Shown one piece after another: positions 1-64,000 of a stretch of 64,000 nucleotides of DNA. The stretch's first letter is position 1; each line of letters starts with the position of its first letter. The stretch lies in NCBI GenBank assembly GCA_009909085.1, contig JAAANX010000086.1:1-64000 (forward strand), in the 5' to 3' direction. The translations under genes were made by a program, and so were the position numbers. The notes below the pieces were generated by a model. It searched no databases. It was given only the letters and a program-made list of their open reading frames with translations, and had not been told where the DNA came from. This DNA comes from Cyanobacteria bacterium GSL.Bin1. Its GTDB lineage: Bacteria; Cyanobacteriota; Cyanobacteriia; Cyanobacteriales; Rubidibacteraceae.

Positions 1-72
1 CGAATGGCTTATGTGTAGCCTAAGAAAATGTGAGTCTCAACCGCATCGAGCGGTATCGACTCACCCGCTTTC

Positions 73-100
73 CTCCCCCACCTGTTCCGAGGTGGGGGAG
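73..100. repeat. Perfect hairpin, possible IS200/IS605-type right end
   Basis: An 11-bp perfect inverted repeat (CTCCCCCACCT at 73-83, AGGTGGGGGAG at 90-100) encloses a 6-nt loop. No T-run follows on either strand, so it is not an obvious intrinsic terminator. Such stable hairpins next to a truncated reading frame are typical of the transposase-recognised ends of IS200/IS605 elements, and the window edge may cut the element. No transposase is visible inside the window, so the assignment is inference. Confidence 0.4.
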
Positions 101-172
101 TCCCACGGATCTTTTGTTGAACTGAGTTGGCTACTCTCCCAATACTTGATCTCAAACGTAAATCATTAATCA

Positions 173-400
173 TCACTGGTTTGGTGCGCTGTTTTCTAAT
201 TCAATAGCTAACTGACTTAAGTTTTGCTTTAATGCTTGCGATCGCGCAATTAAATCGTCCACTTCCCCTGCGAGCGTTTTGAGAAATGTACTCGACATTT
301 TGTCCTTTCTTAAACTGACGGCGAGGAGATCGCCGACAATATGATTGGCTAATGCTCGGGTTTCTTTGGCTTGATTGTAAAGGATTAATTCTTCTTTCAT
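173..400 (-). CDS. Small conserved-type hypothetical protein
   Basis: Encodes about 75 residues, acidic and largely helical, with no transmembrane segment or catalytic motif that I recognise. A GTG codon lies directly before the chosen ATG, so the start could be three bases earlier; an AGGAA stretch about ten bases upstream serves either. It is transcribed divergently from the gene starting near 517, across a roughly 115-bp region that probably holds both promoters. The function is unknown. Confidence 0.55.
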   Translation of the reverse strand: MKEELILYNQAKETRALANHIVGDLLAVSLRKDKMSSTFLKTLAGEVDDLIARSQALKQNLSQLAIELENSAPNQ

Positions 401-516
401 CACTTTATGATTCGTTCCTGTTTTAACCCGATATTAAAACGAAAATTCTTGCTCTGATCAGGAGTCAGTCATGATTCTTGTTATTATCAGGGCAAGAAGA
501 TAAGGGTAACCCAATC

Positions 517-1056
517 ATGAGTCCAACTGAGTTTAAAGTTCCTGATAACGTCACGTTTGAAGATGCGATCACCCTAACTCAAGACTTAATCGTGAAGATG
601 GAAAATGAGGAAATTAATTCCAGCCAACTCCAAGAGACCATTCGTGCTTTGGTGACAACTTCTAATGGGGCGCGGGGATTTTTTGTCACCTACCTCACCG
701 CAGATTCTCCTGTTGCCGATCAACCTCCAGCTGCCGTGTTAGCCGGCTTAAAAACCGCTCCTGAATTAGTGAGTGAATTGTTAGTTAAAAACGTCGCCAT
801 GTCCACGGCAATGGCGATGGCACACCGCCGCCAAGATAACGAAAGTATGGCACAAGGCTCAGATCGCGTGCAACGACGCAGCATTCATTTAATCGAGCAG
901 TTGAACAATGAATGGATACAAGAAAAAGCTCAACAAATGCGAGAGAGTGCGCTGACTGGAAAAGGAGAAGCAGCAGTCGCCTTTTTTGAGCGCTGGGGCT
1001 ACGATGAAGAACAACGCAGCGCGATCGCGCAAACCTTAGAGAAAGTGGTCTCCTAA
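517..1056 (+). CDS. Hypothetical protein of cyanobacterial type
   Basis: Encodes about 179 residues from the ATG at 517. A TTG 39 bases upstream would extend the frame, but the ATG gives a more natural start (MSPTEFKVPDNVTFEDAITL). The protein is soluble, rich in helix-forming residues, and ends in an acidic segment. It has no signal peptide and no enzyme motif that I recognise. It is divergent from the small gene at 173-400. Codon use and an internal HIP1 site near 1020 match the chromosome, so it looks native. The function is unknown. Confidence 0.7.
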   Translation: MSPTEFKVPDNVTFEDAITLTQDLIVKMENEEINSSQLQETIRALVTTSNGARGFFVTYLTADSPVADQPPAAVLAGLKTAPELVSELLVKNVAMSTAMAMAHRRQDNESMAQGSDRVQRRSIHLIEQLNNEWIQEKAQQMRESALTGKGEAAVAFFERWGYDEEQRSAIAQTLEKVVS

Positions 1057-1083
1057 TCTCACTGGGTCTTCTCTGGGGTGCAT

Positions 1084-1323
1084 TTACTGACTCAAACGCT
1101 TAGAAATTTGACGAACAATCCCGTTCCCAATTGCCCCCAACATCAAAATTCCTAAAGCAGGAGTAAAGACAGGTTCCCAGAGTTGGTACCACAAATTCAA
1201 CCCTAGGGGAATGTCTGCCGAATGTCCAATCAGCGCGATCGCGAACCAAAAGAAGCTGCCCAGCACAAGAAATAAATCGAACATCAAGACGCGATCTAAC
1301 CACTGCAATAATTGATCCTTCAT
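1084..1323 (-). CDS. Small two-helix membrane protein
   Basis: Encodes 79 residues. Two hydrophobic stretches, about residues 14-34 and 53-70, could span the membrane, and a basic C-terminus (ISKRLSQ) would face the cytoplasm. The length and pattern match small conserved membrane proteins of cyanobacteria, but I cannot name a family. It is convergent with the upstream plus-strand gene, 27 bp away, and its promoter region faces the transglutaminase-like gene at 1442. The function is unknown. Confidence 0.65.
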   Translation of the reverse strand: MKDQLLQWLDRVLMFDLFLVLGSFFWFAIALIGHSADIPLGLNLWYQLWEPVFTPALGILMLGAIGNGIVRQISKRLSQ

Positions 1324-1364
1324 AAGGTTTATTTCATTTCACGTCATTATTTTACAGTTTATCA

Positions 1365-1426
1365 ATAACCCCTGAAGTTCACGATAAAGTTATTTTATAC
1401 TTTAAATCAATATTCACTGGGGTTAT
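1365..1426. promoter_or_regulatory. Interrupted inverted repeat upstream of the transglutaminase-like gene
   Basis: ATAACCCC at 1365-1372 is the exact reverse complement of GGGGTTAT at 1419-1426. The arms bracket an AT-rich stretch in the divergent intergenic region, and the right arm ends 15 bases before the ATG at 1442. The position would suit a regulator site or a 5' leader structure. Both roles are inference, and an 8-bp match at this spacing can arise by chance. Confidence 0.25.
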
Positions 1427-1441
1427 AGATTACTTTAAACA

Positions 1442-2830
1442 ATGAATTTTCGTCATCCTAAAAGGCGTTCTTCTTGCCGCAAGAAGAAATATCATCGGTC
1501 TGAGTATACTAGTGTTTCTCGACTAGTCATAGGATTTGGGATTATGATGCTTTTTTTATGCCGTAATCACTTGTCTTCATTATTTCCCAATCCCACTCCT
1601 TGGTTTGATTTATCACAGCCAAAGATTATCTTTTCTGACATTAAAGCAGGGAACATTAACGCTCTTGATGATCAGCATTTGCGGTACATTGATCAAAAAG
1701 CCTTCCATCTTAAATATGAGGGATCTTCAATTCGAGAACTTGCCAAAATTTTATCCTCCAAGGCAAAAACAGAAACAGAAAAAGCAAGAATTATCTATAC
1801 TTGGATTACTAATAACATTGCTTACGATGTGGGAATGTCCCTTAATAATATTGATTTAGTTGATGTTAATCCTGCCACTGTTTTAAAGGAACGCAAGACT
1901 ATTTGTTCAGGTTACGCTAACTTATACCAAGCACTAGCTCAAGAAATGGGATTAGATGTAGTAATTATTGAAGGAACAGCAACTGGAAGCAGTTATATTG
2001 TCGGAGATACTGCGATTAATCATGCTTGGAATGCAGTAAAAATTCAGGATCAATGGTATTTATTAGATGCTACTTGGGGAGCAGGAACTGTTACAGAAAC
2101 TCAATTTCGTAAGAAATTTAATCCCTATTATTTTGCGACTCCACCTGAACAGTTTATTTTTAATCATTTTCCTGCCGATTCAGCTTGGCAACTCCTAGCC
2201 AATCCTTATACCCGGGAAAACTTTGAAGATTTACCCGATGTTTCTCCAGGCTTTTTTCAAAAAAATATTGATTTAGTTTCTCATCGAAAAAGAGAAATTA
2301 AAATGGGAAATCAAAGTCAAATTATTTTGTCGGTTCCCCAAAAAACAACAGTAGTTACGGCGCTAAAAAAGAACAATCAAAATATACCTGATCATTACAA
2401 TTTAGTGCAGAAAGAAGGAAAAACAGTTACTATACAGAGCACATTTCCAGAATTAGGAAAATATAAATTGGATATTTTTGCAAATTCAACACAATCTCAA
2501 GACTATGTTCATATTCTTACTTACCAAATAACAGCCACTTCTATTAATTCTCCTTTTCCAAAAACTTCTATTAAATTTCAAGAAAACGAAGGATATTTAT
2601 ACACACCCCTCACTTATCAATTACCTAACCATAAAATGGTAGAATTCAAACTAAAAGTCCAAAATGCTATAGATATACAAGTTTTAAATACGGAAACGAA
2701 TGAGTGGACTCAACTCACTCGCTTGGATGATTTATTTATGGAAAAATTAAAGGTAGGGGATTCTCCCGTGAAAGTGGTTGCTCAATTTCCGGGAGATCCT
2801 CGATATTGGACATTAGTTGAATATAACTAA
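1442..2830 (+). CDS. Membrane-anchored transglutaminase-like protein
   Basis: Encodes 462 residues. The N-terminus is very basic and is followed by one hydrophobic segment (about 29-44), suggesting a membrane anchor or uncleaved signal with the rest outside the cytoplasm. Residues about 110-215 form a transglutaminase-like core with Cys155 (TICSGYANLYQALAQ), His194 (NHAWNAVK) and Asp209 (YLLDATWGAG) in the family's Cys-His-Asp order. Bacterial relatives are often predicted cell-surface proteases or crosslinkers. The C-terminal half looks beta-rich and may be a binding module. The gene is clearly more AT-rich than its neighbours and lacks internal HIP1 sites, consistent with recent acquisition. 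The substrate is unknown. Confidence 0.8.
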   Translation: MNFRHPKRRSSCRKKKYHRSEYTSVSRLVIGFGIMMLFLCRNHLSSLFPNPTPWFDLSQPKIIFSDIKAGNINALDDQHLRYIDQKAFHLKYEGSSIRELAKILSSKAKTETEKARIIYTWITNNIAYDVGMSLNNIDLVDVNPATVLKERKTICSGYANLYQALAQEMGLDVVIIEGTATGSSYIVGDTAINHAWNAVKIQDQWYLLDATWGAGTVTETQFRKKFNPYYFATPPEQFIFNHFPADSAWQLLANPYTRENFEDLPDVSPGFFQKNIDLVSHRKREIKMGNQSQIILSVPQKTTVVTALKKNNQNIPDHYNLVQKEGKTVTIQSTFPELGKYKLDIFANSTQSQDYVHILTYQITATSINSPFPKTSIKFQENEGYLYTPLTYQLPNHKMVEFKLKVQNAIDIQVLNTETNEWTQLTRLDDLFMEKLKVGDSPVKVVAQFPGDPRYWTLVEYN

Positions 2831-2835
2831 CTTGG

Positions 2836-4260
2836 TTAAGAAATAGAATGAATTTTCAAGAAATTGGTCCCTTTAGTTCGTTGTACTGGAGAGCCACCCA
2901 GGATTAATATTTTATCGCCCGATGCGACCAAGTTGCGTTCTAACAAACACGCTTCCATCTGCATAATTAAGGGTTCTAACCCTTCTTCTTTTGGCTGCAA
3001 TAGTAAAGGTTTGACGCCCCAAATTAAATTTAAGCGATGGTACACTGCCAGAGTCGGCGTAAAGGCAACAATGGGCGCTCGTGGGCGTTCATCTGAGGCA
3101 ATCCGCGCGGTGTAACCCGTTGTAGTAAACGAAGCAATACAGCGCAAATTCATCATCTTATCAATGGAATTTAAGGCTTCACTCAAGGCATGAGTTTCTG
3201 TATTTTCGGCAGGTGGATGATCGGTAAATTCAATTTCCGGTTCCACTTGTTCGGCAATCCGCGCCATAATTTCCACCGCTTGCACAGGATATTTGCCCAC
3301 AGCCGATTCTCCTGATAGCATAACCGCATCCGTTCCATCAATGATGGCATTGGCGACATCCGACGCTTCTGCACGAGTCGGGCGTGGGGAATGGATCATG
3401 CTTTCTAGCATTTGGGTTGCGGTAATCACTGGGATTCCCTTGCGATTACAAGTTTGAATAATTTTCTTTTGCAGGAGAGGGACTTTTTCTGGGCGAATTT
3501 CTACCCCTAAATCGCCGCGCGCCACCATTAAGCCATCACAAGCATCGACTAGGGCATCGAGATGTTCCACGGCTTGGGGTTTTTCAATTTTAGCGATTAC
3601 AGGAATGTTAGCTTCTCGAGACTGCAAAAATCCTTTCAGGTGATGGATATCTTCTACACCCCGGACAAAACTTAAGCAAACCCAGTCAATCCCCTGTTTA
3701 ATGCCAAAGTCTAAGTCTTGTTGATCTTTAACGGTTAGGGAAGGCAGACTCAAGTTTAAGTTGGGAAAGTTAACGCCTTTGCGGTTTTTCAAAATTCCAC
3801 CGTTAATTACTCGACATTCGACTTGTGCGTTAGTGATCGCTTCTACTTCTAGTTCAAGCAGTCCATCATCGAGTAACACTTGCGCTCCCGGGCGCGCTTC
3901 TTCTGCTAGATGAGGATAGTCAATGGGAATGACATCTGGGGCATCGCTGGTTTCCAGGCTCGGTGTCAGGGTAACTGTTTTTCCCGCATTCAACGTCACT
4001 TCTCCTTGGGGAAGCGCTCCCACGCGAATTTTCGGTCCTTGCAAGTCTTGGAGAAGCGTAATCGGGGTATCTAGTTCTTGGGAAATCTGTCTGATCCGCG
4101 CGATCATAGCGGCATGATCATCGTAGCTCCCGTGAGAAAAATTTAAGCGAGCAACGCTCATTCCCGCTTGAATGAGTTGCCGAATGACAGCTTCTGATTG
4201 ACTCGCCGGACCAATCGTGGCAACGATTTTGGTGTGATGAGGAAAAGGATTGACGGACAT
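2836..4260 (-). CDS. pyk: Pyruvate kinase
   Basis: Encodes 474 residues, the usual bacterial length, without the extra C-terminal PEP-utiliser domain found on longer cyanobacterial isoforms. The enzyme transfers phosphate from PEP to ADP, the last step of glycolysis in the cytosol. Visible motifs are [10 protein letters not shown] near the N-terminus, [18 protein letters not shown], the catalytic-lysine signature [24 protein letters not shown], and [19 protein letters not shown] followed by [13 protein letters not shown]. The C-terminal third is the allosteric domain. The stop lies 5 bp from that of the convergent upstream gene. It is divergent from ppsA, which catalyses the opposite reaction. 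Confidence 0.97.
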
Positions 4261-4586
4261 GATAGTGCTTGATTATTAATACTAAATCCAGCAATAAGGA
4301 GCTGAATAATTACCAATGGTCAGAAGCTGGAGCTGGCTTCAATAGAAGCGATACTCTTAGCTCTGACTCAAATCATAACTTTTTTCTAGAAAACCGTCTT
4401 CTTTTTTTTCACTATTCCCGTAGGGGATTATACAATTTTTTGGTACTTTTTATTATGTTTTATAAAATTCTATAAAAAAGAATTCTTTTTATTTGTTAAG
4501 AAACATTTATCAAAAAATAATAAGAGATAATCGAATACTTTGACAAACTTAATAGAATAAAAATATAAGAAAAGGAGGGGAAAACG
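4261..4586. other. AT-rich divergent control region between pyk and ppsA
   Basis: This 326-bp gene-free region separates the starts of pyruvate kinase and PEP synthase. It is strongly AT-rich, especially 4430-4560. A TTGACA hexamer lies at 4540-4545, but the only -10-like sequence at standard spacing (TATAAG, about 4564) would place transcription almost on the ribosome-binding site, so I do not call it a promoter. Promoters for both genes must lie here. No palindromic operator stood out. Confidence 0.5.
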
Positions 4587-7022
4587 ATGGTCAATGCCTT
4601 GTCAAAAGATGCGGCAAATGTGAGGAAAGAAACCGCCCTCATCCTCTGGTACGAACAAGTTAATAATCAAGATGTGGGAATTGTTGGTGGCAAAAATGCC
4701 TCGTTAGGAGAAATGATCCAACAATTGAAAACCAAAGGGGTCAATGTTCCGGACGGGTTTGCCACAACCGCGAATGCATTCCGCCACTTCATTGCGAATG
4801 CCGGAATTGAAGAGAAACTACGAGAACTGTTTTCTCGGATGGATATTAATGATGTCAACAGTTTACAGCGAACGGGTAAGAAAGCGCGATCGCTGATTTT
4901 ACATACTCCATTTCCCGACTCATTAAAACAAGCGATTACCGAAGCCTATCAAGAACTCTGCAACCGCTACGGGGAAGAAACCGATGTTGCCGTGCGTTCG
5001 AGTGCAACGGCAGAAGATCTCCCAGAAGCCAGTTTTGCGGGACAACAAGAAACTTATCTCAATATCCACGGGGTACAAGGGGTGTTAGAAGCGTGTCATA
5101 AATGCTTTGCTTCCCTTTTTACTAACCGTGCCATTTCTTATCGGGAAAACCACGGCTTTGATCACCTATCCGTTGCCCTTTCAGTGGGCGTGCAGAAAAT
5201 GGTGCGTTCCGACTTAGCCAGTGCCGGGGTGATGTTCTCCATTGATACGGAAACCGGCTTTAAAAATGCCGCTTTGATCACCGCCGCTTATGGTTTAGGG
5301 GAAAATGTCGTTCAAGGATCAGTCAATCCCGATGAATATCTGGTGTTTAAACCCACGCTAAAAGAAGGGTATCAGCCGATTCTGGAAAAACGCCTCGGAA
5401 CCAAAGGCATGAAAATGGTCTATGACATGGAAGGGTCAAAACACACCCGGAATATTGCCGTGTCTCAGCGCGATCGCGCGCAATTTTGTTTGACCGATGA
5501 AGAAGTTCTACAACTGAGTCGCTGGGTCATTGAAATTGAAGACCACTACTCCAACTTACGGGGACAAAACACCCCCATGGATATTGAATGGGCGAAAGAT
5601 GGGATCACTGGTGAACTGTTTATTGTCCAAGCCCGTCCGGAAACAGTACAGTCTCAAAAAGCTGGCAATTTGCTCGAAACCTATCACCTGCAAGATCATA
5701 GCACCGTTTTAGCCACCGGACGGAGTGTGGGTGCGAGTATTGGACAAGGGAAAGCACGGGTGATTGTCAATGTGAAAAATTTAGATCGCTTCAAACCCGG
5801 AGAAGTCTTAGTCACCAAACGCACCGATCCCGACTGGGAACCAATTATGAAACAAGCCAGCGCGATCGTCACCGACCAAGGGGGACGCACCTGCCATGCT
5901 GCGATTATTGCCCGAGAAATGGGGATTCCAGCCATTGTCGGTTGTGGCAACGCCACCCAAGCGATCGCGGCTGGACAAGCGGTAACGGTATGTTGCAGTG
6001 AAGGAGAAGAAGGGAAAGTTTATGAGGGCTTACTCCCCTTTGATGTGGAACAAGCAACCTTAGATGACTTACCGCGCACCCGCACCCAAATCTTGATGAA
6101 TATTGGGAATCCCGACCAAGTTTTCTCTCTGGCAAACATTCCTGCTGATGGCGTGGGATTAGCCCGCTTAGAATTTATCATTACCAACCACATTAAAGTC
6201 CATCCCTTAGCCTTACTCTATTTTGATCAACTTGAAGATGAACGCGTCCAAGATCAAATTGCCGACATTACTGCTGACTATGATTACAAACCCGATTTCT
6301 TTGTGGATCAACTTGCCCGTGGCGTTGGGATGATTGCTGCTGCCTTTTATCCCAAACCGGTTATTGTGCGTATGTCGGATTTCAAAACCAACGAATACGC
6401 GAATTTGATCGGCGGTCAGCAGTTTGAACCGAAAGAAGAAAACCCAATGTTAGGTTGGCGTGGCGCATCCCGTTACTACGATGCCAACTATCGGGAAGCC
6501 TTTGCCTTGGAATGTCGTGCCCTGAAAAAAGTCCGTGACCAAATGGGCTTAACCAATCTCATTCCGATGATTCCGTTCTGTCGCACCCCCGAAGAAGGAC
6601 GAAACGTCCTGGCAGAAATGGCAAAACATGGTTTAGAACGTGGAGTGAATGACTTACAAGTCTATGTCATGTGTGAGTTACCGAGTAATGTCATTCTCGC
6701 GGATGAATTTAGTGAAGTGTTTGATGGCTTCTCAATCGGGTCGAATGACTTAACCCAATTGACTTTGGGCTTAGACCGCGATTCGGCGTTAGTGGCGCAT
6801 CTGTTCGATGAACGCAATGAAGCGGTGAAACGGATGGTCAAACTTGCCATTGAAAGTGCGAAGAAAAAAGGTCGTAAAATTGGCATCTGTGGTCAAGCAC
6901 CGAGTGATTATCCTGAGTTTGCCCAATTCTTGGTGGAAGCCGGCATTGACTCGATGAGTCTTAACCCCGACTCGGTTCTAAAAACGATTTTGAAGATTGC
7001 GGAGGTAGAAAAACAAGTTTAG
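4587..7022 (+). CDS. ppsA: Phosphoenolpyruvate synthase (pyruvate, water dikinase)
   Basis: Encodes 811 residues. It converts pyruvate, ATP and water to PEP, AMP and phosphate, the gluconeogenic counterpart of pyruvate kinase. The order is an N-terminal ATP-grasp domain (GGKNASLGEM near residue 30, AVRSSATAEDLPEASFAGQQ near 135), a swivelling phosphohistidine domain with GGRTCHAAIIAREMGIPAIV (phosphorylated His near 436), and a C-terminal PEP-binding barrel with MSDFKTNEYANLIGG and SIGSNDLTQLTLGLDRD, then GICGQAPSDYPEFAQFL carrying the catalytic Cys. A strong AGGAGGGG lies 7 bases before the ATG. The two-domain ATP-grasp/PEP layout and length favour PpsA over pyruvate phosphate dikinase, which is normally longer. 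Confidence 0.96.
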   Translation: MVNALSKDAANVRKETALILWYEQVNNQDVGIVGGKNASLGEMIQQLKTKGVNVPDGFATTANAFRHFIANAGIEEKLRELFSRMDINDVNSLQRTGKKARSLILHTPFPDSLKQAITEAYQELCNRYGEETDVAVRSSATAEDLPEASFAGQQETYLNIHGVQGVLEACHKCFASLFTNRAISYRENHGFDHLSVALSVGVQKMVRSDLASAGVMFSIDTETGFKNAALITAAYGLGENVVQGSVNPDEYLVFKPTLKEGYQPILEKRLGTKGMKMVYDMEGSKHTRNIAVSQRDRAQFCLTDEEVLQLSRWVIEIEDHYSNLRGQNTPMDIEWAKDGITGELFIVQARPETVQSQKAGNLLETYHLQDHSTVLATGRSVGASIGQGKARVIVNVKNLDRFKPGEVLVTKRTDPDWEPIMKQASAIVTDQGGRTCHAAIIAREMGIPAIVGCGNATQAIAAGQAVTVCCSEGEEGKVYEGLLPFDVEQATLDDLPRTRTQILMNIGNPDQVFSLANIPADGVGLARLEFIITNHIKVHPLALLYFDQLEDERVQDQIADITADYDYKPDFFVDQLARGVGMIAAAFYPKPVIVRMSDFKTNEYANLIGGQQFEPKEENPMLGWRGASRYYDANYREAFALECRALKKVRDQMGLTNLIPMIPFCRTPEEGRNVLAEMAKHGLERGVNDLQVYVMCELPSNVILADEFSEVFDGFSIGSNDLTQLTLGLDRDSALVAHLFDERNEAVKRMVKLAIESAKKKGRKIGICGQAPSDYPEFAQFLVEAGIDSMSLNPDSVLKTILKIAEVEKQV

Positions 7023-7049
7023 CGAACGTTCTGTTCTTGTAATTTAACG

Positions 7050-7100
7050 AGAGTTGTTTCTTTCTTTTAAGCTGACTGAAATAGAAACAACTCTGTTTTT
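7050..7100 (+). terminator. Intrinsic terminator after ppsA
   Basis: AGAGTTGTTTCT at 7050-7061 pairs perfectly with AGAAACAACTCT at 7083-7094. The 12-bp stem is followed by GTTTTT. It sits 28 bp beyond the ppsA stop codon. Confidence 0.8.
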
Positions 7101-7323
7101 ATCAGCTTCAGGTGCATCGGAGAATATGAAATACAACCGTTTAGAGGGGATGACCTGATGCAATCGCGCACTTTCCCGAAACGACAATTAACCGTTAACC
7201 AGTTCTTTAATTCATAAGTAGGGAAACCCGAATGGCAGAAGCACGGGAATTTGGGATTTGCGATGATCGCGCGATCGCGCACAATTTTGATATGACGTTA
7301 GCTGTAAAAATAAAAGAAAACCT
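7101..7323. other. Gene-free region before htpG
   Basis: After the ppsA terminator about 220 bp remain before htpG. I see no coding potential supported by a start and ribosome-binding site. A HIP1 site lies at about 7270. No CIRCE-type inverted repeat (TTAGCACTC-N9-GAGTGCTAA) is present, so HrcA control of this htpG is not supported by the sequence. Confidence 0.5.
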
Positions 7324-9294
7324 ATGACTGTTCTCGAACAGGGAAAAATCACGATTCATAGTGAAAATATTTTCCCCATTATCAAAAAATCTCTCTACAC
7401 AAACCACGAAATCTTCTTACGGGAATTGATTTCTAATGCGGTTGATGCCATTAGCAAATTAAAAATGGCGTCCCTTTCTGGGGAATTCCAAGGAGAACTC
7501 GGAGAACCAGAAATCAAAATTAATCTGGATCAAGGGAAAAAACAAATCTCGGTTTCCGATAATGGCATTGGCATGACAGCTGATGAAATTAAGAAATATA
7601 TCAACCAAGTTGCCTTTTCCAGTGCAGAAGAATTTATCCAAAAATACCAAGACAGTGCCAACCAATTAATTGGTCATTTTGGACTGGGGTTTTATTCCTG
7701 CTTTATGGTGGCGGAAAAAGTTGAAATTGATACCCTCTCTTATCAAGAAGGTGCCGAACCGGTACATTGGAGTTGTGACGGTTCGCCTCAATTCACATTA
7801 GAAGCTTCGGATCGGAAAACTCGCGGGACAACGATTACTGTTACGCTTTTAGAAGAAGAGAAAGAATACGCTGAACAACAGCGGGTTCGCCAACTGGTGA
7901 AAACCTACTGTGATTTTATGCCGGTTCCCATTAAGTTAGAAGGGGAAGCAATTAACCGTCAGCGGGCAATTTGGAAAGAATCTCCCCGCGATTTAACCGA
8001 CGAAGACTATCTCGAATTTTACCGTTATTTATATCCCTATCAAGAAGATCCCTTACTATGGGTTCACCTCAATACTGACTATCCGTTTCTCCTCACAGGA
8101 ATTCTCTATTTCCCGAAATTAAAACCCGATGTTGATGTCAGTCGGGGACATATTAAACTGTTCTGTAACCAAGTTTTTGTCAGCGACAATTGCGAAGAAA
8201 TTATTCCCGAATTCTTGCTTCCTCTGCGGGGGGTCATTGACAGTCCAGATATCCCCTTAAACGTTTCTCGTAGCGCCTTAACCGCTAACCGCACCGTCCG
8301 CCGAATTGCCGATTATATTACGAAAAAAATCGGTGACCGCCTCAAATCTCTCTACAAAGATAATCCCAAAAAATATATCAGTAGCTGGCAAGATTTGGGA
8401 ACCTTTGTGAAGTATGGTGCGTTACGAGATGAGAAATTTAAAAAACAAGTGGAGGATATTATTATCTTCCGTAGCACTGCTAACTTAGGAGGCAATACGC
8501 CACAAGTAGAAGTGCAAAAAGAAGGGGATGATGCTTGGGAAGATGCAACACCTACCCAACAAGCAACTGATGAACAAGGGTATTACTACACTACTCTCAA
8601 AGATTACCTGGAACGGAACAAAAACAAGCACGAAAATCGAGTCTTTTACTGTACCGATCCTTCCACACAAGGCACTTATGTGGAACTGTACAAAAATCAA
8701 GGCTTAGAAGTCCTGTTTATGGACTCGTTTATTGACAATAACTACTTCATTCCTTTCCTGGAAAAAGAATATTCTGATTTGCAGTTTACCCGAGTGGACG
8801 CTGAATTAGACGATACCTTGGTGGAAAATGACCAAGGGGGAGAAATTGTTGATCCACAGACGAATAAAACCCGCAACGAAGTGGTTAAAGAGTTATTTGA
8901 AAACGCGATTAATAACTCCAACGTCAATGTCAAAACCCAAGCGATCAAAGCGGACGATCCACAAAATTCACCTCCAGCAATGGTCCTTTTACCGGAAGCG
9001 ATGCGCCGGATGCAGGAAATGACGGCATTAATCCAACAACAGTCAATGCAGTTCCCGGAACAGCACGTTTTAGTGGTTAATACCGCTCATCCCTTGATTC
9101 AAAATATTGTTAAACTCAGTCAAGGAGGAATCATTCAAAGTAGTAGTGGGCAATCCTCGACCGGTGAATTAGCAAAAATGATGTGTCGTCATGTGTACGA
9201 CTTAGCTTTAATGGCACAAAAAGCCTTTGACGCCGAAGGAATGCAACAGTTTATTGAGCGTTCTAACCAAGTGTTAACTCGTCTGACGAAGTAA
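7324..9294 (+). CDS. htpG: Molecular chaperone HtpG (Hsp90)
   Basis: Encodes 656 residues, normal for bacterial Hsp90. The N-terminal GHKL ATPase domain shows FLRELISNAVDAISKLK (ATP/Mg-binding Asn), DNGIGM and GHFGLGFYSCFMV (lid and glycine loop). The middle domain carries NVSRSALTANRTVRRI around residues 320-335. The C-terminal dimerisation domain ends with TRLTK. In cyanobacteria HtpG contributes to heat and oxidative stress tolerance and interacts with phycobilisome linkers, which is family knowledge and not visible here. It appears monocistronic, with a terminator upstream and a convergent gene downstream. Confidence 0.97.
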   Translation: MTVLEQGKITIHSENIFPIIKKSLYTNHEIFLRELISNAVDAISKLKMASLSGEFQGELGEPEIKINLDQGKKQISVSDNGIGMTADEIKKYINQVAFSSAEEFIQKYQDSANQLIGHFGLGFYSCFMVAEKVEIDTLSYQEGAEPVHWSCDGSPQFTLEASDRKTRGTTITVTLLEEEKEYAEQQRVRQLVKTYCDFMPVPIKLEGEAINRQRAIWKESPRDLTDEDYLEFYRYLYPYQEDPLLWVHLNTDYPFLLTGILYFPKLKPDVDVSRGHIKLFCNQVFVSDNCEEIIPEFLLPLRGVIDSPDIPLNVSRSALTANRTVRRIADYITKKIGDRLKSLYKDNPKKYISSWQDLGTFVKYGALRDEKFKKQVEDIIIFRSTANLGGNTPQVEVQKEGDDAWEDATPTQQATDEQGYYYTTLKDYLERNKNKHENRVFYCTDPSTQGTYVELYKNQGLEVLFMDSFIDNNYFIPFLEKEYSDLQFTRVDAELDDTLVENDQGGEIVDPQTNKTRNEVVKELFENAINNSNVNVKTQAIKADDPQNSPPAMVLLPEAMRRMQEMTALIQQQSMQFPEQHVLVVNTAHPLIQNIVKLSQGGIIQSSSGQSSTGELAKMMCRHVYDLALMAQKAFDAEGMQQFIERSNQVLTRLTK

Positions 9295-9509
9295 GAATTA
9301 TCTTGAGTGGTTGGAAAGGGCGATCGCGCGATTTGGATTCGCGATTGTCCTTTTCATCACTTTTGCAAAACCTTTATGACACGACTTGGAATTTATCTAT
9401 GCTGCGCGATCGCGCTTTCTTGTTTCCTGCAGAAGGGCTACCCATTGAAATGTTAAGCCGTTATGAACTGACTTTAGATTTTGGAGAATACCGTTGGAGT
9501 GGGAATTGA

Positions 9510-10805
9510 TCATTCTCGTAATACCCTTAAAACACTGGGAATTTCAATTTGATCAATCGCTTCGAGTTGTGGCAGTTCCGCTAAGGCCTGACGGAAGTTG
9601 TCTTCCTTAACATTATGGGTAACAACAACGATTTCAGCAAGACCATTGTTAAAGTCAATTTGTACAATCGATTCTAAACTGACATTATGCTTGCCAAAGC
9701 AAGTGCCAATATTACCAATCACACCGGGTCGATCCACACAAATAATGCGAGCATAGAAACGAGTCACTAATTCAGCAATGGGAACCAGTTGTCTGCTGGG
9801 ATGTTGAGGAATTTTCAGCAGAGGATTAACCGTGCTGCTGGTTTTGATCATGGCGGCAATATTCATCACATCCGAGACAACTGCACTGGCAGTGGCGCCG
9901 CCGCCTGCACCCGGTCCGTAGAACATGACTTGTCCAATGGGATCGCCTTCTACTAGAATGGCATTGTTAACGCCATCAATACTGGCCAGGGGATGATCTT
10001 GGGGAACGAGGGTGGGATGGACTCTGACTTGTAAACCTTTTTCTTCTCGTTGCGCGATCGCGAGGAGTTTAATCTTAAAACCTAACTGTTGGGCATATTG
10101 GATATCCACTGTACTGACTTGACGAATGCCTTCACAGGAAACCTCATCGAGGTTCACTTGTTCGCCAAAGGCTAAAGTGGCAACAATCGTAATTTTATCT
10201 GCAGCGTCATAACCATCCACATCGGCACTGGGATCGGCTTCTGCATAACCCAGTTCTTGGGCTTCAATCAGGACTTCTGAAAAGTTACTTCCTTCCGCTG
10301 CCATTTTGGTCAGAATGAAGTTAGTTGTCCCATTGATAATGCCTAAAATGCTTTGAATACGATTCACACTCAGTGCTTGTTGCAACGGGCGAATGACAGG
10401 AATTCCACCACCCACTGCTGCTTCGATGAGAACATAGACCCCAGCTGCTTCGGCAGCGCGATAAATTTCTTCCCCATAGCGGGAAATCACGGCTTTGTTG
10501 GCAGTAACAACATGCTTCTGATTGGAAATGGCTTTTAAAATCAGCGATCGCGCTGGTTCTAACCCTCCCATCAGTTCAACGACAACGTTGATCTTGGGGT
10601 CGCTGATTATCGCTTCTAAGTCAGTGGTTAGTACCCCTTCCGGAAAGTCTACACCTCTTAGTTTATCGAGTGTTTTCACGCCGACTTTCGCAATTTCAAT
10701 TTCTTTGAGCAGGGGATGACGGGATTCTGGAGAAAGCAAAATGCCAGCCGTTGCCGTTCCCACCGTTCCCAAACCTAACAGACCAATCTTGAGCGGTTCC
10801 ACCAC
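9510..10805 (-). CDS. hom: Homoserine dehydrogenase
   Basis: Encodes 431 residues. It reduces aspartate semialdehyde to homoserine on the way to threonine, methionine and isoleucine. The N-terminal Rossmann motif is GLLGLGTVGTATAGIL. The dimerisation/catalytic part has NGTTNFILTKMAAEG and QELGYAEADPSADVDGYDAA with its substrate-binding acidic residues, and KAVISRYGEEI just before. Residues about 350-428 (RPGVIGNIGTCFGKHNVSLE) form a C-terminal ACT domain, which in this family mediates feedback control by threonine. There is no fused aspartokinase. The start ATG at 10805 fits the family N-terminus. Confidence 0.96.
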   Translation of the reverse strand: MVEPLKIGLLGLGTVGTATAGILLSPESRHPLLKEIEIAKVGVKTLDKLRGVDFPEGVLTTDLEAIISDPKINVVVELMGGLEPARSLILKAISNQKHVVTANKAVISRYGEEIYRAAEAAGVYVLIEAAVGGGIPVIRPLQQALSVNRIQSILGIINGTTNFILTKMAAEGSNFSEVLIEAQELGYAEADPSADVDGYDAADKITIVATLAFGEQVNLDEVSCEGIRQVSTVDIQYAQQLGFKIKLLAIAQREEKGLQVRVHPTLVPQDHPLASIDGVNNAILVEGDPIGQVMFYGPGAGGGATASAVVSDVMNIAAMIKTSSTVNPLLKIPQHPSRQLVPIAELVTRFYARIICVDRPGVIGNIGTCFGKHNVSLESIVQIDFNNGLAEIVVVTHNVKEDNFRQALAELPQLEAIDQIEIPSVLRVLRE

Positions 10806-10874
10806 GTTTTTCTTATATCCTCTTGACTAACCCACAGCATCCTTCATCTTAAAATATCTTTGCGGTTTGTTGTT

Positions 10875-10930
10875 GGTCATTGGTCATTGGTCATTAGTCA
10901 TTAGTCATTAGTCATTAGTCATTGGTCATT
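10875..10930. repeat. Short tandem heptamer array (8 units)
   Basis: Exactly eight head-to-tail 7-bp units fill 56 bp: three GGTCATT, four AGTCATT and one GGTCATT. The array lies between hom and the aldose-epimerase-like gene, outside coding sequence. It belongs to the short tandemly repeated repetitive (STRR) heptamers known from cyanobacteria. Related arrays occur elsewhere in this window. Confidence 0.9.
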
Positions 10931-10967
10931 TGTTATTACATTCCTCAAACGCTCATTCGTTGAACTG

Positions 10968-11837
10968 CTAAGCGATCTCAAATACCACTTGTAAATCTTT
11001 GCTCTCCCAAGGAGGAATCACTAATAAATCTTCTCCCGTATTCAGGGCATTACGGGGGGCAGTCCACGGTTCAAGACAAGCATACTCTTTACCTTTCACC
11101 GTCCAAAAAACAGCAGTTGTGTATGCTGGCGAAAAACTCAGTTTGATCTGGAAACCTCGTTCCGGGAGTCCTAATGCTGTCACTTGACGCGAGAGTGGAC
11201 GCAGTTGAGCATCAATTTCATCTCGGTCGAGATTAAACTGACCCTGGTAATCATAGGTTCCTTGAGTGATGTTATCTTTATACTGGCTAGCCGGAATATC
11301 CAGTTGAATTTGATTTTTGTCTGCTACCCAAAAGTAGGGATGTAAGCCGGTGGAAAAGGGCATCGGTTGATTTGAGTAATTGCGATAAGTTTGCTCGAGG
11401 GTGAGTGTATTGCCTTTGAGGCGATAGGTAAAGGTCAGTTCAAAATCAAAAGGATACACTGCTCGCGTTTTGTCATTACTTTTCAAAACAAGGGTTAATG
11501 CTGCATCATTGTCTGTCTCTTGAGCGCTCACTTCCCACGGTAAATCACGGGCGAAACCATGACGTTTTAGGAAATACGTTTGTCCCTCAAGGGCATACCG
11601 ATCCTCGGGTAAATCACCACAAATCGGGAAGAGAATGGGGATTCCACCACGAACACTTTTATCGGGATCTTGAAATCGTTCCCAGTCCATGTAGAAGATT
11701 TCTTGTCCTTGGATGGACCAACTGGTGACAATTGCCCCTCTTTCTGGGACAATTTCCAAGCGACTTTGTTGGTCTTCATCTGACAAAATATATGTCCGAT
11801 ACGATTCTTCTTGCTTCAGCGCGATCGCGTAACTCAT
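10968..11837 (-). CDS. Aldose 1-epimerase family protein (hexose/hexose-6-phosphate mutarotase-like)
   Basis: Encodes 289 residues with a galactose-mutarotase-like beta-sandwich. Landmarks are SRLEIVPERGAIVTSWSIQG near the N-terminus, GGIPILFPICGDLP, and RHGFARDLPWEV with its conserved His-Gly-Phe-Ala-Arg. Further on come FSTGLHPYFWVAD carrying the second catalytic His, and YACLEPWTAPRNALNTGEDL with the catalytic Glu. Family members interconvert alpha and beta anomers of sugars or sugar phosphates; the true substrate cannot be read from sequence. It is a stand-alone gene beside a heptamer array and divergent from phosphoketolase. Confidence 0.88.
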   Translation of the reverse strand: MSYAIALKQEESYRTYILSDEDQQSRLEIVPERGAIVTSWSIQGQEIFYMDWERFQDPDKSVRGGIPILFPICGDLPEDRYALEGQTYFLKRHGFARDLPWEVSAQETDNDAALTLVLKSNDKTRAVYPFDFELTFTYRLKGNTLTLEQTYRNYSNQPMPFSTGLHPYFWVADKNQIQLDIPASQYKDNITQGTYDYQGQFNLDRDEIDAQLRPLSRQVTALGLPERGFQIKLSFSPAYTTAVFWTVKGKEYACLEPWTAPRNALNTGEDLLVIPPWESKDLQVVFEIA

Positions 11838-12077
11838 CTTGATGTTTTCCTCAGCCCGAATAAAGTTAATCTATCATTTCCCTGACTCACCTCTTCAGCA
11901 AAATTCTGTGCCGCCTCCCCTAATACCTAACAGGAGTTGGCCCTTGGCTGACAAATTGAGGAATTTAAGACAATGAGCACCGATACAAAACTAAAGAAAA
12001 GCTGAGAAAATCCCCCTGCTTTCCAAAGTCATCCTTCACAATTGGAACTAACTCGCAACGTAACACCGCAAAAATTT

Positions 12078-14456
12078 ATGACTGTTGCAACCATCGCTCA
12101 AAACAAACCCCTCTCCAACGAACAACTAGAAAAAATGCACGCTTACTGGCGGGCTGCGAATTACCTTTCTATCGGACAAATTTATCTCTACGATAATCCC
12201 CTCCTGAAAGAACCCCTAAAACTCGAACATATTAAACCCCGTCTTCTGGGTCACTGGGGAACGACGCCGGGCTTAAATTTTCTTTATGTTCACCTCAATC
12301 GCATCATCAAACAGCAAGACCTCAATATTATTTATATTGCTGGTCCTGGTCATGGGGGACCAGGGTTAGTTGCCAACACCTATCTCGAAGGCACCTACAG
12401 CGAAGTTTATCCGAATATCTCCCCGGATGAAGCAGGAATGAAAAAACTCTTCACGCAATTTTCTTTTCCCGGGGGAGTGCCTTCCCATGTTGCCCCAGAA
12501 ACGCCCGGTTCGATTCATGAAGGAGGCGAACTGGGATACGCTTTAGCCCATGCTTACGGCGCAGTTTTTGATAATCCTGACTTGATTGCTGCTTGTGTTG
12601 TGGGAGATGGGGAAGCCGAAACCGGTCCTCTTGCCACGAGTTGGCACTCGAATAAATTCTTGAACCCCGTTCATGACGGCGCAGTATTGCCAATCTTACA
12701 CCTCAATGGCTACAAAATTGCCAACCCCACTGTTCTTTCTCGCTTGGATGATAAAGAACTCGAAAACCTTTTTGTCGGGTATGGTTACAAGCCTTACTTC
12801 GTTGAAGGGTCTGATCCCGAAACAATGCATCAATTGATGGCGGGAACCCTTGACACGATTATGGGAGAAATTAAGAGTATTCAATCGGAAGCGCGGACCA
12901 ATGGATTTACTCAACGTCCCCAATGGCCGATGATTATTCTCCGCAGTCCGAAAGGTTGGACAGGACCAAAAGAAGTCAATGGCAAGAAAACGGAGGGCTT
13001 CTGGCGTTCCCACCAAGTTCCGTTCACGGATATGGCCAATAATCCCGAACATATTACTCTCTTGGAAGAGTGGATGAAGAGTTATAAGCCGGAAGAACTC
13101 TTTGATGAAAATGGGACATTTCGCCAAGATTTGGCAGAACTAGCACCGCAAGGGGAAAGACGCATGGGGGCCAATCCCCACGCCAACGGTGGTCTCCTTT
13201 TAAAAGATCTGAAAATGCCTGATTTCCGCGATTATGCGGTGGAAGTCAGTAAGCCGGGAACGACCTACGCCCAAGCAACTCGTGTCTCTGGTGAATTTCT
13301 GCGGGATGTGATGAAAATGAACCCGCACACCTTCCGCGTCATGGGACCCGATGAAACGGCATCCAATCGCCTCAGTGCTTTATTTGAAGTGACTGACCGC
13401 ACTTGGATGGCTGAACGCCTCCCGGAAGATGAAAACTTATCTCCTGAGGGACGGGTGATGGAAGTTTTGAGTGAACACCTTTGTCAGGGATGGTTAGAAG
13501 GGTATCTTTTAACGGGACGACACGGCTTCTTCTCCTGTTATGAAGCCTTTATTCACATCATTGATTCCATGTTTAACCAACATGCCAAATGGTTAAAAAC
13601 AACACGGCATGAAATTCCCTGGAGACAACCCATTGCCTCTCTCAATTATCTCCTCACCTCTCATGTTTGGCGACAAGACCACAATGGCTTCTCTCACCAA
13701 GATCCCGGTTTCATTGACCATGTGGTGAACAAAAAAGCCGATGTGGTTCGCGTTTATCTTCCCCCGGATGCCAATACCTTATTATCGGTTACGGATCACT
13801 GTCTGCGCAGCCGCAACTATGTGAACGTGATTGTTGCCGGAAAACAGCCGGAACTGCAGTATCTGGATATGGATGCAGCGATTAAACACTGTACTGCTGG
13901 CATTGGTATTTGGGACTGGGCGAGTAATGATCAGGGGAGTGAACCCGATGTGGTGATGGGTTGTGCCGGCGATGTTCCCACATTTGAAACCCTCGCTGCT
14001 GTTGATATTCTGCGTCAGCAGTTCCCGGATTTAAAAGTACGAGTGGTTAATGTGGTGGACTTAATGACCTTGCAACCGGAAAAAGAACATCCCCACGGAC
14101 TCACTGACCGTGAATTCGACACCATTTTCACTACTGACAAGCCGATTGTCTTTGCTTATCATGGCTATCCTTGGTTGATCCATCGTCTCACTTATCGTCG
14201 CACGAATCACAATAATCTCCATGTGCGAGGCTATAAAGAAGAGGGAACAACCACGACGCCTTTTGATATGGTGGTTCGGAATGATTTAGACCGCTTCCAT
14301 TTAGTACAAGACGTCATTGATCGGGTTCCGAAGTTAGGCTACGCGGCTGCCTACGCCAAACAAGCACTGCGAGATAAACTGATTGAACATCGTCAATATG
14401 TGACGAAATATGGAATCGATATGCCAGAAATCCGCAACTGGAAGTGGCCCTATTAG
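12078..14456 (+). CDS. xfp: Phosphoketolase (xylulose-5-P/fructose-6-P)
   Basis: Encodes 792 residues from the ATG at 12078; a TTG 36 bases upstream is less likely. The enzyme uses thiamine diphosphate to cleave xylulose 5-phosphate or fructose 6-phosphate to acetyl phosphate plus a C3 or C4 sugar phosphate. The N-terminal domain has [20 protein letters not shown], then [14 protein letters not shown] and [19 protein letters not shown] (ThDP/Mg binding), and [11 protein letters not shown]. The middle part has [19 protein letters not shown] and the C-terminus ends NWKWPY. Length and motifs are classic. No acetate kinase or phosphotransacetylase gene is adjacent. A hairpin terminator lies about 155 bp downstream. 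Confidence 0.96.
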
Positions 14457-14610
14457 AGTTCCAACTGTGACAATTAAAGGGTGAATTAATGAGTTACAGG
14501 TAACCTAGATCATTTTCTATCGCATTGATCATCTGTCTCACAACCGATTCCTGATTGCTAAATTAATCAATTTCATATTCGGGTTGGTATCGGTAAAAGG
14601 AATAAGGGTT

Positions 14611-14656
14611 AGCGCGATGACTTTGCTGGTTCTGCTAGTAAGCATCGCGCTTTTAT
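14611..14656 (+). terminator. Probable intrinsic terminator after phosphoketolase
   Basis: AGCGCGATG at 14611-14619 pairs perfectly with CATCGCGCT at 14643-14651, followed by TTTATTT. The loop is 23 nt. It lies 154 bp after the stop of the phosphoketolase gene. Confidence 0.6.
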
Positions 14657-14713
14657 TTCTGATACATTTCTTAAAATAAAAGGAGGTACCACTTATATTC
14701 AAGCATTGGTGTA

Positions 14714-15151
14714 ATGTCTCAAGGTCAACCGACTCAATGGAAAATTAAACTGCTTTATGATGGCGAATGCCCTTTGTGTCTGCGTGAAGTCAATTTTTTG
14801 CAGAAGCGAGATGGCGGTCGCGGTTTAGTAAAATTTGTTGATATTGCTGATGAGAACTATCAACCGGAAGAGAATGGCGGGGTTGATTTTGAAACGGCAA
14901 TGGGACGAATTCACGGCGTTCTCCCCGATGGAACCGTTGTTAAGGATATTGAAGTATTTCGTCGGGTGTATGAAGCTTTAGGAATGGGTTGGGTTTACGC
15001 TGTCACTAAATTACCGATTCTTGGCGCGATCGCGGATTGGATTTATGGTCTGTGGGCAGATCGCCGTTTAGCCCTGACCGGACGACCCGATCTTCAAACC
15101 ATTGTCGCTGAAAAACAACAACGTTGTTCCCAAGACAGTTGTCGTCTTTAA
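14714..15151 (+). CDS. DCC-family (DUF393) thiol-disulfide oxidoreductase-like protein
   Basis: Encodes 145 residues. The family hallmark is near the N-terminus: YDGECPLCLREVNFLQKRD with Cys19 and Cys22 as the CxxC pair. The fold is thioredoxin-like and there is no signal peptide, so a cytosolic redox role is inferred. A good AAAGGAGG sits about 27 bases before this ATG, unusually far, but no in-frame start lies closer. The C-terminus contains two more cysteines (RCSQDSC), which could be redox-active or bind metal. Substrates are unknown for most family members. Confidence 0.82.
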   Translation: MSQGQPTQWKIKLLYDGECPLCLREVNFLQKRDGGRGLVKFVDIADENYQPEENGGVDFETAMGRIHGVLPDGTVVKDIEVFRRVYEALGMGWVYAVTKLPILGAIADWIYGLWADRRLALTGRPDLQTIVAEKQQRCSQDSCRL

Positions 15152-15237
15152 AAAAAGAGAGAAAACTTCCTTGCCCTTTGAGTTTTAGTGTTTGAACCAG
15201 GGGCAATGATTCCCAAATCACCCATAATCAACAGCCC

Positions 15238-16152
15238 ATGATGCAAACCCAAAAAATGGGTCCGGTGTTAACGGTTCTCTTTTTCGGTGTGGTGGGTGTT
15301 TCCACCGCGGCAATTTTTATCCGGCTTTGTTTAGAAGTGGCGGAACAAAGCGGACTGGGCTTTAGTTTATTTATTGCTGCCTCTCGCTTGATCATGGCAT
15401 CGCTGATTATTGTTCCTTTCTCGAAACCTCACGATTCGCTTCCTGTTTCTCGACAAGCCTTGCTGTGGGCGATCGCGGCAGGAATCACCTTATCGCTTCA
15501 TTTTGCCACTTGGATTACATCACTTTCTTTTACCTCCATTGCTGCTTCTACAACTATTGTTACCACCAACCCAATTTGGGTCACGCTTTTATCTTGGCTG
15601 TGGTGGAGAGAAAAACCTAAAGCCTTAACCCTTGTCGGAATTACAATTGCTTTATGCGGGGGATTTTGTATTGCTATTGGTGATGCGGGGAGTTTAACGG
15701 GAGGAAGCAATCCTCTATTAGGAGATGCTTTAGCCTTACTCGGGGCTTGGTCAGCCAGTCTCTATTTATTACTGGGAAAACAAGCTCAAGCCTCCGGATT
15801 ATCCATTGGTCACTATAGCGCGATCGCGTATACCACCGCAGCCATTTTCTTACTTCCCCTACCCTTTTTCTTTGGCATTAATTACTGGAGTTATCCCCCT
15901 GAAATTTATATTTATCTTTTTGGGATGGCCGTTTTTTCACAAGTATTAGGACATACCAGCTTTAATTGGGCGGTTCGGTTTATTTCACCAACCTTTGTCA
16001 CGTTAGCGATTTTATTTGAACCCGTGAGTGCCAGTATTTTAGGCTTTTTTATTTTTGGAGAAGTGCCAAGTTTTTTGGTTCTAGTCGGTGCGATTATTTT
16101 GTTAGTTGGGAGCGCGATCGCGATCTTAGGAGGAAAAAGGAATTATCCTTAG
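15238..16152 (+). CDS. EamA/DMT-superfamily transporter
   Basis: Encodes 304 residues with about ten hydrophobic helices arranged as two EamA repeats (roughly residues 10-145 and 160-298). This is the standard architecture of drug/metabolite transporters in the inner membrane. Recognisable features are the SRLIMASLIIVPF segment after the first helix, TNPIWVTLLSWLWWREKP at the end of repeat one, and FEPVSASILGFFIFGEVPS in repeat two. These proteins usually export amino acids or other metabolites; the substrate cannot be predicted. It starts 86 bp after the DCC-family gene on the same strand, so cotranscription is possible. Confidence 0.88.
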   Translation: MMQTQKMGPVLTVLFFGVVGVSTAAIFIRLCLEVAEQSGLGFSLFIAASRLIMASLIIVPFSKPHDSLPVSRQALLWAIAAGITLSLHFATWITSLSFTSIAASTTIVTTNPIWVTLLSWLWWREKPKALTLVGITIALCGGFCIAIGDAGSLTGGSNPLLGDALALLGAWSASLYLLLGKQAQASGLSIGHYSAIAYTTAAIFLLPLPFFFGINYWSYPPEIYIYLFGMAVFSQVLGHTSFNWAVRFISPTFVTLAILFEPVSASILGFFIFGEVPSFLVLVGAIILLVGSAIAILGGKRNYP

Positions 16153-16301
16153 TGGAGATTTCCTCAAACACTCTGCAACTGTTGAAGATTTGGCAAGGCG
16201 CGATCGCGCAACTGCAAAAAGATTGGATGTAATGCTGAATCGGAAAAGGGAGTCAACTGACATGAGCTTCTCCTTCATTAAGATATTTAAACTTAACGAG
16301 A

Positions 16302-17345
16302 TTAATCTCCTAATTTAATTCTTGGATCGACTTGTTGTAAGACTAAATCAGCTAATAAGTTGCCAACAATTAACATCAATGCCCCCATCATTAAACTTGC
16401 CATTACCAGATACAAATCTTGGGCTAAAACGGCTTGTAAAATCAGTCGTCCTAATCCTGGCCAATTAAAGAAAAATTCGGCAATAAATGCCCCACTCAAT
16501 AAACTGGCAAATTCAAATCCCAGGAGGGTAATTAAGGGATTGATGGCATTGCGTAGAGCATGGACATAAATCACTCGGTTTTCTGGTAAGCCTTTGGCGC
16601 GGGCGGTTTGCACGTAGTCTTGACGTAAAACGTCTAATAATTCCCCTCGTGTAATCCGTTGTAAACCAGCAAAGCCCGTAATACTCAAAGCAATGGTGGG
16701 TAAAATCAAGTGCCAACCAATATCTAGAATTTTGCCTGCTAGGGAAAAGTTACTATGATTAATACTGGTCATTCCGCCAACCGGAAAGAGAGGAGTGGTC
16801 GCTTGAGCAATATAAAGGAGGAAAAGGGCAGTAATCAGACTCGGAAAGCCTTGTCCGAGGTAACTAATGACGCGTAAAAACCGATCAAGGGGACGATTTT
16901 GCCGAACGGCCCCAATAATGCCTAATGGGATGGCAATGAGCCAAGTAAAGAAAATTGAGGATAGGGTGAGGAGTAAGGTTGCGGGAATGCGTTCTAAAAT
17001 TAACTCCGATACGGGGCGCGAGTAGACAAAGCTGGTGCCAAAGTCAAAACGGGTAATAATGCCTCCTAACCAATACCAATATTGCAAAAAAACCGGCTGA
17101 TCTAAACCAAAGCGTTGTTCAAGATCGGCAATGGTTTCTGGAGAAATCTGCGGATTCTGACGTAGCGTGTCGAGATAGTCGCCAGGGGCAAATTGAATAA
17201 TGGTAAAGCTAAGAACAGAAGCTAGAAATAGGGTCAATAGCGCTTGCAGCGATCGTTTATAGATATACTGGGCTGTATTATTCGTCAGCAGCGCTCCCGT
17301 TCTCGAAAAAATGTTGAATGGATTTTTGGAAACTGTTTCACTCAT
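16302..17345 (-). CDS. ABC transporter permease, peptide/nickel (DppB/OppB) type
   Basis: Encodes 347 residues. About six transmembrane helices are visible, with the long periplasmic stretch after helix one that marks the DppB group (FAPGDYLDTLRQNPQISPE, then LEQRFGLDQPVFLQYWYW). The EAA-like loop that contacts the ATPase is RAKGLPENRVIYVHALRNAI, followed by PLITLLGFEFASLLSGAF. It would form the membrane channel of an importer for peptides, nickel or related solutes. No second permease, ATPase or binding protein lies beside it, so partners must be encoded elsewhere, a common arrangement in cyanobacteria. Confidence 0.9.
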   Translation of the reverse strand: MSETVSKNPFNIFSRTGALLTNNTAQYIYKRSLQALLTLFLASVLSFTIIQFAPGDYLDTLRQNPQISPETIADLEQRFGLDQPVFLQYWYWLGGIITRFDFGTSFVYSRPVSELILERIPATLLLTLSSIFFTWLIAIPLGIIGAVRQNRPLDRFLRVISYLGQGFPSLITALFLLYIAQATTPLFPVGGMTSINHSNFSLAGKILDIGWHLILPTIALSITGFAGLQRITRGELLDVLRQDYVQTARAKGLPENRVIYVHALRNAINPLITLLGFEFASLLSGAFIAEFFFNWPGLGRLILQAVLAQDLYLVMASLMMGALMLIVGNLLADLVLQQVDPRIKLGD

Positions 17346-17444
17346 AGTATTTTTGGCTCAATTCCTAGGCTGACTTTGGTGACCAGAATGGCGATTCAGA
17401 CAACAAACATAAAGATAAATTCTATAAGTTTTGACGATGAGGGA

Positions 17445-18659
17445 TTATGCTTGTTGAGCTTTTAAATGATCAAGAAGATAATGGGCTAACTGTAGCTTAC
17501 TGCATAAGGGAATTGACTGTTCCAATCCCGCTTTGCCCAGGATGATGCACTGATTTTGATCGCTGCCAAATCCTCCTTCTACTCGATCAATGGGATTGGC
17601 AACAATATAATCTAAATTTTTGCGTGCCATTTTCTCCCGCGCTGGCTTGACAAAATTGCCAGTTTGTGCTGCAAAGCCAACTAAAATCTGTTGCGGTTGT
17701 TTTTGTGTTCCTAGGGTTGCCGCGATATCAGGCACACTGGCTAACGGCAAACACTCAGGAAGATTGTTTTTCGGGACTTTTTCGGGAGAATAGTGAGCGG
17801 GTTTGACATCTGCCACTGCCGCCGAAAGAATTGTGTAATCCGTAGTTGGGAAATGAGCGAGCATTGTTTGATACATCTCATCTGCACTCACCACAGAAAT
17901 GAGACGGAAATTGGGTGAAGGAATCATTGGCATGTCTGTGTTTCCCCCATGAACGAGGGTGACAGTTGCCCCCCGATCAATGGCGGCTTGCGCGATCGCG
18001 CGACCCATTTTTCCCGTAGCCGGATTACCAATAAATCGCACCGGATCCAGATATTCTTGCGTCCCGCCCCCATTAATCAGAACATTCTTGCCCAGAAAAT
18101 CCCGTTTGCCTTGGCTGTAAAGTAAAGATTGCACTGTGCGCAACAGCTGATCCGGTTCTGCCATGCGTCCGGTGCCAGCGCGATCGCAAGCAAGTAAACC
18201 GCCCGTCGGTTCTAAAACATGATACCGTTGCTCCCCTTGCAAGATTTGCCAATTCCGTTGTACTGAGGACTGTTCCCACATTTCCGTATTCATCGCCGGT
18301 GCCACTAAAATCGGACACCGAGAGGCAAGAACCGTATTGGTGAGTAAGTTATCAGCAAACCCATAGGCTAACTTCCCTAATGTATTTGCTGTCAAAGGAG
18401 CAATCAGAAATAAATCTGCCCATTCCCCCAACTCAATATGTAAAGGACGAGCAGAATTTTGCCAGAAATGGGTGTCTGTATAAGCTTGATGACGACTGAG
18501 GGTGCTAACTGTTAAGGGGGTAATAAATTGTTGTGCTGCATCTGTCAGAATCACTCGAATCAAGACTCCCGTCTGATATAAACGAGAAATTAACTGACAG
18601 ACCTTATAAGCTGCAATCCCGCCGCCAATGCCAATCAGAACATGTTTCCCCGTGGTCAT
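17445..18659 (-). CDS. coaBC: Bifunctional phosphopantothenoylcysteine decarboxylase/phosphopantothenate-cysteine ligase
   Basis: Encodes 404 residues and catalyses two consecutive steps of coenzyme A synthesis. The N-terminal flavoprotein CoaC part (about 1-190) has GIGGGIAAYKVCQLISRL, LTANTLGKLAYGFADNLL and the PAMNTEMW active-site motif. The C-terminal CoaB part (about 195-400) has NGGGTQEYLDPVRFIGNPA then TGKMGRAIAQAA, SAAVADVKP and RKNLDYIVANPID. It begins 5 bp after the stop of a DUF2555 gene, so the two are very probably cotranscribed. Confidence 0.96.
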   Translation of the reverse strand: MTTGKHVLIGIGGGIAAYKVCQLISRLYQTGVLIRVILTDAAQQFITPLTVSTLSRHQAYTDTHFWQNSARPLHIELGEWADLFLIAPLTANTLGKLAYGFADNLLTNTVLASRCPILVAPAMNTEMWEQSSVQRNWQILQGEQRYHVLEPTGGLLACDRAGTGRMAEPDQLLRTVQSLLYSQGKRDFLGKNVLINGGGTQEYLDPVRFIGNPATGKMGRAIAQAAIDRGATVTLVHGGNTDMPMIPSPNFRLISVVSADEMYQTMLAHFPTTDYTILSAAVADVKPAHYSPEKVPKNNLPECLPLASVPDIAATLGTQKQPQQILVGFAAQTGNFVKPAREKMARKNLDYIVANPIDRVEGGFGSDQNQCIILGKAGLEQSIPLCSKLQLAHYLLDHLKAQQA

Positions 18660-18664
18660 TGCAA

Positions 18665-18877
18665 CTAAGCTTCATCAAATGCTTCCACATCGAGAAGATA
18701 GCGATAAGGTTCAACGAGTTCCCAGTTATGAAATGAGATAGCACGTAGTAAATGCCAATCTTGCAACGCTTCAAACGGATTGTTGTAATCATCCTTTTCC
18801 AAACGCTCTGCCAACTGGTTGACTTGCTCGGGTGTTAACTCTTGAATTTCTTTCTGGGAAAGACTTAGCGTAGTCAT
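18665..18877 (-). CDS. DUF2555 family protein
   Basis: Encodes 70 acidic residues with no transmembrane segment. The sequence (LTPEQVNQLAERLEKDDY, then ALQDWHLLRAISFHNWELVE) fits the small cyanobacterial DUF2555 family. A strong AAGGAGG lies 6 bases before the ATG. Its stop is 5 bp before coaBC. I recall this gene pairing from other cyanobacteria, which suggests a link to CoA synthesis, but the function is unknown. Confidence 0.82.
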   Translation of the reverse strand: MTTLSLSQKEIQELTPEQVNQLAERLEKDDYNNPFEALQDWHLLRAISFHNWELVEPYRYLLDVEAFDEA

Positions 18878-19187
18878 GACAGCCTCCTTTCACAACCCCT
18901 CCAGACATCATCCTAACCCATGACCTAGAAAAGGAAAATAATTATTTACTGAAATTATCACACATTTATAATGATACTTAACGAGGATTACTTGCGAGTC
19001 AATGATCCCAGAGGATTAATGAGAAGAATATTCTTTGTTAAGAGAACAGTAACAAAGGATAAACCTATCATCCTATGTTTAAACTCTTAAATCGGCAACC
19101 TTAAGGTGTTTTTGCAGAACTATTCATTCTCAGGAGATACTGCTAAAATTTGGTTCAATTCAAGTTAATTCTTAAGGAAGGGTCAAT
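18878..19187. promoter_or_regulatory. Divergent intergenic region with possible promoter for the binding-protein gene
   Basis: This 310-bp gene-free region separates DUF2555/coaBC from the substrate-binding lipoprotein gene. TTTACT at 18945-18950 and TATAAT at 18967-18972 are 16 bp apart and could be a sigma-70-type promoter reading rightward. That would give a leader of about 210 nt. No riboswitch-like or NtcA-type (GTA-N8-TAC) element was recognised. Confidence 0.35.
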
Positions 19188-20510
19188 ATGAAAACAACTT
19201 CAAGAAAACCGCTGACACTCTCTTTAGCGGTATTAATGCTTTCCACAGGACTCTTAACCACGGCGTGCCAACAAAATCAAACCACCGATAACAATACAAC
19301 CGAAGATTCCCCAGCAGAGGGTGGCGATGCTGCAGCAGGGCTTAAACTTGGGGGGTTGTTTCCCACCACGGGGGATCTCTCTTCCATTGGTCAAAATATG
19401 CCGAAAGCCGCTAATCTTGCTGTTGATACCATTAACGCCTGTGGCGGCGTTAACGAACAACCGGTAGAACTGATTCAAGAAGATACCCAAACCGACCCGA
19501 ACGCTGGTTCTGCTGCCATGTCCAAACTTGCAGAAGTCGATCAGGTAGCAGGGGTCATTGGTGCTTTTGCCAGTAGTGTGTCGGGAGCAACTATTGACAT
19601 TGCTGTGAGAAATGAAGTGATGCAAATTTCTCCTGGTAGTACCAGTCCTGTCTTTACTGAACGGGCGACGGCAGGAGATTTTAATGGCTACTGGGCACGA
19701 ACAGCTCCCCCCGATACCTACCAAGCCCAAGCCCTGGCTCAACTTGCCAGCGATCGGGGTTTTGAACGAGTTTCAACCGTTGTCATTAACAATGACTATG
19801 GTGTTGGCTTTGAACAAGAATTTGTCAAATCTTTCAAAGAAATGGGTGGCACCGTTGTCAACGAAGATGATCCAGTGCGGTATGACCCCAAAGCAACTAC
19901 ATTTGATAGTGAAGCAGCTGCCGCATTTGGCAATGATCCGGATGCAGTTTTAGGGGTTCTCTATGCTGAGACGGGTAGTCTTCTCATGCGTGCCGCCTAT
20001 CAGCAAGGTTTAAGTGAAGGGGTAACGGAACTGCTGACAGACGGGGTTTATTCTCCAGAATTTGTTGATGATGTGGGCCAAACCCCTGAGGGACAATCTA
20101 TTATCAGTGGAGCTTTAGGAACAGTTCCCGGTGCCAGTGGTACAGCCTTAGACAATTTCCGAGAAAAATGGGAGGCTGACGTTGGAGGAGAAATCACTGC
20201 CTTTGTCCCTCATACTTGGGATGCAACGGTCTTAATGATGTTAGCAGCCGAGTTAGCTGATGAAAATACGGGAACTGCGATTAAAGAGAACTTGCGTGCG
20301 GTTGCCAATTCTCCAGGTACAGAAGTGTCTGATCCTTGCGAAGCAATGGAATTAATCCGTAATGGAGAAGAAATTAACTATCAAGGGGCGAGCGGTGATA
20401 TCCAATTTGATGAAAATGGAGATACGGTTGGGAGTTATGATGTTTGGACGGTCCAGGAAGAAGGGGCTTTAGAAGTTATTGATCAGGTCACACCGGCAAC
20501 TGAAAATTAA
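19188..20510 (+). CDS. ABC transporter substrate-binding lipoprotein, branched-chain amino acid type
   Basis: Encodes 440 residues. The N-terminus is a lipoprotein signal peptide with lipobox LTTAC, so Cys27 would be acylated after cleavage. An acidic Thr/Asn-rich linker follows. The rest is a type 1 periplasmic binding fold: GLKLGGLFPTTGDLSSIGQN, ELIQEDTQTDPNAGSAAMSK and GAFASSVSGATIDIAVRNEV match LivJ/Urt-like receptors that bind amino acids, urea or related ligands. No permease or ATPase genes are adjacent, so this is an orphan receptor here. Acidic composition (low pI) fits a periplasmic protein of a halotolerant species, which is inference. Confidence 0.9.
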   Translation: MKTTSRKPLTLSLAVLMLSTGLLTTACQQNQTTDNNTTEDSPAEGGDAAAGLKLGGLFPTTGDLSSIGQNMPKAANLAVDTINACGGVNEQPVELIQEDTQTDPNAGSAAMSKLAEVDQVAGVIGAFASSVSGATIDIAVRNEVMQISPGSTSPVFTERATAGDFNGYWARTAPPDTYQAQALAQLASDRGFERVSTVVINNDYGVGFEQEFVKSFKEMGGTVVNEDDPVRYDPKATTFDSEAAAAFGNDPDAVLGVLYAETGSLLMRAAYQQGLSEGVTELLTDGVYSPEFVDDVGQTPEGQSIISGALGTVPGASGTALDNFREKWEADVGGEITAFVPHTWDATVLMMLAAELADENTGTAIKENLRAVANSPGTEVSDPCEAMELIRNGEEINYQGASGDIQFDENGDTVGSYDVWTVQEEGALEVIDQVTPATEN

Positions 20511-20651
20511 TGACTTCTGCCAGCACAACTCGCAACGTACCTTCAGCTGAGCTGGTACTGTCAGACATTTCCTTATCCTAAGCTGCCTCTTGCTGCTGCA
20601 GGAGGTAGAGCTAGGGGAATCCAAATCTGACGAGGTGTATCCCAAACCCTG

Positions 20652-20676
20652 CGCCCAAGTTGGTTTAGCTTGGGCG
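20652..20676. repeat. Hairpin in probable mobile-element debris
   Basis: CGCCCAAG at 20652-20659 pairs perfectly with CTTGGGCG at 20669-20676 across a 9-nt loop, and flanking CCCT/AGGG could extend it. There is no T-run. The surrounding region, about 20515-20720, is GC-richer than nearby spacers and has an uninterrupted minus-strand frame without a start. It may be the right end and tail of a degraded IS200/IS605 element; this is inference. Confidence 0.35.
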
Positions 20677-20730
20677 GAATCTAGGGCTTCGGTGTTCAGC
20701 GTTATTGTCCAACACTTTGCACATCTTTCT

Positions 20731-21099
20731 TTAACTATCCACAGCTAAAAAATCGGGAGTTTGAATAATATCCCAGTACAGTAACAGGATCATCACAATG
20801 GTATAAATTGTGGAACCGACTAAACCGAGTAAAATATCCCGTTTCAGGTTAGACTGACGCTCTTCAAAGAACAAATCGATCGTTCCCCATTGCATCATCA
20901 AAATACCTAAGAGATTGGAGAGCCAGTACCCAATTACAGTCAAAATAAAGAAAGTATCGACAAATATCCAGTTCAAAAGATAGGCAAAGCCATAAGCAAT
21001 AGGTAAATAAAAAAATAAATCATTCCACCACGAGAGGGGAGATAAAAGATAACCAAAGCTGACGAGAAATGTTCCTTTCGACTTTTTCAGCAAACTCAT
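20731..21099 (-). CDS. Conserved-type integral membrane protein
   Basis: Encodes 122 residues with three likely transmembrane segments (about 27-47, 50-70 and 90-110). A basic N-terminus (MSLLKKSKG) should stay cytoplasmic. It lacks a signal peptide, enzyme motif or known transporter signature. It is transcribed toward the binding-protein gene and divergently from the polysaccharide flippase gene. I do not recognise the family and do not assign a function. Confidence 0.7.
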   Translation of the reverse strand: MSLLKKSKGTFLVSFGYLLSPLSWWNDLFFYLPIAYGFAYLLNWIFVDTFFILTVIGYWLSNLLGILMMQWGTIDLFFEERQSNLKRDILLGLVGSTIYTIVMILLLYWDIIQTPDFLAVDS

Positions 21100-21243
21100 A
21101 ATTCTTTCTTTATTTTTGTACCAATCCCTTTGTAACTGAAGAAGTCAGACAATAACTTATACACCTCTCTCAGAAAAGCAAACAGGAACGCTGACAACAG
21201 ACTTTTATGATTCAATCATTGCTCGGTTGGGTCACAGAAGAAT

Positions 21244-22542
21244 ATGTTTGCAAGCACAAAGAAAACTTTATTCCGATTCAAAAACAAACTGTCTAACCGC
21301 TTTCTCCAAAATTTGGCGTGGTTAGGGGGGTCGCAAATGCTTAACCGTGTAGTTCGATTGGGAACTACAGCGACGATCGCGCGGTTGCTCTCTCCCACTG
21401 ATTATGGGCTGGCTGCGGTTGTTCTCACTGCTCATGAGTTTATCAATGTTTTTACTCGCGGTGGTATTGTCACAAAGCTGATTCAAGCCCCCGAATCGGA
21501 ATTAGAAGCCTGTAATGAGACTGCCTATTGGTTAAATTGGATTCTCTGCGGGTCACTCTTTGTGCTGCAATGTATTGTTGCTTTTCCTGTGAGTGAGTTT
21601 TATGGCAACAGCGCAATCGCGCTCCCTTTAATTGTGATGGCGTTCATTTACCTGATGCTGCCCTTTGCCTGTGTTCAAGCTGCCCTCAATATTCGAGAAA
21701 ACCGCTTGCGAGTGGCAGCAACCGCCGATTCCTTGCAGTTTATCAGTGATTGTGCGTTAACCGTCATCTTTGCCCTTCTTGGGTTTGGCGCTTGGGCGAT
21801 TGTCCTCCCGAAAGTTTTAGTCGCGCCGATTTGGGTGGTGATTAATCGGGAAAATCATAGTTGGCGACCTTCAGGGAAATTTACCCTGACTAAAACAAGA
21901 GAGATCATGCAGTTCGGTCGTCATATTCTGGGTGTGGAATTACTCTCCACGGCTCGTAATCATGCGGATTATCTGCTGATTGGTCGGTTTTTGGGCTTAG
22001 AAGCCTTAGGAATTTATTATTTCGCCTTTAATGCGGGTTTAGGCATTAGCTTGAGCTTAATCGGTGCCTTTAATTCTGCTCTTTTCCCCTGGCTTTGTGC
22101 GGTAAATCAGGATTTAGAGAAACTCGAAAAACGCTTTTTGCAGGGCTTAAAAACTCTATCCCTCATTGCAGTTCCCATTATTTTATTACAGTGTGTCTCT
22201 GCTCCCTTTTATGTTCCCCTTGTCTTTGGAGAAAAGTGGATCGCAGTCGGTGCCTTACCTGTCCTCATTATTATTTGTCTTTCTGCACTCCCACGACCTT
22301 TTGCAGAAGCTGCTTCTCAACTCACTCGCGCTTTAGATCAGCCCCGTTTTGATTCTCAGTGGAACATTATCTTCACAGGGATTTTATTAATGGCGCTGTT
22401 GATTGGGGTGCAGAGTGGGCTTTTAGGGGTCGCGATCGCGCTTTTAATCGCCCATTTAATCGCAATGCCGATGTTTACCCTCTGGACAACTCGTCATCTC
22501 CGTCGCACCAGACTCGCTTCCAAACTACTCTCTGCTCTCTAA
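21244..22542 (+). CDS. Polysaccharide flippase (Wzx/MATE-like)
   Basis: Encodes 432 residues with about twelve hydrophobic helices after a basic N-terminus. The first-helix region (LAWLGGSQMLNRVVRLGTTA) and RLLSPTDYGLAAVVLTAHEF are typical of oligosaccharide flippases of the polysaccharide synthesis family. Such proteins move lipid-linked sugar repeat units from the cytoplasmic to the outer face of the inner membrane. It is the first gene of a cluster with glycosyltransferases and a sugar-phosphate transferase, which supports a role in exopolysaccharide, capsule or O-antigen export. The GT2 gene starts 31 bp downstream. Confidence 0.9.
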   Translation: MFASTKKTLFRFKNKLSNRFLQNLAWLGGSQMLNRVVRLGTTATIARLLSPTDYGLAAVVLTAHEFINVFTRGGIVTKLIQAPESELEACNETAYWLNWILCGSLFVLQCIVAFPVSEFYGNSAIALPLIVMAFIYLMLPFACVQAALNIRENRLRVAATADSLQFISDCALTVIFALLGFGAWAIVLPKVLVAPIWVVINRENHSWRPSGKFTLTKTREIMQFGRHILGVELLSTARNHADYLLIGRFLGLEALGIYYFAFNAGLGISLSLIGAFNSALFPWLCAVNQDLEKLEKRFLQGLKTLSLIAVPIILLQCVSAPFYVPLVFGEKWIAVGALPVLIIICLSALPRPFAEAASQLTRALDQPRFDSQWNIIFTGILLMALLIGVQSGLLGVAIALLIAHLIAMPMFTLWTTRHLRRTRLASKLLSAL

Positions 22543-22573
22543 ATCTTTATTCAAACTTTATCAAATTAAGCGC

Positions 22574-23584
22574 ATGACTAAAATCTCTGTTATTCTTCCG
22601 GTTTACAATGTTGAACACTATATTGCTCAAGCCGTTCAATCTGTTCTCAATCAGACTTACAAAAACTTTGAATTACTCATTATTGATGATGAATCGCCCG
22701 ATCGCAGCATTGAAATTTGTCGCACCTTCCAAGATCCCCGCATCAAAATTATCCATCAAAAAAACCGTGGTTTAGCGGGAGCCAGAAATACTGGAATCCG
22801 CCATGCAACCGGAGATTATTTAGCTTTCTTAGATTCTGATGATGCTTGGTTACCTGAAAAACTGGAAAAACATCTTGCTCATCTCGAAGCGAATCCTCAA
22901 GTTGGGGTCAGTTTTAGTCGCTCTGGGTTTATGGATGAAACAGGACAACCCACAGGCTATTATCAAATGCCAAAACTAACGGGAATCACCCCTGAATATT
23001 TACTTTGTCGTAATCCCATTGGCAATGGTTCCGCGCCGGTAATTCGTCGGGAAGTCATGTCAGAGATTAGTTTTTCCGATGCGGAAGAAGTGCATTATTT
23101 CGATGAAACCTTTCGTCAATCAGAAGATATTGAATGCTGGCTGCGGATTGCCATTTTGACGGACTGGGAAATTGAGGGTTTACCGGAAGCCCTGACGCTT
23201 TATCGGGTGAATGCAGGGGGGCTTTCTGCTAGCATCTTCAAACAACTTGCATCTTGGGAAAATGTGATCGCTAAAACCCGCACTTATGCCCCAGACTTAC
23301 TTGCAACTTGGGAAAATATGGCTCGCGCGTATCAACTGCGTTATTTAGCCCGGCGGGCGGTACGTCTTCAAGACGGAAAACTGGCGGTTGAGTTTGTGTA
23401 TCGCGCCCTGAGAACCCATTGGCAAATTATTTTACTGGAACCGAATCGGACCATCTTGACACTGATAGCAGCTTATTGTCTGTGGTTACTCCCGCAAAAC
23501 TGGTATCGAAACCTAGAAGCAAGCGCGATCGCGCTAACGGGAACGATGCAACAGCAACGGATCTCTCAGGAAGCAGCCCAGTAA
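22574..23584 (+). CDS. Family 2 glycosyltransferase
   Basis: Encodes 336 residues. The GT-A fold starts immediately (ISVILPVYNVEHYIAQAVQS, then LIIDDESPDRS) and has the nucleotide-sugar/metal motif DSDDAW near residue 94. EDIECWLR around residue 190 is the usual acceptor-side acidic motif. A C-terminal amphipathic to hydrophobic region (about 285-320) may associate with the membrane. It adds one sugar during assembly of the cluster's polysaccharide; donor and linkage are unknown. It is probably cotranscribed with the upstream flippase and is followed by a strong terminator. Confidence 0.92.
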   Translation: MTKISVILPVYNVEHYIAQAVQSVLNQTYKNFELLIIDDESPDRSIEICRTFQDPRIKIIHQKNRGLAGARNTGIRHATGDYLAFLDSDDAWLPEKLEKHLAHLEANPQVGVSFSRSGFMDETGQPTGYYQMPKLTGITPEYLLCRNPIGNGSAPVIRREVMSEISFSDAEEVHYFDETFRQSEDIECWLRIAILTDWEIEGLPEALTLYRVNAGGLSASIFKQLASWENVIAKTRTYAPDLLATWENMARAYQLRYLARRAVRLQDGKLAVEFVYRALRTHWQIILLEPNRTILTLIAAYCLWLLPQNWYRNLEASAIALTGTMQQQRISQEAAQ

Positions 23585-23610
23585 ACCATTACTCAATGCA
23601 TCATCACTAG

Positions 23611-23635
23611 ATCGGGCATTATGTCCGATTTTTTT
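23611..23635 (+). terminator. Intrinsic terminator after the GT2 gene
   Basis: The stem formed by ATCGGGCA (23611-23618) and TGTCCGAT (23622-23629) has eight pairs including one G-T, with a 3-nt loop. A run of seven T follows. It separates the flippase/GT2 transcript from the downstream polysaccharide genes. Confidence 0.85.
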
Positions 23636-23774
23636 ATTGATGATCGCGCCTGTCTAATTTCCACAATCGTAACAAGTTATACAAATTTAACAGCAACGCC
23701 AACATGAACGCAAACGTGAGGCTTCCATACTAGAAATATAGATATAAATCACTTACACCGATAAACCTCACACC

Positions 23775-24218
23775 ATGAAAGTTTTACTAGTTTGTTCCAC
23801 TGGCGGTCATTTCGAGACCTTAAATGATTTATCCCCCTTCTGGCAACAGCGCGATCGCTGCTGGGTTACTTTCTCTTCTCGTAGCACTGAGACGGCTTTA
23901 GCAACAGAGAGAGTTTACCATGCTTACAGTCCCACCAATCGCAACTTAATCAACCTCGTCCGTAACTTTGGGTTAGCGTGGCGCATATTATCTCAAGAAC
24001 GCCCAAAACTGGTTCTTTCTTCTGGTGCGGGGGTGGCAGTTCCCTTCTTAATCTTGGCAAAACTCTGGGGTTGTCAAACGGCTTTTGTGGAAGCCATTAC
24101 CCGAGTGGAACAACTGAGTTTATCAGCGCGATTAACCCTTCCCTTCATTGATGCGCTGTATGTTCGTTGGCCCCAACTGCAAAACCGTTATCCGAAAGCA
24201 ATGCTGATTACTGTTTAA
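23775..24218 (+). CDS. Alg14/PssD-like glycosyltransferase subunit
   Basis: Encodes 147 residues. The N-terminus MKVLLVCSTGGHFETLNDLS is the typical Alg14 glycine motif, and LVLSSGAGVAVPFLILAKLW is the membrane-associating helix found in this family. In eukaryotes Alg14 anchors the catalytic Alg13. In bacteria paired proteins (PssD/PssE type) add a sugar to a lipid-linked acceptor. The next gene, 3 bp to 21 bp away depending on start, encodes the Alg13-like half, so the two should form one heteromeric enzyme. It lies after a terminator and has its own promoter region. Confidence 0.88.
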   Translation: MKVLLVCSTGGHFETLNDLSPFWQQRDRCWVTFSSRSTETALATERVYHAYSPTNRNLINLVRNFGLAWRILSQERPKLVLSSGAGVAVPFLILAKLWGCQTAFVEAITRVEQLSLSARLTLPFIDALYVRWPQLQNRYPKAMLITV

Positions 24219-24239
24219 TGATTGGAGAGATTGAAAACA

Positions 24240-24764
24240 ATGCTTTTTATTACTGTTGGTACTGAAAAATTTCCTTTTGATCGCCTCGCTCGTTGGATTA
24301 ACTGTTTAATGACAGAAGGCTTTATTGATGAACCCGTTATTTTTCAATCAGGGAGTTGTCTCTATCAACCCACTGGTGTAGAAGTCAAGCCACTGCTTCG
24401 GGAAACTGACTTTCGCAACTATTTGCAAGAAGCCCGTTTAGTGATTACCCATTGCGGAGATGGGACTCTCAGACAGCTCGATCGCGCTACAACCCCGTAC
24501 ATTTTAGTCCCTCGCACTGTCCACTTTGAAGAGCACGTTGATGATCACCAAGTCGAATTAGCCCAAGCCTTAGAATTACTCGGTGTTCCCGTGGCTTGGT
24601 CACTAGGAGATTTAGTCCGCTTTATTGCTTCCCCCTGCTGTGTTACGCAGCGCATCTTCTCTCACGCTCCGATTAACCAACTTTGCCACGATTTAGAACA
24701 GCACGTTACTCGCGAGTCACTGGCTGGAGAATTAGCCCTTTCTGCACTGACCAGTTATCAGTGA
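24240..24764 (+). CDS. Alg13/PssE-like glycosyltransferase catalytic subunit
   Basis: Encodes 174 residues from the ATG at 24240; GGAGA about 12 bases upstream supports this start over a TTG at 24222. The protein matches the C-terminal nucleotide-binding half of GT28 enzymes: MLFITVGTEKFPFDRLARWI, then ITHCGDGTLRQLDRATTPYI, where the glycine-rich loop and following residues bind the UDP-sugar. VPRTVHFEEHVDDHQVELAQ is the usual end of this motif. It would be catalytic and act with the Alg14-like protein encoded just upstream. Confidence 0.88.
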   Translation: MLFITVGTEKFPFDRLARWINCLMTEGFIDEPVIFQSGSCLYQPTGVEVKPLLRETDFRNYLQEARLVITHCGDGTLRQLDRATTPYILVPRTVHFEEHVDDHQVELAQALELLGVPVAWSLGDLVRFIASPCCVTQRIFSHAPINQLCHDLEQHVTRESLAGELALSALTSYQ

Positions 24765-24768
24765 CCAG

Positions 24769-24790
24769 CTTGCCCTGAGCCTGTCGAAGG
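24769..24790. repeat. 22-bp palindromic element flanked by 8-bp direct repeats
   Basis: The segment contains CCCTGAGCCTGTCGAAGG, a sequence type widely scattered in bacterial genomes. It is bracketed by two identical GTGACCAG copies at 24761-24768 and 24791-24798. The flanks belong to a short CAGTGAC-like tandem repeat, so the element appears inserted into it. The CCCT/AGGG ends give partial dyad symmetry. Confidence 0.5.
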
Positions 24791-24828
24791 GTGACCAGTG
24801 AACAAACAACGAATAACAAAGAACAAAA

Positions 24829-25821
24829 ATGATGACTCAAACAACTTTCAAACCTAATTTTACAATCACAATTCTCAATCGTTCCGCTTTAATTCAATTA
24901 CCCAAACATCTCGATCGCGCTTTCATTACAACCTTAAATCAGCAATTACAATCTGTTTTAGCAACCACAAATTCCCTACAATCATTAGTCTTTGACTTTG
25001 CGAATGTGACCTTTATTGATAGCCCAGCTATCGGCGGAATTCGACAGATTATTACTTTAGCGAAAAGCCAAGCAATTAATCTGAAATTTTGGAGTCTTTC
25101 TCCCGCTATTGAAACCGCAATGACAGCCACAGGGATTATTGACCCTGAGATTTGCCAACCCGAAACCAAAGGGATTCCTGTTCAAAATACTGCTAAGAAG
25201 GCGCTTGTTACCCATGCTTCTGTTAATTCTCCGCTGAAACGGATGGTCGATATTGCAGGTGCGCTGGTGGGTTTAAGTATTCTCAGTGTTTTATATTGTC
25301 CTCTCGTGATCGCGATTAAATTAGATAGTCCTGGTCCAGTTTTCTTCAGTCAAACTCGTCACGGTTTACGGGGAGAAAAGTTTCGTGTCTGGAAGTTTCG
25401 TTCTATGGTTTCTAATGCCGAACAACTGAAACATCAAGTCGAAAATGAAATTGAAGGGGCATTTTTCAAAAATAAAAACGATCCGCGCATTACTAGCGTT
25501 GGTGCATTTCTCAGACGCTCTAGTTTAGATGAATTTCCCCAGTTTTGGAATGTTTTGAAAGGAGAAATGAGTTTAGTGGGAACCCGTCCGCCGACTGTTG
25601 ATGAAGTAGAACAATATCAAGTTAATCACTGGCGCAGATTAGATGTCAAACCTGGAATTACCGGTGAATGGCAAGTGAATGGTCGCTCTGAAATTCTCGA
25701 TTTTGAAGACGTGGTTCGTCTCGATTTACACTATCAAGAAAAGTGGAGCATTTGGCATGATTTCAAACTAATTTTACAAACAGTAGGACGAGTGGTGAGT
25801 AAAAATAGTGGGGCGTGCTAG
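24829..25821 (+). CDS. STAS domain-polyprenyl-phosphate sugar transferase fusion
   Basis: Encodes 330 residues with two parts. Residues about 10-105 look like a STAS/anti-anti-sigma domain: VFDFANVTFIDSPAIGGIRQ places Asp64-Ser65 where such domains carry the phosphorylatable serine. Residues about 138-330 are a bacterial sugar transferase of the WcaJ/RfbP C-terminal type. It has the entry helix KRMVDIAGALVGLSILSVLY, then GPVFFSQTRHGLRGEKF, VWKFRSM, SLVGTRPPTVDE and VKPGITGEWQVNGRSE. This enzyme type starts repeat-unit synthesis by moving a sugar phosphate to undecaprenyl phosphate. The N-terminal membrane domain of WcaJ is replaced by STAS, suggesting regulation by phosphorylation or partner binding. 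Similar fusions occur in other cyanobacteria as I recall. Confidence 0.88.
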   Translation: MMTQTTFKPNFTITILNRSALIQLPKHLDRAFITTLNQQLQSVLATTNSLQSLVFDFANVTFIDSPAIGGIRQIITLAKSQAINLKFWSLSPAIETAMTATGIIDPEICQPETKGIPVQNTAKKALVTHASVNSPLKRMVDIAGALVGLSILSVLYCPLVIAIKLDSPGPVFFSQTRHGLRGEKFRVWKFRSMVSNAEQLKHQVENEIEGAFFKNKNDPRITSVGAFLRRSSLDEFPQFWNVLKGEMSLVGTRPPTVDEVEQYQVNHWRRLDVKPGITGEWQVNGRSEILDFEDVVRLDLHYQEKWSIWHDFKLILQTVGRVVSKNSGAC

Positions 25822-25858
25822 AACTATCTCGAAAACCACAATCAGAAAAAAACAGAGC

Positions 25859-25957
25859 ATGAAAACCGATGATATTTTCTATCAAATTTTTCAGCGATCG
25901 CCCTCTCTAGCGTTTGAATTAAAATTTAGTTGTATGTCCTTTGTCCTTCGTCCTTAG
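25859..25957 (+). pseudogene. Truncated start of a DUF2887/Rpn-type nuclease gene
   Basis: The 32-codon frame starts MKTDDIFYQIFQRSPSLAFE, the characteristic N-terminus of cyanobacterial DUF2887/Rpn-family proteins (putative PD-D/ExK nucleases, normally over 200 residues). After about 22 codons it runs into GTCCTTT-type heptamer repeats and stops, so the body of the gene is gone. It is a remnant; the deletion breakpoint coincides with repeat DNA. Confidence 0.65.
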
Positions 25958-25996
25958 TTTCTATAGCCAATGACTAATGACTAATGACTAATGACT
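25936..25996. repeat. Two short heptamer arrays
   Basis: GTCCTTT, GTCCTTC and GTCCTTA run in tandem at 25936-25956. After 12 bp, four AATGACT units follow at 25969-25996. AATGACT is the reverse complement of the AGTCATT unit at 10875 and 38569. Confidence 0.85.
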
Positions 25997-26219
25997 AAGA
26001 GTAATCCAAGAAAATGATCATCCAGTAGCTATAGGCTGCTTAGGGAAATTTCAAGACATTATGGATGGTTTATTTGTTGCAGCACTCTAAATGGTTGCTC
26101 TTTTTACGCCATCGGGTACTAGGAACCTCAGCAACAAAACTCACCAACTTCCCCAGAATATAGCCAAACTTAGCGTTTTCTTTGGTCAAGATTAGAAGAG
26201 GTTGTTATACTCATTTTGA
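25997..26219. other. Gene-free stretch with a start-less minus-strand frame
   Basis: Between the heptamer array and the ArsR gene I see no complete gene. On the minus strand a frame of about 43 codons ends at 26070 (it includes EVPSTRWRKKSNHLECCNK) but has no start codon with a ribosome-binding site. It may be a fragment of a lost gene. Confidence 0.35.
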
Positions 26220-26579
26220 TTAATTCCGAACCAGATTAAAGTTAGACAGTTGACTAAATGATTCGGCTCGTTCTTTAAATTCGTTGCTAATTGTGCCGCA
26301 AACTAATTCGCAGAGTTCAAAAATCATCGGATCTTTAATCCGATAGTAAGCACTAACGCCTTGTTGTTCTCGCTTGAGAATTCCCGCTTGCGTTAAGACT
26401 TTTAAATGTTTAGAAAGGTTGGCTTGTCCTAAACCGGTGGCTTCTGCCAGTTGTTTCCCATTCATGGGTTTTTCTCTTAAACAATTGAGGATGTGAAGGC
26501 GACTCACTTCTGATAACACCTTAAAGTAATCGGCAACTAAGCCAAGGGTTTCAGGAGAGGTTTGATCTAACTGGGGCAT
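26220..26579 (-). CDS. ArsR-family transcriptional regulator
   Basis: Encodes 119 residues with a winged helix-turn-helix: LSEVSRLHILNCLREKPMNG leads into the DNA-binding helix ATGLGQANLSKHLKVLTQAG, and ILKREQQGVSAYYRIKDP is the wing. The classic ELCVC(D) metal site of arsenic/cadmium sensors is absent. Cys33, Cys90 and Cys94 are present. Cysteines at roughly the first and last of these positions are redox switches in BigR/SqrR-type persulfide sensors, but the spacing differs and this is only a suggestion. The gene lies downstream of the DHH-CBS-polymerase gene on the same strand, about 180 bp away. Confidence 0.88.
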   Translation of the reverse strand: MPQLDQTSPETLGLVADYFKVLSEVSRLHILNCLREKPMNGKQLAEATGLGQANLSKHLKVLTQAGILKREQQGVSAYYRIKDPMIFELCELVCGTISNEFKERAESFSQLSNFNLVRN

Positions 26580-26758
26580 AACAGTAAAGTAATAATACTC
26601 AAAAAGGACTTAAATCTTAATATTAGTTTTATTGTATCTTAATTTTTTTAACTATGCAGTCATGTTGACATAAAGTATAGTGTAAAACATTTCTTACCCG
26701 TGTGATTGAAGCGGGGAAGCAAGCCGGCAATTGCCTCAACCTGATTACCCTAGAAGTA

Positions 26759-29599
26759 TCACGAGTCTTGCGGATAATGTTGGGCGAGATACTGCTGTGC
26801 TTCGGCTTTCGTTTGGATAACACCATCAAGGGTCGCGTTTAAAAGGCTTTCTAAAATTTCCCGATATTGGGGTCCTGGCTTGTAACCTAAGGCTTTAAGG
26901 TCATTGCCATCTAATGGTGCTTTCAGTTGTGACCAATCCGTGAGATATTGCCAGATTCGTCTTCTGACCTTACGAGAAGTTTGAACAGCAGTTAAGACCA
27001 GTGTCGGTAACTTATACTGATGTAATACTTTTACCAGGGTTTGGGGACGATATCCCTCTTGAAAAAGCGTATTTTTAATCGGAATTTCAAGCGTACTTAA
27101 AGGTTGCTGCAGTAGATTCGCACGTTGCTGTTGTAACGTTTTGTACAGAGGAAGCGCTTCTGCCGGTGAGATATCTTCCGATAAATGGGTGGTAATGTTT
27201 GCTTTTGCAGTTTCCAGTTCTTTGAGGCGCTTAATACTATCACTAGGGAGTTCAAGTTGTGTCGCAACGGAAACTCGTTCTTCTGTAGCGGGTAAATAAG
27301 CAAGAATCACTTCTAATCGCATTTGCCAATGCGTTAGTGTATGGTCTGGATCAAAGCGTTTTAAACACCGTCCCAAAAATTGCACTTGCCACCACAACTG
27401 TTCATCTAACTCTAACTGGGGATGTAGACAACGCAGGGCGGTTAAATCGGATAATAACTGCAGGGCCGGTCGCCAGTAAGGGGATTCTAGAATATATTTG
27501 AGTTCTGCTTTCAGGCGGGTTTGGAGGGCAGGGGCTTTGCCATTTTCGGTCCGAGAGCGATCATACGCCCCACTGGCGATCGCGTAACGAATATATTGTT
27601 CGGTTTGCGGTTCAATTTCAAAGCCCAGACGCACCGCAAACTTGACAGCACGATAAATCCGAGTCGGATCTTCAATAAAGCTATTGGCGTGGAGAACCCG
27701 GACTAAGCGCGATCGCAGATCAATCAAGCCGCCAAAGAAGTCCAACAGTTCCCCACTTTTCGGTGGCGTTAACCGAATCGCTAAGGCATTAATGGTAAAA
27801 TCGCGGCGATATAAGTCTTGACGGATGGAACTGGCTTCAACTTCTGGATTCGCTGCCGGATAAGGATAAAATTCCGTTCTCGCCGTGGCAATATCCACCC
27901 ACAGGGAATCTAATTCAGGATGATTATGCCACAGTAACGCTGCGGTTTGAAACTCCCCATGCACTTCTAACCGAACAGGGGGATAATCATTTTGCAGCGC
28001 CTTGGCTAATTCCACACCTGCCCCCACATCCGCAGCGCGATGAAAGCCATCCACCACTAAATCTATATCTTGCAAAAATAGCGGGGCGTTCGATTCCGTC
28101 GTCTGAGGCGGACTCGCCAGGAGAATATCCCGCACTGCCCCACCAACAATATAAAGATGCCAACCGCGCTTTTCTGCTGCTTCCGCTGCATTAGAAAGCA
28201 AATTCCAGAGGGCGGGTTGCAGACGATGCTTGAAATTAGGGAGTAAACAAGCGGAAATTAAAGATTTCTGGTCTTGATCGGAGTTATCAATCCCCCGTTC
28301 TTGATGGAGTTGCCGCAGGACATCGGTGCGGGTGACAATCCCGAGGAGTTGATTGTCTTTTAAAACCGGCAATCGTCCCACATCATAGGTGACCATGAGG
28401 TCTTCAATGTCTGGTAGCAGCGTATCCGGCGCGATCGTTTTCAGGTTACGAGTCATATAGCCGGTGACCGGGGCATGACCAAACCCATGATGGAGGGCAA
28501 GATCAAGATCGCGACGGGAAATAATACCGACCAATTGGTCCTTTTCATTCACTACCGATAACCCCGAATGTCCGTAACGAAGCAGAATGCGCTGGGCTTC
28601 AGCGATGGTGGTATTGGGGCGAATGGTACGCACCGGAGACGACATGAGTTCCTGGGCGGTGGGCGGATGCGGGATTTGCCCTTTGATCTGTGCAATCAGT
28701 TCCTGCAGCGTTGCTTCGGGATCAGCGGTTTTTAAGTTAGCAGAAGCCGCTTGACTATGCCCGCCGCCGCCAAATGGGGCGAGAATTTGATTTAAATTCA
28801 CTTTCGGGAGGCGCGATCGCGCAATTAAACTTCCTCGCGGTTCATTCCCATGAGCATAAGCGTGTAGCAGTAACAAGGCATCGGCTTCAATCACATCAAT
28901 TAGTCGTTCTGCGACGCTGGATAATCCCGGAACAAACTGCTCACTTTCGAGATGTACCCAAGCTAAGGTATAGCCTTGCACGGTTTCCATTTGCACCTGG
29001 TCTAAGGCTTCCGATAAAAACTGTTGCAACTGGGGGGAAAGACTCGGTTCCACATAATCGGCAATGACATTGATATTTGCCCCCACTGCCATTAACCAAG
29101 CCAAGGCTTCGGCATCACGGGGAGTCGTTTGGGGAAATGTAAGAGAACCCGTATCGCTATGAATTCCCAATGCCATCACGGTCGCTTCAATGGTAGTGAG
29201 GGATATACCCGCTTTTCTTAAGGCTTCGACAATCAGGGTTGTCGTTGCACCAACGTCATCAATGTGCGTCATCGTGGCAGGAATATCCCCTTGGAACGCA
29301 TGGTGATCATAGAGGATGACATTTTTCAGTTGCGGCAGATCGAACCAACTTTGGGCTTTGCCAACGCGATCGCGCTGCTGGGTATCCACCACAATTAATG
29401 TCTCAATTTCTTCCGGGTGAACACTACGTCGTTCGATAACTGCTAATTCATCCCGATGTAAGGCTAAAAAAGATTGGACTCCCGGATGCGCCCCACCCGT
29501 TAACACCAGTTTTGCCCCCGCATAAAGACGAGTCAATCCCACCGCTGCGCCAAGAGCGTCAAAATCAGCAGTTTGGTGGCATAAAATTAAAGTAAGCAT
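26759..29599 (-). CDS. DHH-CBS-poly(A) polymerase/tRNA nucleotidyltransferase fusion
   Basis: Encodes 946 residues with three modules. Residues about 1-305 are a DHH/DHHA1 phosphoesterase: TADFDALGAAVGLTRLY, VVDTQQRDR, LYDHHAFQGD, HSDTGSLTFP and FGGGGHSQAA supply the metal ligands. About 312-430 are two CBS domains (MSSPVRTIRPNTTIAEAQRI, MTRNLKTIAPDTLLPDIEDL), which usually bind adenine nucleotides. About 470-940 are a class II tRNA nucleotidyltransferase/poly(A) polymerase with YIVGGAVRDILL, DIDLVVDG, RRDFTINALAIRL and DPTRIYRAVKFAVRLGFEI. Cyanobacteria are known to encode this fusion; it probably matures tRNA 3' ends (CCA or A addition), while the DHH part may hydrolyse short oligonucleotides or a cyclic dinucleotide. 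Confidence 0.9.
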   Translation of the reverse strand: MLTLILCHQTADFDALGAAVGLTRLYAGAKLVLTGGAHPGVQSFLALHRDELAVIERRSVHPEEIETLIVVDTQQRDRVGKAQSWFDLPQLKNVILYDHHAFQGDIPATMTHIDDVGATTTLIVEALRKAGISLTTIEATVMALGIHSDTGSLTFPQTTPRDAEALAWLMAVGANINVIADYVEPSLSPQLQQFLSEALDQVQMETVQGYTLAWVHLESEQFVPGLSSVAERLIDVIEADALLLLHAYAHGNEPRGSLIARSRLPKVNLNQILAPFGGGGHSQAASANLKTADPEATLQELIAQIKGQIPHPPTAQELMSSPVRTIRPNTTIAEAQRILLRYGHSGLSVVNEKDQLVGIISRRDLDLALHHGFGHAPVTGYMTRNLKTIAPDTLLPDIEDLMVTYDVGRLPVLKDNQLLGIVTRTDVLRQLHQERGIDNSDQDQKSLISACLLPNFKHRLQPALWNLLSNAAEAAEKRGWHLYIVGGAVRDILLASPPQTTESNAPLFLQDIDLVVDGFHRAADVGAGVELAKALQNDYPPVRLEVHGEFQTAALLWHNHPELDSLWVDIATARTEFYPYPAANPEVEASSIRQDLYRRDFTINALAIRLTPPKSGELLDFFGGLIDLRSRLVRVLHANSFIEDPTRIYRAVKFAVRLGFEIEPQTEQYIRYAIASGAYDRSRTENGKAPALQTRLKAELKYILESPYWRPALQLLSDLTALRCLHPQLELDEQLWWQVQFLGRCLKRFDPDHTLTHWQMRLEVILAYLPATEERVSVATQLELPSDSIKRLKELETAKANITTHLSEDISPAEALPLYKTLQQQRANLLQQPLSTLEIPIKNTLFQEGYRPQTLVKVLHQYKLPTLVLTAVQTSRKVRRRIWQYLTDWSQLKAPLDGNDLKALGYKPGPQYREILESLLNATLDGVIQTKAEAQQYLAQHYPQDS

Positions 29600-29717
29600 G
29601 AATGAATTAAGAGTTCCGCAAGGGATATATTTAGTGTAAACAGTTTCTCTTCTCTATTCAGTTAACAAAACCGAGTCTCAAAATTAAAAATGTACCCAAT
29701 TTTAATTTTCTTGGATT

Positions 29718-29984
29718 TTGAGCAACCAAATTGGATTGGCTTACTATTATTTAATTGGTGAGGGAGAACGTCCATCAAAAACTCAATATTGCACCTGGTA
29801 TTTTGGAGAAGATATTGAGGTTAATCTTCAATCTTTATCGAAGTTGATGAAAATAGCTAACAGAATTAGCTTGTGCTACTCAGAAATATCAGAGGAGCAT
29901 GAGAAGCCAAGCCAAATCTTCTCCAACCGAATTAAAGCCCAAAGTTTCCTTAACCGTTGGGTCAAATGGGTGGATTCCAGATAG
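29718..29984 (+). CDS. Doubtful small hypothetical protein
   Basis: An 88-codon frame starting at TTG, with no ribosome-binding site and no ATG near its beginning. The product would be rich in aromatic residues (GLAYYYLIGEGERPSKTQYC), resembles nothing I recognise, and ends in KWVDSR. AT-rich composition and the missing start suggest a decayed or truncated gene as readily as a real one. G-rich repeats follow it immediately. Confidence 0.3.
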   Translation: MSNQIGLAYYYLIGEGERPSKTQYCTWYFGEDIEVNLQSLSKLMKIANRISLCYSEISEEHEKPSQIFSNRIKAQSFLNRWVKWVDSR

Positions 29985-29997
29985 CCGGTTTGGATTG

Positions 29998-30115
29998 AGA
30001 CGGGGTTAGGTTTTCGGGATTCGGGGATAGGGGTCAAGAAGGTTTTAGGGGATAGGGAATCGGGGTTAGGGATTCAGTAACTCCAAGGATCCCTAACACC
30101 CAACCCCCTTCCCCA
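29998..30115. repeat. G-rich degenerate repeat region
   Basis: Several related G-rich words recur (GGGGTTAGG, GGGGATAGGGG, GGGGATAGGGA, GGGGTTAGGG), followed by a C-rich stretch (CCCTAACACCCAACCCCC) that is complementary to them. The two halves could fold into a large imperfect hairpin around 30060-30118. It sits between a doubtful gene and the 3' end of the ferredoxin gene. Confidence 0.55.
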
Positions 30116-30123
30116 ACCCCGCT

Positions 30124-30492
30124 TTAGTCTTCATCTAAGGGAATACCAAACAAGACTTTGCCTTTCCCAAAGTAGCGACCAAATTGTAATTCATAGACCT
30201 CATCCTCATCTTGTGTTTCCACTTTCAAATCAGAACGAGGATATCCGACACAAAGAAGGTTATATCCCTCTTCTTGTAGCTGGGTGGATAAGCCCATTGC
30301 TTCTGGATGATCAATTTCTCCTGCGAGGCGTCGCACCGCACAAGTCGTGCAAGCCCCATTCCGACAGGAAAAGGGGAGCGTAATCCCCTGTTCTTCCAGA
30401 CTTTTGAGAATATATTGATCATCCGGAATCATCGCTGTTTGTTCGATTCCGTTTTGACGATCATGAATGTAAATCGTGTAATAGCGTGTCAT
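30124..30492 (-). CDS. [2Fe-2S] plant-type ferredoxin with C-terminal extension
   Basis: Encodes 122 residues from the ATG at 30492; a longer frame from 30570 would add 26 residues that do not fit the family. The cluster ligands are in CRNGACTTC followed by LLC about 30 residues later, the C-x4-C-x2-C-x~29-C pattern. The N-terminal YYTIYIHDRQNGIEQTAMIP is the ferredoxin beta-grasp. Compared with the main photosynthetic ferredoxin (about 97 residues), it has roughly 20 extra C-terminal residues (ELQFGRYFGKGKVLFGIPLD), as seen in minor cyanobacterial ferredoxins. It likely transfers electrons in the cytosol; the partner is unknown. It is divergent from tRNA-Ser. Confidence 0.9.
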   Translation of the reverse strand: MTRYYTIYIHDRQNGIEQTAMIPDDQYILKSLEEQGITLPFSCRNGACTTCAVRRLAGEIDHPEAMGLSTQLQEEGYNLLCVGYPRSDLKVETQDEDEVYELQFGRYFGKGKVLFGIPLDED

Positions 30493-30574
30493 CAGAAATT
30501 TTTTCAGAAATTGGGGCACAAATGTGCAAAACGTAGAACCTTTATTGTACAATTGTAAATCGCGGTACAAACCG

Positions 30575-30661
30575 GGAGAGGTGGCCGAGTGGTTTAAGGC
30601 GCAGCACTGGAAATGCTGTATAGGGGCAACTCTATCGAGGGTTCGAATCCCTCCCTCTCCG
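30575..30661 (+). tRNA. tRNA-Ser (anticodon GGA)
   Basis: The acceptor stem pairs GGAGAGG (30575-30581) with CCTCTCC (30654-30660), discriminator G. The anticodon arm CAGCA-CTGGAAA-TGCTG gives GGA, reading UCC and UCU. A long variable arm and GTTCGAATC T-loop are present, typical of type II tRNA-Ser. CCA is not encoded, so it must be added by a nucleotidyltransferase. Confidence 0.95.
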
Positions 30662-30687
30662 CTTTTAAGCTTGAGTGCGGATGTGAT

Positions 30688-31275
30688 TTAACGATAGATT
30701 GATTGTCCTTCTCCCGGAAAAATAGAGAGTTCACTCGGACTAATTTCTTCACCGGAAGTTACCTCAATCTCTCCATTCCAGTCTTCAATCGATAAAAGCT
30801 TGCCGTCTTCGCTTTCATAATCAAAGTAATGACATTGTTCTGCTTGCCGATTTAAGACAGACCCTTCTCGTTTCATCTTAGCGACACCAGAGTCAATACA
30901 GCGATAGGTCTTCCCTTCAAAGGTCAAGGGATTAGGCGGATTACGGGGGATATCTAAGTTACGGGTGGGTTGTAACCAACTCAATTCAATGCGATCATCC
31001 TCTTCCACAGATAACCAACGGATATCTTGTTGATCCTGTAATAAATATTCGAGCCAGGTAAAGCCATCTTCCTCGTAAATCAGTTTTCCTTCGACCACCC
31101 AGTCTCGTCCAAAGTATTCCACAATATCTCCGAGTTGGAGGTTAAAAATTGTGCGATGTTCGGGGGCATGATTTTCGGTTGTATCCGTCTGAGGAGACTG
31201 GTTACGTTGACGTAAAAAGAGGTAGATTCCCAGGACAATCAGAAGAATAATAACGAGTAAAGTGAGAACAAACAT
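30688..31275 (-). CDS. DUF4178 membrane-anchored protein
   Basis: Encodes 195 residues. One N-terminal transmembrane helix (about 2-22, LLVIILLIVLGIYLFL) is followed by a charged linker and a soluble domain: LQLGDIVEYFGRDWVVEGKL, then WLEYLLQDQQDIRWLSVEED, and YFDYESEDGKLLSIEDW. This fits DUF4178, a family often found beside polyamine-synthase-like and DUF350 membrane proteins. Here it starts 24 bp after the stop of the spermidine-synthase-like gene, so they are probably cotranscribed. The function is unknown; a role at the membrane with the neighbouring enzyme is inferred. Confidence 0.8.
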   Translation of the reverse strand: MFVLTLLVIILLIVLGIYLFLRQRNQSPQTDTTENHAPEHRTIFNLQLGDIVEYFGRDWVVEGKLIYEEDGFTWLEYLLQDQQDIRWLSVEEDDRIELSWLQPTRNLDIPRNPPNPLTFEGKTYRCIDSGVAKMKREGSVLNRQAEQCHYFDYESEDGKLLSIEDWNGEIEVTSGEEISPSELSIFPGEGQSIYR

Positions 31276-31299
31276 AATCTTTTTCTGTTACTACACTCA

Positions 31300-32808
31300 C
31301 TAATATAAAACCCAGCGCCGATCGCGCTCATAATTGACAATTACCGGATGGGCCAAAGTATTCACTTCCACCTCCGCCAGCATTAGATCTTTGGGCAGGA
31401 CAAATAAACTGGATAACACAGTTGGAGAAAGAAAACGAGTGTTAATAGGAATTTGGTTAACGTTTTCCGGCTGAAACGGGGTTTTTGTCGCTAAAACAAA
31501 CCCCCAAGGGCCAAAACTGGGAACATTTACCGTATAAGGATGAACTTCAAATGCAGTTGCTTGCAGGGTAGTCGCAATACAAGAAAAAGCTTTTGGTGCA
31601 AAAAACGGGCTACTGCCTTGGGTGACGAAAACTCCTGTAGCAGAGAGATGCGCTTGTAATTGCCGATAAAACCCGAGAGAATAGAGTTTAGCTAAAACGT
31701 TACGGTCTGGATCGGGAAAATCAGCAATAATCACATCAAATGTGCTATCAATTTGAGAAATTAACTGAAACGCATCCCCATAGCGTACCTTCACTCTCGC
31801 ATCAGTCAACGCTTTTTGATTGGCTTGTACTAAGGCAGGATAGGTTTTTGCCCATTCCACAACTTTCGGATCCAGTTCAATCAACGTGACCGTTTTCACG
31901 CTATCCCATTTCAAAATTTCCCGTAACGCTAAGCCATCGCCAGCGCCTAACAGTAAAACATTTTTCGGTTCCGCAACTGCACTCAGCGCCGGATGAACGA
32001 GCGCCTCATGATATCGATACTCATCACTAGTTGAAAACTGCAAATCCCCATCGAGAAACAAGCGAACATCACTCCCCCGTCGGGTTAAAACTAACCGTTG
32101 ATAGCTTGACTGTGCTTGTTGAACAATCGGTGCGCCGTAGAGGTTTTCCTCTAACCGTTGACTAAAAGGAACCACTATCACGGCAAACAGAGTTAATAAA
32201 AGCGCGAGCGTCAGACCCAATAGTCGCCATTGGCGTAACTGGGGAAAGGCACGTCCTAATAAGAAGACCATGACGGCGGGGAAAATCCCCAAAATTGCAG
32301 CTGCTGGGAACATTCCCACTAAAGGTAACAAGATCACAGGAAACGCTAACGCCCCCACTAATGCCCCAAAGTAATCCATTGCTAACACCCCGGCCAGGGC
32401 ATCTTTTACTCCTTCTTCAGCTTCCACCATCCGCGTTAACAGTGGAATTTCTAACCCAGCTAAAGTGCCTAAAATGAGAGTGACAAGGGCTAATCCTAGC
32501 CAAATTTCTCCGCCAACAATAAACAGAATAAATAAGCTGAGGGGTAATACGGCATTAAGGGGGGCAATCAGTAGTTCTACTGTCATAAACGTGGTTAACA
32601 GGGTGTCTCCCTTGTTGCCAATAAAGCGACTGAGATAAGATCCCACACCCATCGCAGCCAGAAATCCCCCGAGGGCAATACCGTAAGAGAGGGCCTCATT
32701 CCCAACCAAGTAACTGGCTAAAGTCCCTAAAAGCAGTTCGCTGGCTAAGCCACTAGCCGAAGAAATGGCAGCAGACAAAAGGAGAAGATTCTGTTGTTGA
32801 GGCGTCAT
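31300..32808 (-). CDS. Membrane-embedded spermidine-synthase-like protein
   Basis: Encodes 502 residues. About six transmembrane helices occupy residues 1-215, resembling an MFS-like half. A soluble aminopropyltransferase-like Rossmann domain follows, with PKNVLLLGAGDGLALREILK (AdoMet-binding glycine motif), VTLIELDPKVVEWAKTYPAL and DVIIADFPDPDRNVLAKLYS, the last carrying the catalytic aspartate. Proteins with this architecture are annotated as polyamine aminopropyltransferases, but activity on polyamines is rarely demonstrated. A speD gene lies far away at 49893. It is paired with the DUF4178 gene downstream. Confidence 0.87.
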   Translation of the reverse strand: MTPQQQNLLLLSAAISSASGLASELLLGTLASYLVGNEALSYGIALGGFLAAMGVGSYLSRFIGNKGDTLLTTFMTVELLIAPLNAVLPLSLFILFIVGGEIWLGLALVTLILGTLAGLEIPLLTRMVEAEEGVKDALAGVLAMDYFGALVGALAFPVILLPLVGMFPAAAILGIFPAVMVFLLGRAFPQLRQWRLLGLTLALLLTLFAVIVVPFSQRLEENLYGAPIVQQAQSSYQRLVLTRRGSDVRLFLDGDLQFSTSDEYRYHEALVHPALSAVAEPKNVLLLGAGDGLALREILKWDSVKTVTLIELDPKVVEWAKTYPALVQANQKALTDARVKVRYGDAFQLISQIDSTFDVIIADFPDPDRNVLAKLYSLGFYRQLQAHLSATGVFVTQGSSPFFAPKAFSCIATTLQATAFEVHPYTVNVPSFGPWGFVLATKTPFQPENVNQIPINTRFLSPTVLSSLFVLPKDLMLAEVEVNTLAHPVIVNYERDRRWVLY

Positions 32809-32996
32809 ATTTAGGGGAAGTTTAGATGCAAATGGATCAATGTTTGCTACCAGTTGATTCGGAGGAGAGAGAAACCAGTAACAAATGAATGAATGACTAA
32901 TGCCACAATTTTATTTGACTCAAATTATAGGACGAGACTGGCACTCAATCCAAAATTGGGGACGGAATTTCTCTGTGCTGCGTTCCTAAACTTCCT

Positions 32997-35285
32997 TCAT
33001 TTTTCCGACTCAGTAATGAGCTGCTGTACTTTTTCAATTACTGTTTCCAGATGGAGGGGTTTAGCAATATAGTCATCTGCCCCTGCTTCTAAACACCGAT
33101 CGCGATCGCCAGGCATCGCCATCGCGGTAATGGCAATTACAGGAATCTCTTGCCAGTGGGGAGTGGTTCGCAGTTGCTGCAACAGTTCAAAGCCATCCAC
33201 TTCTGGCAGTTGAATATCCAATAAGATCAAATGGGGCAGTAGTTCGCGCGATCGCAATTCTGCAGCAATCAGTTGCTGCATCGTTCGCCCGTCATAAATG
33301 ACTTCTACCGCATATCCTTCTAATTCCAACACCTGACAAATTAAGGCTTGATTAAATGGTTGATCTTCAACGACTAAAATCCGTGGACTATTGGTGGGAT
33401 CGGGCTGGTCTTGACCGAAGTGACGATTAAGGTCATCTGGTGTTTCCTCTTCTCCCACCGCCGGTGATAAGTCTGGTTTTTCTGTTCGTAACTCGGTTAA
33501 GGGTAGCCAAACCCGAAAACAACTGCCCTGATTTTCCTCAGACTCCACAGAAACGGTTCCCCCATGCAACTCGGCGAGACGTTTGGTCAGCGCTAGACCT
33601 AACCCCGTCCCTTCATGGCGACGAGTGAGGGAAGAATCCACTTGTTGAAACGGGCGGAACAATAATCCTTGCTTTTCCTTGGGAATCCCAATGCCTGTGT
33701 CAGAAACTTCTAGACATAAGTAAGGGGTACTGTCATTGACCGGACTGCGATCAGGACGAATTTCTTGTAACAATTGATGTCCATAGCGTAAATTGCCACT
33801 GAGTTTGACTTTCCCTTCTTCAGGGGTGAATTTAATGGCATTCGAGAGCAAATTAATTAAAATCTGTCGTACTCGTCGCTCATCTAGCTGCACTTGTTCA
33901 ACTTGATAATCCAATTCCAGTGACAACGCAATCCGTTTTTTGTCGGCGCGGGGTTGGACCATCCGCATACACTGGCTACATAAACTATGGATGACGACTG
34001 GCTTTAATTCTAATTCGGTTTTTCCAGCCTCAATTTTGGACAGATCGAGAATATCGTTAATTAACTGGAGTAAGTGTTCACCGCTGCGTTTAATGGCTTT
34101 CACTTGCTTGAGTTGGTTATCACTCAACGGTTCTTTCCGTTGTCGTTCCAGGAGATCGGCAAAACCTAAAATACTATTAAGCGGTGTGCGTAGTTCATGA
34201 GACATTGAAGCCAAGAATTCTGACTTCATCTGTGAGGCTTGGGCTAAATCTTCATTCGCTTGACGGAGATTTTGCTGGACTTGTGCTCGTTCAATGGCAA
34301 CCCCTAAAGCCCGACACGCAGCTAACACCATATCTTCTTGTAGCTGATTTTGCAGGGGATTTTCTGAGCGCGATTCTAAAGTTAAAACCCCAATAATATC
34401 ACCACTATGTCCGGGAATGGGGAAAATTCCCAGTTGCCCAATCCCAGGATGACGAAAGGCAGCAACAGCTTGGGGATGATTGGCATAATTTTCAACAAAT
34501 AAGGGTTTCCCTGTTTCCACAACTTGCCACAGTAGTCCTTGTCCGTAAGGAATTCCTGCTTCCATTTGTGCTTCCATATCTGGAATGGACTCACCATAAG
34601 TGGCAATAAATTGAGAAGTCATTTCATTAACCAGTAGCCCAGCTTGACGCTCATCGCCGTCACCTGTAATGACTTTGACATCACCAAAGGCAGCATTAGT
34701 GGTTTCAATCAGATAAGAGAGAGCAAATTGACCAATTTCTTCAATATCGGTAGCAGGTTGGAGACGTTCGGTTAATCCTAACAGAAAAGTGAGTCGTCTG
34801 AGTTCCCGATTCAGGAGATCCTGGGAGTCATCCGTTCCCCGGAATTCAATTCCGGGGCTTGCGGATGACCGTTGGTCGAAATTATTTGTCAGTTGCCGAA
34901 TGTTAAGTATGTACCCGCCGCTGGGAGTCGCTGTCACCAGAATCTGCAAGTTTTCTCCTGAACCGAGCTCGATCGCGCAAGGGGTTGGATTGGAGTCGGC
35001 ATTTTGGATCAGATCTGCAAGCATTTGGTGCTGTCTCGCTGGCCAATTGCTTTTCCTGGCCATGGCATCTAAAATGTTCCTGCCAGAAGGATTTTGTGCC
35101 AGCCAGTCGGGGGACAATTCACTCAAGTCTAAAAACACTTGGTTATAGTTAATCAGCTGATCGCTGCTGTCAAAGAGCGCGATCGCGCGATCAACTTGAT
35201 TAAGAATTAAGGCTTGTTGCTCCTGTAATTGCTTTAACTCGGACTCCAGCGATTCTGATGACATTCCCAAACTTAGATCAATCAA
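32997..35285 (-). CDS. Hybrid sensor histidine kinase (PAS-like, GAF, HisKA, HATPase, receiver)
   Basis: Encodes 762 residues, with no transmembrane segment. A PAS-like region lies at about 20-130 (ALFDSSDQLINYNQVFLDLS), a GAF domain at about 170-330, then HisKA with FLASMSHELRTPLNSILGFA (phospho-acceptor His363). HATPase_c follows with ILINLLSNAIKFTPEEG, DTGIGIP and HEGTGLGLALTKRLAELHGG. A C-terminal receiver has RILVVEDQPFNQALICQVL and LILLDIQLPEVDG (phospho-Asp). It is a cytosolic hybrid kinase whose signal is probably sensed by GAF; no chromophore Cys motif is evident. A palindrome lies inside the PAS-GAF linker codons. No partner regulator is adjacent. Confidence 0.93.
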   Translation of the reverse strand: MIDLSLGMSSESLESELKQLQEQQALILNQVDRAIALFDSSDQLINYNQVFLDLSELSPDWLAQNPSGRNILDAMARKSNWPARQHQMLADLIQNADSNPTPCAIELGSGENLQILVTATPSGGYILNIRQLTNNFDQRSSASPGIEFRGTDDSQDLLNRELRRLTFLLGLTERLQPATDIEEIGQFALSYLIETTNAAFGDVKVITGDGDERQAGLLVNEMTSQFIATYGESIPDMEAQMEAGIPYGQGLLWQVVETGKPLFVENYANHPQAVAAFRHPGIGQLGIFPIPGHSGDIIGVLTLESRSENPLQNQLQEDMVLAACRALGVAIERAQVQQNLRQANEDLAQASQMKSEFLASMSHELRTPLNSILGFADLLERQRKEPLSDNQLKQVKAIKRSGEHLLQLINDILDLSKIEAGKTELELKPVVIHSLCSQCMRMVQPRADKKRIALSLELDYQVEQVQLDERRVRQILINLLSNAIKFTPEEGKVKLSGNLRYGHQLLQEIRPDRSPVNDSTPYLCLEVSDTGIGIPKEKQGLLFRPFQQVDSSLTRRHEGTGLGLALTKRLAELHGGTVSVESEENQGSCFRVWLPLTELRTEKPDLSPAVGEEETPDDLNRHFGQDQPDPTNSPRILVVEDQPFNQALICQVLELEGYAVEVIYDGRTMQQLIAAELRSRELLPHLILLDIQLPEVDGFELLQQLRTTPHWQEIPVIAITAMAMPGDRDRCLEAGADDYIAKPLHLETVIEKVQQLITESEK
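34827..34869. repeat. Two-tier palindrome within the histidine kinase gene
   Basis: GTCATCCG (34827-34834) pairs perfectly with CGGATGAC (34862-34869), and inside it CCCCGGAAT (34837-34845) pairs perfectly with ATTCCGGGG (34849-34857). Seventeen base pairs enclose a 3-nt loop with small internal bulges. On the minus strand it is translated in frame as SSASPGIEFRGTDD in the linker before the GAF domain. Confidence 0.85.
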
Positions 35286-35462
35286 CTAAATTTTATTGAA
35301 GGGCAATTCTTAAATCTTATCAGGGCGTGTTTTTCTCTGTCTTAAGCCTAGAGAAAGAATCTTGTCTTGATCTTCACTAGTTCTTGCAAAATTTTCTCTT
35401 TTTTGTCATCCTAGAATTAATGAATTGAGAATGATTTGCAGCGTTGAGTTGGGAGAAATGAC

Positions 35463-36047
35463 GTGAAAGCAAGCAAAAAACAAGTTACGACCTTTGTTCT
35501 CGAAGGTCGTTTTCTAGAAGCCTTGGGTAAATCGCCTTTGAAACCAAAATATATTCGCATTGCTACAGCAGCAGGGGAACAACTCCTGAAACTCAGTAAG
35601 GAAGCACGTCCTTTACTTGCTGAAACACAGTTACCGGTCGGGAGTTGGATTACCGTCTCCGGACAAGAGACTTACAAGCCAAAAAAGGGAAAACGGAAAC
35701 GAAAAATTGATCAGATTGAACCCCAACAACCGAGTGCAACCACTCCTCCTTCTCCTCAGCCGACAGTAGCGAAAAAAGAGGGAAAAGAGAAAAAAGATAA
35801 TATTCTGGTCTGTCAAAAATCTTCTTGCTGTAAACGGGGCGGAAAAGCGGTTTATCAAGCTGCTATGGAAGCCGTGGAAAAACACGAACTCTGTGATCGG
35901 GTTAAAGTTAAAGCAACTGGTTGTATGGGAAAATGCAAAAAAGGTCCCTGTTTAGTGATGCAAGCTGATAAATCTCGTCATCTGGGTCTTAAGCCAGAAC
36001 AAGTGCCAGAATTAATTGCTCAACAATATGGTGCTTTAGTCTCTTAG
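35463..36047 (+). CDS. Thioredoxin-like [2Fe-2S] ferredoxin-domain protein
   Basis: Encodes 194 residues from a GTG start with GGGAGA 8 to 12 bases upstream; an ATG just before it runs into a stop. Residues about 1-75 (TTFVLEGRFLEALGKSPLKP, then GSWITVSGQE) form a small beta-rich domain. A Lys/Pro-rich linker follows. Residues about 115-190 carry LVCQKSSCCKRGG and ATGCMGKCKKGPCLVMQADK, the four-cysteine pattern of thioredoxin-like 2Fe-2S proteins related to the NuoE/24-kDa subunit. It probably handles electrons in the cytosol; the partner is unknown. A terminator follows directly. Confidence 0.85.
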   Translation: MKASKKQVTTFVLEGRFLEALGKSPLKPKYIRIATAAGEQLLKLSKEARPLLAETQLPVGSWITVSGQETYKPKKGKRKRKIDQIEPQQPSATTPPSPQPTVAKKEGKEKKDNILVCQKSSCCKRGGKAVYQAAMEAVEKHELCDRVKVKATGCMGKCKKGPCLVMQADKSRHLGLKPEQVPELIAQQYGALVS

Positions 36048-36065
36048 TTGACATGGGTAAAAAAA

Positions 36066-36116
36066 TTCCCCCAACCGCCACTCACTTCAAGTAGGTCGTT
36101 AGGGGAACTTTTTTTG
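36066..36116 (+). terminator. Intrinsic terminator after the [2Fe-2S] protein gene
   Basis: TTCCCC (36066-36071) and AAC pair with GTT and GGGGAA (ending 36107), followed by CTTTTTTTG. One base is bulged on each side. Confidence 0.7.
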
Positions 36117-36125
36117 TCGCTTGAG

Positions 36126-36545
36126 TTAGGACTTTTGGGAGTTATTCCCAATGACTTGTCCTTTTAAGTCATTAAACTCAGAAATTAATTCCTCACGGGT
36201 AGAAGCTCGTAACAGGTAGCGATAGATAAACCAGCCCGTATAGCCCAGTCCAACTAACTCAAAAATGGGAGACAATAAGGGGATCCCATTGATAGCGCCG
36301 AGAACAGCAAAGGTCACTTTTACGGTAATAAACGCAGCAACGAAGAGTAAAATAACAAGGAGAGGCTGCTGATAGTCGGCAAAAAACTGTCCAAGATAGC
36401 TGGGAAGTTTAGAAATGACATCAACCACGGGTTGTACTTGCTGTTGCCACTGGGGTTGGCTGCTAGCAGGAGCAAGTTCTCCACCCGCTTCAGTACTAAT
36501 TTCTTGTTGGGCTTGTTTTTCTTTGTTTTCGGTTGTTGATTCCAT
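36126..36545 (-). CDS. CAAD/CurT-type thylakoid membrane protein
   Basis: Encodes 139 residues. A soluble Gln/Glu-rich N-terminus (about 1-45) precedes an amphipathic helix (ISKLPSYLGQFFADYQQP) and two hydrophobic helices (about 60-80 and 85-108), ending in an acidic-basic helix (REELISEFNDLKGQVIG). This is the CAAD/CURT1 layout. CurT proteins bend thylakoid membranes and organise photosystem assembly zones in cyanobacteria. The longer N-terminus compared with minimal CurT leaves open a different CAAD-family role. It is transcribed alone and convergent with the [2Fe-2S] protein gene. Confidence 0.85.
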   Translation of the reverse strand: MESTTENKEKQAQQEISTEAGGELAPASSQPQWQQQVQPVVDVISKLPSYLGQFFADYQQPLLVILLFVAAFITVKVTFAVLGAINGIPLLSPIFELVGLGYTGWFIYRYLLRASTREELISEFNDLKGQVIGNNSQKS

Positions 36546-36793
36546 GATTTAACAATTCCTTGTTTTTTAGACCAAACATCTAATCGCGAATTGAGACAAT
36601 CGGCGAGATATGATTGTCTTGCTTTTGCTGATCTTATCAGAAAAATAACGAACCACTAAATTTTAGAAATAATCCTGAATTCAATGGTTCTCAGCCTAAT
36701 TCTTACCCAAAGAGACCAGACGTTTAAAGCTTGCTCGAAAGCAAAATTATTGCCATTGTTGTGAAGTTTTGTAAACCGAATTGAGGCTGCTTC

Positions 36794-37417
36794 CTATGCC
36801 ATTTTACTGTCAATTTTCCAAAATTGACGAATGTTAGTAATAACTTCAGGGGCAATGCGGAGATCAGCATGGGAAACACCAGAAACACAAATACATTGTG
36901 CGTATTGGAATTGCGTCGAACGAACAGAAATGGTGCCATCTGTTCCCAAAAAATAATTGCTGGCAATACTTAAAGTTGGAATTTTTTGGGCAATGGTTTC
37001 AGCCAAGTTTTTACGATTAGCAGCCAGTTCTTTGGCAACCCCAATTCCTAATCGAAACGGATCAATGATTCGCGCGAGTTCTGCCCCTTGAATGGGAGAA
37101 GCAATGAGGACTAAACTTTCGACTCTTTCCCACCAATGGGGATTTTGATTTAAAATTTCTAACCAAATTAAGCCCCCCATCGAATGGCCGATAATTCTAA
37201 GGGGGACCTTGGGGAAATTTTTGAGATAATCGTGCGCGATCGCGCTAACTTTTGCAATTAAAGGACGCATCCGCCACCAGGTCCGATAAAAACCCAAATT
37301 CGGCGTAATCACGACAGTATTTGCTAACTGTAAACGATTCGCTAAAGTGCGCATTGTCACTGAAGTATCCGCCCAGCCATGTTGGGCAAACAGAAGATAA
37401 TCAGGGGTTTGGAACAT
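36794..37417 (-). CDS. Alpha/beta hydrolase
   Basis: Encodes 207 residues. The nucleophile elbow is IIGHSMGGLIWLEIL near residue 75, and LFAQHGWADTSVTMRTLANR at the N-terminus supplies the oxyanion region. The C-terminal ISVRSTQFQYAQCI and GVSHADLRIAPEVI place a conserved His, probably the catalytic base. The protein is short for the family but apparently complete. It lacks a signal peptide and is likely a cytosolic esterase or lipase-like enzyme; the substrate is unknown. It is divergent from the oxidoreductase gene at 37564. Confidence 0.85.
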   Translation of the reverse strand: MFQTPDYLLFAQHGWADTSVTMRTLANRLQLANTVVITPNLGFYRTWWRMRPLIAKVSAIAHDYLKNFPKVPLRIIGHSMGGLIWLEILNQNPHWWERVESLVLIASPIQGAELARIIDPFRLGIGVAKELAANRKNLAETIAQKIPTLSIASNYFLGTDGTISVRSTQFQYAQCICVSGVSHADLRIAPEVITNIRQFWKIDSKMA

Positions 37418-37563
37418 ATTTTGATGCGGAATTGAATTGCTTGAATCTGTTTTTTTAGGGGGGTTGGAAAAAAGTTTTTCCTTTGAGGGTTGACCTTCTT
37501 TGTGTCCAACTCAAGACGATAAAATATAAGCCTAGACTAGAGTTAATTTTAGAGGAAAAAGTG

Positions 37564-38562
37564 ATGAGAGCGATCGCGATGACAACCAATGGGACACCAA
37601 CGGTTTTGCAACCCCAAGATGTCATCAGTCCCCACATTGATGCTCCCCAAGAAATGTTAATTCGTCTGCGCGCTGCTGGCATTAATCCCATTGATACAAA
37701 ATTACGGCGTCGGGGAACCTTCTATCCAGAACAACTACCCGCAATTCTCGGTTGTGATGGCGCTGGCATTGTGGAAGCTGTGGGCAGTGGGGTGACTCGT
37801 TTTCAAGTTGGTGATGAAGTCTATTTTTGTCACGGTGGACTCGGCAAAAAAGGCACGGGGAATTATGCCGAGTATACAGTTGTGGATGAACGGTTTGTGG
37901 CGGCAAAACCGAAATCGCTCTCTTTTGCTGAGTCGGCGGCTGCGCCGTTAGTGTTAATTACCGCTTGGGAAGCGTTGTATGATCGCGGACGGTTAGAAGC
38001 AGGAAGACGAGTGCTCGTTCATGGGGGTGCTGGGGGCGTTGGTCATGTGGCGATTCAACTCGCTAAATTAAAAGGGGCAGAGGTATGTACGACGGTAAGT
38101 TCTTCGGAAAAATCAGAATTTGTCAAAAATTTAGGCGCCCACCCCATTAATTATAAGGCAACAGATTTTGTAGAAGCCGTCAATGAGTGGACCAATGGCG
38201 AAGGAGTAGAACTCGCTTTTGATACCGTAGGCGGAGAGAACTTAGAGAAAACGTTTCCTGCGGTGCAACTTTACGGAGATGTCGTGACGATTTTAAGCCC
38301 CAGTGAAAGTACCAATTGGAAAGAAGCGCGATCGCGCAATCTTCGCATTGGCTTAGAATTAATGTTAACCCCGCAACTGACCCATAACCTAGATGCCCAA
38401 CTGGCACAAACAAAAATCCTCGAACAATGTTCACGCTTAATCGATCAAGGGGGACTAAAGGTTCACCTCAACCAAACGTTTCCCCTCGAAAAAGCAGCAG
38501 AAGCCCATAAAACCCTAGAAGCGGGTAGCATGATCGGAAAATTAGCGCTGGTGATGGATTAA
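37564..38562 (+). CDS. Medium-chain NAD(P)H quinone oxidoreductase/alcohol dehydrogenase-like protein
   Basis: Encodes 332 residues from the ATG at 37564, with AGAGGAAA upstream; longer alternatives lack a ribosome-binding site. The GroES-like half has GCDGAGIVEAVGSGVTRFQV and GDEVYFCHGGLG, and the Rossmann half has VLVHGGAGGVGHVAIQLAKL, the NADPH motif AxxGxxG-like. The catalytic-zinc Cys-His set of alcohol dehydrogenases is not present, so it fits the zinc-free quinone oxidoreductase (zeta-crystallin) branch. It likely reduces quinones or enones with NADPH. A heptamer array follows directly. Confidence 0.9.
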   Translation: MRAIAMTTNGTPTVLQPQDVISPHIDAPQEMLIRLRAAGINPIDTKLRRRGTFYPEQLPAILGCDGAGIVEAVGSGVTRFQVGDEVYFCHGGLGKKGTGNYAEYTVVDERFVAAKPKSLSFAESAAAPLVLITAWEALYDRGRLEAGRRVLVHGGAGGVGHVAIQLAKLKGAEVCTTVSSSEKSEFVKNLGAHPINYKATDFVEAVNEWTNGEGVELAFDTVGGENLEKTFPAVQLYGDVVTILSPSESTNWKEARSRNLRIGLELMLTPQLTHNLDAQLAQTKILEQCSRLIDQGGLKVHLNQTFPLEKAAEAHKTLEAGSMIGKLALVMD

Positions 38563-38568
38563 GCGTTT

Positions 38569-38617
38569 AGTCATTGATCATTAGTCATTAGTCATTGGTC
38601 ATTGGTCATTAGTTATT
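38569..38617. repeat. Short tandem heptamer array (7 units)
   Basis: Seven head-to-tail units: AGTCATT, GATCATT, AGTCATT twice, GGTCATT twice, then AGTTATT. The unit is the same as the array at 10875-10930. It lies 7 bp after the oxidoreductase stop codon. Confidence 0.9.
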
Positions 38618-38671
38618 AATTCTTTGTGAGTTTCTAGTCACTGTTTATTATTATCAAACTCATTATTCATT

Positions 38672-39307
38672 ATGATCATGAATCAAACCTTAATCCCAGC
38701 AGAGACTTATACGGTTTTACAGGGGGTGCGCTGGGAAACCTACCAAGCCTTGTTGCAAGACTTAGCAGCTACCTCTGGAAAGCGCTTAAGCTATGACCAA
38801 GGGACTTTAGAAATCATGACTCCTTTACCGGAACATGAAGTAAACAAGCGACTTTTGGGACGAATGGTAGAAACAACAACCGAAGTGTTGGGGTTAGAAA
38901 TTTATAGTTTGGGGTCTGTTACGTGGAGTCGCGAAGACTTAAAAAAAGGAATTGAACCGGATGAATGCTACTATATCAATCCAGAAAAGAATATACAGGG
39001 AAAACTAAAATTTGATCTCAGTATCGACCCACCGCCAGACTTAGCGATTGCAATCGATATTACAAGTAGTTCTTTGAATCGCCTCGATATTTATGCTGCG
39101 ATTGGAGTGAAAGAAATATGGCGATTTGATGGAAATAATCTCTTAATTTATGTACTTGCAAGCGGAGTTTATCAAGTACGAGAACAATCTCAAGTTTTAT
39201 CAGTTTTGAGAACGAATCAACTTTTACATTTTCTCAACAAACGTGGTCAAGTGGGAGAAAATGCATTGCTAAAAGAGTTTCGAGAATGCTTACAACATCA
39301 GACATAA
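38672..39307 (+). CDS. Uma2-family (DUF820) PD-(D/E)xK nuclease-like protein
   Basis: Encodes 211 residues. The core pattern RLSYDQGTLEIMTPLPEHEV, then GIEPDECYYINPEKN, PPPDLAIAIDITSSSLNRLD and IYAAIGVKEIWRFDGNN fits Uma2, a family expanded in cyanobacteria and predicted to be endonuclease-like. Acidic residues in PDLAIAID and the downstream Lys in VKEIW fit the catalytic core. The biological role is unknown. ATG at 38672 and ATG at 38678 are both possible starts. The gene overlaps cofG by 22 bp. Confidence 0.88.
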   Translation: MIMNQTLIPAETYTVLQGVRWETYQALLQDLAATSGKRLSYDQGTLEIMTPLPEHEVNKRLLGRMVETTTEVLGLEIYSLGSVTWSREDLKKGIEPDECYYINPEKNIQGKLKFDLSIDPPPDLAIAIDITSSSLNRLDIYAAIGVKEIWRFDGNNLLIYVLASGVYQVREQSQVLSVLRTNQLLHFLNKRGQVGENALLKEFRECLQHQT

Positions 39308-40269
39308 ATCGATCAGCTTCTTCGATTATCACCTATAGTCCTGCCCATACACTGGTTCCAACCTATGAATGTTTTAATCGCTGTTCTTACTGTAATTTTC
39401 GGACTGATCCCGGCAAAGATGCGTGGTTAACGCTAGACGCAGCCCGAGAACGTCTCGTTTCACTGCAAGGAAAAGGAATTTGGGAAATTTTGATTCTCGC
39501 CGGAGAAGTTCACCCGCAATCTCCCCGACGCAAAGACTGGTTTCACCATATTTTTCAATTGTGTGAGCTTGCTTTGGAATTAGGCTTTCTCCCGCATACG
39601 AATGTGGGACCCCTGAGTTATTCGGAAATGGAACAACTGAAAACGGTCAATGTTTCCATGGGGTTGATGTTAGAACAACTCACGCCCAAGCTATTGGAAA
39701 CCGTTCATAAACATGCCCCCAGTAAACAACCTGAGGTGCGCTTACAACAGTTAGCGTATGCTGGAGAATTAAAGATTCCCTTTACCACCGGACTTTTATT
39801 AGGCATTGGAGAAACTGAAGCCGATTGGTGGGAGAGTTTGGGCGCGATCGCGCAATGCCATCAAAAATGGGAGCATATCCAAGAAGTGATTTTGCAACCC
39901 CATCGTTTAGGCACTCAGCAAAGCTGGCAAAAAGATCACTTTAACTTAGAAGAATTTCCGAAACTGATTGCAAAAGCCCGTGAAATTTTACCAGCAGAAA
40001 TTGGCCTTCAAATTCCGCCCAATTTAATCTCTGATTCCCAGTTTTTACTCGATTGTATTCAAGCAGGTGTCACGGACTTGGGAGGAATTGGTGTGATTGA
40101 TGAAGTGAATCCTGACTATCCTCACCTCCATCCCGACTCCCTACAGGCTATTTTAGGAAACAAAGGATGGCAACTCCAACCAAGACTTCCTGTTTATCCT
40201 CGGTATTATTCTTGGCTTTCTCTAAACTTGCAATCTGTCATCAACAAATATATGAATTCATCAGGATAG
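39286..40269 (+). CDS. cofG: FO synthase subunit CofG (radical SAM)
   Basis: Encodes 327 residues. CofG, with CofH, makes FO (7,8-didemethyl-8-hydroxy-5-deazariboflavin), the chromophore of cyanobacterial DNA photolyases and the core of F420. The iron-sulfur motif is Cys29, Cys33 and Cys36 in YECFNRCSYCNFRTDPGK, the C-x3-C-x2-C radical SAM signature. Downstream ILAGEVHPQSPRR and TTGLLLGIGETEADWWESL match CofG (glycine-rich SAM-binding region). The ATG at 39286 lies inside the end of the Uma2 gene, so the two may be translationally coupled, though they are not known to be functionally related. No cofH is present in the window. Confidence 0.93.
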   Translation: MLTTSDINRSASSIITYSPAHTLVPTYECFNRCSYCNFRTDPGKDAWLTLDAARERLVSLQGKGIWEILILAGEVHPQSPRRKDWFHHIFQLCELALELGFLPHTNVGPLSYSEMEQLKTVNVSMGLMLEQLTPKLLETVHKHAPSKQPEVRLQQLAYAGELKIPFTTGLLLGIGETEADWWESLGAIAQCHQKWEHIQEVILQPHRLGTQQSWQKDHFNLEEFPKLIAKAREILPAEIGLQIPPNLISDSQFLLDCIQAGVTDLGGIGVIDEVNPDYPHLHPDSLQAILGNKGWQLQPRLPVYPRYYSWLSLNLQSVINKYMNSSG

Positions 40270-40407
40270 GTCGGGTGGAAATCTTCCTGATCCGGAAGTT
40301 CGTTACCGGGAATACAAGAGGAAGCTGATACAAGTCTTGAGATCACAAAACGTTAGAATTAGACTAAAATAGATAAGTTTTTTGTGAATTTATTTTTTAG
40401 TGTGCTT

Positions 40408-40614
40408 ATGTTCTTCAGCGAACTGACACCAATTTTAAAAGAGCTAACCCAACAACCGATTACATTTACAGGGGGATTAGTTTCTGGGATATTACGCCTC
40501 AACCCCAATCAGGATCCCCTCAAAAGCTGGTTATCTCAGCAAGGAAAAACTTCATCTGAGTCCACCACCAATGGTCAAGGGCATCATCCTCCTCAGACAA
40601 TTGATATTGAATAG
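40408..40614 (+). CDS. Small conserved-type cyanobacterial protein
   Basis: Encodes 68 residues from ATG 40408; a GTG at 40384 would add a short hydrophobic N-terminus. The core (FSELTPILKELTQQPITFTG, then GLVSGILRLNPNQDPLKSWL) looks like a recurring small cyanobacterial protein of unknown function, followed by a disordered Ser/His/Pro-rich tail. No ribosome-binding site is clear for either start. It lies between cofG and a degraded region. Confidence 0.6.
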   Translation: MFFSELTPILKELTQQPITFTGGLVSGILRLNPNQDPLKSWLSQQGKTSSESTTNGQGHHPPQTIDIE

Positions 40615-40852
40615 TCAGAAAAGTGTTGGCAAAAAAAGTAATGAGCTGATTGTTGAGTAAGGAAGTAATCAGCAGAATTTGTCCCGATCAATCAATGCTG
40701 GTGGAAAATTAATCAACAATTTACACACACGCTCAATTGAAACGATTATGATTAGATTAAGTTGCTATTATTCAACAACTTGCCACGGTTAAGACCCTTT
40801 TCCCTGTCATTAGCGAAGGCAATGATTAAAATATTCTCAGGAGTTTCAATCA

Positions 40853-41167
40853 ATGAGCTTCTATCTCAATGGCACGCTCAACATCGCCCTTGCTCAAAGT
40901 GTTGAGTTTTAGAGGGCTGCATCAGGGATTTGGACTGGTGCAAAGTGGATGATGAATGTGCTAAAAGAGTTAAACAGTGGCGATCAATGCAGTTATTAAA
41001 AATATGAAGCAACTCAACATGAAGGACAGATTTGGATGCTCTCTTATCTAATAGAAAAAATTGCTTCTGAGGTCAACACTTTTATCAATCCGACTCATCA
41101 TCAAGAGTTGGGCAGCACTCATCGGAGTTGTTGTCATTTTGGTAAGAAAGGCTACAATCATGGCTAG
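40853..41167 (+). pseudogene. Decayed reading frame with two in-frame stops
   Basis: The AGGAG at about 40840 and ATG at 40853 start a frame of 104 codons to a TAG at 41165, interrupted by a stop at 40910 and by one after DQCSY. Between the stops the frame reads AASGIWTGAKWMMNVLKELN and later LIEKIASEVNTFINPTHHQE, which look protein-like. No frameshift is needed. I do not recognise the parent family. Two stops in 104 codons is fewer than random, but not decisive. Confidence 0.4.
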
Positions 41168-41320
41168 ACGTTTCCAGTTCAAGTCTCTCCCGCCGTGTGG
41201 ACAAGCATGAATTAACCTCTAAGAGGGAAGGAGCAGGAAAAGTCACGATAAAATCTCAATTTAAAAAATGATTGATCATCATTTTCAGATGAAAACAGCA
41301 AGGAGTAAGAGGAAAACGGC
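41168..41320. other. Leader region of the principal sigma factor gene
   Basis: No gene is visible from 41168 to the sigma factor start. A small CCTCTAAGAGG palindrome lies at about 41216-41226. The promoter of rpoD must lie here or just upstream, but no convincing -35/-10 pair was identified. Confidence 0.4.
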
Positions 41321-42505
41321 ATGATGCAGGTACACGCACTAACCAGCCAGCAGCAAAAAAGTGAATTAGAACGCTTAATTGAAGAACAAAGTCATGAAGC
41401 AGCGCAAGGAAATACCATTCCCCTCGAAGTGGAACCGGCAGATGCCGACTTAGAAAAAGAAGCGTTGCTCGAAGCGGAAGGATCAGAAGAAACGCCAACG
41501 AAAGCGGTTACTGCAACCAAAGAAGACAATAATAAAGAAGACAATAAAAAGAAATCTTATACAGAAGATTCAATCCGTCTTTACCTGCAAGAAATTGGTC
41601 GCATTCGCTTGCTGCGGGCTGATGAAGAAATTGAGTTAGCGCGAAAAATTGCCGATCTATTAGAGTTAGAACGTAAACGCACTGAGTTAGAAGCGACCAT
41701 CGGCTGTGAACCCACCGATGAAGAGTGGGCGCAAGAGGTGGATATGCCGTTGCCTAAGTTTCGCCGTCGCTTATTGCTGGGGCGTCGAGCGAAAGAAAAG
41801 ATGGTGCAGTCAAATCTGCGGTTAGTGGTCTCTATTGCGAAGAAGTACATGAATCGAGGGCTATCGTTTCAGGATTTGATTCAGGAAGGTTCATTAGGAT
41901 TGATTCGGGCAGCAGAAAAATTTGATCATGAAAAAGGCTATAAGTTTTCCACCTACGCCACGTGGTGGATTCGGCAAGCGATTACCCGCGCGATCGCGGA
42001 TCAATCCCGCACCATTCGCCTCCCGGTTCACTTATATGAAACCATTTCTCGCATTAAAAAAACCACAAAACTGCTTTCCCAAGAATTAGGGCGCAAACCG
42101 ACTGAAGAAGAAATCGCAGAACGGATGGAAATGACCATTGAAAAACTGCGGTTTATCGCTAAATCGGCTCAACTTCCGATTTCTCTCGAAACGCCCATCG
42201 GTAAAGAAGAAGATTCTCGCCTCGGAGATTTTATTGAGGCAGATGGAGAAACACCAGAAGATGAAGTCTCTAAAAGTTTACTGCGGGAAGATTTAGAGGA
42301 TGTCCTCGATACCCTTAGCCCTCGCGAACGGGATGTGCTTCGCTTACGCTACGGGTTAGAGGATGGACGCATGAAAACCCTTGAAGAAATCGGACAAATC
42401 TTTAACGTGACTCGGGAACGAATTCGACAAATTGAGGCAAAGGCTTTGAGAAAGTTGCGCCATCCCAACCGCAACAGTATTTTGAAAGAATATATTCGGA
42501 TTTAA
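41321..42505 (+). CDS. rpoD: Principal RNA polymerase sigma factor (SigA/RpoD, group 1)
   Basis: Encodes 394 residues, the usual size for cyanobacterial SigA. An acidic N-terminal region 1.1 (about 1-85) is followed by region 1.2 ([20 protein letters not shown]), region 2 ([20 protein letters not shown], then [20 protein letters not shown] and [20 protein letters not shown]), region 3, and region 4 with the helix-turn-helix [20 protein letters not shown]. The complete regions 1.1 and 1.2 and the position next to no partner gene argue for group 1 rather than the shorter group 2 factors. It directs housekeeping transcription. A good terminator follows 30 bp after the stop. Confidence 0.94.
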
Positions 42506-42534
42506 ATCTAAAAGTATTATTCAACTTAAAGAGA

Positions 42535-42576
42535 GCAAAAGCTGGGTTAGTTGATGAACCTTGCCCAGCTTTTTGC
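42535..42576 (+). terminator. Intrinsic terminator after rpoD
   Basis: GCAAAAGCTGGG (42535-42546) pairs with CCCAGCTTTTTGC (42564-42576), with one extra T in the right arm. The stem is about 12 bp and ends in a T-rich 3' side. Confidence 0.8.
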
Positions 42577-42666
42577 TATAATGTTCTAGCGAATAATTTG
42601 TTTGCATTTAACTTTGGGTTAGGAGGGGAGCTAGCCCTTCTACCCAACTTTATGTCTCAATTTGGC

Positions 42667-42816
42667 TTAGAGGAGTCCCCAGAAATGGAGGACACCTTGT
42701 CCGCTGAGGATTTCGGTGAGGAGCGCAGCAATAAAGCCAATCATTGCTAAGCGACCGTTCCAATTTTCTGCAGAAGTATTGAAACCAAATTTGAAATCGT
42801 TACGATTCTCTTCCAT
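42667..42816 (-). CDS. hli: High-light-inducible protein (Hli/SCP family)
   Basis: Encodes 49 residues: a short N-terminus and one transmembrane helix with the chlorophyll-binding motif [20 protein letters not shown] (ExxNxR-type), ending LHFWGLL. Such single-helix proteins bind chlorophyll and carotenoid and protect photosystem assembly under strong light. The ATG at 42816 has GAGGT 5 to 9 bases upstream; a longer frame to 42867 is excluded by the family's size. An HLR1-like box lies 43-58 bp upstream, implying RpaB control, as known for other hli genes. Confidence 0.93.
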
Positions 42817-42858
42817 GATGACCTCTTGATGATGAATAAATGCTAGTGCAATCAACTC

Positions 42859-42874
42859 TGTAAACAAATGTAAC
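42859..42874 (-). promoter_or_regulatory. HLR1-like element (RpaB binding) upstream of hli
   Basis: On the minus strand the sequence reads GTTACATT-TG-TTTACAGA (complement of 42857-42874). The HLR1 consensus is two (G/T)TTACA(T/A)(T/A) repeats separated by two bases. Only one of sixteen defined positions departs (G in the last repeat). It lies 43-58 bp upstream of the hli start codon, typical for RpaB sites. Confidence 0.75.
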
Positions 42875-42957
42875 TAAAGTTTGCAAAAAAAGCAATCACC
42901 TGTAAGGAATAGAAGCATTGTTTTTGCAAATGTTATCAATTACACTATTTCGAGTCG

Positions 42958-43272
42958 ATGTTAGATAAACAAACCCTTTTTGCTGCGTCTTTATTTCCCT
43001 ATTTAGGTTTTCTTTGGTTTATGACGCGATCGCGCCAATTTCCTCGCCTAGCCGTAATTGGGTTTTATGTCCTGCTACTATTTGTATTGGTGACGATTCC
43101 AGCGGGAATTTATGCCCAGCGTGCCTATGGAGAGTCGCTCGCGAATGTCGACTGGTTGCATGGCAGTGCTGAATCATTTCTCACCCTCTCTAATATTTTG
43201 GTCGCCTTAGGGTTTCAAGCTGCGCTTCGACACCAAAAAACGGCTTCTTCGGATCAAAAAGAACAAACATGA
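42958..43272 (+). CDS. DUF3593 membrane protein
   Basis: Encodes 104 residues with three likely transmembrane segments (about 5-22, 32-52 and 78-95). The sequence (MLDKQTLFAASLFPYLGFLW, then YGESLANVDWLHGSAESFLT) fits DUF3593, a family shared by cyanobacteria and plant chloroplasts, suggesting a thylakoid-related role, which is inference. It overlaps the next gene by 4 bp (ATGA), so the two are translationally coupled. It is divergent from the hli gene. Confidence 0.82.
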   Translation: MLDKQTLFAASLFPYLGFLWFMTRSRQFPRLAVIGFYVLLLFVLVTIPAGIYAQRAYGESLANVDWLHGSAESFLTLSNILVALGFQAALRHQKTASSDQKEQT

Positions 43273-44030
43273 CGTTCTCCCCTGAAAGTAATTGCTTATC
43301 AACGCCTCCGGAACCCGCTACTGTGTTGGGGGTTCCGGTTCATCTCTTATCTGACTATGTCAGCTGGTTACAACAGCGTTGGCAGGAAGGAAAAGGAAGC
43401 CATGTGGTGACTTTAAATGCCGAAATGGTGATGTTAGCCAGAAAAGATCGGCAACTCGCCAACGCGATCGCGCAAGCGGATTTGATTATTCCCGATGGGG
43501 CGGGAGTGATTCTTTCTTTAAACCTGCAAGGAAAAAAACAGCAGCGTTTGCCCGGTATTGAATTAGCAGCTGCCCTTCTCAAACAGATGGCACAAGACAA
43601 GATTCAAGGAGAAATTCTCTTTTATGGAGGAGTTCCAGGGCGGGCGGAAGCCGCTGCCCAATATTGGCGTCAGCAATATTCTGAACTGACCATTCAAGCC
43701 GCACATGGCTATCTCTCGGAGGAAGAACAAACAACCTTCCATGAGCAATTAAGCCAACAGCAACCGCAACTGATTCTCGTGGGGCTAGGCGTTCCGCGAC
43801 AGGAACTTTGGATTGCTCAACATCGTTATCTCTGCCCAAAAGCGATTTGGATTGGTGTGGGTGGCGCATTTGATATTTGGGGAGGAGCGAAATCGCGCGC
43901 ACCGGCTTGGTTTTGTCAGAACAATCTGGAATGGTTATATCGTTTGTATCAAGAGCCTTCTCGTTGGCGACGGATGCTGGTGCTACCCTTATTTGCTTGG
44001 GCTGCCCTGATCACTCGCAATCGCGGTTAA
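43269..44030 (+). CDS. WecB/TagA/CpsF-family (GT26) glycosyltransferase
   Basis: Encodes 253 residues. The family signature is VVTLNAEMVMLARKDRQLAN, then ADLIIPDGAGVILSLNLQGK and ILFYGGVPGRAEAAAQYWRQ. ILVGLGVPRQELWIAQHRYL and GVGGAFDIWGGAKSRAPAW follow. GT26 enzymes transfer sugars such as N-acetylmannosaminuronate onto lipid-linked acceptors in cell-surface polymer synthesis. Its 4-bp overlap with the DUF3593 gene implies cotranscription. It runs 4 bp into the convergent gene at 44027-44374. Confidence 0.92.
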   Translation: MTFSPESNCLSTPPEPATVLGVPVHLLSDYVSWLQQRWQEGKGSHVVTLNAEMVMLARKDRQLANAIAQADLIIPDGAGVILSLNLQGKKQQRLPGIELAAALLKQMAQDKIQGEILFYGGVPGRAEAAAQYWRQQYSELTIQAAHGYLSEEEQTTFHEQLSQQQPQLILVGLGVPRQELWIAQHRYLCPKAIWIGVGGAFDIWGGAKSRAPAWFCQNNLEWLYRLYQEPSRWRRMLVLPLFAWAALITRNRG

Positions 44031-44374
44031 CCCGCCACTTTATCTAAAAGCTGCCATTGTGAATATTCCACTAATGCCTGTTGCAATAAATCAAACATTT
44101 GGCGACAGTAATTATCGGTTTGTAACGGCAGTTCCTCATTTTTCATCACTAAATTCATCCGAATTGACTCTGGGGTTGCCGTTGTGCGATCAATTAACAC
44201 TTCTGTTGTCACCAGTTTCGGAAACGGCACCCGATTTGGAATTTCCCGCGCCATCATATAGTCTCCTGTGTCATAAATGATTTCGAGATGACAGGATTCT
44301 AAAATTTCAACCAGCGAGGCTTGGAGGTGCTCTAACGGAACCGCAACCGAAAATGTGCAAGTATATCGAGCCAT
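44027..44374 (-). CDS. Small cyanobacterial protein of unknown function
   Basis: Encodes 115 residues, soluble, mixed alpha/beta. N-terminal MARYTCTFSVAVPLEHLQAS and the following GDYMMAREIPNRVPFPKLVT suggest a compact fold found in cyanobacterial hypothetical proteins, but I cannot name the family. Its stop codon overlaps the convergent GT26 gene by 4 bp. No function is assigned. Confidence 0.72.
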   Translation of the reverse strand: MARYTCTFSVAVPLEHLQASLVEILESCHLEIIYDTGDYMMAREIPNRVPFPKLVTTEVLIDRTTATPESIRMNLVMKNEELPLQTDNYCRQMFDLLQQALVEYSQWQLLDKVAG

Positions 44375-44517
44375 AATGGAAGGGAAGGTATCATTTACCC
44401 ATCATATTATCGAACCTTACTCCATCCTTATCAAGAGAGTTGACAATTAACGGTTCACAATTGAAAATTGACAGTTGGTTATCCGTCATTGGTCAGAAAT
44501 GAATTGCATAAATAACC

Positions 44518-44545
44518 AATGACTAATGACAAAGGACAAAGGACA
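44518..44545. repeat. Short heptamer array
   Basis: AATGACT, AATGACA, AAGGACA and AAGGACA in tandem, directly before the nitrilase start codon. The first unit matches the reverse complement of AGTCATT arrays elsewhere. The array occupies the position where a ribosome-binding site would be expected. Confidence 0.8.
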
Positions 44546-44551
44546 AACAAT

Positions 44552-45364
44552 ATGAAATCATATCTGGCGGCTGCAATTCAGATCACCAGTCAACCTGATT
44601 TGGAGAAAAATTTGGCGACTGCAGCAGACTTAGTGGAATTAGCAGTGCGCAGAGGGGCACAGTTAGTCACCCTTCCGGAAAATTTTTCTTTTATGGGAGA
44701 GGAAACGGAAAAGGTGCAACAAGCCAGCGCGATCGCGCAGCACACAGAAAAATTCTTGAAAACGATGGCACAACGCTATCAAATCACCATTTTTGGTGGG
44801 GGCTTTCCGATTCCAGTTGCTGATGGCAAGGTCTCCAATACCGCACTGATCATTGATGCCAATGGTGAAGAATTAGCCCGTTATGAAAAAGTGCATTTGT
44901 TTGATGTGAATCTCCCCGATGGCAATACTTACCAAGAATCCCAAACCGTAAAAGCAGGGCTCTCGCTCCCCCCTTTATTGGTCTCTCCCGATTATGGAAA
45001 AATTGGACTGTCTGTATGCTACGATGTCCGCTTCCCGGAACTCTATCGCCAGCTCTCGAAACAGGGGGCAGAGATTCTCCTCATTCCCGCTGCCTTTACA
45101 GCCTATACCGGAAAAGACCATTGGCAAGTCTTATTACAAGCCCGCGCCATTGAAAATACGGCTTATGTCATCGCCCCCGCCCAAACGGGTCATCATTATG
45201 CGCGCCGACAAAGTCACGGTCATGCCATGATTATCGATCCCTGGGGGATTGTCTTAAGTGACGCGGGAGAAGATCCAGGGGTCGCCATTGCTGAAATAAA
45301 TCCCTCCCGCTTAGAACAAGTGCGGCGTCAGATGCCATCTTTACAACACAGCGTGTTTATTTAG
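44552..45364 (+). CDS. Carbon-nitrogen hydrolase (nitrilase superfamily, Nit2/omega-amidase-like)
   Basis: Encodes 270 residues from the ATG at 44552; an upstream in-frame ATG lies inside a heptamer repeat array and is rejected. The catalytic triad is Glu43 (TLPENFSF), Lys113 (RYEKVHLFDVNLPDG) and Cys156 (GLSVCYDVRFPELYRQL). Nearby ENTAYVIAPAQTGHH and RQSHGHAMIIDPWG match the Nit1/Nit2 branch, whose members hydrolyse deaminated glutathione or omega-amides. Which applies cannot be told from sequence. The protein is cytosolic. Confidence 0.92.
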   Translation: MKSYLAAAIQITSQPDLEKNLATAADLVELAVRRGAQLVTLPENFSFMGEETEKVQQASAIAQHTEKFLKTMAQRYQITIFGGGFPIPVADGKVSNTALIIDANGEELARYEKVHLFDVNLPDGNTYQESQTVKAGLSLPPLLVSPDYGKIGLSVCYDVRFPELYRQLSKQGAEILLIPAAFTAYTGKDHWQVLLQARAIENTAYVIAPAQTGHHYARRQSHGHAMIIDPWGIVLSDAGEDPGVAIAEINPSRLEQVRRQMPSLQHSVFI

Positions 45365-45447
45365 GGCTGACTGAATAAAGCTCAAATGCCGGTGAAGTGG
45401 CAAATTAAGACCTGATTGCAGTCAAATCTGAGTCGGATCAGCTACTG

Positions 45448-45475
45448 TTGCCTATTGCCTATTCCCTGTTCCCTA
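45448..45475. repeat. Short heptamer array
   Basis: Units TTGCCTA (two copies), TTCCCTG and TTCCCTA run in tandem for 28 bp in the spacer between the nitrilase and YlqD genes. The unit differs from the TCATT(A/G)G family, indicating a second heptamer type. Confidence 0.8.
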
Positions 45476-45513
45476 ACGACACCGATCAATTGAACGCTTC
45501 CAGCAAACGCTAT

Positions 45514-45963
45514 CTAAACATCACCGCGAATTTCTTGGATGACCCCATCTTTAATGACCACTTCCACATTCATTTTTTGGACTAAGTTATCGCCAACTTG
45601 AATGCGAACAAAACTATCGAGTTGTCCTTGACTGACTTCTTGCCCATCTTCCAATAGCTGGACTTGTTGCAACTGTTGGAGCGCTTGGTTTTTTTGTTCA
45701 GTGACCTTGCTTTTTTGTTGATTGAGTTGGTTTTGGATGCTGCGCAGTTGTTGTTGAACTTGCGGATCGCTGGGATTACTCCCTTTTTGGGTGACTTGCG
45801 CGATCGCGCTTTGTCCTTGATTTTCTAATTGTTGAAGTTGTCCATCCTGCTGATTAATTTGCGATTGTAACTGTTGCTGTACTTCTTCTTTCCAGCGCTG
45901 GGTTACAATCACTTTTAAATTAATCGGACGCTTCAGTAATAAATTCTTACTTTCTTCGTTCAT
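45514..45963 (-). CDS. YlqD-family protein
   Basis: Encodes 149 residues from the ATG at 45963, which has AGAAGGAA 2 to 9 bases upstream; further upstream starts would overlap the acyl-CoA synthetase gene and lack such a site. A central coiled coil (about 35-105), rich in Gln and with QQLRSIQNQLNQQKSKVTEQ, links an N-terminal beta strand (NLKVIVTQRWKEEV) to a C-terminal strand region (FVRIQVGDNLVQKMNVEVVI), the YlqD layout. The function is unknown in all bacteria. It lies 77 bp downstream of the synthetase gene. Confidence 0.82.
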   Translation of the reverse strand: MNEESKNLLLKRPINLKVIVTQRWKEEVQQQLQSQINQQDGQLQQLENQGQSAIAQVTQKGSNPSDPQVQQQLRSIQNQLNQQKSKVTEQKNQALQQLQQVQLLEDGQEVSQGQLDSFVRIQVGDNLVQKMNVEVVIKDGVIQEIRGDV

Positions 45964-46039
45964 TGTTCCTTCTAAATTAACCATTACAAGCCTCAAAGCT
46001 GTTCTATCTGGACATAAACGAATTGCTGTTAGGACTGTT

Positions 46040-47950
46040 TTATCCCTTAGCAAACATCCCGTCAATCATATCCTGATACCGTTGATAAACAACAGGACGT
46101 TTAATCTTCAGTGTTTGTGTCATCATGCCATTCTCTGTGGAGAACGGCTCTAAAATCAGCTGAAACACACCAATGCGGTCATCGCTGCGATAGCCAGGGC
46201 GATTTTTCACTTCCCGATTTAACTCATCTCTAAACAATTTTTGAACGGCTGAATCTTGAATGGTTTCTGCTAATCTCTCTTCTGAGAAATCTAAATTGAA
46301 CTGATGCTGTTGGGACCAAGTTTGTAACGCTTCAACATTGGGAACAATTAACGCCCCCAAACACCGCTGATCTTGACCCACCACCATCATTTGGTCAATA
46401 TACGGACTGCGTAAACAAGCATTTTCTAAGGGTTGGGGTTCAATATTTTCGCCATTAGAGAGGACAATCGTATCTTTAGCGCGTCCGGTCAAGACTAAAT
46501 CTCCAGTTGGGGTAATCCATCCTAAATCACCTGTGTTAAACCATCCCTCGTCATCAATTGCTTTTGCGGTCGCTTCTGGCTTTTTATAATACCCTTGCAT
46601 CACTTGTGTGCCTCGGATTAACACTAATCCTTTTTTGCCATCGGGTAGCGGTTCCATGGTTTCCGGGTCAACAATTTTGGTTTCCGTTTCGGGAATGGCA
46701 GGTCCCGATGAACCGCGCAAGTTATGATACAAACGACGAGCATGGGTAACGGGAGAAGTTTCTGTTAAGCCATATCCCACTAGCAGAGGAATGCCAATCA
46801 GTTCATAAAAATCATCGATATGTTTGGCTAAAGATCCGCCCCCGCTAATCACGGCTTTTAAGTTGCCACCCGTGGCTTCGCGAACAGTTTGATAAACAAT
46901 TTTATCCCCAAGATGATGCAAGGGTTCGAGGAGAGAACGTTGTAAACTCCCATTTAAACGGGCAAAAATAGAAGGACGCAGATTTTCGAGATCTAAGCCT
47001 TCGCTAACTCGTTTGGCTTTAATGTAGCGCTGGGAAATGCCTAAGAATAAATCAATGAGTTTTTTCTTATTCCCGGTTTGTTGATTTAAGTTCTTTTGAA
47101 TACCATCATAAACCGACTCCCACAACCGAGGAACCCCGACCATATACTGCGGTTGCTGTTCGCGTAAATCTTTTTTAAATGAGCGTAAATTGGTATAAAT
47201 CAGGTGACAGCCTCTAGATAATAAAAAGTATTCCGCAGCCCGTTCATAAGCGTGCCAACTGGGGAGAATACTCAACACGCGATCGCCGGCTTGGGGCTGA
47301 ATCACATCACCAATGGCACGCACTTGATGTAAAAAATTGCCATGAGAGAGCATTGTCCCTTTCGGTTGTCCTGTAGTTCCGGAAGTATAAATTAAGGTTG
47401 CTAAATCATCTTTTTTCCGAGAAACCGGTGTGAATTTCTGCTCATTTCCCAGTGCCATCAATTGGCTAAAATTAAGGGTGGGATAATCTTGATTTTCTAC
47501 GATTTCATCAGAGAGTAAAACGACTAATCTTAGTGGTTGGTCGACTAAGTTTGCTTTTAATTTTTCTAGGGTTGTCTTATTTTCAACAACCAGAACCGTA
47601 CTATCACTATCGGTCAGAATATAAAATAATTCCGCTGCATCCGCTTGGGAGGATCTCACCACATCAACCGCACCCGCACTGAGAATGCCTTGATCCGCAA
47701 TGAACCAACGGGGGCTATTATCAGCAAACAGGGCAATTTTTGTATCCGGTTGAATGCCTTGGGCTTGTAAGCCACTGGCAAATTGTTTAATTTGTTGGTT
47801 TAATTGTTGATAAGTAATCTGAACCGGCGGGTCTTGATGGGGGTCATCAAGGGCAATCAGTTTACCAGAATAAGGCGCAACTTGGGACCAAATTTCCGGT
47901 AAGGATTGTGCTGTAGAATAATCAACAAGAGTATCAGTGGGTTTAAACAT
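46040..47950 (-). CDS. aas: Long-chain acyl-CoA/acyl-ACP synthetase (AMP-binding)
   Basis: Encodes 636 residues. The adenylate-forming core has LATLIYTSGTTGQPKGTMLS (P-loop), HAYERAAEYFLLS, VGYGLTETSPVTHARR, GWFNTGDLGWITPTGDLVL and GRAKDTIVLSNGENIEPQPL. The C-terminal lysine region is VFQLILEPFSTENGMMTQTL then KIKRPVVYQRY. In cyanobacteria the single such enzyme usually acts as acyl-ACP synthetase, recycling and importing free fatty acids. The symbol is inferred from lineage and size; CoA-specific activity cannot be excluded. It faces divergently toward the gene at 48076. Confidence 0.9.
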   Translation of the reverse strand: MFKPTDTLVDYSTAQSLPEIWSQVAPYSGKLIALDDPHQDPPVQITYQQLNQQIKQFASGLQAQGIQPDTKIALFADNSPRWFIADQGILSAGAVDVVRSSQADAAELFYILTDSDSTVLVVENKTTLEKLKANLVDQPLRLVVLLSDEIVENQDYPTLNFSQLMALGNEQKFTPVSRKKDDLATLIYTSGTTGQPKGTMLSHGNFLHQVRAIGDVIQPQAGDRVLSILPSWHAYERAAEYFLLSRGCHLIYTNLRSFKKDLREQQPQYMVGVPRLWESVYDGIQKNLNQQTGNKKKLIDLFLGISQRYIKAKRVSEGLDLENLRPSIFARLNGSLQRSLLEPLHHLGDKIVYQTVREATGGNLKAVISGGGSLAKHIDDFYELIGIPLLVGYGLTETSPVTHARRLYHNLRGSSGPAIPETETKIVDPETMEPLPDGKKGLVLIRGTQVMQGYYKKPEATAKAIDDEGWFNTGDLGWITPTGDLVLTGRAKDTIVLSNGENIEPQPLENACLRSPYIDQMMVVGQDQRCLGALIVPNVEALQTWSQQHQFNLDFSEERLAETIQDSAVQKLFRDELNREVKNRPGYRSDDRIGVFQLILEPFSTENGMMTQTLKIKRPVVYQRYQDMIDGMFAKG

Positions 47951-48075
47951 AAGATAGAAAATTCAATTGAACTTTAGTTATCTACTGTACTGGTTTCTTC
48001 CCTGATCTGATCGCGCAACGCTAACCCGTTTCAGTGATAGCATAATTTTAGATCCATTTTTGAGCAGGATTCACG

Positions 48076-48588
48076 ATGCGGCTAATTACTTGGTTACAAG
48101 GGGGAAGTGACCCCAATAATGCCACGAACTTTGAAACCATCCGTCAGTGGTGGGGCAAATTAAGCGGGAAAGAAGTGGTCGTCGCCCAACGTCTCATTCC
48201 AGAAAGTGGCGATGTGTCTAAGATTGACTGGGAACGGCAAAAGTTTGATGACCAACTCGTCATGTTCAAGTCGGAAATGAGAGGGATTACCCTGTACTGG
48301 CAAAAATCATTATCGGACGATGAACGGAGTTTTACGCCCTACAAACTAGAACTTGATACTGTGCAAGATAAGTTATATATTTATTCGCAATCGCAGCGCC
48401 AAGTCGTGATTCGTGTGGGAACGCCGGATGTTCGTTATACAACAGTCTCTTTACAAGATCCAGAAATCTTGCTCAGTGGGTCGGAGGGGGAAGAAAAAGT
48501 GTTGTTAATGCGCGATCGCGCTCGTCAAATTGCCATACAATTACCTTTAACGCCAACCACACGCCAAAAGCTACAAGACTTGCTTTAA
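48076..48588 (+). CDS. Hypothetical protein of cyanobacterial type
   Basis: Encodes 170 residues, soluble and mixed alpha/beta. The sequence opens MRLITWLQGGSDPNNATNFE and ends in IQLPLTPTTRQKLQDLL. There is no signal peptide, transmembrane helix or catalytic motif that I recognise. An ATG at 48076 is well placed. It ends 10 bp before the tRNA-Arg gene on the opposite strand. The function is unknown. Confidence 0.7.
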   Translation: MRLITWLQGGSDPNNATNFETIRQWWGKLSGKEVVVAQRLIPESGDVSKIDWERQKFDDQLVMFKSEMRGITLYWQKSLSDDERSFTPYKLELDTVQDKLYIYSQSQRQVVIRVGTPDVRYTTVSLQDPEILLSGSEGEEKVLLMRDRARQIAIQLPLTPTTRQKLQDLL

Positions 48589-48598
48589 AATTAAAAAA

Positions 48599-48671
48599 CG
48601 AGCACGGAAGGATTTGAACCTTCGACACCCAGAACCGGAATCTGGTGCTCTATCCACTGAGCTACGCGCCC
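48599..48671 (-). tRNA. tRNA-Arg (anticodon CCG)
   Basis: On the minus strand GGGCGCG pairs with CGTGCTC (acceptor stem, including two G-U pairs), discriminator G. The D arm reads GCTCAGTGGATAGAGC, the anticodon loop is ATTCCGGTT with anticodon CCG (reads CGG), and the T arm contains GGTTCAAATCC. The length is 73 nt and CCA is not encoded. Confidence 0.95.
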
Positions 48672-48697
48672 GCACTGCCATTAAGATAGCATTTTTT

Positions 48698-49681
48698 TTA
48701 ACTCATGGCTAGAGAATCTCGGTTTTGATGAACTGAATGATCGGTGTGATCCTCAGGAAAAGGATTTTGTACCGTTAAGCGCAGATTTTGCCGAGTTGCC
48801 GGGTCGAGAAAATACTGTTGCAGTTGCTCCCACTCTTGCCATTTTTCTTGACGAAAAGCAGTCAGTTGTTTCGTTAGGTTCGGAAAGTCTTTAGCGAGTG
48901 TTTCGTCACAATACTCGCTTAAAAATTCCGCGAGAACGACACTATCTTGAATCTCTCCTAAAACGCTTTGAATCGCTTTGACTTGCTTCACATATTGTTG
49001 ATAAGTTTCATCATAACAATGGGTAAACAGTTCCATTTGATAGCGAATTTTCTTTGCCGCTTTCCGTAAACTATGGAGGGTTTCTCCTTCTTGATCTAAT
49101 AAGGTAGCTACATCTAAATGAGTATTTTGCCCCACAAACCAAGCGGGGTGAAGCAATAAGTTACTGACATGAGGAAGTAATAAATCCGGTAACACTTCGG
49201 CAATGGGCAAAGGCGCGATCGCGCTCAATTTAGGCTGTTCTAACCACGCTTCTAAACTAGCTTTCAGTTGTATGTATTGTTTACTTTCTAAGGCTTTAAT
49301 GACTTTTTTATAGGCGTGTTGGCGTCGCTTTTCTAAATGCTTTAAAACTGACTTTAAACTGTCCTGTTCCGAAGCAGGAAGCACCGGCAAATAGTCATTT
49401 TCTAAACTTGCCTTTAAGACATCTAAATCTCTTAACGTTCCTAATTCTCTGGCAATTTTGCCCACTTTTTTTTCACGAGCGGCTTTGGGCATAACAATGG
49501 CTCGGGAAAAGCCCACAAGAGCAGTGCGCAGTCGGCGCATTCCCACGCGCATTTGGTGCAGTGCTTCCGGATCTTGATCGTCATACACGCCGGCTTCATG
49601 TTTAACCATTTTCTGGCTGTGTTTCTTTAAAGCAGCGATCGCGCACTCACCAAAGGTTTCTACAGTTTTCTCTTCGCTCAT
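48698..49681 (-). CDS. CHAD-domain protein
   Basis: Encodes 327 residues. The conserved-histidine pattern of CHAD is visible: KHEAGVYDDQDPEALHQMRV (His near 42), GMRRLRTALVGFSRAI, LGTLRDLDVLKASLEND, and LHSLRKAAKKIRYQMELFTH. CHAD domains are all-helical and bind inorganic polyphosphate, often with a CYTH phosphatase. Here the CYTH domain is absent and no neighbour is an obvious partner. Location is cytosolic; binding to polyphosphate is inferred from the family. Confidence 0.9.
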   Translation of the reverse strand: MSEEKTVETFGECAIAALKKHSQKMVKHEAGVYDDQDPEALHQMRVGMRRLRTALVGFSRAIVMPKAAREKKVGKIARELGTLRDLDVLKASLENDYLPVLPASEQDSLKSVLKHLEKRRQHAYKKVIKALESKQYIQLKASLEAWLEQPKLSAIAPLPIAEVLPDLLLPHVSNLLLHPAWFVGQNTHLDVATLLDQEGETLHSLRKAAKKIRYQMELFTHCYDETYQQYVKQVKAIQSVLGEIQDSVVLAEFLSEYCDETLAKDFPNLTKQLTAFRQEKWQEWEQLQQYFLDPATRQNLRLTVQNPFPEDHTDHSVHQNRDSLAMS

Positions 49682-49892
49682 TTTTAAGCTTTCTACGACT
49701 TGCCATTCTCTCTTATTTTAACCTAAACTTAACCTGACTGAATCATTTCGGTCAATCAACTGAACGCTAACGACAAAAAACGGGAAAAAATAACGAATCT
49801 TTCGGAAGAAGTTGCAAATTCCCCTATTAGAAACGTTATAACTAAGGTTGGGATGATAACTTTATGAATTAGGGTGGAGAAACAAAGACAGA

Positions 49893-50282
49893 ATGAAAAA
49901 AGTGGGAACTCATCTGGTCGTAGAAGCTTGGCAAACTCCAGGAGACGTACTCAATGATCCGGAGCAAATTCGGTCGGCATTAGTGGAAGCCGTGCTTGCC
50001 GGTGGCGCAACCTTGTTGAATTTGTGCGTTCACCAATTTAGTCCCCATGGCGTGACTGCAACCGCAACGTTATCCGAGTCACATATTGCCATTCATACTT
50101 GGCCAGAATATGGGTATTTTGCAGCAGATCTCTTTTTCTGCGGCAAAGGCGATCCCCATCAAGCAATGCAGGTTTTACAAAGCGTTCTCGGGGCAAAAGA
50201 AGTGGCGATGCAGGAGATTGATCGTGGCTTACCCAGTTCCGAAGTCCCCGAAGAGTCAGAGAAAGAATCGATCTTGGCTTAA
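49893..50282 (+). CDS. speD: S-adenosylmethionine decarboxylase proenzyme
   Basis: Encodes 129 residues, the small bacterial class. Self-cleavage occurs between Glu62 and Ser63 in TATATLSESHIAIHTWPEYG, making Ser63 the pyruvoyl cofactor. His68 and Cys83 (AADLFFCGKGDP) complete the processing and catalytic set. The product, decarboxylated AdoMet, supplies aminopropyl groups for spermidine. No spermidine synthase is adjacent; a membrane spermidine-synthase-like gene lies at 31300. A hairpin terminator follows 15 bp after the stop codon. Confidence 0.96.
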   Translation: MKKVGTHLVVEAWQTPGDVLNDPEQIRSALVEAVLAGGATLLNLCVHQFSPHGVTATATLSESHIAIHTWPEYGYFAADLFFCGKGDPHQAMQVLQSVLGAKEVAMQEIDRGLPSSEVPEESEKESILA

Positions 50283-50297
50283 TTGGAACGTGAATGC

Positions 50298-50319
50298 AGC
50301 CGGGGAAGAGACTCCGGCT
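50298..50319 (+). terminator. Hairpin after speD
   Basis: AGCCGGGG (50298-50305) pairs with CTCCGGCT (50312-50319), one G-U pair and a 6-nt loop. The following T-run is weak, so termination may be partial. The tRNA-Leu gene lies just beyond on the other strand. Confidence 0.5.
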
Positions 50320-50336
50320 ATAAAATCTACTTAAAA

Positions 50337-50417
50337 TGCGGACGGAGAGACTCGAACTCTCACGTCAGAGACACTAGAACCTAAATCTAGCGCGTCTACC
50401 AATTCCGCCACGTCCGC
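50337..50417 (-). tRNA. tRNA-Leu (anticodon TAG)
   Basis: On the minus strand GCGGACG (50417-50411) pairs with CGTCCGC (50344-50338), discriminator A. The D arm is GTGGCGGAATTGGTAGACGC, the anticodon loop ATTTAGGT gives TAG (reads CUA/CUG), a long variable arm is present, and the T arm contains GAGTTCGAGTC. This is a type II tRNA of 81 nt without an encoded CCA. Confidence 0.95.
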
Positions 50418-50483
50418 TCATATTAAACCCAACGGCTTATAACGCTATCATATTTTTAGGGAACTGACAAGGAGAAAACGGTG

Positions 50484-51377
50484 ATGAAGCGGCAATGGGG
50501 AGTCATTAGTATTTTGATCGGTCTGCTCTCACTAACTCCTCCTCATGCAGTAAACAGTCAATCCTTACCGGTTTTAACCCCCACAACGCCAGAAGCGATT
50601 GCCTATCTGAATCGGGGATTAGAAGCAGCGCAAACGGGTAATATCGAAAGCGCGATCGCGCTCTTCCAACAAGCCATCGCCCTCGATCAAAATCTTGCCC
50701 CTGCCCATTATAATCTCGGTTTAGCCCTCAGAGAACAAGGAAACTTACAGGCTGCTGCCAATGCCTTTTATGAAGCCTTATCCCTGAATCCAAAACTGGC
50801 GGTTGCTTATGCTAACGTGGGAGCAGTCCTCATCGAAGGGAATAATTTTGAGCAAGCGCAAGCCTACCTCAATCGCGCCCTTGAACTTTCACCTCAATTA
50901 GGAATTGCTCACTATAATTTAGGCTTGGTTGCACTCAAACAAGGCAACGCCCAACCTGCTATTCAACATTTCCGTAACGCACAAAAATATAATCAGCCAA
51001 CCCCAGAAATTTTCTATCAACTCGGGCTCGCTTATCTCAAGCAAAAACAGTTAGAATCAGCCAGAACTGCTTTTGAAGAAGCAATTCATCTCCGCCCGCA
51101 TTACAGTAAAGCTCATTACGGACTCGGACAAGTGTGGTTTCAACAACAGCAATGGCAAGCTGCCTTAAAAGCGTTTCAGAAAGGGATTGACTTGAATTCA
51201 GAATTTGCTAGTGCCTACTACGCTGCTGGTGTAGTTTTATTTCAGGAAAAAGAGTTTTCCCAAGCAACAGCCATGTTACAGCAAGCACAGCAATTATATG
51301 AACAGCAAAAGCAGCCTCAATGGGCAGTCTATGCAAAACAGCTTGCTCAGAGAGCAGCCTTGCGGATGAATCAGTAA
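50484..51377 (+). CDS. Secreted/periplasmic TPR-repeat protein
   Basis: Encodes 297 residues from ATG 50484 (a GTG three bases earlier is equally near AAGGAG). A Sec signal peptide occupies about 1-27 (VISILIGLLSLTPPHAVNSQ), with likely cleavage after the Ala-rich segment. Seven or so 34-residue TPR units follow, with repeated IALDQNLAPAHYNLGLALRE-type motifs. They form a protein-protein scaffold outside the cytoplasm; the partner is unknown. The C-terminus ends with a short Gln-rich helix. Confidence 0.85.
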   Translation: MKRQWGVISILIGLLSLTPPHAVNSQSLPVLTPTTPEAIAYLNRGLEAAQTGNIESAIALFQQAIALDQNLAPAHYNLGLALREQGNLQAAANAFYEALSLNPKLAVAYANVGAVLIEGNNFEQAQAYLNRALELSPQLGIAHYNLGLVALKQGNAQPAIQHFRNAQKYNQPTPEIFYQLGLAYLKQKQLESARTAFEEAIHLRPHYSKAHYGLGQVWFQQQQWQAALKAFQKGIDLNSEFASAYYAAGVVLFQEKEFSQATAMLQQAQQLYEQQKQPQWAVYAKQLAQRAALRMNQ

Positions 51378-51484
51378 AATCTGGTTTTTGTTGGGTTCTG
51401 TTGATACAACTGGTCTCATTCAGAGCGCACTATGCAAATCAGCGAAAGTGACTTTAATCAAAATCAAGCAAAATCCTAGTTTCG

Positions 51485-51691
51485 CTAAGAACTAACTTTG
51501 ATTGGACAATTGCTGTTATTCTTGGTCACTTGAAATTTAAACTCGTCTAGTTCTTTAAGCAAGTCCTGCTCCTGAAGTGCTAGTTTCTCTAGGGAGTTAC
51601 TGGCTTTTTCAATTTGTTTTGTTAATACTTTTAATTTAGAATCTGTCATCATTGTGTAAATGCCCATAGGTTGGTTAGCAACACGATTCAT
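51485..51691 (-). CDS. Doubtful small coiled-coil protein
   Basis: A 68-codon frame with a helical, heptad-like middle (KLKVLTKQIEKASNSLEKLA). The start is uncertain: the first Met is at 51691, others at 51667 and 51652, and none has a clear ribosome-binding site. It overlaps the opposite-strand frame at 51671. AT-rich. It may be a real small gene or a remnant. Confidence 0.35.
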   Translation of the reverse strand: MNRVANQPMGIYTMMTDSKLKVLTKQIEKASNSLEKLALQEQDLLKELDEFKFQVTKNNSNCPIKVSS

Positions 51692-51964
51692 ATCACCGAA
51701 TCACTACTTATAGATTCTAATGAAATATTCAACTCTTTGTCAAGCATTTTAAGTGATTTATCTCATATTTTATCTAGCTTAGAAACGGACAAGACTTTCC
51801 GATCACTTTCCCCAAAATACTTAAATCTAGCAAAATCGTCACTGGAGAAGTTAAAGAGCACTTCAGGCGATCAAACTGATGAAGATTGGACTCAGGAAAA
51901 GATGATGAGTATCATTCAACTTTCTTTTTATGCCATCTTGAAGGTAAAAATAGATTATGTATAA
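51671..51964 (+). CDS. Doubtful small hypothetical protein
   Basis: A 97-codon frame starting at TTG without a ribosome-binding site. The product is helical and polar (NSLSSILSDLSHILSSLETD) and contains no motif that I recognise. It overlaps the start of the opposite-strand small frame, so at least one of the two is probably not translated as drawn. AT-rich relative to neighbours. Confidence 0.35.
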   Translation: MVSNTIHITESLLIDSNEIFNSLSSILSDLSHILSSLETDKTFRSLSPKYLNLAKSSLEKLKSTSGDQTDEDWTQEKMMSIIQLSFYAILKVKIDYV

Positions 51965-52279
51965 ATAGCAACATTTCCAATAGCGATTGCTACCGATCCA
52001 ACTTTACTCTTCTTTGCTGAATTTGTACAGAAATTAAATATTAAGTATATGAATAAGTAAAGTACTCCGAAAATAGCGAATAGGATTCGGTGCGAGCGAT
52101 TTGTCCAAACTGCTCAGCCGGACGACAGCAGTAGATGATGAGGAGGTTTCAGGATTTAAAGCGGTTCTCCTCTAAAAACTAGCTCGATCAGTTCGATAAT
52201 GTCTACTTATACTTAAATACTTAGTCATTATTACAACAAAAGCGATAAACTTAAAGAAACTTTACAAACCGAATTAGCT
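51965..52279. other. Gene-free stretch before the SDR gene
   Basis: No reading frame with a supported start is present. A GC-rich block at about 52100-52150 (including GGTGCGAGCGATTTGTCC and CCGGACGACAGCAG) contrasts with the AT-rich flanks and may be a remnant. GAGGA at about 52139 and TCCTC at about 52168 could pair weakly. The promoter of the SDR gene presumably lies in 52180-52270. Confidence 0.4.
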
Positions 52280-53065
52280 ATGAAAACTGCTCTCGTTACA
52301 GGTGCTTCCTCAGGAATTGGGGCTGCCTTTGCCGAAGCACTGGCTCGCCGAGGTTATAATCTCGTTTTAGTTGCTCGTTCTCAAGAAAAGCTCGAAAAAC
52401 TAGCAAAACAATTGCAAACCAACCATCAGATTACGGCTGAAGTCATTCCTCAAGATTTGAGTGTAACGAACGCAGCACAAATACTTTTCAATATTGTCAC
52501 TGCCAAAGAGATTAACATTGACTTACTCATCAATAATGCTGGCTTTGGGGACTATGGTGTATTTGCTGAGTCTTCTCTCGATAGACAACTGGAGATGATT
52601 CAACTGAATATCACTGCCTTGACTGCACTCACTCATCTCTTTCTAAATCCGATGCGTCAACAAGGTTCCGGGGGAATTATTAATATCTCTTCTATTGCTG
52701 GCTTTCAACCCCTTCCTTATCTATCAATCTACGCAGCGACAAAAGCCTTTGTACTTAGTTTTAGTGAAGCCTTGTGGGCAGAAAACCGAGACACAGGATT
52801 GACAGTGACTTGTGTCTGTCCAGGTCCCACCGAAACTGAGTTTTTTAAGGTTGCTAATTTTCCCAGTTCTGCAACCGAATCAGCCCAGCAAAACTATACT
52901 TCCCCCGAAGCGGTAGTCAAGGTAGCGCTAGCAGGATTCGACCAACAGCAAGCCAATGTCGTCACTGGGGGATTGCCGAATCAGCTGATTGTTAACCTTC
53001 CCCGCTTCTTGCCGAGAGAAGCTTTAGTGAGTGCGGTTGCTAAACAGTTTCGCCCTAACCAATGA
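52280..53065 (+). CDS. Short-chain dehydrogenase/reductase
   Basis: Encodes 261 residues. The NADP(H)-binding TGASSGIGAAFAEALARRG lies at residues 7-25, LINNAGFGDYG at about 85, catalytic Ser in NISSIAGFQPLP, and the YxxxK pair in YLSIYAATKAFVLSFSEALW. CPGPTETEFF closes the active-site region. It belongs to the DltE-like subgroup of classical SDRs with unknown substrate. It reduces or oxidises a carbonyl/alcohol in the cytosol. It is upstream of another Rossmann-type sugar enzyme, 203 bp apart. Confidence 0.9.
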   Translation: MKTALVTGASSGIGAAFAEALARRGYNLVLVARSQEKLEKLAKQLQTNHQITAEVIPQDLSVTNAAQILFNIVTAKEINIDLLINNAGFGDYGVFAESSLDRQLEMIQLNITALTALTHLFLNPMRQQGSGGIINISSIAGFQPLPYLSIYAATKAFVLSFSEALWAENRDTGLTVTCVCPGPTETEFFKVANFPSSATESAQQNYTSPEAVVKVALAGFDQQQANVVTGGLPNQLIVNLPRFLPREALVSAVAKQFRPNQ

Positions 53066-53097
53066 GCTGTTAAGGACTAGAACCTCAGTTTACAAGC

Positions 53098-53200
53098 TGG
53101 GGTTTCCCTAACCAACATTGCCACACCTGATATCTCGGATAGTCAGGAACATGCTCGAAACTTGCGCCAGGATGCTGAAAACCGTGAGCAGACCTAGATA
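53098..53200 (+). pseudogene. Possible C-terminal gene fragment
   Basis: A start-less 34-codon frame reads GVSLTNIATPDISDSQEHAR then NLRQDAENREQT before a TAG. The composition looks protein-like, but there is no start codon and I do not recognise the family. It may be the surviving tail of a deleted gene. Confidence 0.25.
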
Positions 53201-53267
53201 GCAGGGGGATCAAGCCCAACCCTCTCTCGCCTTTCCACTGTCATTAACTACTACTGAGCAAGGTCAA

Positions 53268-53993
53268 ATGCACTCAAACTCTACGAAAGTTCTGATGACC
53301 GGAGCAGCTGGACGGATCGGTTGCTCGTTACGTCAACTTTTAGCTCATGAATATGACTTTCGTTGTCTAGATCAGGAGCCTCTCCCTCATGTGGAGGATG
53401 GGATAACGGCTGATATCCTGGATTTCCCCGCAGTTTTAGCTGCAATGACAGGGATGGAAGCGGTGATTCACTTAGCCGCCAATCCGAATCCTCAACAACC
53501 CTGGTCAGAAGTTTATACTACTGGGATTGCGGGCACTTACAATGTTTTTGAAGCCGCCAGACAAGCCGGTGTCCAAAAAATCATTTATGCCAGTACGAAT
53601 CATGTGGTAGCAGGCTGGGAAGAGGAAAAAAAGCAGATTTCTTCCGAACTGCCTGTTCGTCCGGATTCTCTTTATGGTGTGGGGAAAGCCTGTGGTGAGG
53701 CTTTAGGTCACTTCTATGCCGATCACTATCATCTTTCCGTGATTTGTCTGCGGATTGGGAGCTTTCAAGTCGCTCCTCAGTTTCAAAATATCAATCAACG
53801 TAGTGCTAGAATTTGGTGCAGTCCCAGAGATTTAGCGCAATTGGTGAGTCAGTGTTTGCAGCAAGAGCAGCTTGGCTTTCAAATTTTTCATGCGGTTTCC
53901 AACAATCAACAGGGGTACTTGGATTTTCGCAATGCAGAACGCCAGGTCGGATATCAGCCTCAAGATAATTCTCGCGATCATCTCAAGCCATAA
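53268..53993 (+). CDS. NAD-dependent epimerase/dehydratase (uronate dehydrogenase-like)
   Basis: Encodes 241 residues. MTGAAGRIGCSLRQLLAHEY gives the Rossmann glycine motif TGAAGRIG, AVIHLAANPNPQQPW the substrate pocket, and the catalytic YxxxK is in SLYGVGKACGEALGHFYADH. The layout resembles bacterial uronate dehydrogenases and other short extended SDRs that act on free sugars or uronates. The exact reaction cannot be set. It is shorter than typical nucleotide-sugar epimerases but appears complete. Confidence 0.85.
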   Translation: MHSNSTKVLMTGAAGRIGCSLRQLLAHEYDFRCLDQEPLPHVEDGITADILDFPAVLAAMTGMEAVIHLAANPNPQQPWSEVYTTGIAGTYNVFEAARQAGVQKIIYASTNHVVAGWEEEKKQISSELPVRPDSLYGVGKACGEALGHFYADHYHLSVICLRIGSFQVAPQFQNINQRSARIWCSPRDLAQLVSQCLQQEQLGFQIFHAVSNNQQGYLDFRNAERQVGYQPQDNSRDHLKP

Positions 53994-54016
53994 AGTTTGA
54001 ATTTCCTGCCCACTCA

Positions 54017-54391
54017 TTAGCAAGTGCTATGAAAGAGCCCTCCCACCGGCGTCGTTTCCCGAAGCTGGTTATAGAGTTTAGCTGCTAGTTGTGTCTGTAG
54101 GATATGCACTTCAATTCCTTTCTCTTTGAGCATCTCTAAGGTCTGTGGACTAACTTGCAGCCTCTTCCACATCCCTTGACTTAGAATGAGGACTTGCGCT
54201 CCCTTCTCTAATAGTTCGCTGACGTCAGCGGGTTGAATGCCGGGTCGGTGCTGCGTTCCCGTTTCTCGCCAATCCCACTCTCTTGCCCCACCTGGGAAGA
54301 GTTTAGCATCTTTGTAGCGCTGACCCTCAACTTCAATTTGTCCCCATTTGAGATCAGTAATCGGTGGCGAACTGGATGTCATCTCAGTCAT
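54017..54391 (-). CDS. Mth938-like domain (DUF498) protein
   Basis: Encodes 124 residues. ITDLKWGQIEVEGQRYKDAK, then LFPGGAREWDWRETGTQHRP, and GAQVLILSQGMWKRLQVSPQ match the Mth938/NDUFAF3-like fold. Its bacterial role is unclear; eukaryotic homologues assist complex I assembly. It is convergent with the epimerase gene, 23 bp apart. Nothing in the sequence points to a metal site or catalysis. Confidence 0.85.
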   Translation of the reverse strand: MTEMTSSSPPITDLKWGQIEVEGQRYKDAKLFPGGAREWDWRETGTQHRPGIQPADVSELLEKGAQVLILSQGMWKRLQVSPQTLEMLKEKGIEVHILQTQLAAKLYNQLRETTPVGGLFHSTC

Positions 54392-54591
54392 GGCGATTGC
54401 TCCTAATCTCTCTGCTTTTAGTTTAGCAATCCTTGGTTCTTGCTGTTTGAAATGGGATTGGGGTTCAGATTTCTGGCATCTCTAGGTGTTGAGTGCATTG
54501 TCTTTTACGGCAAGCGCCAGAGGTGAGATCATCAATTCAATACACTTATCCGATCTTTCCCCAGTCAACCAGCTCTATCTACTGACCTTCG

Positions 54592-55524
54592 ATGATCATT
54601 CGCTCCTTACAATGGCAAGAGTTATCCCAAGCCGATGAAGTATTTCGGCTCGCCTTTGGCACAGCTGCTAATTTATCTAATCCCTTACAAATGTTTGGCG
54701 ATGCGGGATACATGCATCGCTGGTATTTGCCGACCGGTTACGCCATCGCTGCTGAACAAAATAGTCAAATCATCGGTACTAATTTCCTCGCTCGCTGGGG
54801 CACTCTAGGTCTGTTTGGTCCGCTCACCGTACATCCTGACTACTGGAATCAGGGCATTGCTTCTGAGTTAATGAGTGCTACTATCGCACAATTTAAGCAG
54901 TGGCAGACACCTGCAATTACCTTCTTTACCTCCTCTCATAGTGCCAAACATCTCTGGTTCTACAGCAAGTTTGGATTTTCTCCCGGTTACCTCACCACCG
55001 TACTGGAAAAAACGGTCACGCCAACTGTCTGCGAGCAACCCTACTGTCTCTACTCAACGCTATCCCCTCAGCAACAAGAGGAATCCCTGATTGCTTGCCA
55101 AAAACTAACGGATGCTATTTATAACGGTTTGGATTTAAAGGCAGAAATCCAACTGGTAGTGGAACAGCAATTGGGAGAGACCCTTTTACTTTGGGATGAA
55201 GTGGGCTTAGCTGCTTTTGCGATTTGTCATTATGGGGTGGGTTCTGAGGGGGGCAGTAACAATTGTTATGTCAAATTTGGTGCGGTACGCCCTGGTTCTC
55301 AGGCAGAAGAGAGATTTGAGCAACTCCTGAGAGTGTGCAATGTTTTCGCAGCCGATTGTCAATTAAACACCTTAACGGCAGGGGTCAACACTAGTCGCCA
55401 CAATGCCTATCAACGAATGCTCGCAGGAGGGTTTAAGATTCGCCTGATTGGGGTTGCGATGCATCAACTGCCCGATCAAGATTATTGTCGAGCTGATGTT
55501 TATGTCTTGGATGATCGGCGATAA
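54592..55524 (+). CDS. GNAT-family N-acetyltransferase
   Basis: Encodes 310 residues. The acetyl-CoA-binding core is about 60-130: GTLGLFGPLTVHPDYWNQGI followed by ASELMSATIAQFKQWQTPAI fits motif A (Q/RxxGxG/A-like, QGIA). A second half of similar size (about 165-305) may be a degenerate GNAT-like domain, giving a two-lobed protein. The substrate is unknown and the cytosol is expected. It lies directly upstream of pheS with about 90 bp between. Confidence 0.8.
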   Translation: MIIRSLQWQELSQADEVFRLAFGTAANLSNPLQMFGDAGYMHRWYLPTGYAIAAEQNSQIIGTNFLARWGTLGLFGPLTVHPDYWNQGIASELMSATIAQFKQWQTPAITFFTSSHSAKHLWFYSKFGFSPGYLTTVLEKTVTPTVCEQPYCLYSTLSPQQQEESLIACQKLTDAIYNGLDLKAEIQLVVEQQLGETLLLWDEVGLAAFAICHYGVGSEGGSNNCYVKFGAVRPGSQAEERFEQLLRVCNVFAADCQLNTLTAGVNTSRHNAYQRMLAGGFKIRLIGVAMHQLPDQDYCRADVYVLDDRR

Positions 55525-55612
55525 TTTCCCTGAAGCAGAATCCTCATGCTTGACGAACATCTTGCTAAACTGATATAGGTTGATAACGCTAAATGTCTTA
55601 CTCCCAGCCAGC

Positions 55613-56620
55613 ATGACCTCTTCTTCTCTGGATTTAGAAACCCAACTGACGAATTTAAAAGCGGATGCCAGACACGCGATCGCGTCTGCTAGTGATTTAG
55701 AAAGTCTCGAACAACTACGAGTGCAATATCTTGGTAAAAAAGGACAACTCTCGCAAGTTTTGCGGGGAATGGGAAAACTCTCAGCCGAAGAACGCCCCCG
55801 CATCGGGTCCTTAGCCAATGAAGTGAAAGAAGAAATCCAAAGCGCGATCGACGAAACCCGTCAGAACTTACAACGAGCCCAACTCGAAGCGCAACTGGCT
55901 GCTGAAACCCTTGATGTTACTATGCCGGGCGTGATGCGTCCTCTCGGAAAAGTGCATCCCCTCAATGGCATGATTGACCAAATGCTGGATATTTTTGTTG
56001 GCTTGGGGTACACCGTTGCAGAAGGTTTTGAAGTTGAAAGCGATTACTATAATTTTGAAGCGCTTAACACTCCCCAAGACCATCCTGCGCGAGATATGCA
56101 AGATACATTCTATCTTCCCGATGGAAAACTATTGCGGACACATACCTCTTCCGTGCAAATTCGCTACATGGAACAGCATGATCCGCCGGTGCGAGTCATT
56201 GCACCGGGTCGGGTTTACCGGAGAGATACGGTTGATGCCACCCACTCAGCAGTTTTCCACCAACTGGAACTCTTAGCGATCGAAGAGGGGTTAAGATTTA
56301 CGGATCTCCGAGGAACGATTAAGGAATTCTTGCGACAAATGTTTGGGGATGACCTGGCTGTGCGCTTTCGGGCTAGTTATTTTCCCTTTACGGAACCCTC
56401 TGCAGAAGTGGATGTGCAGTGGAATGGCAAGTGGTTAGAAGTTTTGGGTTGTGGCATGGTTGACCCCAATGTCTTGAAAGCAGTAGGTTACGACCCCGAA
56501 CGCTATACCGGTTTTGCCGCTGGCTTAGGGGTAGAACGCTTTGCGATGGTTTTGCACCAAATGGATGATATTCGCCGATTGTACAATAGTGATTTACGCT
56601 TCCTCAAGCAGTTTATTTAG
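55613..56620 (+). CDS. pheS: Phenylalanyl-tRNA synthetase alpha subunit
   Basis: Encodes 335 residues from ATG 55613; an in-frame codon upstream lacks family support. The N-terminal coiled coil (about 1-85) contacts tRNA. The class II catalytic core has [31 protein letters not shown] (motif 2), [20 protein letters not shown] and [20 protein letters not shown], then [20 protein letters not shown] (motif 3). It forms an alpha2-beta2 enzyme with PheT, which is not in the window. The phycobilisome-linked genes begin just downstream on the other strand. Confidence 0.96.
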
Positions 56621-57187
56621 TTACTTTTCCCCCAACCAAAACGCTAAAGCATCTCTCGTGGGCTGACAAGGGGGCCAATTTCGCAATTCTGATTCAGAGA
56701 GTCCACCCGGAGGCGGTGGCGTTAAGCCTAAACCTAAACAGAGATGAGTAAGGGTTTCTAGAAATGCTTGATGATGTCCGGCGATGCCCACTTGGGCATG
56801 GGCGTATTCATGCGCGATCGCGCACAGCCAATCCTCGCGCACAATCCGCCCCACATCGATCAAAATGGTGATTGGCTCAGTCTTTAAATTACACAAAGCG
56901 TCAATCTTCAGATGCTGAGCAAAAGGGGTTGCAAAGATTTGGATGGCTAGCCGTCGGGGAGGGTGGAAACAGTTTTGACACAACGCCAAATGGGTTTCTA
57001 ATTCTTGATTAATGGCGCGAATCCGCAGCGCGATCGTGCGATCAATTTGTTGTTTCCACTCCTGAGAAACGCTCAACTCAACTAAACTAGCATCTAAAGC
57101 TAAGCGTTGCATCTTGGCTAAGTAAGCACTTCCTTGCTCAGATGCTGAAGACTGAATGGATGATTGGAAATCGGTCACAGTCTGCAA
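56621..57187 (-). CDS. Predicted zinc-metallopeptidase-like protein with HExxH
   Basis: Encodes up to 188 residues. Around residue 128, AIAHEYAHAQVGIAGHHQAF contains HExxH plus a downstream His, a zincin-like (SprT-like) arrangement. Two Cys in ALCQNCFHPPRR could bind a second metal. The start is uncertain: TTG at 57187 directly abuts the CpcS gene's stop codon, and a Met lies at 57112. It is probably cotranscribed with cpcS. The substrate is unknown; no known phycobilisome role. Confidence 0.7.
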   Translation of the reverse strand: MQTVTDFQSSIQSSASEQGSAYLAKMQRLALDASLVELSVSQEWKQQIDRTIALRIRAINQELETHLALCQNCFHPPRRLAIQIFATPFAQHLKIDALCNLKTEPITILIDVGRIVREDWLCAIAHEYAHAQVGIAGHHQAFLETLTHLCLGLGLTPPPPGGLSESELRNWPPCQPTRDALAFWLGEK

Positions 57188-57778
57188 CTACCATCCCCAA
57201 AGGGACTGAACTGAAGTTTCACTGGATTTTGGGGTTGCGCTGTTATCTTCATCAACCCGAATTTCTGCACAGAAAGTGGCTGTACTTAATCCGCCAAAGC
57301 GTTTAACGGTACTGGTGCGTAACCGCAGATCGGGATGGGGAAACCAAAAGCGCTCATTAATGCTCATGGTGTCATATTCGGTTACTAATACTAACGCTTC
57401 TTCCTGATCAATATGGTATTCTCCGATGACCGGCACCACTTCGGCATAGCCTCTTTCCCGCAATAATTTTCCTTGTTGAGGATTCTCTGGATCAGGAACT
57501 AGAGAGAAAACACTGGTTCCAGAATGGTCTTCTCCTTCTTTATCCCACTCCATGGCACCATCCCAACTAACATGAGCACCGCCAACTGCTGAGGTGGGAT
57601 CCACCTCGTGCATTGCACAAATTTCTGTGATGCGACCATCTTCTGCACTTAAGGCTTCAACCGTGATCTCAGAACCGCCCGTTTCAGCGCGACGAAAAGG
57701 GAGATGGTGGGTGGTTCGCAGAGAACGCCATTGACCCGCACTTTGTTGGAAAAATTGCAGTCCGTCCATTCGCGTCAT
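57188..57778 (-). CDS. cpcS: Phycobiliprotein lyase, CpcS/CpeS family
   Basis: Encodes 196 residues. The N-terminus MDGLQFFQQSAGQWRSLRTT then HHLPFRRAETGGSEITVE is characteristic of CpcS/CpeS lyases, which bind phycocyanobilin in a lipocalin-like barrel and attach it to Cys84 or its equivalents on beta-phycocyanin and allophycocyanin subunits. AAGGAG lies 4 to 9 bases before the ATG at 57778. The following zincin-like gene begins immediately. The coiled-coil gene upstream is 14 bp away, so three genes may form one operon. Confidence 0.92.
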   Translation of the reverse strand: MTRMDGLQFFQQSAGQWRSLRTTHHLPFRRAETGGSEITVEALSAEDGRITEICAMHEVDPTSAVGGAHVSWDGAMEWDKEGEDHSGTSVFSLVPDPENPQQGKLLRERGYAEVVPVIGEYHIDQEEALVLVTEYDTMSINERFWFPHPDLRLRTSTVKRFGGLSTATFCAEIRVDEDNSATPKSSETSVQSLWGW

Positions 57779-57792
57779 TTGCTCCTTAATGC

Positions 57793-58464
57793 TTACTGAA
57801 TACTACGAGAACGCCAACGATTAAGTTGTTTCTCTCCGATACTAGCGAAACTTTGTAGCGCTTGAATTTGTGCTTGCAGTTCCGCAATTTGTTGGTCCTT
57901 AGCCGCACTCTCGGTTTGAGATTGGTTTCCTTGAATGTTGAGTTGCGATTGGAGTTCATTCAGGCGATGATTTAATTCTTGAATTTCTTGACGTTGGCGC
58001 GATCGCGCTGCTTCTAATTCATCAATATAAATTGACTGCTGTTGACTTTGCAGAGAAATCGTTTGATAGTTTTGCTCTAGATTTTCTTGTTGCGCCAGTT
58101 CTTTTTTCAACTTCATAATTTGCGCATTTTGATCCACAATTTGTTCCTCCAAAGCCCGGATTTGATCAGCCGATCTTCCTTCCTGATTTCTCGTTTTTTC
58201 TTCGGAAACGACTGCCACAGTTGGGGACTGACTTGCACTTTCATGAGGGGTTACAGAAATCGTTTTTTCTGCCGTATCGGTCAACACCGCAATTTTCCCC
58301 TTGACAATGTGCTCGACGAGTTCTGAAGGAGCAATCCCGACTTGACTGGCCATTGCGACTAATCCTTCTTGACTAGCGGCACTCAGCATAATTTCAGCGT
58401 TGCTATTGCTGCTTTTGACTTGTGCGAATCCTTTTCCTGCTTTCGTTCGTTTCGTTTTTGCCAT
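57793..58464 (-). CDS. Coiled-coil protein of unknown function
   Basis: Encodes 223 residues from ATG 58464. A basic N-terminus (MAKTKRTKAGKGFAQVK) is followed by a small domain (about 25-70, LSAASQEGLVAMASQVGIAP) resembling a KOW- or HTH-like fold only weakly. Residues about 95-205 are a long coiled coil with Gln/Leu heptads (DQIRALEEQIVDQNAQIMKL). The tail ends in RWRSRSIQ. It lies between cpcL and cpcS, perhaps in an operon with cpcS, but a function in phycobilisome assembly is only inferred from position. Confidence 0.65.
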   Translation of the reverse strand: MAKTKRTKAGKGFAQVKSSNSNAEIMLSAASQEGLVAMASQVGIAPSELVEHIVKGKIAVLTDTAEKTISVTPHESASQSPTVAVVSEEKTRNQEGRSADQIRALEEQIVDQNAQIMKLKKELAQQENLEQNYQTISLQSQQQSIYIDELEAARSRQRQEIQELNHRLNELQSQLNIQGNQSQTESAAKDQQIAELQAQIQALQSFASIGEKQLNRWRSRSIQ

Positions 58465-58728
58465 ATTTAGTTTACACACTCACGTAATCAACCAGTATAG
58501 TATTGCGGTAACGAATGGCAGGGCTGCAAAGGGACTTATTTTAAGATTTTGTTAAGAAAAATAAGATAAGTTTAAGGAATCCTGACAAATTAAGGGGAGT
58601 CATCTCAGGAAGAGGCTCTCGCCAAATGTTAAAATTTTCTACTTTCTCCCATCATCCATTTCCAATCTTGATCGCTTTCAGTGTAAGTTAAGCATGATTA
58701 ATCTTAAGTTGTGGGAGGTAATTTTAAA

Positions 58729-59484
58729 ATGCCACTTCCTTTGCTAGAGTATGCCCCTTCCAGCCAAAATCAACGGGTTAAGGGGTTTGAAATTCCCGGA
58801 GATGAACGATCTCGAATTTATAATTATCCTCAAGACCTACTCTCATTGAGTGAAATTGAGTCGATTATTATCGCTGCTTATCGGCAAATTTTCCATGAAC
58901 AACAAATGCTGGCTAGTAATCGTCAGCTACTTCTCGAATCTCAACTCAAATCCGGTCAAATTACCGTTAAAGATTTTGTTCGCGGTTTAGTGCTCTCAGA
59001 TTCATTCCGGCGACTGAATTACGAAGTGAACAATAATTATCGGTTTGTAGAAATCTGTGTGCAACGAGTACTCGGGCGACCCGTTTATAGTGATCGAGAA
59101 AAAATTGCTTGGTCGATTGTTCTGGCAACGCAAGGCATTCAAGGCTTCATTGATGAAGTATTAGAGAGCGACGAATACAGTAGCAATTTTGGTGAAAATA
59201 TTGTCCCTTATCAACGACGACGTATTTTACCCCAACGTGAGCAAGGGGAATTGCCCTTTGAGCGTATGCCACGCTACGGAACTGATTATCGCGATCAGCT
59301 TCCGTCTCCCAGTGGTGTAAGTGGTATACCCAGCCAGGGGGCTGATGGGTTGTTTAGAGGGTTTGAGCCTTTCAGTTGGGAACAATTTCTGCGCCGTGCC
59401 AATTGGCCCGTCGTTACTGGTTTAGGCGCACTATTCGTGGTGTTGATTGCTCTGATGTTAACAATTACAGCAATTAGCGGTTAA
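58729..59484 (+). CDS. cpcL: Membrane-anchored phycobilisome rod linker CpcL (CpcG2)
   Basis: Encodes 251 residues from ATG 58729, with GGAGG 11 to 15 bases upstream. The Pfam PBS-linker domain spans about 15-165: LLEYAPSSQNQRVKGFEIPG, EIESIIIAAYRQIFHEQQML, VKDFVRGLVLSDSFRRLNYE and RFVEICVQRVLGRPVYSDRE. A disordered linker follows, then a hydrophobic helix, WPVVTGLGALFVVLIALMLT, at about 226-248. That C-terminal transmembrane segment distinguishes CpcL from the core-binding CpcG1. CpcL carries core-less phycocyanin rods to photosystem I/NDH complexes. The two CpcS-type lyase genes lie at 57188 and 59540, both on the minus strand. Confidence 0.92.
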   Translation: MPLPLLEYAPSSQNQRVKGFEIPGDERSRIYNYPQDLLSLSEIESIIIAAYRQIFHEQQMLASNRQLLLESQLKSGQITVKDFVRGLVLSDSFRRLNYEVNNNYRFVEICVQRVLGRPVYSDREKIAWSIVLATQGIQGFIDEVLESDEYSSNFGENIVPYQRRRILPQREQGELPFERMPRYGTDYRDQLPSPSGVSGIPSQGADGLFRGFEPFSWEQFLRRANWPVVTGLGALFVVLIALMLTITAISG

Positions 59485-59494
59485 TTGTAACCTG

Positions 59495-59540
59495 ACTTCC
59501 CTGATTTCCTTGTCCTGCTGTTAGCTGCAGGAGGGGAAGT
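59495..59540 (+). terminator. Bulged hairpin terminator after cpcL
   Basis: ACTTCCC (59495-59501) pairs with GGGAAGT (59534-59540), and inside it TCCTGC (59513-59518) pairs with GCAGGA (59527-59532). A large asymmetric bulge (59502-59512) separates the two stems. There is no strong T-run, so it may be weak or bidirectional between the two convergent genes. Confidence 0.5.
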
Positions 59541-60100
59541 TAAGGCGTACTTACTTTTTGTTCAACCCCAAACCCAACCAATCTCACATTTTTCAGGGTT
59601 TCTCCTTCAGGAGGGCGGTCGTAGTTGATAATTTTACGAATTCTTAAGTTGGGATTCACCAGAGTAATCGAGTCAACGGAAACGACTTGAGTATAGGGCG
59701 TTGTCATCAGGAGTTCTGAAACGGCAGGATCGAAGCGGAAATGGGACACAATGGGTCGCGCTTCTTCATAGGCGCGATCGCGCAAATAATCCCCTTCTAA
59801 AATTTCTCCAGTTTGCTGTTTCGGTACAAATAAGGCATTCAAGGCTTGTGCCACTTCTTCTCCTTTGTCTGAAACCGTATGAAAATAGAGTTGAAACCCT
59901 GAGAGAACCGTATCTTGAGCGGAAACGTCATATTGATTATCCACTAAGACTTTGGTTTGTAACTCTGGAGTCAGTGGCTTAACTTCAAACTTAGTGTGCG
60001 AGCGCTCTACGTCTTGACGCGTGAGATAATGATAAGTGCGTTCAATATCCCAGTGACCTAAACAACAATCAAAAAAATGTTGTAGTTTTCCCGTGTCCAT
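59540..60100 (-). CDS. Second CpcS/CpeS-type phycobiliprotein lyase-like protein
   Basis: Encodes 186 residues. MDTGKLQHFFDCCLGHWDIE then RTYHYLTRQDVERSHTKFEV shares the CpcS-type N-terminus (FF...GxW...RTxHxL), and KIINYDRPPEGETLKNVRLV closes the barrel. It is distinctly divergent from the protein at 57188 and fits a separate CpcS/CpeS clade, perhaps the group-III-like form whose targets are less clear. It may attach bilins or act with the other lyase as a hetero-partner. The 3' end meets the cpcL terminator region. Confidence 0.82.
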   Translation of the reverse strand: MDTGKLQHFFDCCLGHWDIERTYHYLTRQDVERSHTKFEVKPLTPELQTKVLVDNQYDVSAQDTVLSGFQLYFHTVSDKGEEVAQALNALFVPKQQTGEILEGDYLRDRAYEEARPIVSHFRFDPAVSELLMTTPYTQVVSVDSITLVNPNLRIRKIINYDRPPEGETLKNVRLVGFGVEQKVSTP

Positions 60101-60161
60101 TTATTTATTTTGCTCTTTGGTTTGTGGTTCAGTAAGTATTTAGCTAAAAAACAATTTGTCC

Positions 60162-60386
60162 TTAGCGCAGCTTAGACTGTTGGGCTTGCAACTTTTCAAT
60201 CTCAGCATCAATCTTGATGATTTCAGGGTTTTTCCCAATATTTGCCATAGCGGTTTTATGAGAAACATCCACCCGTCGTGCCGACTGAAATAAGTCATTA
60301 ACGATTCTTTCTCGATATCGTTCTAATTCAGTGATCGCTTGTTCAATTTCTTCCGGTGAGCAGTTCCTTTTCTGCTGATCTAACAT
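60162..60386 (-). CDS. Small helical hypothetical protein
   Basis: Encodes 74 residues from ATG 60386; AAGGA about 14 bases upstream favours it over a Met 12 bases earlier. The product is almost all helix (SPEEIEQAITELERYRERIV) and ends in a charged coil (EIIKIDAEIEKLQAQQSKLR). No domain is recognised. It lies between a CpcS-type gene and the cpc promoter region, transcribed away from cpcB. Confidence 0.6.
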   Translation of the reverse strand: MLDQQKRNCSPEEIEQAITELERYRERIVNDLFQSARRVDVSHKTAMANIGKNPEIIKIDAEIEKLQAQQSKLR

Positions 60387-60799
60387 TTTTGACCACATCC
60401 TTTGATTGCCTTACTAGCCTTGATTTTCGCAAAAGCTGTCCATCACTGCCAGATATATTAAGGAAAGTTAAACTGCCAGCGGTTAGCTCGTAGCATAAAA
60501 CAGTTCCTTTGCTAGATGTGTTTATAATATTTTAACTTTCTTTTTGTTTTTCAATTTAACAGTAATAATCTTAACATACTGTAATACAAAAATTAGGGAA
60601 TAGGGTGTATAAATTTACCAAGAAGGGTTTAAAACATAGCTGAAAGGCAAAGAGAAAGATGAACTGAGAAAAGTATCATGTTTCTCATCTAAAGCAAGAA
60701 AAATTCTCATAATTCTTTACACTTGCTTGTTGTAATTGCCAATCAGTGAAAGCAGCCCTTGCCGTAGTCAACATCATCGATCAAGGAGACTGAAAAACA
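60387..60799. promoter_or_regulatory. Control region of the cpc operon
   Basis: This roughly 410-bp gene-free stretch precedes cpcB. TATAAT at 60523-60528 could be a -10 box, giving a leader near 265 nt, comparable with the long leader of cpc promoters in other cyanobacteria; no good -35 hexamer pairs with it. GGAG, within AAGGAGACTG, lies 9 to 12 bases before the cpcB ATG as a strong ribosome-binding site. No HLR1-type direct repeat was convincing here. Confidence 0.45.
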
Positions 60800-61318
60800 A
60801 TGTTCGACGCATTTAGCCGTGTTGTTTCCCAAGCAGATAGCCGTGGTGAATTTCTGAGCACCGAGCAACTCGATGCCCTCACCCAAATGGTTCAAGACGG
60901 AAACAAGCGTTTAGATACCGTTAACCGCATGACTAGCAACAGCGCTAGCATCGTTACTAACGCTGCTCGTGGCTTGTTTGCCGAGCAACCTCAACTGGTT
61001 CAACCCGGTGGAAATGCTTACACCAACCGTCGCATGGCAGCTTGCTTACGCGACATGGAAATCATCCTCCGTTACGTAACCTATGCGACTCTCGCTGGCG
61101 ATGCAAGCGTTCTTGAAGATCGTTGCTTAAATGGACTCCGTGAAACTTACCAAGCTCTCGGTGTTCCTGGCGCATCCGTTGCTGCTGGCGTACAAAAAAT
61201 GAAAGAAGAAGCGGTTCGCCTTGCTAATGATCCCAACGGAATTACCCAAGGGGATTGCAGCCAGTTAATGTCTGAAGTTGCAAGCTACTTTGATCGTGCT
61301 TCTGCTGCAGTTGCATAA
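60800..61318 (+). CDS. cpcB: Phycocyanin beta subunit
   Basis: Encodes 172 residues. Cys82 ([17 protein letters not shown]) and Cys153 ([19 protein letters not shown]) are the two phycocyanobilin attachment sites. Asn72 in PGGNAY is the residue methylated on beta-phycocyanin in most cyanobacteria. The globin-like helical fold is complete. It pairs with CpcA in the (alpha-beta)6 discs of phycobilisome rods. The CpcS-type lyase at 57188 and the CpcE partner below are its expected chromophorylation machinery. It is the first gene of the cpc operon. Confidence 0.98.
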
Positions 61319-61333
61319 TCTGGTTTGTCTAGC

Positions 61334-61357
61334 TCCCAAAATCAATTGGGATTTTTT
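61334..61357 (+). terminator. Terminator-like hairpin between cpcB and cpcA
   Basis: TCCCAA (61334-61339) pairs with TTGGGA (61346-61351), a 6-bp stem with a 6-nt AT loop, followed by TTTTTTG. It sits 16 bp after the cpcB stop and 58 bp before cpcA. The form is that of a weak intrinsic terminator; it could reduce cpcA relative to cpcB or mark an RNA-processing/stabilising site. Confidence 0.6.
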
Positions 61358-61414
61358 GTATAGCTGAAATCTTTTTTGTAAATCTGTTGTCAACGTTAGG
61401 AAGAGAAAACCAAA

Positions 61415-61903
61415 ATGAAAACTCCAATCACCGAAGCCATTGCTGCTGCTGATAGCCAAGGACGTTTCTTAGGTAACACTGAACTCCAATCTGCAAATGG
61501 TCGTTTTGAGCGTGCCATTGCCAGCATGGAAGCTGCCCGTGGACTCACTCAAAAGTCCAATGACTTAATCAATGGTGCAGCCAATGCAGTTTATCAGAAG
61601 TTCCCTTACACCACCCAAATGCAGGGACCTCAATACGCTCATGATCAGCGCGGTAAAGACAAATGTGCTCGTGATGTCGGACACTATCTGCGCATGGTAA
61701 CTTACTGCCTCATTGCGGGTGGTACTGGTCCCATGGATGAGTATCTCATCGCGGGTTTAGATGAAATCAACCGTACATTTGAATTGTCTCCTTCTTGGTA
61801 CATTGAAGCCCTGAAGCACATCAAAGCCAATCATGGCTTAAGTGGTCAAGCGGCTAATGAAGCCAACACCTATCTCGACTATGCCATTAACGCCCTGAGC
61901 TAA
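61415..61903 (+). CDS. cpcA: Phycocyanin alpha subunit
   Basis: Encodes 162 residues. Cys84 in [20 protein letters not shown] is the single phycocyanobilin site, attached by the CpcE/CpcF lyase. The N-terminus [20 protein letters not shown] and the [15 protein letters not shown] loop are characteristic. It assembles with CpcB into rod discs. AGGAAGAG lies 9 to 16 bases upstream. The following linker genes are on the same strand. Confidence 0.98.
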
Positions 61904-62064
61904 TTGTTCTTGGTGTTCGCCCGGAAGAGTGAGCGAATGTTGACTGGGAAACAGAGAATCCGTGTTAGCATTTGTGAATTTTTCCGGGCTTTGTAATAGC
62001 TTTGAAATGGCGTATTCACCCGAATAAATTGCTGCAAAATGTCCCTTGGGGAGGGTGTAAATTT

Positions 62065-62925
62065 ATGAAAACCTTAGTTGCTTCTAATCTCGCTGTGGCG
62101 GGACGTTTAGGTTTAGAATCCTTTGATGGTGATCCAGTAGAACTGCGCTGGAATACCAGTGAAGATGAGCTACAAAGTATCATTCGCGCGGTGTATCGAC
62201 AGGTCTTAGGCAATGACTACGTTATGGAGTCAGAACGCCTCGTTTCTGCGGAATCGCTACTGCGTCAAGGCAACTTGACCGTGCGAGGATTAGTCCGCGC
62301 GATCGCGAAATCCGATTTATACAAAGAAAAGTTTTTCTATCCCAATTCCAATCAACGGTTTGTGGAATTGAACTTTAAGCATCTGCTGGGTCGTCCGCCT
62401 TATGATGAAGATGAGTGGGCGTATCACACCCAGTTGTGTGAAGAAAAAGGCGTTGATGCTGAAATTGATTCCTACCTGGATAGCGAAGAATACGTGAGTA
62501 AGTTTGGGGAAGACATTGTTCCTTACTACACCGGCTTCCAAGTCGGGTTAGGAGCAAGAACGACAAACTTTACTCGGATGTTCCAATTGTATCGAGGCTA
62601 TGGTACAAGCGATCGCGCTCAAGCCGGTGGCAGAGAACCTCGCTTAACTTGGGAACTGGCGAAAAATGAAGCCTCTACCATTGTGAATCCTTCGACCAGT
62701 ACCGAAGAAGGAACCTCTCGCACGCCCAAAACTTCCTTTGGCGGCGTTGGCAACCAAAGTGCAAGAATGTATCGTGTGGAAGTGAGTGGACAAATTGGAC
62801 GACAAATTCGTCCGGTGATCCGCTACAGTAACAATGCTTATCTGGTTCCTTACGATCAGTTGTCCCAACGCTTACAGCAAATTGTCCGTCAAGGCGGAAA
62901 AGTGGTCAGTGTGAGACCGGCTTAA
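62065..62925 (+). CDS. cpcC: Phycobilisome rod linker CpcC
   Basis: Encodes 286 residues from ATG 62065, supported by GGAGGGTG 8 to 15 bases upstream; longer frames are not expected. The PBS-linker domain (about 15-165) shows [60 protein letters not shown] and [14 protein letters not shown] CpcD-like C-terminal domain follows (about 230-285, [20 protein letters not shown], ending VVSVRPA), which seals rod discs. It joins phycocyanin hexamers along the rod. A single CpcC is visible here. Confidence 0.95.
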
Positions 62926-62965
62926 AAGCGGGGAACGCTAACTTTAAAAAAATGGATTAAATTCG

Positions 62966-63014
62966 CGGTGATGGTAAGGAAAAGATGAGGTCTTAACCCT
63001 GCTATCACCGTTTT
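62966..63014 (+). terminator. Attenuator-like hairpin between cpcC and cpcD
   Basis: CGGTGAT (62966-62972) pairs perfectly with ATCACCG (63004-63010), and inner GGTAA/TTAACC bases extend the stem. TTTT follows. It lies about 40 bp after cpcC and 35 bp before cpcD, so it can act as a partial terminator inside the operon, as reported for cpc operons elsewhere. Confidence 0.6.
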
Positions 63015-63048
63015 AAAATTTCTCACCATCAATAGGAGTCTTTAGGTT

Positions 63049-63321
63049 ATGTACGGTCAAACGACAATTTCTACTCCCAATAGTGCTGCCAGTCGGATGT
63101 ATCGCATTGAAGTCGAAGGTATGCGTCAAAGTAGTGAGTCGGATAAACAATCATATGCGATTCGCAAAAGTGGTAGCGTCTTTTTTACAGTGCCTTATAG
63201 CCGGATGAATGAACAAATGCGCCGCATTAATCGGATGGGCGGCAAAATTGTTAATATTCAACCGTTGAATACAGAACCCGCCCCGCAACCGGAACCAGAA
63301 ACTAAAAAATCCAAAAAATAA
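63049..63321 (+). CDS. cpcD: Phycobilisome rod-capping linker CpcD
   Basis: Encodes 90 residues. SAASRMYRIEVEGMRQSSES, then YAIRKSGSVFFTVPYSRMNE and QMRRINRMGGKIVNIQPLNT, match CpcD, which caps the rod end. Its domain is homologous to the C-terminus of CpcC. The tail is Pro/Glu/Lys-rich (PAPQPEPETKKSKK). An AGGAG lies 10 bases upstream. cpcE follows at 63466. Confidence 0.95.
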   Translation: MYGQTTISTPNSAASRMYRIEVEGMRQSSESDKQSYAIRKSGSVFFTVPYSRMNEQMRRINRMGGKIVNIQPLNTEPAPQPEPETKKSKK

Positions 63322-63465
63322 GGACGTTTCCCGCCCCCATACTTGGGGGTTACTTTTTGAAATGTCTTGCGGATCTGACGAGCAATTGCCAAGTGAGAGC
63401 AAGCGTTAGACAATCATTATTATCGCCAGATTCTCGGAACGACCTTTGACAAACGCTAGATTGAG

Positions 63466-64000
63466 ATGACCTCCTATAACACTGAAATCGCGATCGCGCA
63501 CTTGCAACAAACAGACGATTTAAGTCTTCGCTATTATGCAGCTTGGTGGTTAGGAAAGTTCCGTGTTAGCGATCAAACGGCGATAGACGCCTTGTTAGCT
63601 GCTTTAGAAGATGAATCGGATCGCTCTCCTGATGGGGGGTATCCGCTACGACGCAATGCCGCACGAGCGTTAGGAAAGTTAGGGGATTCACAGGCTGTTT
63701 CCCACCTCATCGAAAATTTAAGTTGTAGTGATTATTATGTGCGAGAAGCCTGCGCGCAAGCTTTAGAAGAAATTGGGGATCCCGAGGCAATTCCCCACTT
63801 AAGATCCTTGCTGGCTGGAGGCGTCGAAGCCGCACAACCGGTTCCGGGAAAACCCCATTTAGTCCAGCCTTACGAAGCAGTGATTGAAGCCTTAGGAACG
63901 TTAGGCGCAACTGAAGCCCAAGCAGAAATAGAGCCTTTTTTAGACCATTCGGTGGAGAAAGTCCAGTTAGCCACCGCCCGCGCGCTATACCAATTAACCA
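63466..64000 (+). CDS. cpcE: Phycocyanobilin lyase subunit CpcE (partial, runs off the window)
   Basis: The first 178 codons are visible, ending in the window edge without a stop. MTSYNTEIAIAHLQQTDDLS, then LRYYAAWWLGKFRVSDQTAI and NAARALGKLGDSQAVSHLIE, ACAQALEEIGDPEAIPHLRS, show HEAT/Armadillo-like repeats typical of CpcE. CpcE with CpcF attaches bilin to alpha-phycocyanin Cys84. cpcF is presumably beyond the window. The start lies about 145 bp after cpcD. Confidence 0.94.
   Translation, partial: MTSYNTEIAIAHLQQTDDLSLRYYAAWWLGKFRVSDQTAIDALLAALEDESDRSPDGGYPLRRNAARALGKLGDSQAVSHLIENLSCSDYYVREACAQALEEIGDPEAIPHLRSLLAGGVEAAQPVPGKPHLVQPYEAVIEALGTLGATEAQAEIEPFLDHSVEKVQLATARALYQLT

Follow-up and report, generated by a model that had tools for sequence, protein, structure and literature searches.

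STAS-phosphoglycosyl transferase fusions of cyanobacteria and erosion of the STAS domain in the XssP clade

The window, a stretch of 64,000 nucleotides from the genome of Cyanobacteria bacterium GSL.Bin1 (termed G000; G-codes denote genomes and L-codes denote loci), encodes a protein that joins a STAS domain to a phosphoglycosyl transferase. It belongs to a family with an invariant serine at the phosphosite, in which many members lie beside the gene of a small RsbW-like kinase. Within this family it falls in one clade with XssP of Synechocystis sp. PCC 6803, where the STAS domain is eroded and the catalytic half is not. We consider it fairly probable that the window protein is the initiating transferase of a Wzx-type exopolysaccharide cluster with the STAS domain as a regulatory handle, that the family is switched by the kinase, and that the clade of the window protein has probably escaped this switch.

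Domain organization, fold and gene neighborhood of the fusion protein

The first-pass annotation had read this open reading frame as a STAS-transferase fusion with Asp64-Ser65 at the phosphosite, and on this reading Pfam, the predicted fold and the alignments with TM1442 and SpoIIAA agree (Table 1). Pfam assigns the N-terminal part to STAS (PF01740; 36.7 bits against a cut-off of 22.6, E-value 3.8e-9) and the C-terminal part to Bac_transf (PF02397; 224.7 bits, E-value 7.7e-67), in which Asp234-Glu235 is presumably the catalytic Asp-Glu dyad, its role being taken from PglC. The long helix in front of the catalytic core is, as we assume after PglC, the putative membrane-embedded helix of monotopic enzymes; small monotopic enzymes likewise have a long helix just ahead of the catalytic core. 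The long WcaJ/WbaP-type model TIGR03023 reached 244.9 bits, below its cut-off of 410.75, and was matched at profile positions 257-449 of 453, so that, judged by its sequence, the window protein appears to fall short of the full-length long-type architecture with its N-terminal membrane region. The earlier proposal that the STAS domain replaces the membrane region thus applies to the N-terminal portion found in long WcaJ/WbaP-type enzymes, and fails for the helix before the core, which remains.

Table 1. Features of the fusion gene and of its cluster in the window (nucleotide positions refer to the window, residue numbers to the fusion protein)
Feature	Position	Strand	Basis
STAS-phosphoglycosyl transferase fusion, XssP clade	24829..25821	+	ORF, 330 aa; Pfam; tree
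STAS domain, residues 20-105	24886..25143	+	Pfam PF01740; same span in whole-genome search; fold
Asp64-Ser65, SpoIIAA phosphoserine position	25018..25023	+	Alignments with TM1442 and, via L041, with SpoIIAA
Pro66-Ala67, eroded switch motif	25024..25029	+	Ser in 60/61 fusions, Gly in 59/61
Linker, residues 106-134	25144..25230	+	His129 and Ser134 invariant, 61/61 each
Long helix preceding catalytic core, residues 135-166	25231..25326	+	AlphaFold2 model
Bac_transf catalytic domain, residues 137-323	25237..25797	+	Pfam; PglC and WbaP folds
Asp234-Glu235, putative catalytic dyad	25528..25533	+	Invariant in 32 aligned fusions
PssE/Alg13-like glycosyltransferase half	24222..24764	+	Pfam PF04101, 44.5 bits; NCBIfam PssE, 79.6, cut-off of 120 not reached
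PssD/Alg14-like glycosyltransferase half	23775..24218	+	Pfam PF08660, 55.9 bits; NCBIfam PssD, 108.1, just under cut-off of 110
Family 2 glycosyltransferase, same cluster	22574..23584	+	Pfam PF00535, 150.9 bits
Wzx-like flippase, same cluster	21244..22542	+	Pfam PF13440, 185.6 bits

An AlphaFold2 model of the window protein, built from an alignment of 32 fusions, has a mean pLDDT of 80.5 and a pTM of 0.63, with low pLDDT at residues 118-126. With Foldseek and VIA-align, RsbS, SpoIIAA, TM1442 and RsbV were matched by the N-terminal part of the model, and PglC and WbaP by the C-terminal part. The comparison of the predicted structure with STAS folds, which had been suggested as a check, returned the expected fold: residues 8-114 superimpose onto SpoIIAA (PDB 1thn_B) with a Z-score of 14.5 and an rmsd of 2.3 over 106 residues, and the STAS half matches RsbS (6jhk_A) with a Z-score of 14.1. 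The second half gave Z-scores of 17.8 with PglC (8e37_A) and 18.6 with WbaP (8t53_A). A profile of 24 relatives covering STAS domain, linker and helix, searched against solved structures, matched TM1442 (7.2e-17) and SpoIIAA (3.4e-14), and the best matches of the family STAS-end profile are anti-sigma antagonists; the STAS end of the window protein alone found TM1442 as its sole match (5.2e-4).

These alignments place the Asp-Ser pair of TM1442 on Asp64-Ser65, and the D-S-S-G of a typical relative (L041) on the D-S-S-G of SpoIIAA. In the SpoIIAA chain 1tid_B, aligned via L041, the serine equivalent to Ser65 is an alanine. The motif of the window protein, DSPAIGG, reads D-S-P-A instead of the family D-S-S-G.

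The flippase, family 2 glycosyltransferase (GT2), PssD and PssE genes precede the fusion on its own strand, and an ArsR-type regulator lies downstream on the opposite strand. By its gene content the cluster resembles one for exopolysaccharide synthesis, with the fusion as the enzyme that would make the first lipid-linked sugar. Elsewhere in the family, one ORF of 473 residues (L039:8635-10056) combines a PssE-like half, a STAS domain and the transferase, with the adjacent kinase on the other strand. The order PssD, PssE, STAS, transferase and kinase recurs at L221:5358-7783, in a genome of family code f25; the motif there is DSSG, but the assembly puts STAS and transferase in different reading frames. 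At 99 of 140 loci, a member of a further gene family precedes the fusion on the same strand at a distance of no more than four ORFs (e.g. L042:6583-7227, the one member scanned, a DUF3318 protein).

Conservation of the fusion family and its partner genes

With the complete protein as query, a search of 244 genomes from the phylum yielded at least 68 full or near-full fusion rows in at least 60 genomes, a count from which strongly diverged fusions may be missing. In total, 61 fusion loci were analysed with their flanks, the window included; those of G093, G111, G125, G153, G155 and G235 and a second row of G143, interrupted by an internal TGA, were left out, and by coordinates a kinase lies beside two of these seven (G111 and G235). 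Beyond cyanobacteria the search covered plasmids, where coverage of the whole protein reached 80% in 19 of the 1036 records matched (the best 25 of the 1036 being listed), and with the STAS end, linker and helix as query it did so in 5 of 33, all of them from Synechocystis. Among the 61 fusions, Asp64 and Ser65 are each present in 61, Ser66 in 60 and Gly67 in 59; the window protein is the exception at position 66, with proline, and has alanine at position 67. The loss of Ser65 across orthologues, which the first-pass annotation had named as evidence against itself, was therefore not seen. Ser65 is likewise kept in 136 of 136 distinct proteins, a set that includes 80 named loci found partly by the DSSG pattern, which biases the motif counts. 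A full-length fusion is present in 79 of these 80, and the 61 analysed and 79 named loci together formed the 140 loci used for neighbor clustering.

Clustering of the neighbors revealed one family of about 150 residues with 44 genes in 43 of the 140 loci. Of these genes, 37 lie directly downstream of the fusion on the same strand, five are second, and two are elsewhere or on the opposite strand; when each ORF is begun at its first possible start codon, 16 of the 44 share nucleotides with the end of the fusion gene. All 22 members scanned belong to HATPase_c_2, and the family profile, searched against solved structures, best matched RsbW (6m36_A, 5.2e-12), followed by SpoIIAB. The Glu and Asn of the N-box are conserved in all 44 kinases, and the G2 box reads [RKQ]-G-[LW] in 39. 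The other five (L035, L038, L039, L041 and L065) have W-G-[CF], and since W-G-C or W-G-F stands there instead of R-G-L, these kinases may differ in activity. Their fusions, together with that of L034, make up a six-row branch beside the clade of the window protein in the first tree.

A kinase gene of this type lies within four ORFs of the fusion at 26 of the 61 analysed loci, and is the immediate neighbor at 22. As controls, 40 loci around non-fusion phosphoglycosyl transferases of fusion-bearing genomes were inspected, and neither the kinase, searched with profiles made from the adjacent kinases, nor a free STAS protein was found at any of them. The difference for the kinase has a Fisher p of 2e-7, a statistic that ignores relatedness. 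In a tree of the catalytic columns, kinase adjacency is widely scattered and requires at least seven changes; with about seven changes, the 26 loci do not count as 26 independent cases. HATPase_c_2 was not among the 25 listed Pfam families of 75 control neighbors (110-240 residues, within four ORFs), and since each of the 43 unlisted families has at most one member, it occurs in at most one of these 75. No such kinase lies near 35 of the 61 fusions; these include all 26 rows of one large clade, which by its named relatives would be the Nostocales, as well as the clade of the window protein.

Free STAS proteins are found near 9 of the 61 fusions, and SpoIIE phosphatases, in two neighbor clusters, near six. 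As an indicator, the phosphatase counts for less than the kinase, because its profile, which includes the response-regulator part, also matches ORFs in three of the 40 controls (L183, L194 and L202). L035, L038 and L041 share the gene order of the window (flippase, GT2, PssD, PssE, fusion), but with two GT2 genes; there the fusion is followed by the kinase and a free STAS protein, and a response-regulator-SpoIIE phosphatase lies on the other strand (the L035 genes were checked by Pfam). At the level of the family, the expected co-occurrence with a switch kinase and a PP2C-type phosphatase was thus borne out, the kinase accompanying 26 of 61 fusions and none of 40 controls, and a phosphatase of the SpoIIE type being present at a few loci.

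In view of these partner genes, we propose that in the family the small RsbW-like kinase would bind the STAS domain and phosphorylate Ser65, that a SpoIIE-type phosphatase would reverse its action, and that the free STAS protein present at some loci would compete for the same kinase. The bound kinase, or the phosphate on the STAS domain, would then set the initiation of polysaccharide synthesis; by analogy with SypA, the unphosphorylated STAS domain is the better guess for the active state.

Two other roles of the STAS domain have to be weighed against this switch. It may be a structural or docking module, mediating dimerisation or docking to the membrane or to a glycosyltransferase, with no phospho-switch; the invariant serine could then be structural, as a helix cap. 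The STAS domains of SLC26 carriers are not known to act as partner switches, and the natural chain of L039, joining PssE, STAS and transferase, would fit such a module. The same holds for XssP, which functions in vivo (available text of PMC8205485) despite its eroded motif. However, a mere docking module leaves the kinase near 26 of 61 fusions and none of 40 controls unexplained, and the strict conservation of Asp64, Ser65 and the next two positions and the anti-sigma antagonists at the top of the STAS-end profile search also speak against it; we regard it as unlikely. Alternatively, signalling may run in reverse: the STAS domain of the enzyme would titrate the kinase, and a sigma factor or the output of the free STAS protein would then respond to how much enzyme is present or to its state. 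A canonical anti-sigma antagonist does work by titrating its kinase, and the free STAS proteins near nine fusions are compatible with this; yet no sigma factor was recognised in the nine neighbor clusters examined, a weak counter-argument as most neighbors are unannotated. We consider this direction quite improbable.

The kinase family also occurs apart from the fusions. A profile of 22 adjacent kinases (A3) matched 82 of the 244 genomes at E <=1e-20, comprising 56 of the 60 with a listed fusion and 26 of the 184 without one; its presence in the latter indicates that the kinase has other clients. As evidence, such genome-wide co-occurrence was set aside as not discriminating, since presence follows lineage. 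In five Nostocales-type genomes (L216-L220, e.g. L216:7641-8084), a kinase of the same family adjoins genes that, by their sequence starts, resemble petB and petD, which belong to the cytochrome b6f complex. Modules of an RsbW-like kinase and a response-regulator-SpoIIE phosphatase with no fusion close by are seen at L225:6074-8345, L222:6583-11383 and L227:7631-9401, the first two with a free STAS protein and the third with none found; perhaps these are Hmp-type switches.

Erosion of the STAS domain in the XssP clade

In the tree of catalytic columns, the window protein groups with L031, L033, L036 and XssP with a support of 100/98. All five retain Asp64-Ser65 within motifs that read DSPAIGG in the window protein, DSSGVVY in L031 and L036, DSSAIIY in L033 and DSAAIVY in XssP. 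Conservation was compared over 17 STAS and 107 catalytic columns chosen from 57 other sequences, a choice that lowers the score of the clade in both domains alike. The window protein keeps 5 of the 17 STAS columns, L031 and L036 keep 10 each, L033 keeps 8 and XssP 6, whereas the catalytic columns kept number 93, 96, 96, 90 and 94 of 107, respectively. The STAS domain of the clade is thus eroded and the catalytic half is not. This erosion is confined to one clade and is in effect one event. With 5 of 17 columns kept, the window copy was ruled out as a typical family member. In L031 and L036, a free STAS protein is encoded directly 3' of the fusion, and that of L031 (L031:9615-9941) has an intact D-S-T-G motif.

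Of the neighbor families, neither the kinase nor the free STAS protein nor the phosphatase adjoins the window gene. A tblastn search with the 44 kinases detected no convincing decayed kinase downstream: the best hits, 0.005 at 14696-14854 and 0.007 at 23937-24182, are not downstream of the gene, and positions 25000-30000 gave nothing better than 0.19. The fusion-bearing genomes that lack the kinase family at 1e-20 are G000, G014, G076 and G093, all with eroded fusions; at an E-value of 1e-5, A3 found none in G000, G076 and G093 and one weak match in G014. The family is missing in four of the five genomes of the eroded clade tested. The fifth, G080, carries the eroded fusion L036, yet has the kinase beside a second fusion with a DSSG motif (L061).

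The window protein could still be partner-switched by components encoded elsewhere, as G000 has all three on other contigs: an RsbW-like protein (L171:5131-5553), a SpoIIE phosphatase (L172) and a free STAS protein (L173). The retention of Asp64-Ser65 across the eroded clade points the same way. Against this, the L171 kinase scores 25 bits with the profile of adjacent kinases, these parts are unlinked to the window gene, and Pro66, Ala67 and ten more family-conserved STAS columns are changed in the window protein. In our judgement, a switch assembled from these parts is doubtful.

In the clade of the window protein and XssP, it appears instead that the STAS domain has drifted with no adjoining kinase while the enzyme stayed intact, and the enzyme is probably no longer under the switch. 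Most likely, the family enzyme is under direct partner-switch control, and the branch of the window protein has kept the enzyme while the switch decayed. Judging from its motifs and conserved columns, we read the window protein as a working initiating enzyme whose switch may have been lost or replaced. The partner-switch control of initiation that had been suggested for the window protein accordingly finds support for the family, through the kinase neighbors and the invariant Ser65, and none for the window protein itself, where kinase and phosphatase are missing from the flanks, Pro-Ala stands in place of Ser-Gly, and the conserved columns are depleted in the STAS domain as compared to the catalytic half.

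Relation to known switches and polysaccharide systems

The STAS-transferase fusion as such is not new, as the literature already presents all4160 of Anabaena sp. PCC 7120 as a glycosyltransferase carrying a STAS domain at its N-terminus (available text of PMC8256260). This gene is listed with those required for the heterocyst envelope polysaccharide, and with those lowered in sigC and sigE mutants (passages of PMC4390870); by inference, we would place it in the Nostocales-type branch with DSSG motifs. XssP has the same two domains as the window protein, with 70% identity in the catalytic part. It is the priming glycosyltransferase of synechan, and its deletion abolished bloom formation and suppressed EPS (available text of PMC8205485). 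The plasmid gene was identified as xssP by its location, next to the cluster's glycosyltransferase genes and to NACHT and two-component genes (same source). Unlike the window gene, xssP belongs to a sulfated-polysaccharide cluster under transcriptional control by XssS/R/Q, as far as described there. The word STAS is absent from the main text of PMC8205485 and of PMC13125312. A kinase gene adjoining the fusion, or a whole partner-switching module with it, was not seen described in those parts of the literature covered by our search.

Compared to the SpoIIAA and RsbV switches, the fusion family shares the STAS fold, the Asp-Ser phosphosite, an RsbW-like kinase and, at some loci, SpoIIE genes. 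They differ in that the STAS domain is part of an enzyme, whereas SpoIIAA and RsbV are free antagonists working with the SpoIIAB or RsbW kinase and the SpoIIE or RsbU phosphatase; moreover, the fusion family has no recognised sigma-factor output, and the module is absent around the window gene. Post-translational control of an initiating enzyme by a phosphorylated signalling protein is known from EpsW-EpsZ of Myxococcus xanthus (passages of PMC12802240). There, the regulator EpsW is a separate response-regulator protein and its target a large monotopic enzyme, whereas in the fusion the STAS domain belongs to the enzyme itself.

HmpU-V-W of Nostoc punctiforme and SypA-SypE of Vibrio fischeri are switches for hormogonium development or biofilm; what HmpV and SypA act on is given as unknown or undefined (passages of PMC6495340, PMC8256260, PMC10120452 and PMC4517449). 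Both are separate STAS proteins, and the available text of these papers shows no link to an initiating enzyme. SypA S57A, by its motif at the position of Pro66 in the window protein, restored biofilm poorly (passages of PMC10120452). Tentatively, and with more doubt than confidence, we suggest that kinase, phosphatase and free STAS protein compete over the STAS domain of the transferase, that the enzyme is an Hmp-type effector, and that the XssP lineage dropped this switch.

Overall, the family presents a candidate for the targets of HmpV and SypA, in which the initiating enzyme would be the direct output of a partner switch. As the kinase is often the next gene, the loci offer natural gene pairs, among them those with DSSG fusions in Planktothrix (L170), Oscillatoria (L155, which has a phosphatase as well) and Limnothrix (L164), while the eroded XssP branch supplies natural negative controls. 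How initiation is controlled is also relevant to the engineering of sulfated polysaccharides such as synechan.
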